From IMG/VR virus record IMGVR_UViG_3300046829_000015, positions 1-23,140 of that record: a stretch of 23,140 bases of DNA. One strand, written 5' to 3'. Positions 1 through 23,140 of the stretch are shown one piece after another. The position numbers and the translations under genes were made by a program. This DNA is from a virus. Below the pieces are notes generated by a model that was given only the letters and a program-made list of their open reading frames with translations, did no database searches and was not told the origin of the DNA. How positions within the stretch are numbered: the stretch's first letter is position 1; every line of letters begins with the position of its first letter.

Positions 1-3000
1 ACTGGCGGTGCCGCAGGCGGTGTTTGACTCACACGGGGAGTTGTCGGTACGGACGTAGGTGCTGGCGCAGCAGGAGGCGTAGGTGCAGGGGGAGGCTGCA
101 ACTGCGACTGTCGTACCATTTCAGGGTCTACCTCGACATAGCCAGGAGGCGGCCATGCCGGTGCAGGAGGCGGTACGATTTCTGCATTGATGGGCGCAGG
201 TGCATGCGCAGCAGGACCAACAGTGCCCGGCTTCGCTACGATAGGAACTCGCGGTGCCTTCCTAGGCGCGGTTGCTGCCGCAGGCGGTAAAGGTGCTACA
301 GACCCAGGAGCCCCAGGCTTTATGTCGCTCAGTTCCGGCAGCTTCTCCTTCAGTGCATTCAGTTCGTCGATGGGGCTCTTCGCAGCCGCAGCAGCTTCTT
401 CAGCAGCCTTCCTAGCGGCTACTGCTCGCGGATTGAGTCCGAGCCCACGAAGGTTTGTGCCAGCCATCCTGCGGTTTTTGGGCGGCGCAAGTTGTGGCGC
501 AGGCGGCAGTTTGGGCTCAGGGGCTACTGCTGCCTCCGGTGCAGGTGGCAGTTCGGGCTTTGCAGCTTCACGTTCAGCAAGTAGCTGACCTACGGGGCTC
601 AGGCCGGTCTTGCCAGGTTCGACAGTCTGTGTAGGAGGTGCTTCGATAGCTTCGTCGGGAAGGAACTGTCCAGTTTCGGGGTCTCTTGGACGTACAGGCA
701 GATCATGCGGGACAAATCGTCCAGTCTCAGGGTCTATCGGGTATCGGAATTTTCCACCACCACCCATACCGAGTGCATGCGTTTCCATCGTAGCGGACGG
801 GAATCTTGCACCTACGACATTCATAGCTGCTTCCGTCGCGGCTGCTGCGGCTCGATCCTCTGGCAAAGAAGAATAGCCCATCGGCCCGATGCCAAGCGCC
901 TTGCCAAGCCATGTGCTATCCTGCGTCGGGACAGACGACCCTACAGTATCATTGAAGTCACCGACTGGCCCATGTGCGTACGGGTTGCCTCCAACGTCCA
1001 TAGCAGTATTTTGAGCCTCTTCCGCTCCATGGTAAAAGCCTTGAGCCGCACGAATAGGCAGTCCCAGAGTGGCTATTGCAGCCATCTCGCCTGCGGTCAG
1101 TGGTCGCCGCGCATATGGCATACCGGGTTTGCTGAACAGCTTCTGGGCCTCATGCGACATCGAATGCAGTTCTTCGTCTGTGAAGTTCGGTGCCGTCGTC
1201 TCTTCATACGTCGGTGTCAAGCCTCGACGCATCCTGTCCAATGCCTCCGGTGCCATGAAGGCGCCCTTAGACATGCCAATCGTAGGATCGACCATTGCGT
1301 CCATGACGTTGATCGTCTGCGGATTGCCGTCGGCACCAGTCACCGTGACTGAATGGAACGGAGGCGCCATGCCAGCAAAGTTAGGAACCTGAGCAGGAAT
1401 CGAAGAAGGTTGCAAGTTCACCGGCGATGCAGGCAGGTTTAAGCTCTTCACATAGTCTTGCAGATTCTGTGTCTCGATATTCGGCTGAGAGAGTGTTTGA
1501 CTCAAACCAAATCCTCGCGAAGGCGGGGATAGTGCTTGTGCCATCTGGTACGGAGTCTGATCTTCTTCGCCAACGTCTGGGCTTGCGTCTGACATTTCGC
1601 TCGGGTTGATTTCAGCATACTGCGCACCTTCGTACGGCTCAGGGCTCGCATCCGACCTAATACCTGTATCGAGCATTGCATATTGACGACCGCGAGGCTG
1701 CGTAGTGCCTACATCGCGCATCTGCGGTGTGTAAGCGCCCAAGCTGTTGATCCACTTGAGGTCTTTGAGTTCATGCACAAAACGTTCGCCAGTTCCCGGA
1801 TTGAATGCAATATTCGCACCGTCGGAGCGATTACGACCACTCTCGTTTCCAGTAGCGAAGTTACTAACGTTTGATCCTTGTAGTGCGTTGGTGGCAAGGT
1901 TGTTGATACGGCCTTGAATGTCGGGTCCGTAGCCATGACCGAGTTGGCTCATAGTCGATTGAGGATAGTACCTAGAGTCTTGGATAGCCCTGGTCAGTGA
2001 GTAGCCTCGGGATAGCGCACGATTCATTACAGACTCGATATAAGCCTGCTCCGCCTGTGGTCCTTGTCCACCGACTTCGGCCTGCGTCGAAGCTGCAAGT
2101 AGCCTACGTACGTTCGGGTTTTGAAGTTCAGTACCGAACTTAGCCTGTCGCGCCTGCGCTAAGGTCTGGACAGGCACGCCCTCGAAGGACGGTTGAGCAG
2201 ATGACCGAATGGACGACGCAGGCGCACGATAGCCAGGACCGGCTACATTTGATGGTTCTGCAAAAGGCTGCTGATCGGAAGGCTGTCCCCTGCCGCCGCC
2301 ACCTGCTAGTTGAACATGCACAGGGTCTCTAGCATACGCACTGCCCTTCAAGAACTCCAGGCCAAACTGACCAGCATGCTGGTGCAGCCAGTCAAGCACC
2401 GGGCCGTGCGAGACATCCGCCGCAGTACCTCGCTCATGTCGGCTAGTACCAGGTGCTGCTGCTAGTCCACCTTGACCCTGTGGTGAATAACGAACGCCAC
2501 CGAAGGAGACAGAGCGACCTGTATAGTTTGCATAGTATTGCGCCTGAGTCTCTGGCGAACGATACAGATCAGTCAGAGTCGCTTTGGAACCTGTGGCAGC
2601 CTCCGCAGCCTGAATAGCCTGCGAAAGTCTGCTGGCAAATACAGGATTGAGATTGTGCGAACTGAGTCCTTGGCCTTTGTTGAGCAGGTATTGGTAAGGG
2701 TCCACCTGCGCTGCGACAGATGACGGACCATACTGCACAGGCTGTTGAACGGCCGAGGCTGGTGCCCTATAGCCAGGACCGGCAGATAGCGGTGACAGTT
2801 CGGCCAGGGTCGGTGCGGACGGAATAACAGGCAGCGGCACAGGCGCTCCCTGCACAGGCTCTTCCTGCACAGGCTGCGGAGGTAACGGCGACATGCCAAT
2901 GGTAGCCACAGGGGGGCCTTCATCAGCAGGAGGCGACGCCAGTGCGACTGCATGACCCAATGGAATGTGTTGATCCTCTGGAGGCAACGGCAGAGGATCA

Positions 3001-3113
3001 ACTGCAGGAATAGGCGCTACTAATCCAGGCTGTTGCTCATCGATGGCAAGGTTGTTCAACTCCTCAAGGTTGTTGTTGTCAGTATCGTCCGTGTAGTCAT
3101 CGTCTTCAGCCAT
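1..3113 (-). CDS. Large virion peptidoglycan hydrolase (M15 endopeptidase + SleB-like domain), C-terminus outside window
   Basis: The frame is open from the ATG at 3113 to the window edge, giving at least 1037 residues and no stop. I checked the frame by hand at several places. Residues 1-145 are acidic, then Pro-rich. About 150-270 look like an M15 (VanY/L-Ala-D-Glu type) peptidase: SRHERGTAAD supplies His226 and Asp233, and DPVHVQL supplies Asp263 and His266, matching the SxHxxGxAxD...H zinc-site pattern. About 335-380 (QAEVGGQG, Glu346, then SVMNRALSRG) resemble SleB-type cell-wall hydrolases. The remainder is long, Pro/Ala-rich and low-complexity. A nine-residue unit GPGYRAPAS occurs twice, before and after the M15 domain. 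The start has a modest GGGG ribosome site 8 nt upstream, just after a palindromic repeat. Last in the visible operon, it probably is an ejected virion protein that opens the cell wall during DNA entry; that role is inferred. Two dispersed palindromes lie inside it. Confidence 0.85.
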   Translation of the reverse strand, partial: MAEDDDYTDDTDNNNLEELNNLAIDEQQPGLVAPIPAVDPLPLPPEDQHIPLGHAVALASPPADEGPPVATIGMSPLPPQPVQEEPVQGAPVPLPVIPSAPTLAELSPLSAGPGYRAPASAVQQPVQYGPSSVAAQVDPYQYLLNKGQGLSSHNLNPVFASRLSQAIQAAEAATGSKATLTDLYRSPETQAQYYANYTGRSVSFGGVRYSPQGQGGLAAAPGTSRHERGTAADVSHGPVLDWLHQHAGQFGLEFLKGSAYARDPVHVQLAGGGGRGQPSDQQPFAEPSNVAGPGYRAPASSIRSSAQPSFEGVPVQTLAQARQAKFGTELQNPNVRRLLAASTQAEVGGQGPQAEQAYIESVMNRALSRGYSLTRAIQDSRYYPQSTMSQLGHGYGPDIQGRINNLATNALQGSNVSNFATGNESGRNRSDGANIAFNPGTGERFVHELKDLKWINSLGAYTPQMRDVGTTQPRGRQYAMLDTGIRSDASPEPYEGAQYAEINPSEMSDASPDVGEEDQTPYQMAQALSPPSRGFGLSQTLSQPNIETQNLQDYVKSLNLPASPVNLQPSSIPAQVPNFAGMAPPFHSVTVTGADGNPQTINVMDAMVDPTIGMSKGAFMAPEALDRMRRGLTPTYEETTAPNFTDEELHSMSHEAQKLFSKPGMPYARRPLTAGEMAAIATLGLPIRAAQGFYHGAEEAQNTAMDVGGNPYAHGPVGDFNDTVGSSVPTQDSTWLGKALGIGPMGYSSLPEDRAAAAATEAAMNVVGARFPSATMETHALGMGGGGKFRYPIDPETGRFVPHDLPVRPRDPETGQFLPDEAIEAPPTQTVEPGKTGLSPVGQLLAEREAAKPELPPAPEAAVAPEPKLPPAPQLAPPKNRRMAGTNLRGLGLNPRAVAARKAAEEAAAAAKSPIDELNALKEKLPELSDIKPGAPGSVAPLPPAAATAPRKAPRVPIVAKPGTVGPAAHAPAPINAEIVPPPAPAWPPPGYVEVDPEMVRQSQLQPPPAPTPPAAPAPTSVPTTPRVSQTPPAAPP
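22..34. repeat. Dispersed palindrome, variant
   Basis: GTTTGACTCACAC (one base off), coding for VSQT in the hydrolase gene. Confidence 0.7.
1495..1507. repeat. Dispersed palindrome, perfect
   Basis: GTTTGACTCAAAC inside the hydrolase gene (LSQT), 3 nt from a hairpin repeat. Confidence 0.9.
1511..1530 (+). repeat. Dispersed hairpin repeat, copy inside the hydrolase gene
   Basis: ATCCTCGCGAAGGCGGGGAT: stem TCCTCGC/GCGGGGA with GAAG loop, 3 nt from the palindrome at 1495-1507. It is coding here. Confidence 0.65.
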
Positions 3114-3127
3114 CGGAGTTGCCCCGT

Positions 3128-3140
3128 GTTTGAGTCAAAC
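3128..3140. repeat. Dispersed palindrome, perfect
   Basis: GTTTGAGTCAAAC between the 160-residue gene and the hydrolase start, next to a hairpin repeat. Confidence 0.9.
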
Positions 3141-3145
3141 AGCCT

Positions 3146-3165
3146 GTCCTCACGAAGGTGTGGAA
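3146..3165 (+). repeat. Dispersed hairpin repeat after the 160-residue gene
   Basis: TCCTCAC-GAAG-GTGTGGA (3147-3164), one T-T mismatch. It directly abuts the TAG stop at 3166 and lies 5-6 nt from the palindrome at 3128-3140. Confidence 0.6.
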
Positions 3166-3648
3166 CTAGTATGCCTTCTTCTTCGAACCCATGTTCTGCT
3201 GCGCCTCTGCAAGTTCCTCTTCCGTAGACATAGGCTCGATTGATCCTTGCGACGACGGCTGGGGCGGTCCATTGCCACTGAACGCAGCAGGTGGTACGCC
3301 GCCCATAGGAGGACCACGCCTCGGCATGCCGGGTGGCATACCTCTTGGAGGCATTGGGGGCATACCACCTGCTCCTGGGGGCATGCCACCTGGCGCTCCA
3401 CCGCCGCGAGGCATCATGCCACCAAGCACCATAGGCATGAATTTCTGAATGATCTGTGGAATGATCGCCGGATTGGTTGCGATCTGTTGCACCAGTTGCG
3501 GCGGTAGCATCTTCATAATCATCTGCACGATAGGCTGGGCAGTTGCTGCTAAGCCACCACCACCACCAGGCATCCCACCGACTGGCGGACCACCTGCGGG
3601 TGGCATTCCTCGTGGGGGCATTCCTCCTCCGGGGGGCATCATTGTCAT
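3166..3648 (-). CDS. Gly/Pro/Met-rich putative virion protein
   Basis: 160 residues, family not recognised. The N-terminal third and the 80-125 region are built of PPxGMPP/GGMPP-type repeats. Between them, about residues 33-77 form a hydrophobic, Met/Ile/Gln-rich stretch (PIVQMIMKMLPPQLVQ ... IIQKFMPMVLGG) that could be amphipathic or membrane-active. The C-terminus turns charged and ends with KKK. The ribosome site GGAG lies 8 nt before the ATG, and the gene starts 5 nt after the stop of its upstream neighbour, so the two are probably translated together. Its place among ejection-type proteins and before the peptidoglycan hydrolase suggests a minor virion or ejection role. That is inference from context and composition only. 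Confidence 0.75.
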   Translation of the reverse strand: MTMMPPGGGMPPRGMPPAGGPPVGGMPGGGGGLAATAQPIVQMIMKMLPPQLVQQIATNPAIIPQIIQKFMPMVLGGMMPRGGGAPGGMPPGAGGMPPMPPRGMPPGMPRRGPPMGGVPPAAFSGNGPPQPSSQGSIEPMSTEEELAEAQQNMGSKKKAY

Positions 3649-3653
3649 GGCTT

Positions 3654-3860
3654 CTACTCCTGGTTCAGTTGGTTCAGAATGTTATTCAGTACATGCACTC
3701 TGTAGTCTGGTCTTGTCGGAGGAGTTGCACGATCCGGTAGTCTCTTGTATGCTCCTTCCGGCGTCTTCCGTATGAAGTCACGAGCAACAGCGCCCATTTG
3801 ACTCCGATCGTTCTGATGCGCGAACATGTACCGTTGCTGCGCCTTGGATACGATTGGCAT
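3654..3860 (-). CDS. Small basic conserved-type phage protein (SKAQQR N-terminus)
   Basis: 68 residues, basic. It opens with MPIVSKAQQRYMFAHQ, the kind of start (SKAQxRxM) seen in small DUF3008-like phage and bacterial proteins; this is a resemblance, not a tested match. The ATG is preceded by GGAG at 7 nt, and a perfect GTTTGASTCAAAC palindrome lies just upstream of that ribosome site. No membrane segment is visible. The function is unknown. It lies in the block of putative internal virion genes. Confidence 0.75.
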   Translation of the reverse strand: MPIVSKAQQRYMFAHQNDRSQMGAVARDFIRKTPEGAYKRLPDRATPPTRPDYRVHVLNNILNQLNQE

Positions 3861-3871
3861 GGTCTATCTCC

Positions 3872-3884
3872 GTTTGAGTCAAAC
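3872..3884. repeat. Dispersed palindrome, perfect
   Basis: GTTTGAGTCAAAC just upstream of the GGAG site of the 68-residue gene. Confidence 0.9.
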
Positions 3885-3895
3885 AGGGAATGGAG

Positions 3896-5026
3896 CTAGG
3901 CGAAGCTGCTCCAGTCGCCGCCACCACCAGAATCGTTCCATGACGAACTCCACGGCGAGGCTGGATCGTATTGCGTGCTCCCGTAGGTGTCGCCTTTCTG
4001 CTGGAAGTTGGTAAAGCCAGGGTTCGGGTCGTATAGTGGTGGAGAGTACGGTGCCATTCCTCCTCCTCCAGACTGATCGACATAGCCTACACCTGGGGTG
4101 GTCCCTGGCTGGTTCTGCACTAGTCCATATTGAGGTTGCGAACCCTTGCCTCCGCCTTTGCCCAACCCAGCTAGTGCCGACGCGACACCACTCAGGTTTG
4201 GCGACTGGCCATAGGCTTTAGCAAGCTCGTTGTACGCTCCACCGACCGCAGCCGCTCCCGACTGATTGGCTGACTGGATTGCAGCAGCTTGTTGACCTTC
4301 GATTGCATTAAGTTCCTGCGGTACTGTCGAATACGGAGATGGCGCACTGGACGAACCACCTGCCATCATTTGTTGCAATGCCTGAAGCCGTGGCAAGTAG
4401 TAGTTCTGACGCTGTGCAACATCTTGTGCAAACTGCGGAATTGACTTCTCATAAGCACTAAGCAGGTTCGGACCAACACTCTGACCCTGAGCATCGTCCA
4501 GTGCTTTGATGGCTGTTGCATAGTCTGCACCACGGCCTTGGCGAAGCAGCGTTCGCCCAATGGCTTGCCTATCTCCTCCGATGACATCCTGACTCGCCAA
4601 CGACATCAGCGTATATAGCTGATTCTCGTCGGCTCCGCGGCTTGGTGCTTGATCGTACCGGAAGCCTGCAAGTGCCTTGTTGTAGTCAGGAACGGCTTGC
4701 AGACCGCGTTGGCGCTGTTCTTCGAGAATGAGCCTATTGCGAGTGGCGTCCTCGGTTAGCTTCTTCAGTTGCTCCTGTTCGCCTGCACCAACAATCGCCC
4801 TCTGTGTTGGTGTTAGATCAGTCTCCCAAGTGTTTGTAGCTGCATTGTAGCGTTGCTGATTGCCATAGGCGTCAGTACGTGTCGCTGCGGCAAAACGCTG
4901 GTTCTTCGCAGCCTGTTGCTTCTGAAACTGTAGTTGCGCAAGCTGAATTGTCTGCTCCTGAGCCTGCGCGCTAGCCTGTAGACCTGCACCGACCAGGCCG
5001 ACCAGTGCTCCCATAATCTCTGCCAT
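3896..5026 (-). CDS. Putative internal virion/ejection protein
   Basis: 376 residues. The N-terminus is a Gly/Ala-rich hydrophobic segment (about residues 2-20, IMGALVGLVGAGLQASAQ) followed by a Gln-rich helix likely to form a coiled coil (20-48). The middle (80-230) is helical and Arg/Gln/Ala-rich. The last 110 residues are Gly/Pro/Ser/Tyr-rich and disordered-looking. A short N-terminal hydrophobic segment followed by coiled coil resembles podoviral ejection proteins such as T7 gp14, but I recognise no specific homology. The ATG follows the stop of the upstream gene by 1 nt, with AGAGG upstream, indicating translational coupling. The stop is TAG and a palindrome follows 11 nt later. Confidence 0.8.
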   Translation of the reverse strand: MAEIMGALVGLVGAGLQASAQAQEQTIQLAQLQFQKQQAAKNQRFAAATRTDAYGNQQRYNAATNTWETDLTPTQRAIVGAGEQEQLKKLTEDATRNRLILEEQRQRGLQAVPDYNKALAGFRYDQAPSRGADENQLYTLMSLASQDVIGGDRQAIGRTLLRQGRGADYATAIKALDDAQGQSVGPNLLSAYEKSIPQFAQDVAQRQNYYLPRLQALQQMMAGGSSSAPSPYSTVPQELNAIEGQQAAAIQSANQSGAAAVGGAYNELAKAYGQSPNLSGVASALAGLGKGGGKGSQPQYGLVQNQPGTTPGVGYVDQSGGGGMAPYSPPLYDPNPGFTNFQQKGDTYGSTQYDPASPWSSSWNDSGGGGDWSSFA

Positions 5027-5027
5027 G

Positions 5028-6248
5028 TCACTGATCCTCTTCTTGGCCGTTGTTTATCGGATCGTATTGCTGGGCTGACACAGGAGGGGCTGACGGATTT
5101 GGAGCAGTTGGCGCATTGGGAGCAACTATCCCGCTAGGCCCCGTCCCAGCACCCTGAGACTGAAGCACAGGCGGTCCTGTCAAGGCTTCGTATGCGCCAC
5201 TTCCCATCTTCCATAGTACATCAGGTATGAACCTTTGGATAAGTGACTGTTCCGGTGCAGCAGCAGGAGCACCTGCGGGAGGCTGGTTTGTCCCCACAGG
5301 AGGCGCATTGTTCGCAGCAGGAGGCGCACCGCGAGGAGGAGGCGGCATAGCAACAGGAGGAGGCGCAGCAACAGGCGGATTCAGTGCATTGGTCGTAGCT
5401 TCAAGGTTCAGTCCACCGACGAACTTCTGAACAGCGATACGCTCAGCCGCTCCCTCCGGTGAGAATTTAGGATGCGTGAATTGCGGAACAGGGCCAGATG
5501 CTGTCATCTTCAGTGGGATGAGATGATCCATCCCTGGTATTTGCAATGCCTGCCCTCCGTTCGATAGCGTTACTATACCACCCTTGTTAGGATCGACAGG
5601 TGCAGCAGGCTTAGCAGACCCACCGGACGGGACCATGGGATTCAAAACGGAAGGAGCACCCGCAGGCCCTGCCACAGGAGGAGCCAGAGGATCGCCTGGC
5701 ATATGGAACGGTGTCGTATTGCCTGCGCCCGGATTGACTGTAGCCCAAGGCGTACCAGAAATCATCGCAGACGGCGGCGGTCTGTAACCCTGACCACCAC
5801 CGTATTGGTTAGCAGCCATGCCAGGAGCCGCACCCTGCTGGCCCGACACTGGATATGGAGGAGCCAGCCCTTGCAGTTCGGCGTATTGATTAGCACGTAC
5901 CTGCTTTGCCATTTGCTCTGCTTGTAGTCGCTCCCTAATGCCTTCTGCCGAATGTGCATTGAACTGATACGATGTACGCGCACCTGTACCTCTGCCGTAC
6001 AGTCCAGCGTTGCCACCGTACGCGCCGCCGCCCTGCACTCCATATGCGGGCGCAGGGGTCGATTGGTTGTTCGCGATGCTGGACATCTTTGCAACGCTGT
6101 ACCCAGGAGGCGCTTGCGGAATGCTCAGATCGACGTACTTGTATCCAGGAGGGGCAGGCGGATACACCTGCTTGTCCCCTCCACCGCTGCCAAAGATATT
6201 GCCGAAGGGATCACCGCGACCCCCTCCACCGACTGATGGACCAGACAT
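5028..6248 (-). CDS. Pro/Gly-rich putative virion protein
   Basis: 406 residues, extremely rich in Pro, Gly, Ala and Gln. Near the N-terminus there are two PPGY motifs (APPGYKYVDL and APPGYSVAKM). A short Gln/Arg-rich helix (GIRERLQAEQMAKQVRANQY) lies around residues 105-125, and a more ordered segment around 225-290 (GGIVTLSNGGQALQIP ... IAVQKFVGGL). The C-terminus is Pro/Ala-rich again and ends acidic. The start has a perfect AGGAGG at optimal spacing, and a palindromic repeat lies directly upstream of it. It is coupled to the next gene. Its location suggests a minor virion component; no family is recognised. Confidence 0.75.
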   Translation of the reverse strand: MSGPSVGGGGRGDPFGNIFGSGGGDKQVYPPAPPGYKYVDLSIPQAPPGYSVAKMSSIANNQSTPAPAYGVQGGGAYGGNAGLYGRGTGARTSYQFNAHSAEGIRERLQAEQMAKQVRANQYAELQGLAPPYPVSGQQGAAPGMAANQYGGGQGYRPPPSAMISGTPWATVNPGAGNTTPFHMPGDPLAPPVAGPAGAPSVLNPMVPSGGSAKPAAPVDPNKGGIVTLSNGGQALQIPGMDHLIPLKMTASGPVPQFTHPKFSPEGAAERIAVQKFVGGLNLEATTNALNPPVAAPPPVAMPPPPRGAPPAANNAPPVGTNQPPAGAPAAAPEQSLIQRFIPDVLWKMGSGAYEALTGPPVLQSQGAGTGPSGIVAPNAPTAPNPSAPPVSAQQYDPINNGQEEDQ

Positions 6249-6259
6249 GGCGTCCTCCT

Positions 6260-6272
6260 GTTTGAGTCAAAC
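6260..6272. repeat. Dispersed palindrome, perfect
   Basis: GTTTGAGTCAAAC directly followed on the minus strand by AGGAGG of the 406-residue gene. Confidence 0.9.
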
Positions 6273-6285
6273 GCTAACGGTAGAC

Positions 6286-7191
6286 TCAGAACACGAGTTG
6301 CGAGTCTTTGTTCTGATTCGCCTGAGCATTTGGATCGACGACGCCAGCCTGTGCTGTAGGATCGAACGGCAGGTTCTGCGCGCCCTGGCCAGCACCGGCG
6401 ATTGCAGCCAGCCCAGCGGTGTTGAACAGATTGCCGGAGCCGATCTTGCCTCGCAGTGTCGTGCCAAGGTTCGTAATGAAGTCGTTGAACTGCGTATCCG
6501 CACTGCTGCCATACGTGTTCGGGTCGAAGTTGTCGCCGAGCTTGAGCGTGGATGCCGCTGTACGTCCCTGATTCGCAATGTCGCGTAGGCTCTGCTGCTC
6601 GCCAGCAACTGTGGTGGTGCCGATTTCGTTCAGCTTCGCCAGCACGCCAGGGTTCTGACGGTCAAGTTCCGCTTCAGCCGCTGTCTGTCCCGATGGGGTG
6701 ATGACACCACGCGAGAGCATGTTTTGAATGATTGCATCTGCGCTCTGGCGTTGTTCAGCATCGATACCTGTCGTGTATGGACTGATGGTCTGCATGTTGA
6801 CGCGTGTTGTATCGAAGTTCCCAGGGAACAACTTGTCGAGTTGCGCATTTGCTTTGGCCTGGGCGCCAGAAGTCTCTGTGTTATAGATGCGCGCACCAAC
6901 GTCCTGGAATGCTGCGCCAGGATTCGGATCGGTCGGCGAAATGCCAGCAAGGATACTGGAAATTTGCGAATCGATGTCGGTTGCGTATTGTCCAGGGTCA
7001 AGACCCTGCTGCTGGAAGTAGTCTCTGGCAGACGCAGTACCGCCCGCTGCTGAGCTAGTACGGAGAGCCAACAGATCGGCCTTGTCTTGTGCCGCCTTTG
7101 CAGTAGCTGCATCTTGTGCCTTCTGTGCAGCCGCTTCCTGCATTTGCTCGACCTGTACGCTATTGTCTGGAGGCATGCTGGGTGACGACAT
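6286..7191 (-). CDS. Putative internal virion protein, Ala/Gln-rich
   Basis: 301 residues from the ATG at 7191, chosen because AGGAG lies 8 nt upstream. The longer open frame to 7260 would only read through the end of the acetyltransferase gene and its hairpin repeat. The N-terminus (residues 12-45) is a charged Ala/Gln-rich helix with coiled-coil character. The middle contains repeated NPG/DPNPG turns and helices, and the C-terminus is Gly/Ala-rich. No catalytic motif is visible. The upstream stop TGA lies 1 nt before this start (TGAAATG), so translation is probably coupled to the acetyltransferase. The composition matches the neighbouring candidate ejection proteins. The function is inferred from position only. 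Confidence 0.8.
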   Translation of the reverse strand: MSSPSMPPDNSVQVEQMQEAAAQKAQDAATAKAAQDKADLLALRTSSAAGGTASARDYFQQQGLDPGQYATDIDSQISSILAGISPTDPNPGAAFQDVGARIYNTETSGAQAKANAQLDKLFPGNFDTTRVNMQTISPYTTGIDAEQRQSADAIIQNMLSRGVITPSGQTAAEAELDRQNPGVLAKLNEIGTTTVAGEQQSLRDIANQGRTAASTLKLGDNFDPNTYGSSADTQFNDFITNLGTTLRGKIGSGNLFNTAGLAAIAGAGQGAQNLPFDPTAQAGVVDPNAQANQNKDSQLVF

Positions 7192-7192
7192 T

Positions 7193-7708
7193 TCATTTGC
7201 TCCTCTGCTTGTCCTCGCGAAGGCGGGGACGGTAGTGGTACAGTTTCCCGATTGATTCAAAACCGATACTCTTGATTAGCCTGTCCATTCCTTCATCGTT
7301 CCCTCCTCCGGTGTACGTCGCTCCTATAATTGTCGCCTTGCGCGCGAGTGCCCAATTAAGATACGCACGCATGAGCTTCAAAGCATTCGGTAGCGTACGC
7401 CACTCTGGCAGTATGAAGAAAAACACATCGTTTGTTGCTCGATCCCACGAGAATGCCATCGTCACACAGTAGGCACCGATGCCACCAACTATCTCCCCTA
7501 CGTCGTTTACCAACAGAAACGTCACGAAGTAACCATCGTTATTGACGTTCTGCTCCAACAAGGTCGTGACGCGACTGCGATCAACAACCACTCCAGCGTA
7601 GTTCTGAAGTTTTGGCACTTCGCGCACAGCAACCTCAACTATGTATGGAATGTCGCCCATCCCATAGCGCCGTAAGGTAGTGCTTTTGTCTCGTGTTCTT
7701 GACGGCAT
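7193..7708 (-). CDS. GNAT-family N-acetyltransferase
   Basis: 171 residues, the usual GNAT length. The pattern fits the fold: an N-terminal strand with TLRRYGMGDIPYIVEV, a central VTFLLVNDVGEIVGGIGAY pair of strands, an FFFILPEWR segment at the acetyl-CoA binding position, helix NALKLMRAYLNWALAR, and a late IKSIGFESIGKLYHY strand typical of the GNAT C-terminus. The classic Q/RxxGxG/A loop is degenerate. Such acetyltransferases are common between structural genes of phages, where the substrate is generally unknown. The ATG has AGGTAAGTGAG upstream, overlapping the end of the previous gene. The last codons encode RPRLREDKQRSK across a perfect 20-bp hairpin repeat. Confidence 0.85.
   Translation of the reverse strand: MPSRTRDKSTTLRRYGMGDIPYIVEVAVREVPKLQNYAGVVVDRSRVTTLLEQNVNNDGYFVTFLLVNDVGEIVGGIGAYCVTMAFSWDRATNDVFFFILPEWRTLPNALKLMRAYLNWALARKATIIGATYTGGGNDEGMDRLIKSIGFESIGKLYHYRPRLREDKQRSK
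7211..7230 (+). repeat. Dispersed hairpin repeat at the end of the acetyltransferase gene
   Basis: GTCCTCGCGAAGGCGGGGAC, a complete 8-bp stem (one G-T pair) with GAAG loop. It is coding for the last residues of the acetyltransferase, with no perfect palindrome beside it. Confidence 0.65.
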
Positions 7709-7713
7709 CTCAC

Positions 7714-7950
7714 TTACCTGTGTTTGGTCTGCTCAATAGCCCGGCGTATTTCGTCACAAGTCTCTGTTACCGTCACGTATTTGCCGTCTGAAGTGCTGAC
7801 CATGCAACGAACCCCCTCGGTGAAATGTTTGTTGCTCTTGCTCGACGGCGCCGCACGCATGCTAGTGATCGATGGTGCATTGATGTCAATCTCCTCTCCC
7901 GCCAAGCCATGCAGGACAATGATCACCGTTGAACCGGCGAGAATAGTCAT
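7714..7950 (-). CDS. Hypothetical small protein
   Basis: 78 residues from ATG 7950 (MTILAGSTVIIVLHG). I prefer this start to a longer one near 8019, which would read the intergenic repeats as protein, because AGGG lies 8 nt before it. A short hydrophobic N-terminal strand (TVIIVLHGLAG) is followed by a soluble, mixed sequence with a probable helix at the end (CDEIRRAIEQ). I do not recognise the family. It lies between the tail fibre and the acetyltransferase, 5 nt from the latter, and could be a minor virion or assembly factor. Confidence 0.65.
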   Translation of the reverse strand: MTILAGSTVIIVLHGLAGEEIDINAPSITSMRAAPSSKSNKHFTEGVRCMVSTSDGKYVTVTETCDEIRRAIEQTKHR

Positions 7951-7970
7951 GTCCGCAGCCCTGTTTCCCG

Positions 7971-8008
7971 CCCCCCACCTTCGTGAGGGCTTGCTTCGCG
8001 AGAATGAA
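7971..8008 (-). repeat. Dispersed hairpin repeat, one full and one partial copy
   Basis: On the minus strand: CCCTCAC-GAAG-GTGGGGG (7989-7972), preceded by a partial copy TTCTCGCGAAG (about 8004-7994). It lies between the tail fibre stop/palindrome and the next gene, in the inverse orientation to the copies at 1511 and 3146. Confidence 0.6.
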
Positions 8009-8021
8009 GTTTGACTCAAAC
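8009..8021. repeat. Dispersed palindrome, perfect
   Basis: GTTTGACTCAAAC; supplies the TGA stop of the tail fibre gene. Confidence 0.9.
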
Positions 8022-9845
8022 AGATTCCAGCACTTCGATACGCGCCTTCAATTCCTTCACCGCATTCACCAGTGCGAAAATCAGCGGCGTAGTGTCGAGT
8101 ACACGCATATCATCGACCGGCACACCGTCAATGTAGGCACTGGTCAGCGTGACCATTTCTGGGAGCACAGCCTCGACTTCTTGCGCGATCAAACCAGCAA
8201 ATTTTCGTTCATCAGCCGCCGATTGAGCATGACTGCTGTTTGGATAAGGTACTGTCTTCGTGGCATCCGGTGCGTCCTGCGTGTCATTGCCCTTGTATGT
8301 GTAGATAACAGGTTGCAATTTGGCAATATCGTCGAGGCCACGCTTGTACTCGCCTTGCACGTTTTTGATGCGAATGTCGGAACTGTCAGCCCACGCACCA
8401 CCACCAGGCTTGTAGCCATTGAAGTTCGCCGTGACGTTGCCGGTCGTGATGTTGTTGGCTGAGAGATTATTTGCGACTGTTACCAGCCCACTTGCGCGGT
8501 TGACAAAGAGCGCCGCACCAAGATTTGCACCAGCGTCACTATACCGACTGAGAGTCCAGTCACTCCCAACATTGCTGCCAGTCTCCGACGTGCTCTCACC
8601 CATCTGCAAGACCCAACGAACATAGCTACCAGTTTGTGACATCAGCACGCATGCCTGACCCGATGCGTTCTTAATCATATTTATTGTAGGCGATGTTCCC
8701 TGGATAATAATTGCCGTGCCATTGCCCATGTTTAGATTGCCAGTCATGGTATCGCCGGTCTTGGCCACTCGCGATGTGTCACTTGGATGAATATGCGCTC
8801 CATCTGCCCATTTTCCACTCGCTCCAATCGCTGCAGCACCGTCCATTACTGGCGCAACAGTTGCAACCACAGGCATCGCCGCAGTTACTTGCGCCGCTGT
8901 CTGATAACCAAGTGGATTACTTGCAGCATACCTTGACGTATCGGTCGGATGGACATGATCCTCACGCGTATAGGATGGCGACACTCCTACAACGCCTGGC
9001 GTCGCATCCATCAACGGCATAGCGCCGCTAGGTGGAGGTATACTCCCGCCGCCGGTCACGTTTACTATAGCATTTTGCACAAATGCAGTCGTGGCTAGCT
9101 TTGTCGTAGCATCTATCATCGACGCTACTGTAGGTGCTGTCGGTACACCAGTAAACGCAGGACTATTCAGTGGCGCTCGCGATGTATCAGTTGGATGTAC
9201 ATGGTCGCCACGCGAGAGCTTTTGCAACACGCCCGCCGTAGCAATACCGTCCATTGCAGGAGATGCATTAGAACCAACAACAACTTCGTCAATAGCAGTT
9301 TGCACATTGGTAGCCACCAGATGGCTTACTGCATTGCTGTAGCCAATGCCAGAGGCCGTCTGAGGCGATAAGCTGTTGTATGTGAATCCCCAATAGGCAG
9401 CATCGTCATTGATCGTACCAGCAGCATTGCTGACATGCTTGGTCGCACATACTGCCTGAATGTTCCGACCTGCCGTTGTGTCGTACACCATATCACCAGG
9501 GTTGTACGCAGTATTGTTCAGCCACTGCCCTCGCACTTTGAACGAGAGCATGATTGCATTCCAGTATGTCGGATGAGCCGCTCGATCCTGCGCAAACGTC
9601 GTCGGCGATGCAGCACTCGTATGCGAAGTTACGCACACCCATGTCGAGCTATCGACTGAATCAATTACCTGAAGGCCCAGATTGTACTGGTACGAGTTCT
9701 GCCATATCGACGTGCCATTGCTCGCCGCCTGACCGTACATCAAGGAATCGATAGCATCGAACGAGTCCCAGATGCCCTGAATCCAAGGCTCAGACATGAA
9801 GTCGGTCTTTGGGAACCGATAGTTCTTGGTGTATGTAAGTGTCAT
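8016..9845 (-). CDS. Tail fibre/spike with C-terminal S74 intramolecular chaperone domain
   Basis: 609 residues. The N-terminal 35 residues probably attach to the tail. Residues about 52-157 hold two modules of the Y/W...GDxVxY...C...H(T/V)S...YW kind, resembling chitin/carbohydrate-binding modules. Three HxHPxDTSR motifs follow (215-223, 297-305, 351-359), the His motif seen in trimeric fibres where it can bind metal. Residues about 488-609 form an S74 domain: SSDIRIK (Ser489, Asp490, Lys494) is the self-cleavage site pattern, then FAGLIAQEVEAVLPEMV and a terminal helix NAVKELKARIEVLE. In known members this domain drives trimerisation and then cuts itself off. GAGGTAGG precedes the ATG. The stop TGA lies inside a palindromic repeat. 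Confidence 0.92.
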   Translation of the reverse strand: MTLTYTKNYRFPKTDFMSEPWIQGIWDSFDAIDSLMYGQAASNGTSIWQNSYQYNLGLQVIDSVDSSTWVCVTSHTSAASPTTFAQDRAAHPTYWNAIMLSFKVRGQWLNNTAYNPGDMVYDTTAGRNIQAVCATKHVSNAAGTINDDAAYWGFTYNSLSPQTASGIGYSNAVSHLVATNVQTAIDEVVVGSNASPAMDGIATAGVLQKLSRGDHVHPTDTSRAPLNSPAFTGVPTAPTVASMIDATTKLATTAFVQNAIVNVTGGGSIPPPSGAMPLMDATPGVVGVSPSYTREDHVHPTDTSRYAASNPLGYQTAAQVTAAMPVVATVAPVMDGAAAIGASGKWADGAHIHPSDTSRVAKTGDTMTGNLNMGNGTAIIIQGTSPTINMIKNASGQACVLMSQTGSYVRWVLQMGESTSETGSNVGSDWTLSRYSDAGANLGAALFVNRASGLVTVANNLSANNITTGNVTANFNGYKPGGGAWADSSDIRIKNVQGEYKRGLDDIAKLQPVIYTYKGNDTQDAPDATKTVPYPNSSHAQSAADERKFAGLIAQEVEAVLPEMVTLTSAYIDGVPVDDMRVLDTTPLIFALVNAVKELKARIEVLESV

Positions 9846-9866
9846 GGACCTACCTCACGAATGGCT

Positions 9867-9879
9867 GTTTGAGTCAAAC
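9867..9879. repeat. Dispersed palindrome, perfect
   Basis: GTTTGAGTCAAAC between nozzle and fibre genes, 3 nt from a hairpin. Confidence 0.9.
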
Positions 9880-9882
9880 GTT

Positions 9883-9904
9883 CTCCTCGACCACGATCGG
9901 GGAG
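9883..9904 (-). other. Hairpin directly after the nozzle stop codon
   Basis: CTCCTCGA and TCGGGGAG pair around CCACGA. The stem follows the same pattern as the dispersed TCCTCGC/GCGGGGA hairpins but the loop differs. It abuts the TAG stop and lies 3 nt from a perfect palindrome. Confidence 0.6.
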
Positions 9905-11722
9905 CTAACGTTTATACCTACCACGAGAGTACAGGAACGATGCGCTGAGGACTTGGAGAGGCTTCGTGGTTGTTCCGACGACTCTCAGTTTCAGCAACTT
10001 GAACTTGACTGGAGAGCCCCACAGTCTAGGATCATCTCCACGCCTGCCTCCGCCCATCGGCCCATCATTGTAACCTGCGCCAAGCGTTCCGCCTCCAATG
10101 AATTTCATCGACAGCGCAGGACCAAACCGCACAATGCCGGTATCGTCCTTATACAACCCATCCACATACGCCTCTACTGTGTACTCGGCCGAACCCACTG
10201 TTCCGATACTAATGAACCGCAAGTGTTTAGACTTCATCGGGTCTTTGCCCGAGAGCCACGGCAACTCCATCTCGAACGAAATCGGAATGCCATTGTATAC
10301 CGCCCAATAAGCAGGGAATGCAGCAACGTCAGCAGCCATCGTAGTTGTGCCACTTGTATGTGCCTGCATGCATGTGTACGATATGTTATTGACAGTATCT
10401 CGAATGATCTTATTGACTGCATACGCTGTGCTGGGTGCCCAATTAGCATCTCTGTCATTCATGCGATCCGCGTTCCAGTTCTCTCCCAGGAACACAGGAT
10501 TGCCATGCTGGAATATTCGCATACCAGCACCGTAAAACACACGTCCAAGGAACGTAGTGCATGCACACGTCCATAGCGTCGGAAAGTCGTACTCGGACCA
10601 CGAACTGTAGTGTAGGTTCTCGCTCCCGGTATGCACAAAAGCACGTCCAGACGGATTGAACAAAATCGTATCATGCCACAGCGGATCGTGGATCAGGAAG
10701 CAGTTGTTCTGCTGCTGCGCATCCGTCAGATTACCTGTTACGTTTCGGTAAAATGGCTCAATACGGTCACTGACATGATCGCTGGTAACGTTGCCACTGA
10801 ACAGATTACGTTTCGCATCACTGAACCCATCGAGGCCAGTAAAGATCATATCGTGTTCAACTTGAGTCACACAGCGATGACCCAAAAGACCGAATTTCGG
10901 TAGCGTATCAGGAAACTGTGGCTTGTGAGTACCTCCCGAATCGTAGTTCCCAAGTAGAACAAGCAGCGTTTGACCCTGAAAGAATATGAGCAGATAGCTA
11001 CGAAAACCAGCAAGACCGCGAATGGCAGCGGCACCTTGCGGCGAGTACGCTCCCACGTCAATAGAAATCGAGTCGTTCGGCACCGGATCGCCAGGAAACA
11101 CACCAGAAGTGCCCACTGCCGATATGTAGATGGTCGTTGGCTGGTTCACAATCCCAGCAACGCAATGGTAATTCTGCGCAACGCATCCGTATTTGCCTAT
11201 TGGCGTGTTCACGTTACTGCCAGTGGCCAAGTCCTGCAAGTACGTGACGTGAAACACTTTGTCGATGCTGATTGGCTTATCAACTCCATTATGGATGATA
11301 AGCTGGTCCTTGAATGGCACGAAGCTAACCGCGACAAAGGCACCACCCCAGCCACCTGGAGCCCCAGGCAATGTAGCCGCTATCGTCGAACTCCAGATCG
11401 CATTGGCGACACCATTAGGCTGCACCGAAGCTATCTGGCCAGTCGTCGTCACAACGATCAGACGACCATTGAAATACGTCATGTCCATGATTGTGCCGGT
11501 CACGATGCCGGTCAAATCAGTGAACCAGTTACTACCAAAACGTACTTGCTGACCACCAGACGGAGTGCGCCGGTAGTTCTTCAACGTTACGGCATACTTA
11601 GGCTCCATACTGAAGTCGTCATCGACAGCATTCAGCCCTCCGCCAAAGTTCCTGAGCGATAGGTCCAGGAGCTTCGACGCTGGCGTCTTGTGCTGAAACG
11701 TCTTTGGGAACAGTGCGGACAT
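9905..11722 (-). CDS. Tail nozzle / tail tubular protein B-like
   Basis: 605 residues if the start is ATG 11722. An alternative ATG at 11737 (MSACTM) is possible; neither has a good ribosome site (TGAG 10 nt before 11722). The opening LRNFGGGLNAVDDDFSMEP, then AVTLKNYRRTPSGGQQVRFGSNW, matches the start of podoviral nozzle proteins, which form the distal tail tube as beta-propellers. Repeated strand pairs such as YFNGRLIVVTTTGQIA fit that fold. Residues about 426-478 carry an inserted module resembling those in the adjacent tail fibre. Its position between adaptor and fibre supports the call. The stop TAG is followed at once by a hairpin and then a palindrome. Confidence 0.8.
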   Translation of the reverse strand: MSALFPKTFQHKTPASKLLDLSLRNFGGGLNAVDDDFSMEPKYAVTLKNYRRTPSGGQQVRFGSNWFTDLTGIVTGTIMDMTYFNGRLIVVTTTGQIASVQPNGVANAIWSSTIAATLPGAPGGWGGAFVAVSFVPFKDQLIIHNGVDKPISIDKVFHVTYLQDLATGSNVNTPIGKYGCVAQNYHCVAGIVNQPTTIYISAVGTSGVFPGDPVPNDSISIDVGAYSPQGAAAIRGLAGFRSYLLIFFQGQTLLVLLGNYDSGGTHKPQFPDTLPKFGLLGHRCVTQVEHDMIFTGLDGFSDAKRNLFSGNVTSDHVSDRIEPFYRNVTGNLTDAQQQNNCFLIHDPLWHDTILFNPSGRAFVHTGSENLHYSSWSEYDFPTLWTCACTTFLGRVFYGAGMRIFQHGNPVFLGENWNADRMNDRDANWAPSTAYAVNKIIRDTVNNISYTCMQAHTSGTTTMAADVAAFPAYWAVYNGIPISFEMELPWLSGKDPMKSKHLRFISIGTVGSAEYTVEAYVDGLYKDDTGIVRFGPALSMKFIGGGTLGAGYNDGPMGGGRRGDDPRLWGSPVKFKLLKLRVVGTTTKPLQVLSASFLYSRGRYKR

Positions 11723-11747
11723 GGTGCATGCACTCATGAAAATGGGT

Positions 11748-11760
11748 GTTTGACTCACCC
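11748..11760. repeat. Dispersed palindrome, variant with GC stem
   Basis: GTTTGACTCACCC; with its flank it forms TGGGTG/CACCCA around AGTCAAA on the minus strand, followed by TTTT. It supplies the stop of the adaptor gene. Confidence 0.7.
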
Positions 11761-12450
11761 AACGTTGCCGATTACCCATTCATTCGGTATGCCGGAACGA
11801 CCACCGGAGCCGAACGTAATCTCGAACGACGACAGTTGCTGTTGAATGTCCTTGTACCGCATCTCCATCATGTTCTTCGTCATATCGGCAGCCGCAGCAT
11901 TCAGATCGTCTGTAGCTAGCGTAGCCCAAGCCGTACCATAGACCAACATGTCACGATCCAGATACATTGTGTCCTGCCAGTCCCAAGCATCACGTAGGAT
12001 CGGATAGAACTTGGCGAACACGTTGATCTTGCCAGTAGAAGTCCTTGGCAGTATGTAGATACGCTTCAGGGCATAGTCTGGGTCAAGCACATTGAGACTG
12101 TTCCAATACACCGGACCTGATCCTGACAGCATGTCCCCCTGAAACGGACTTATAGACCGTGGTGCGATGCTTAGATTCGCATGGGCACCATCCCGACGTA
12201 CCGCAATGATGTCCTCGAAGTCTAGTACAGACTCTAGCTCGTTGGTTGTAGGTATGCCCTTCACACCATCAAGCGTCAACTGGACCCAATTGCAGTAATG
12301 ACGCCAGTTATACTTCTTGTAGAGCATATTGAACGCCCGGATGGCATCCGCGAACATTCGATCATCCGAGTACATCTGCACGCCAGGGCCGGAAACCTCA
12401 CCGACAAGTTCCTGAGCGTCGTCAACGATATTTCGGATCGTCGCAGGCAT
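11755..12450 (-). CDS. Head-tail adaptor (tail tubular protein A-like)
   Basis: 231 residues. The N-terminal MPATIRNIVDDAQELVGE and the following DRMFADAIRAFNMLYKKYNW helix are typical of podoviral adaptors such as T7 gp11 and P22 gp4, which bridge the portal and the tail nozzle. Strand-rich middle segments (ALKRIYILPRTSTGKINVFAK) and a helical end fit as well; the length is in the usual range. The identification rests on this pattern and on its place between head genes and the nozzle. The ribosome site GGAGATGAAC lies just after a strong hairpin in the leader. The stop TGA lies inside a variant palindrome that itself forms a GGGTG/CACCC stem. Confidence 0.75.
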   Translation of the reverse strand: MPATIRNIVDDAQELVGEVSGPGVQMYSDDRMFADAIRAFNMLYKKYNWRHYCNWVQLTLDGVKGIPTTNELESVLDFEDIIAVRRDGAHANLSIAPRSISPFQGDMLSGSGPVYWNSLNVLDPDYALKRIYILPRTSTGKINVFAKFYPILRDAWDWQDTMYLDRDMLVYGTAWATLATDDLNAAAADMTKNMMEMRYKDIQQQLSSFEITFGSGGRSGIPNEWVIGNVG

Positions 12451-12463
12451 TGTTCATCTCCGA

Positions 12464-12490
12464 AGGGGTGGATCGCGATGACCCACCCCT
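12464..12490 (-). other. Strong leader hairpin before the adaptor gene
   Basis: On the minus strand AGGGGTGGGTC and GATCCACCCCT form an 11-bp stem (one G-U pair) around a 5-nt loop ATCGC. It starts right after a perfect palindrome and ends 7 nt before the ribosome site GGAG of the adaptor gene. No T tract. It may stabilise or cut off the upstream message, or delimit its 3' end. Confidence 0.65.
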
Positions 12491-12503
12491 GTTTGAGTCA
12501 AAC
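12491..12503. repeat. Dispersed palindrome, perfect
   Basis: GTTTGAGTCAAAC between the putative decoration gene and the adaptor, adjoining the strong hairpin. Confidence 0.9.
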
Positions 12504-12504
12504 A

Positions 12505-13212
12505 TCAACCGCCGAAGTGCTGAATGCCCAACAAGCCGCCATTGCCTGCCGCATTCACGCTCCCGTCGCCGAACAGTTCGATTTCGATCTTGGTAACACC
12601 GTTCAGCGAAGCCGCAGCCTGGTACGTGCCGCGAGGGTCGCCGGTGACGTTCGTTGCCGGATCAGTCAGGTCCGCCAACACCTGGTTCGTGCCTGTGATG
12701 GCAGCCGCCAGAATCGTCGCACCTGCTTCACGAGCAAAGGCAATGATGCCCTTGTACGGGAAGCCAAGTTTCACGTCAGTACCGATCGAGACTGTAATTG
12801 CGTTCGTCGCCGGAGTGATGTTCTTCGCTGACAGAACACGATAGAACGCCTTTTTGCCGACAAGCCCAGCCGACGCAGCCGCTGAGCCAGTAAATCGTTC
12901 AACCATCGGCTGACCGAGATAGTCCTGGCCGTAGACATCCATAACGTTTGCATTGCCAGGAACGCCCGACGGTGTAACGACGATATTGCGTCCGTACGGA
13001 GAGTCGGCAACACCAACAGGCGATATTGCCACGCTCGTATTCGCCGCAGAGTTGGCTGCAATGAGCGTTCCGTACTTGGTAGGGTTCGCAGCCGCCGGAG
13101 TACCGAGACTGAACGACTGCGGTTCAAGATCAAGCATGTCAGACGAATACGACATCGCCTTGACATACATATTGACGCCTTGCTGGAAGAACTTACGGTC
13201 CTGAGCGCCCAT
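12505..13212 (-). CDS. Putative structural protein (decoration or minor capsid)
   Basis: 235 residues, rich in Ala, Gly, Thr, Val and Asn, with regular short strands, the look of a beta-rich virion protein. I see no catalytic motif and do not recognise a family. Two genes downstream of the major capsid gene, it could be a head decoration protein or head-completion component. It begins at an ATAATG junction: the ATG shares one base with the TAA of the upstream gene, with GGGAGG 8 nt before, so translation is coupled. After its stop come a perfect palindrome and the strongest hairpin in the module. Confidence 0.7.
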   Translation of the reverse strand: MGAQDRKFFQQGVNMYVKAMSYSSDMLDLEPQSFSLGTPAAANPTKYGTLIAANSAANTSVAISPVGVADSPYGRNIVVTPSGVPGNANVMDVYGQDYLGQPMVERFTGSAAASAGLVGKKAFYRVLSAKNITPATNAITVSIGTDVKLGFPYKGIIAFAREAGATILAAAITGTNQVLADLTDPATNVTGDPRGTYQAAASLNGVTKIEIELFGDGSVNAAGNGGLLGIQHFGG

Positions 13213-13646
13213 TATGCTGCCTCCCTGTCTATGATCTGCTCAGGCATCAACTGCGGACCAGTCTTTGCACAAGCCATCTGGATGACCATGGTTTCCATAT
13301 CGATCATGGCACCGGCGCGAGCGTCATTGTCTTGCGCCAGCATCACCCGTCCGAGCGGGCTGTTCGGGTCCGTCAGGCCGTCCAGGTTGATGACCCGAGG
13401 CTTCAGGTGCAGATTGTAGTGCTCCAGAAGCTGCCTGGTCGGAAACCGCGCGACGTGACCGCGTGGGAAGTACACCATGTACCCGGCAGGCTCCTCGACC
13501 ATCTCGCGCTTCCACTCGTACTGATCGCGCGACTTGGCATTACCTTTCTTGGTCAAGACGAGACGCACCTTCTCCCGCTTGACCGTACCCTGCAACTCCC
13601 GCACCACAAACGAGAGTCGCGCACCGATCATGTTTGCCGTCATCAT
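13212..13646 (-). CDS. Hypothetical protein following the major capsid gene
   Basis: 144 residues. The first half is basic with strand character (ARLSFVVRELQGTVKREKVRLVLTKKGNAK). The middle, GYMVYFPRGHVARFPTRQLLEHY, suggests a small folded domain, and the end is a helical Met/Ala-rich segment. AGGAG lies 9 nt before the first of two tandem ATGs, and a perfect palindrome lies further upstream. The position directly behind the capsid gene and coupling to the next putative virion gene suggest a head-assembly or regulatory role; none is demonstrated. Family not recognised. Confidence 0.7.
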   Translation of the reverse strand: MMTANMIGARLSFVVRELQGTVKREKVRLVLTKKGNAKSRDQYEWKREMVEEPAGYMVYFPRGHVARFPTRQLLEHYNLHLKPRVINLDGLTDPNSPLGRVMLAQDNDARAGAMIDMETMVIQMACAKTGPQLMPEQIIDREAA

Positions 13647-13662
13647 GTGACGTTACTCCTGT

Positions 13663-13675
13663 GTTTGACTCAAAC
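13663..13675. repeat. Dispersed palindrome, perfect
   Basis: GTTTGACTCAAAC 1 nt after the major capsid stop. Confidence 0.9.
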
Positions 13676-13676
13676 G

Positions 13677-14645
13677 CTAGTTAGTGAGGAAGGCATGCGT
13701 CCGGTAGTTGCGCCATGTGCAGAGTTGACCTTCCCACACGACGCGACGACCCGTAGCATCCATCGACCACGGTGCAACAAGCTGCTTGATCTTCATGTTG
13801 ACACCACGCAGCACATGCAGCGTCATGTAACCGTCATTGACAAAATACGCCTGATTGGCGTTTAGCTTCTCGTCGAACAACAGCGGAATGCCGTTGTGCG
13901 TTGTGCCGACAATCCCCAGATTGACAAGTTTCTTGCCAGTTCCGGTGGCATCCAAGTCGATGTGCTGCTTGTCTCGGGCCGCAGCCTTGTGCATTCTGTA
14001 GATGTTGCGACCGGCAAAGATGACAGTAGGCTGCGGAGAGCTTTGGCCGTCTGTTGACCGATTGAGGTCAAGTTCGGTGATGTCATCGAATGCCTCCTCG
14101 ATGTTCTCAGGCGTGAGCGTCCCTGTGAAGTCGTACGCCGACGTTCTCCACTGGCTCTCCGTCGCCATGCTGATGCCACCAACCGAGCCACTGGTAGGAT
14201 CAACCGGAATGAGATTGCCGAGACCGTTTGGGTCGGTTCCGGCGCCCACACTCGTATGGTACATAGCGAACTGACGAGAGATGGACTCATCTAGAGCCAT
14301 GATCTTGCCCTTGATGATCTTGAAGATCGCCGCACGACCCTGGTTCTCGTCCTCTTCCTGGTCGGAGATAATAAGCGATCCGACGACCCGTGACATGAAG
14401 TGATTGACCGTCACGAATTCGTTAGTCTGGTTCACCGGTACAGTGTCGTAGTACTGCATCGATGTCACATTGGGATTGAGACCAGTAATCAGCGGATTGC
14501 TGATCTGCGGGCCGCCATCCTCGACCACCACACGCTTCTTCGCATGGAGGTATGCGCTGACTGTACCGGAAATCGCAGATGCCATAATCAGCTTGGCGCG
14601 GCTGCGAGTCAACATAGCGTTGACAACCGTATCAAGAGTTGCCAT
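13677..14645 (-). CDS. Major capsid protein
   Basis: 322 residues from the second of two tandem ATGs (14645, GGGAG 7 nt upstream; the first at 14648 would be only 4 nt away). The size fits an HK97-fold podoviral coat protein. Features consistent with it: the N-terminal helix LTRSRAKLIMASAISG, a VNHFMSRVVGSLIISDQEEDENQG stretch, FKIIKGKIMALDESISRQF (backbone-helix-like), LGNLIPVDPTSGSVGGIS followed by QWRTSAYDF, and a strand-rich C-terminus ending in a Trp/Arg/Tyr-rich segment. It follows the scaffold gene directly, the usual order. I infer the fold from pattern and context, not from a search. Confidence 0.85.
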   Translation of the reverse strand: MATLDTVVNAMLTRSRAKLIMASAISGTVSAYLHAKKRVVVEDGGPQISNPLITGLNPNVTSMQYYDTVPVNQTNEFVTVNHFMSRVVGSLIISDQEEDENQGRAAIFKIIKGKIMALDESISRQFAMYHTSVGAGTDPNGLGNLIPVDPTSGSVGGISMATESQWRTSAYDFTGTLTPENIEEAFDDITELDLNRSTDGQSSPQPTVIFAGRNIYRMHKAAARDKQHIDLDATGTGKKLVNLGIVGTTHNGIPLLFDEKLNANQAYFVNDGYMTLHVLRGVNMKIKQLVAPWSMDATGRRVVWEGQLCTWRNYRTHAFLTN

Positions 14646-14659
14646 CATATTACTCCCGT

Positions 14660-14672
14660 GTTTGACTCAGAC
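14660..14672. repeat. Dispersed palindrome, variant
   Basis: GTTTGACTCAGAC; supplies the scaffold stop codon. Confidence 0.75.
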
Positions 14673-15788
14673 ACCCAAAGCGTCGAGTGTTTCCCGAAGG
14701 ATCGAGTCGTAGGATTGATTGACTGGTGCCATGTCACCTTGCCCAGCGAACGAGGGTGCTCCACGTCCGGTCGGCATTACTCGTCTTGCCTGCCTCACCT
14801 GCCGGTTGCCGTTCTGAGATGTCAACCGCATGTGGTTCAACTGTATTCTGGCCCATACTTCACTCATCGACATATGCTGAAACTGAGGCTGGCTCAGAAC
14901 AGCATGGAAGATGGGTATGTACTCCCTCGCCGAGGGGTTCTGGATAAAGAAACCTTGAACTTCACGCTCCGTCTCCTGATAGACACGTTGCGCCGTTTCC
15001 TGCTGCTGCTGAGTTTGCTGCTCAGCTTGCATACGTTGCTGTAATGGCGTCAACGCACCCCTAATCTCGTTCTGCACCATGCCCATGAGAGCATGAGTGT
15101 CCACACCGCCAGGCGCAATGCCGATCTTTGTCACATCAACGCCAGCAGCCGCAGCCATCGTCAGAATGCGCTTGAGCGCACTCACAGGGTCGCGTTTTGC
15201 CTCAGACGCGATCTGCATTGCCGTAATAGACTCAGAGTCGTCCAGCCCAAGACGTGCCGCAGCCGTGTTCCTGTCGTTCAGCTGAGCCGTTAACTGTTCC
15301 ACACGCCCATGAAACTGCTGCCCCAACTCAATAGCGCGGTTCAGACGCCCAGACAAGTCCTGGGACCGAATCTGCTCCGTAGCAAGCTCGCGCCTCGAAC
15401 GCTGCGCCTCTTGGTACATGCGGGCTTCAAATCCCGCCTTGGCGACGACCTTCCCATCAGGTCCAATGAGGTTCCCACGCTGATCCGCCTGTACTTCCGC
15501 ACCACGCGGCAACTGTCCAGGCTGTTGCTGTCCAGGCTGTTGCTGTCCAGGCTGTTGTTGTCCAGGCTGTTGGCGTTGCGGTTGCTGCTGTCGAGCCTGC
15601 CTGCGATCCTCGTTTGACTCAAACGCTTCGCCGCGTGATCGTGGCTCTTCTATCTCACCGTAGTCTTCGCCACCTCCTAACTCTTCTCCGCCTTCATCAC
15701 CGCCAAGATCAGCCTCGTCCATTCCGAGGTTATCCAGCACCATATCCATGGCGCTCTCTGAACCACCGTCCAGGTTCCGTTCCGTCAT
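14667..15788 (-). CDS. Capsid scaffolding protein
   Basis: 373 residues. The N-terminal 60 residues are strongly acidic (DEADLGGDEGGEELGGGEDYGEIEE), the middle is a Gln-rich linker with tandem PGQQQ units, and the remainder is mainly helical and Gln/Arg/Ala-rich (for example LTPLQQRMQAEQQTQQQQE), ending in Arg-rich sequence. Acidic plus coiled-coil composition, length and position between portal and major capsid are the usual marks of a scaffold, which organises the procapsid and then leaves or is degraded. The ATG has AGGAG 7 nt upstream and lies just after the portal stop. A perfect palindrome lies in codons for FESN; the stop lies inside a second, variant palindrome. Confidence 0.8.
   Translation of the reverse strand: MTERNLDGGSESAMDMVLDNLGMDEADLGGDEGGEELGGGEDYGEIEEPRSRGEAFESNEDRRQARQQQPQRQQPGQQQPGQQQPGQQQPGQLPRGAEVQADQRGNLIGPDGKVVAKAGFEARMYQEAQRSRRELATEQIRSQDLSGRLNRAIELGQQFHGRVEQLTAQLNDRNTAAARLGLDDSESITAMQIASEAKRDPVSALKRILTMAAAAGVDVTKIGIAPGGVDTHALMGMVQNEIRGALTPLQQRMQAEQQTQQQQETAQRVYQETEREVQGFFIQNPSAREYIPIFHAVLSQPQFQHMSMSEVWARIQLNHMRLTSQNGNRQVRQARRVMPTGRGAPSFAGQGDMAPVNQSYDSILRETLDALGV
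15516..15575 (-). repeat. Four tandem 15-bp units in the scaffold gene
   Basis: TCCAGGCTGTTGCTG-type units at 15516, 15531, 15546 and 15561 (the last two diverged at the end). They encode repeated PGQQQ in the scaffold linker. The unit length keeps the frame, so the copy number could vary without harm. Confidence 0.9.
15612..15624. repeat. Dispersed palindrome, perfect, in scaffold gene
   Basis: GTTTGACTCAAAC coding for FESN at the acidic N-terminal region. Confidence 0.9.
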
Positions 15789-15798
15789 TACACTTCTC

Positions 15799-18177
15799 CT
15801 ACTGCATTGGGTTCAATTTGGCTAGTGGGGACTTCTTGGGTAGTATCGGTGGCGGCGCCTTTGGCGGAGCAGCCCCACCACCAGACGGCGGCGGTGCTGG
15901 CCCAGCCGGGGGCGCGCCTTGTTGGGCATTCTGCGCATGCAACTGTGCAACATGCTGTAGCAAGTAGCTCATAATCATGTGCGGATCAGCGCCCGAGTTC
16001 TTCATCTGCACAACCTGTGCCTTGACATCGGGCGGAATACTAGCAAGCAACTGCTCAATGTTCTGCCCAGGCATCGTACCTGGTCCCTGTGTCGGGGATG
16101 GTGTAGGCGCTCCTGGCGTTCCAGCATCCGCACCACCTGGAGGCTGATCTGCGGGCACGTTTCCACCAGGCTGTGTTCCACCAGCCGAGCCAGCACCCTG
16201 ACCAGTCTTTGCCGTAATCTCCGCATCGATTGCTGCCCAATCCTCTGGCTGGATCACAACCTCTGTGAATGCCTGTTGCAGCACCTTCAGCATCACTTTC
16301 AGCGTCGCGCCGGGTGCCGCTTGCGCAAATTGCCCAACGGCCTGCGCAATCTGAATCGCCTCCTTCTTCTTGAATATACTATTCGGCTTCTCCATGCTAC
16401 CAGCAACGATTTCCATACTGAACGTACTATTCAGCATCGCAACAGACATTTGCTTGTAATTCCGACCCAACGCAGGCCCAATGAGCCCAATCACATCCTC
16501 CACGCTCATGTACTGCACACACATTTCGGCGAGTGAAATCGCTATGTCAGCAACAACATCCTCCACAACGTCAACCTTCGCCCCAACCGATAGCTTCATC
16601 GACTCCTGATACGTGTTGACGGCATCTTCGTTCGTGTTCGTCTTGAACTGAACACCGCGCAACGCATCGCTCGTATTCGTGATACGGTTGATTGAGTCAA
16701 ACAGGTCTTCTTTGTTGAACAATTCCTTGTACGCATCCATTCGAGGATACAGCGACTCGAAAATGTCCGAAATCTTGCCTTCACCGGCTTTGATACCGCA
16801 GATGTGTTTCAGGTCACTTCCGATGCTTTCCCCACGAATGCCGTTCAGCATCTTCTCGACCTGATCGCCATCCACCTTGTCCGAATTGTAGAAAAAGAAG
16901 TCAAACACAGACGTTCGCATGCGTCGCAGCTTGCGGTTGATTGTGTTGATTTCGTCTTGCTGATCCAAATAGTATGCAGTCTCGCCCACACCGACTGTTC
17001 CGCCAGTGCTCATAGTGTAGCCAATGATGAAATACGGAAAAAAGCGTGTGATGTGCAATGGATCATCCCACACCCACAAAGGCCATTTCCAATCGTCACG
17101 ATGGAACAGCATAACGCGATGCGTCAGCTTGTCCCAGACCAAATAGCACTCTGTCGTATACATTCTCAAATACGCAGTACGCTCGTCATCCGTATGATGC
17201 GCGCTATCCACAGCGTCTTCCATAGCCTGCTGCACAAACCCAAGCCCATCGTCACGCTTGCCGTCAGACGTGTCGAATGAAGCCTTGTGCGTAGGCTTGT
17301 AAATAAGAACACGCGCGCCACAGTCGTAATTGCTCGATCCAGGGTCGTTTGACTCAGACGCAGATTCTGGATCGGGCTTCGTGAATCGCTGTGTGAGCAT
17401 TGCAGTCGGCAAAAAGACACGCTCAGCCATCCACTCAGCATCCGTACCGTCCTGCAATTCCGAGTACGGATCGATGATCAGATTGTGCGGCAAGATATTG
17501 CCAAGGCTTGGACCGCTTGGCTTCATCACTTCCATGTTCATCTCTAGGGCTTCCATCTGCCCATAGAGCATAGAAACTGCCTCTTGTGTCTTCGCAGTGG
17601 CTAGTTCCTGTGTAATCTGACTCATCTGCTGGATGGCGATTTCCCTCGAATCGTCCTTTCGAGTATAGTCCAGCTTCATGACACCGAAATTCGTCAGCAA
17701 TCCAATGCCAACGCACTTCTTGATCTTCTGCTTCGCATGCAATGATGTCCTGAATAGTGTATTTATCAGCTTCTCCATCGCTCGACAGAACTCTTGATCC
17801 GAATCGTCGGACGTGCTGACAGTAATGTCTGGGTTTTTGCTATAGACCGCAGGCAACATGATGTTCAGGTTCGAGAACACCACGTTTTCGGTCACATCAC
17901 CACGTTTGAAAACGCCACGCGACGACTCAATCGCACGACCTTGGCTGTTGTTGTAGTATCGGAAAATCTCATCCCACATCAACGTGATTTGTTCGTACGC
18001 TTTCGTAGCCGCATTGATCCTGCGCTGCCACAACTTGCCCACGGACGAGCTAATCGCTATGCGACTGCCTTCGTAAATCTGATATACTGGCGCAGGCTCT
18101 TTGCCAGGCTTCGAAGGCGCACTAGCATCGTCGCCCACATCGGTCGGATCGCTATCATTGATGTCAGCAAAGGTCAT
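15799..18177 (-). CDS. Portal protein (P22-like size)
   Basis: 792 residues, near P22 portal length (725) and longer than T7 (536). The N-terminal region contains VGKLWQRRINAATKAYEQITL and MWDEIFRYYNNSQG, typical of portal clip/wing starts. Then come FSNLNIMLPAVYSKNPDI, DPYSELQDGTDAEWMAERVFLP, and YTMSTGGTVGVGETAYYLDQQDEINTINRKLRRMR, a pattern common in podoviral portals. From about residue 655 the chain becomes Pro/Gly/Gln-rich and disordered-looking to the end, which is unusual. The portal forms the dodecameric DNA channel at the head vertex and docks the terminase and adaptor. GGGG lies 7 nt before the ATG, with a variant palindrome upstream. Two degenerate palindromes lie within the gene. 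Confidence 0.92.
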   Translation of the reverse strand: MTFADINDSDPTDVGDDASAPSKPGKEPAPVYQIYEGSRIAISSSVGKLWQRRINAATKAYEQITLMWDEIFRYYNNSQGRAIESSRGVFKRGDVTENVVFSNLNIMLPAVYSKNPDITVSTSDDSDQEFCRAMEKLINTLFRTSLHAKQKIKKCVGIGLLTNFGVMKLDYTRKDDSREIAIQQMSQITQELATAKTQEAVSMLYGQMEALEMNMEVMKPSGPSLGNILPHNLIIDPYSELQDGTDAEWMAERVFLPTAMLTQRFTKPDPESASESNDPGSSNYDCGARVLIYKPTHKASFDTSDGKRDDGLGFVQQAMEDAVDSAHHTDDERTAYLRMYTTECYLVWDKLTHRVMLFHRDDWKWPLWVWDDPLHITRFFPYFIIGYTMSTGGTVGVGETAYYLDQQDEINTINRKLRRMRTSVFDFFFYNSDKVDGDQVEKMLNGIRGESIGSDLKHICGIKAGEGKISDIFESLYPRMDAYKELFNKEDLFDSINRITNTSDALRGVQFKTNTNEDAVNTYQESMKLSVGAKVDVVEDVVADIAISLAEMCVQYMSVEDVIGLIGPALGRNYKQMSVAMLNSTFSMEIVAGSMEKPNSIFKKKEAIQIAQAVGQFAQAAPGATLKVMLKVLQQAFTEVVIQPEDWAAIDAEITAKTGQGAGSAGGTQPGGNVPADQPPGGADAGTPGAPTPSPTQGPGTMPGQNIEQLLASIPPDVKAQVVQMKNSGADPHMIMSYLLQHVAQLHAQNAQQGAPPAGPAPPPSGGGAAPPKAPPPILPKKSPLAKLNPMQ
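16690..16702. repeat. Dispersed palindrome, degenerate, in portal gene
   Basis: GATTGAGTCAAAC coding within LFDSIN; one base off. It may be chance. Confidence 0.45.
17347..17359. repeat. Dispersed palindrome, variant, in portal gene
   Basis: GTTTGACTCAGAC, the same variant as at 14660, coding for SESN. Confidence 0.65.
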
Positions 18178-18188
18178 TTGTCAGCCCC

Positions 18189-18201
18189 GTTTGACTCACA
18201 C
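18189..18201. repeat. Dispersed palindrome, variant
   Basis: GTTTGACTCACAC between the two-TM gene and the portal. Confidence 0.75.
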
Positions 18202-18203
18202 AG

Positions 18204-18383
18204 TTAATGCAGCCCAAGATTCCTAGCGATACCACCGAACAATTCAGCAGCAATCCAAAAAGCAACTGCCGCCCATCCGAGATGCCACCGTGTATTGGGA
18301 CCGGCTGGGTACTGATTCCATATCGCCGCGAGAAAGGCACACACGAATGCGAATACAAGTAAAACCAAACCAACGTTCTGCAT
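18204..18383 (-). CDS. Two-TM mini-protein between terminase and portal
   Basis: 59 residues from ATG 18383, chosen because a strong AGGAGGGAG lies just upstream; a longer frame to 18404 would run into the hairpin repeat. Two hydrophobic segments are visible: residues 3-22 (NVGLVLLVFAFVCAFLAAIW) and about 36-52 (LGWAAVAFWIAAELFGG), joined by a polar loop with NQYPAGPNTRWH. The protein should insert in the inner membrane. It could be a holin-like or superinfection/injection-related factor, but holins are not usually found here, so the function is open. The gene has its own repeat-rich leader and another palindrome after its stop. Confidence 0.75.
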   Translation of the reverse strand: MQNVGLVLLVFAFVCAFLAAIWNQYPAGPNTRWHLGWAAVAFWIAAELFGGIARNLGLH

Positions 18384-18397
18384 CGCTCCCTCCTTAT

Positions 18398-18415
18398 TCC
18401 CCACCTTCGCGAGGA
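18398..18415 (-). repeat. Dispersed hairpin repeat between terL and the two-TM gene
   Basis: On the minus strand TCCTCGC-GAAG-GTGGGGA, 4 nt from the variant palindrome at 18420-18432 and just before the strong ribosome site of the two-TM gene. Confidence 0.65.
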
Positions 18416-18419
18416 CATG

Positions 18420-18432
18420 GTTTGACTCACAC
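18420..18432. repeat. Dispersed palindrome, variant
   Basis: GTTTGACTCACAC just after the terL stop, beside a hairpin repeat. Confidence 0.75.
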
Positions 18433-18434
18433 AG

Positions 18435-19952
18435 TCAGTGATTACCTCTGTATCCAAGCTCTGTCTCATGCCAATACTGCCACTTCGGCGGCAGCGCCGA
18501 CTCTGGCACTATGATCTTGCTTACCTCTGGCAGATAGCTTAGCATGTACTTCAGCGCATTCATCGCATGATCATGCGCATCCATCGGCTCGTCAATCCGC
18601 TGGCCAGCAGTGTTCTGCTTCCAGTAGTACGACGACATCTCGTCACCAATGAACGCCAAGTCATCGACGAAGTAAATCATTGGCCCAGGGTCTTCCCTCG
18701 TAATAATGTGTGGCACACCCTTCTTGCCTGCCAAATACGAATTGACCTTCGCAATACCTGTGACGATATTGTTGCTCGAAGGTCGCATGTAAATCTTGTC
18801 ATCCTGATACAGCTTCGCAATTGTCGAGCCGGTTTCCTTCATCCCAGCAACGACCGTCTTCTTGAATATGGAAGGATCAGCATGGATACGATTATTGAAC
18901 ATCAGCAATCCGGCATACCTTGCCCTGATGTCCCTAATCGCCTGCGGCTGCATGTTGTATGGAAAGTCGCTCTGGTAGAACCCATCAAGAACGATCACAC
19001 GCCCACGGTCGTCCACAAATCCCAGCAAATAACAGCTTGGCGAGACTATACCAAAATCGTAAGCCTCCACTGCTTGAATTTGTACGTGTCGCAATAGACA
19101 CTCTGCAAGGTAATTTTCGGCCTCCGCACGCGATAGGGTATGTACCGCCGGATCGTAATCTGGATGGACCAGCCCCTCGAATGCAACCCACTTTCCGAGC
19201 AAGAAACGGTCACGCATCTGGCCCTTGTAAGTGGCTTCGAGTCCGACAATATAGTCATGGGACAAATTCGCCTTGTTCGCATACGTGTCTGACTCAAACA
19301 GTTCCATGAGAGGCAGCCCCGTGTCGGAATCGATGAGCAGCTTCTCGACCTTCTGACCAGTCTTCAGCCACAACAGGTACGGCTGGATCAATTCCTTGTA
19401 GAACCAGTTGTGCGATGGGTTCGCCGTCAGCATCAACCACCGTGGACCACTCGCTGGCATCGTCAAGTCTTCGTCGTCCGCTAGATACGATGCATCGCCA
19501 CGGAGACGGCCAAGCAAATCCAGGAAGTCCTTGTGTATGATGCCAGGGTCTTCGACCTGATCGACCCCTACCCAATCGTACGTCGCAGACAACAAATTGC
19601 TCGTCGCGCTGCCATCGCTACGACCCCTGCCACGCTGCGATATGTATCGGAAATTGACAATCGAGCCATTCTTCATATAGCACGTATTGTCGTCGATAGT
19701 CGGCTTCTTCAAAATCCAATCAGGCGGGCACCACTTAAAGAACACGCGCCTGAGCGTATCATTCAGCTTCGGATATGTCTCGCGGGCAAGGAGTCCATTG
19801 CAACCTGGATAGTCCTTGACCAGCTTCAGCGCCTTGACCGCGAGTGCAGTCGTCTTTCCATTAGCAAACGCTCCGCCGAATACTTGTATCTTTGCCCGGC
19901 TATGATAAAAGCCAGACTGCACAGACCCTTCGATGAGTTTGTAATTCGGCAT
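18435..19952 (-). CDS. terL: Terminase large subunit (ATPase/nuclease)
   Basis: 505 residues from ATG 19952. A TTG three codons upstream (19961) is the alternative. Walker A is GGAFANGKTT (residues 26-35, Lys33), the Walker B-like strand is WVGVDQVEDP (Asp131), and the coupling motif is LMLTANPSHNWFY (about 174-186). The C-terminal nuclease begins with AYDFG (Asp299). The enzyme packages DNA into the prohead through the portal and cuts it. Length and order (small terminase upstream, portal downstream) are standard. The start codon itself overlaps a near-perfect palindrome (GTTTGACTCAAAT), and AAGG lies about 12 nt upstream. A further degenerate palindrome falls in codons for LFESD. Confidence 0.95.
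   Translation of the reverse strand: MPNYKLIEGSVQSGFYHSRAKIQVFGGAFANGKTTALAVKALKLVKDYPGCNGLLARETYPKLNDTLRRVFFKWCPPDWILKKPTIDDNTCYMKNGSIVNFRYISQRGRGRSDGSATSNLLSATYDWVGVDQVEDPGIIHKDFLDLLGRLRGDASYLADDEDLTMPASGPRWLMLTANPSHNWFYKELIQPYLLWLKTGQKVEKLLIDSDTGLPLMELFESDTYANKANLSHDYIVGLEATYKGQMRDRFLLGKWVAFEGLVHPDYDPAVHTLSRAEAENYLAECLLRHVQIQAVEAYDFGIVSPSCYLLGFVDDRGRVIVLDGFYQSDFPYNMQPQAIRDIRARYAGLLMFNNRIHADPSIFKKTVVAGMKETGSTIAKLYQDDKIYMRPSSNNIVTGIAKVNSYLAGKKGVPHIITREDPGPMIYFVDDLAFIGDEMSSYYWKQNTAGQRIDEPMDAHDHAMNALKYMLSYLPEVSKIIVPESALPPKWQYWHETELGYRGNH
19287..19299. repeat. Dispersed palindrome, variant, in terL
   Basis: GTCTGACTCAAAC coding for LFESD; one base off. Confidence 0.55.
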
Positions 19953-19963
19953 TTGAGTCAAAC
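19951..19963. repeat. Dispersed palindrome overlapping the terL start
   Basis: ATTTGAGTCAAAC; on the minus strand its last bases run into the ATG of terL. Confidence 0.75.
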
Positions 19964-19973
19964 ACCTTGAGGG

Positions 19974-20192
19974 TTATTGTCGGACGGCTTGTTTTTGCCA
20001 ATGGCCCGTTGTCGAATCTGCTGCTTGATACGTTTCAAGCGTATCCACCGTGACAAGGGTTTCTCCCGGATACTGAGGCGTTGCCGCCGCGACCGCCGCC
20101 ACGTTCGCGACATAGCGATTCACCTTCGAATACGGCGGATCGACCGATCCTGACATAGCATCGGTGCCTGCCTTGTTCGGAACCCACGTCAT
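19974..20192 (-). CDS. Hypothetical protein upstream of terL
   Basis: 72 residues, mildly basic at the end, with an Ala/Val-rich centre (VANVAAVAAATPQYPGETLVTVDTLETYQ). No motif or membrane segment is clear, and I do not recognise it. The ATG overlaps the stop of the upstream gene (ATGA), with GGAGG 8 nt before it, so it is co-translated. The position among terminase genes hints at a packaging or head role, which is inference. Confidence 0.65.
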   Translation of the reverse strand: MTWVPNKAGTDAMSGSVDPPYSKVNRYVANVAAVAAATPQYPGETLVTVDTLETYQAADSTTGHWQKQAVRQ

Positions 20193-20506
20193 TCGTATTG
20201 CCTCCGCTCTTCTGCCGACGGTCTACCAGCCGGCTCCGGCCTCTCAGCCAACGCGACGCCACTGGACCGCACCGCATAGGCTTCTTCCTTCGTCAGTGCC
20301 ACAACATCACCGATGCCGCACGTGACGTGATCGCCTTCCTTCTCCTCGGGCGGCGGCACGTCAGCCTTCTTCATCTTGAAATGGTCCTTATGGAAGATGG
20401 CACCATCGGTCAGCACAGTGTATTCATGCTTCGCCTTCGGGTCTTCCACATCTGCCGGTTGCTCCGCATCGTTCTCGTATCCTGTATGCGATTTCTTCTT
20501 CGTCAT
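20189..20506 (-). CDS. Hypothetical charged protein
   Basis: 105 residues, very hydrophilic. The N-terminus is Lys-rich, the next 20 residues acidic, then HEYTVLTDGAIFHKDHFKMKKADVPPPEEKEGDHVTCG, and a charged tail with PAGRPSAEERRQYE. The segment TDGAIFHKDHFKMK and the later GIGDVVALTKEEAYAVRSSG recall small phage proteins of head-completion type, but I cannot assign a family. AGGAGG lies 5 nt before the ATG; the end overlaps the next gene by 4 nt. Confidence 0.7.
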   Translation of the reverse strand: MTKKKSHTGYENDAEQPADVEDPKAKHEYTVLTDGAIFHKDHFKMKKADVPPPEEKEGDHVTCGIGDVVALTKEEAYAVRSSGVALAERPEPAGRPSAEERRQYE

Positions 20507-20507
20507 T

Positions 20508-21161
20508 TCATCCTCCTACGTTGTCGATGGTCATACCATTGACAGCAACCTCAGCATCACTGTCACCCTTGACAATCGTAATGCGGAGTTCACTATGCGC
20601 ACCCTTGTTCTCAGCCATATCCTTTGGCCGAACGCCCGCACGATCAAGGATGTCAATGTTGGCACGCAGAACATTGCTCTCCTTTTCCCCGTACATAGCA
20701 ATACGATGCACACTATCCAATGCATCGTCTGCATATGCCGCAATCTTCGAAACGAGACGCTTCGACTTCGCGCTGACGAATTCGCTCGCAACGATTTCGA
20801 ATGTCTCGCTGTACCCTGGATGCTGCCGCACCTGCCGCACTTCGGCTGGCGTCATCTGCAACATCTCAGCAATGTCGCGATCTGTAATCCCCATAATCGT
20901 CAGGGTGAATACGATCGCGATACCCTTCATGGCTTTCGGTGAGGCTGGCAACTCAGGAACGGCCCGCTTACGTGCCGGTTTGTACTCACTACTCGACTTC
21001 ACGTGACTCTTCGCTACGTCGTCAAACAAGACCTCAGGAGGAATCGTCTTGCCGTCCGCCGTCACGTAAGGATCGCCCCAAGCTGCCAGCCTCGACCTCG
21101 TAGCAACAGCCCGTCCAGTACTCTTGCCACGGTACTTCTTTCCGTTTGACTCAAACACCAT
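20508..21161 (-). CDS. terS: Probable terminase small subunit
   Basis: 217 residues. A helix-turn-helix is visible at about 87-112 (LTIMGITDRDIAEMLQMTPAEVRQVRQHPGY), the DNA-recognition part expected of a small terminase. It is followed by a long helical segment (SEFVSAKSKRLVSKIAAYADDALDSVHRI) that would form the oligomer core, and ILDRAGVRPKD, a phrase common in phage small terminases. Located two genes before terL, it probably recognises the packaging site. The ATG lies 1 nt after the upstream TAA. Codons 3-6 (FESN) are encoded by a perfect palindromic repeat, so this element overlaps the start of the gene. The ribosome site is weak (AGGGAC). Confidence 0.75.
   Translation of the reverse strand: MVFESNGKKYRGKSTGRAVATRSRLAAWGDPYVTADGKTIPPEVLFDDVAKSHVKSSSEYKPARKRAVPELPASPKAMKGIAIVFTLTIMGITDRDIAEMLQMTPAEVRQVRQHPGYSETFEIVASEFVSAKSKRLVSKIAAYADDALDSVHRIAMYGEKESNVLRANIDILDRAGVRPKDMAENKGAHSELRITIVKGDSDAEVAVNGMTIDNVGG
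21144..21156. repeat. Dispersed palindrome, perfect, in first codons of terS
   Basis: GTTTGACTCAAAC; encodes residues 3-6 of the probable small terminase. Confidence 0.9.
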
Positions 21162-21162
21162 G

Positions 21163-21558
21163 TTACCAAGTCCCTAGCGGGTTCCCATCCTTGTTCGTCA
21201 CCGCATTCGGTCCAAACGTCGAACGCTGCGACCACTTCAAGATGTCATTCTTGTACTCGGTCACGTCCGCGGCCGTCGTCGCACGATTAATAAGAGCAAT
21301 CTGATTGATCGTGCGCTTGCCGCCAAGCTCGACATTCGGCTCAATACTCGGAAACGTATACGTGGCAGTACCGCCGGGAGCCACACCGGCGGTTGCATTC
21401 ATAATGGCACGAAGCGGAAAACCGATCTTCGTGCCAAGTTCGTGAGCCGCATAAGTCCGTCGGCCTTCCCTGCCAAGGATGCTGGTCAGTGTCAGCAACC
21501 CTGCTGAGTCAGCAAACAAACCACCCTTCACCTTCGCAGTAGCTGTGTTCGTTCCCAT
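21163..21558 (-). CDS. Hypothetical protein (beta-rich, possible head protein)
   Basis: 131 residues. It starts with short Thr/Ala/Lys sequence, then GGLFADSAGLLTLTSIL, a helical/strand mix, and later GGTATYTFPSIEPNVELGGKRTINQIALINRAT. The strand-rich look suggests a small virion protein, but no family is recognised. It has AGGAGG 6 nt before the ATG and is followed by terS after 1 nt. A palindrome with a different flank (TGCTGAGTCAGCA) occurs within codons for ADSAG. Confidence 0.65.
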   Translation of the reverse strand: MGTNTATAKVKGGLFADSAGLLTLTSILGREGRRTYAAHELGTKIGFPLRAIMNATAGVAPGGTATYTFPSIEPNVELGGKRTINQIALINRATTAADVTEYKNDILKWSQRSTFGPNAVTNKDGNPLGTW

Positions 21559-21571
21559 TTAGAGCCTCCTG

Positions 21572-21778
21572 TTACGCGCGATTAAGCATAAAGACGTTCG
21601 GCTTGACGCCGTTCGCCGTCCCTTGCATGAAATTCGGATTGCAGCCAGGCTCAGTATGCCCGACATTCGGCGGTACTAACGCAGCTTTCGCAGTGTTCAC
21701 TGTCACCTGCGCCGCAACCTTGACTGAGTTTGCCTTATGGACCGCATCCATCTCAGCCATACTCTGATCTTGTGCCAT
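21572..21778 (-). CDS. Hypothetical small protein
   Basis: 68 residues from the ATG at 21778; a GTG one codon earlier is also possible. The stop of the upstream gene overlaps the start (TGATG). The first half is a likely helix (MAEMDAVHKANSVKVAAQVTVNTAKAAL), the second half irregular with NVGHTEPGCNPNFMQG. Not recognised. It belongs to the small-gene cluster that opens the late operon. Confidence 0.6.
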   Translation of the reverse strand: MAQDQSMAEMDAVHKANSVKVAAQVTVNTAKAALVPPNVGHTEPGCNPNFMQGTANGVKPNVFMLNRA

Positions 21779-22047
21779 CACATCTGCTCTTGCCGGATGG
21801 CTTGCTCAGCATCAATCGCAGCCTGCTGATTCTGCAACTGTTCCGCAATGATCGCCGACTTCACTGCGACTTCCGTTTCCTTGTCCCACACACCCTGCGG
21901 CATGTCTGCATTCGGATTGAGTTCCGGCGACCCTGCCGCCCTCCACTTCGCCAGTTCCACCTGGACAATCTCGTGAATCTCGGCCCGCTTCTTCTGTGCA
22001 TGCCGATCAATGATGTCTTGCGTCTGATCTGTGGTGGGTCCGGCCAT
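21778..22047 (-). CDS. Hypothetical helical protein, first gene of the late operon
   Basis: 89 residues from ATG 22047, chosen because AGGAG lies about 8 nt upstream, directly behind a perfect palindrome. The open frame extends to 22152, but that part would cover the leader hairpin. The protein is almost entirely helical and charged: TTDQTQDIIDRHAQKKRAEIHEIVQVELAKWRAAG, then ETEVAVKSAIIAEQLQNQQAAIDAEQAI with coiled-coil character. No family recognised. It is the first gene downstream of the predicted late promoter and leader. Confidence 0.7.
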   Translation of the reverse strand: MAGPTTDQTQDIIDRHAQKKRAEIHEIVQVELAKWRAAGSPELNPNADMPQGVWDKETEVAVKSAIIAEQLQNQQAAIDAEQAIRQEQM

Positions 22048-22059
22048 TTCAAGTCTCCT

Positions 22060-22072
22060 GTTTGAGTCAAAC
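22060..22072. repeat. Dispersed palindrome, perfect
   Basis: GTTTGAGTCAAAC between the leader hairpin and the ribosome site of the first late gene. Confidence 0.9.
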
Positions 22073-22086
22073 ACCGGCTGGGAACC

Positions 22087-22137
22087 AAAAAAGAGGTGGG
22101 GACCGAGCGCATTTGCTGACCGATGCACCCGGTCCCC
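22087..22137 (-). terminator. Terminator-like hairpin with T tract in the late leader
   Basis: Read on the minus strand: GGGGACCG (22137-22130), a 24-nt loop that can pair internally (GCAT/ATGC), CGGTCCCC (22105-22098), then ACCTC and six T residues (22092-22087). The perfect 8-bp GC-rich stem plus T tract fits an intrinsic terminator, but the loop is long and the T run begins five bases after the stem. It lies between the predicted late promoter and the first gene, so it could act as an attenuator. Confidence 0.5.
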
Positions 22138-22315
22138 TGTAAAGATGGGCATGGCACGAGGGTAAAAGCAGCGGCCGCGACGCGCTCATTACCCACTTCA
22201 CTGGTCGTCTCAAAAAGCACCCGGCCTCCAGGTACTCAAGGCTTCCAAATAGGTGCGCGCTGGAAAGGATTAAAGACACGCGCAGCTATACCATACAATC
22301 CCATCATTACAACCA

Positions 22316-22344
22316 AATATAGCACATATTCGCGTGCGTGTCAA
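22316..22344 (-). promoter_or_regulatory. Predicted late promoter (sigma70-type)
   Basis: On the minus strand, TTGACA (22339-22344) and TATATT (22316-22321) are separated by exactly 17 bp, and a TG one base before the -10 makes it an extended -10. Transcription would start near 22309 and read the whole structural operon after a leader of about 260 nt. It shares the sequence ATGTGCTA just before and into the -10 with the promoter at 22831-22859. Confidence 0.75.
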
Positions 22345-22358
22345 GCATTATTTTCACT

Positions 22359-22472
22359 AAACTATCAATTTGATAGCACTTTTTTTTCAACAAACTATCA
22401 AAATACACCACAAAATTCACTGTTTGACTCAAACAATACTCAAAAACGCACCACAAAACTATCAAAATACAC
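22359..22472. promoter_or_regulatory. Repeat cluster upstream of the late promoter
   Basis: AAACTATCAA occurs three times (22359-22368, 22392-22401, 22456-22465). The last two extend to the 17-mer AAACTATCAAAATACAC, and the first forms a 15-bp palindrome CTATCAATTTGATAG (22362-22376) lying 17 bp upstream of the -35. A perfect GTTTGACTCAAAC lies between the second and third copies. The stretch is A/T-rich with a T8 tract. The arrangement suggests a regulator-binding region. Confidence 0.5.
22422..22434. repeat. Dispersed palindrome, perfect, upstream of late promoter
   Basis: GTTTGACTCAAAC about 80 bp upstream of the -35. Confidence 0.9.
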
Positions 22473-22486
22473 AAAAAATACACCGT

Positions 22487-22499
22487 GTTTGAGTCAAAC
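22487..22499. repeat. Dispersed palindrome, perfect
   Basis: GTTTGAGTCAAAC; supplies the stop codon of the zinc-ribbon gene. Confidence 0.9.
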
Positions 22500-22724
22500 A
22501 GCAACCGAATGCACGCTTCCGAACAGGCTACCAAGCATTGCACAACCACTACAACAGTAATGACTCCACTTGCCATCCTCTTTGCACATCTTCCAATGCT
22601 TTCGACGTACCAAATCCATGGCATTGGGCCAACCTTGATTAACGCCTACGACCAGTCTTCTATCGCATCCATCGCATACGAAGGTAACAGTACCCTTTCG
22701 CTGATAGCTACGATCAATAGCCAT
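22494..22724 (-). CDS. Small zinc-ribbon-like protein
   Basis: 76 residues from ATG 22724 (AGG 8 nt upstream; a GTG three codons earlier is an alternative). Two CxxC knuckles, Cys17-x2-Cys20 (CDGC) and Cys58-x2-Cys61 (CSGC), with additional Cys47, Cys57, His43 and His55 between or beside them, suggest one structural zinc site. Charged, no membrane segment. It is expressed from its own consensus promoter (22831-22859) and lies directly upstream of the predicted late promoter, so a regulatory role is possible but unproven. The stop TGA is inside a perfect palindromic repeat, and another perfect copy precedes the gene. Confidence 0.7.
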   Translation of the reverse strand: MAIDRSYQRKGTVTFVCDGCDRRLVVGVNQGWPNAMDLVRRKHWKMCKEDGKWSHYCCSGCAMLGSLFGSVHSVAV

Positions 22725-22738
22725 GATCAACACCTGAT

Positions 22739-22751
22739 GTTTGAGTCAAAC
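22739..22751. repeat. Dispersed palindrome, perfect
   Basis: GTTTGAGTCAAAC in the leader of the zinc-ribbon gene, 14 nt before its ATG. Confidence 0.9.
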
Positions 22752-22830
22752 GGAGATGAGCCGGAATTGTATATATACCCCTCCCCACCCATAACCAGCA
22801 TCCGTTCTCGCTCTCACGCGAAACTTCGCT

Positions 22831-22859
22831 ATTTTAGCACATTTCTATTCATTTGTCAA
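22831..22859 (-). promoter_or_regulatory. Predicted promoter of the zinc-ribbon gene (sigma70-type)
   Basis: On the minus strand, TTGACA (22854-22859) and TAAAAT (22831-22836) have a 17-bp spacer and a TG extended -10. The expected start is near 22824, about 100 nt before the ATG. A 19-bp dyad lies 4 bp upstream of the -35. Confidence 0.75.
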
Positions 22860-22863
22860 TGGG

Positions 22864-22882
22864 GTGCGACAATATGTCACAC
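22864..22882. promoter_or_regulatory. Imperfect 19-bp dyad next to a -35, possible operator
   Basis: GTGCGACA-ATA-TGTCACAC: the two 8-base arms match at 7 of 8 positions. It lies immediately upstream of the -35 of the zinc-ribbon promoter, a usual site for an activator or repressor. Confidence 0.45.
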
Positions 22883-22991
22883 CTACCAACTATCATTTCA
22901 CAGTGCCCACAGCGCGTGAGCGCGTGACGTGTCGCGGGGTATATTTTGTCGCTCGCATGGTGTTCTAAAGCCGCTTCTCTCCTCCGGGTTA

Positions 22992-23034
22992 GGGGTAAGA
23001 CTCTCCTCGCCGCAGGCACGGATAGTCTTACCCC
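22992..23034. repeat. Perfect 11-bp inverted repeat with 21-nt loop
   Basis: GGGGTAAGACT (22992-23002) and AGTCTTACCCC (23024-23034) are exact complements around a GC-rich loop. No T tract follows on either strand, so it may be a protein-binding site or an RNA/cruciform hairpin rather than a simple terminator. Confidence 0.6.
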
Positions 23035-23072
23035 ATCATTATCCCACCCTGCATCCACACAAAACAGCCCGT

Positions 23073-23085
23073 GTTTGACTCACAC
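23073..23085. repeat. Dispersed palindrome, variant
   Basis: GTTTGACTCACAC near the right edge; suggests that the series continues outside the window. Confidence 0.7.
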
Positions 23086-23140
23086 AGTGCATCATACCCC
23101 CAATTCCACCAAAAGTGATTCCCGCCGGTGCCGCATCCCC

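Follow-up and report, generated by a model that had tools for sequence, protein, structure and literature searches.

A predicted late promoter and its structured, terminator-bearing leader RNA in a phage group found in metagenomes

Ahead of the virion genes of a phage group found among viral contigs and metagenomes only, a strong promoter, a -10-like element at the predicted RNA start and a structured leader RNA recur in eight diverged clades. At about even confidence, the sequence comparisons favor an activator-controlled late promoter whose transcript would be gated by a terminator-bearing leader, with read-through supplied by some other factor or by the leader RNA. This late switch appears lambda-like in layout, and membership of the Q type is not claimed. 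The window, which is the whole 23,140-nucleotide stretch of DNA that was analyzed, is a 23-kb fragment from this group of ~44-kb phages. No prophage relative was found in a search of bacterial and archaeal species genomes, the leader had no DNA match among phage isolates, and in the phage isolate comparison the capsid protein was at most 25% identical to those of Mx8/Mx9-type phages. Among complete genomes, G001 is the nearest relative; a DNA polymerase I-type gene lies in its leftward arm, and its late arm runs rightward for ~26 kb. In the open reading frame list of the window, the first late gene (89 aa, 21778..22047, on the minus strand, as are the control elements and the zinc-ribbon gene described below) starts the virion operon, with the terminase, portal and capsid genes downstream. 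Terminase identity to the window is 76-100% across the eight diverged clades. The major capsid protein (13677-14648) is 95-100% identical between genomes whose terminases are just 77-100% identical, and an early gene of G001 (L150:16892-19363) encodes a uracil-DNA-glycosylase-like domain fused to a family A DNA polymerase. A search for a T7-type RNA polymerase gave no match, but its control was also silent.

The late promoter, TTGACA-17-TATATT with an extended -10 (22316..22344), is predicted to be of a strong sigma70 type, with an 11/12 match. It consists of TTGACA at 22344-22339, a 17-nt spacer and TATATT at 22321-22316 with TG ahead of the -10, and it gives a predicted +1 of the late RNA at A22308, in agreement with a sequence-only reading of this DNA that had proposed an extended -10 promoter and an RNA start near 22309. 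The generic scan counted 3 promoter-like sites in the window compared to 2.5 in shuffles, which is not significant alone, and its output of 3 promoters and 4 terminators, close to the count in shuffles, was not taken as evidence. Support for the late promoter comes from its being conserved at the matching position in relatives, not from the scan score: it is identical at 36 of 36 positions between the window and L015, L006, L011 and L012, and a promoter is present at the corresponding place in all eight diverged clades. A broader scan for the upstream motif of the promoter, AAAATARTGCTTGACA, returned many contigs whose kinship was not established and was set aside.

The first transcribed bases, AATGATGGG (22300..22308), contain a -10-like hexamer, AATGAT, that occupies the predicted +1 to +6 and runs into GGG, and by comparison with relatives and with lambda pR' they represent a possible sigma-dependent pause element. 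The motif AT[AG]G was found at offset 11-12 in all eight late promoters and in none of 15 early promoters, a contrast that was spotted post hoc and that involves related promoters that are not independent. Across the eight clades, a 6-7 nt spacer is followed by a -10-like hexamer and then GG, with G009 as the exception (AGG); the eight sequences are AATGAT-GGG, TTGGAT-GGG, TTGAAT-GGA, TCAAAT-AGG, TCAAAT-GGG, TTAAAT-GGA, CTGAAT-GGA and TTGAAT-GGA. Promoters near the same gene in G014-G016, which are distant members of the family, lack the RAATGG element. As the -10-like element lies inside helix P1 of the leader (see below), its conservation could stem from RNA pairing. The lambda sequence was also checked; pR' reads AACGATGGG at record position 44587, and the U-tract of the lambda terminator begins 188 nt later. 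The lambda -10-like element is likewise at +1 to +6 and has been connected with pausing at around 16 nt (PMC4604602). A leader peptide beginning at an ATG near +1 was considered by eye and rejected, as G009 carries ATAGG and the frames vary by clade.

Comparison among the clades supports a leader RNA that folds into two neighboring hairpins, with the 5' end of the RNA itself closing the first. For the window leader the fold energy is -97 kcal/mol (z = -3.6), with none of 200 shuffles as good, and fold z-scores range from -2.5 to -3.9 in seven of the eight late leaders, with G005 reaching only -1.1 and most early leaders near zero. Helix P1 pairs a 5' strand, GTAATGATGGG (22300..22310), with a 3' strand, CCCATCTTTAC (22139..22149; fold, permutation test and covariation), and every clade has a leader whose opening 8-12 nt are able to pair with the segment just ahead of the distal hairpin. 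P1 is part of the minimum-energy fold in most members, the window and G005 excepted, in which a competing fold is slightly better. A clade's own P1 partner is the best or tied best within 300 nt in 7/8 clades, and swapped partners match the own pairing in only 5 of 40320 permutations. In the alignment of the two-hairpin leader across clades, 97.4% of cells are paired and 15 of 19 pairs have changes on both sides, with pairing falling to 36-57% in slid versions of the alignment. Since the paired strands of this alignment were chosen by hand, its pairing count leans towards structure, and the P1 permutation test leans less. Hairpin P2 has two-sided changes with pairing kept, both within the clade and across clades. 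The first leader domain is identical at 165 of 166 positions between the window and L015, L006, L011 and L012, in which coding gene B is 85-89% identical, such that nearby coding DNA is less conserved than the leader. An Rfam search yielded only sub-threshold chance matches in the leader region.

Two terminators are predicted within this leader. Terminator T1 (22212..22235) is an 8-bp hairpin, with its stem in the 165/166-identical domain, that runs at once into UUUUU (GUACCUGG-AGG-CCGGGUGC-UUUUU) and ends at approximately +94 to +97. Hairpin P2, or terminator T2 (22087..22137), comprises 15 bp, ACCTC and U6, with a fold of about -29 kcal/mol and compensatory changes; its hairpin spans 22137-22098 and its T6 lies at 22092-22087, 178-222 nt from +1, with a U-tract that begins 3-5 nt past the stem, which is not ideal spacing. 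Neither was listed by the generic scan. T2 bears out the earlier proposal of a GC-rich hairpin with six T residues some 170-220 nt after the RNA start and before any gene. The accompanying leader RNA of ~220 nt matches the T2 end and misses the first expected one, as the better-spaced T1 comes before T2 and would put that first end nearer 97 nt than 220 nt. A strong leader terminator, with a hairpin closely trailed by a U-tract, occurs in four of the eight clades (the window's clade, G007, G009 and G010); G002 and G005 have only a weak U-tract and G004 and G008 have none, which indicates that termination would not be universal. A terminator scan of the late strand in five genomes (G001, G002, G007, G009 and G010), with block-shuffled controls, placed the leader hairpin as the top terminator-like match in three: the T2 hairpin of G001 (-30.2 kcal/mol, strongest of 8 matches), G007 (-20.1) and G009 (-18.4, strongest of 8). 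G002 had no leader match, its top match (-19.5) lying ~16 kb downstream, nor did G010, whose top match (-19.4) is at offset 430, past the leader; the G010 leader terminator, with only four T residues, was detected in the separate leader comparison. Processive antitermination through stops inside the late operon was considered and rejected, as match numbers did not exceed those of block-shuffled controls in the five genomes.

The lambda-style scheme of late control was established in phages that infect enteric bacteria. The layout of the window resembles lambda pR'-tR' in its strong promoter, in the -10-like element near +1 followed by GGG, and in an untranslated leader with a hairpin terminator at about +190 to +220 and the late operon next (PMC4604602). 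This part of the lambda reading stood, as the layout recurs in diverged relatives with the +1 element in 8/8, and the part that guessed at a role for the zinc-ribbon protein gained no support. Unlike lambda, the group has no match to the lambda or 21 Q families (PF03589 and PF06530, searched in 7 genomes) and no clear Q-binding repeat, with no direct repeat seen by eye between -35 and -10 in the aligned clade spacers, where the extended -10 was seen. The search for 82 Q (PF06323) was without a working control and is not readable as absence. The window also differs from lambda in having an extra operator at -61.5, a covarying 5'-end helix and a second, earlier terminator, and in placing virion genes rather than lysis genes first in the late operon. 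A similar order of promoter and then leader terminators before the first gene exists for AlpA, a Q-like bacterial antiterminator of Pseudomonas aeruginosa whose targets include one promoter with two terminators (PMC7969949). AlpA, however, acts through binding to a defined element that lies in the -35/-10 spacer, and no such element or protein was identified in the window.

The extra operator may connect the late promoter to the early region. Putative operator O2, GCTATCA-AAT-TGATAG (22362..22377), is centered at -61.5 from the predicted +1. Its pattern, GCTATCA-N2..5-TGATAK, has exactly two occurrences in G001, compared to a block-shuffle mean of 0.13: one is centered at -61.5 relative to the late promoter and the other at -18.5 relative to the main early promoter; in summary form the palindrome is GCTATCA-N3-TGATAK. 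Near the early promoter, the pattern lies between -17 and -18.5 in G002, G007, G008 and G010, with G008 carrying it at both early -18 and late -62, and G002, G009 and G010 have further copies off the listed promoters. The spacing between TGATAK and the late -35 is exactly 17 nt in 6/8 clades, with TGATAK on the 5' side, and the late promoter of G005 (clade F) is without O2. An operator common to the early (-18.5) and late (-61.5) promoters suggests a regulator that represses the former and activates the latter, and it puts activation on at least an equal footing with antitermination as the likely control point. One candidate O2 binder is a conserved early protein of 64-69 aa (L151:1623-1829, minus strand) with a weak ribbon-helix-helix resemblance, for which no match was significant and model confidence was low. 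Pfam and PHROGs searches of the conserved early genes found no antiterminator.

In the favored model of an activated promoter with a gated leader, this region would control the ~26-kb late (virion) operon with RNA starting at ~22308, and one regulator would probably shut early transcription and turn the late promoter on via the common operator. As the first transcribed bases repeat the -10-like element, sigma-holding RNA polymerase would probably pause there, and the nascent RNA would fold as the two covarying hairpins with the first closed by the 5' end. With U-tracts on both domains in the window, unmodified polymerase would be expected to stop at ~+97 or +220, before the genes. Read-through would then be required for late expression, and it could come from a phage antiterminator recruited at the pause or from an action of the leader RNA on polymerase.

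The readings that compete with this model divide the same evidence differently. Phage phi29 p4 represses early promoters and activates late ones (PMC3100819), and the window resembles that switch in apparently having one operator type over the early promoter and upstream of the late promoter. A p4-like regulator bound to O2 could accordingly repress the main early promoter and activate the late one with no antitermination step, the hairpins just stabilizing or insulating the late mRNA and the U-tracts being leaky, an account that we consider a less probable but serious one. The p4 precedent, the O2 positions (early -18.5, late -61.5 or -62), the half-site distance fixed in 6/8 clades and the absent or weak U-tracts of half the clades all speak for it, but it leaves the late-only +1 element and the well-placed U-tracts in several lineages unexplained and does not accommodate the G005 late promoter without O2. 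The window further differs from phi29 in operator sequence, in a consensus -35 at its late promoter and in the added leader terminators, and the p4 family (PF05464) had no match in 7 genomes. It is doubtful, though conceivable, that the leader RNA is itself the antiterminator, giving protein-free passage of its own and later stops in the manner of HK022 put. HK022 putL, which carries a -10-like element, forms two stem-loops from nt 3, just past its promoter (PMC9378689), and the two adjacent covarying hairpins from the 5' end of the window leader, with the -10-like element in the initial transcribed region, are similar. In contrast to put RNA, which acts on early operons and not late ones, the window leader belongs to a late operon, has no Rfam match and carries U-tract hairpins in some clades, its domain-2 hairpin being also a terminator in the window and G007; its stems turn over quickly in sequence and vary freely from clade to clade, as a fixed surface for polymerase binding would not.

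Two further readings are both very improbable. The sequence-only reading had guessed at a role in late control for a small zinc-ribbon protein encoded directly upstream of the late promoter. Such a gene exists (22494..22724, read 22724-22494; 76 aa, with CxxC pairs, CDGC...CCSGC, zinc-ribbon-like, with no Pfam family above the cut-off), and its position, as that of Q in lambda, its own 11/12 promoter (22831..22859; promoter scan and relatives) with an upstream palindrome, O1 (22881-22864; promoter comparison), and a 40% identical paralogue in the early arm would suit a Q-like antiterminator, the more so as unrelated Q proteins can substitute for each other. The gene is confined to the window's clade, however, and is absent from six other complete, diverged genomes in which the promoter and leader are retained, its place there being replaced or empty; a general partnership with the leader is therefore not the case. 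Even within its own clade it has diverged to 44-45% beside a leader that is 165/166 identical (at the gene level, it is 61-62% identical to the window in L015, L006 and L011 and 99.6% in L012). The zinc-ribbon gene is probably a neighbor and not part of the late switch. Its paralogue (L149:3420-3599) encodes 59 aa, and a second palindrome like TGCGACAATATGTCGCA (22864-22881) lies just upstream of many early promoters and usually not late ones. There is similarly little chance that the short RNA is the product itself, such as a packaging or regulatory RNA beside the terminase genes that is ended by design. Very high leader conservation, a 5' end sealed in a helix and strong structure in most clades would fit an RNA product, but half of the clades have no clear RNA end before the late genes and the leader shares its strand and position with the late operon; no use of RNA is known for terminases of this kind.

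A more elaborate combination, which we regard as a long shot, is a switch with two locks, in which a dual early/late regulator would be joined by a 5'-sealed leader RNA, loaded at the sigma pause, that acts as a protein-free antiterminator of the 26-kb operon. The occurrence of a lambda-like plan in an unrelated phage group from which the two testable Q families are absent suggests that the plan arose repeatedly or predates Q. The strongly covarying leader RNA and the common early/late operator are both short enough for direct in vitro work.

Finally, a palindrome, GTTTGACTCAAAC (22060..22072), lies between the leader and the ribosome-binding site and is one of 24 copies of GTTTGASTCAAAC in the window (at most 2 mismatches), compared to 0.27 expected. 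Eighteen of the 24 are at gene boundaries or intergenic (copies include 22060-22072, 13663-13675 and 6260-6272). Related genomes have 17-40 copies each, with none in reversed controls, and more distant members of the family have few or no copies of the palindrome. Candidate roles include a stoperator-like binding site, an RNA element or a recombination boundary. Similarity between the window and L011, L006 and L015 resumes near the copy at 22422-22434, as if at a mosaic boundary.
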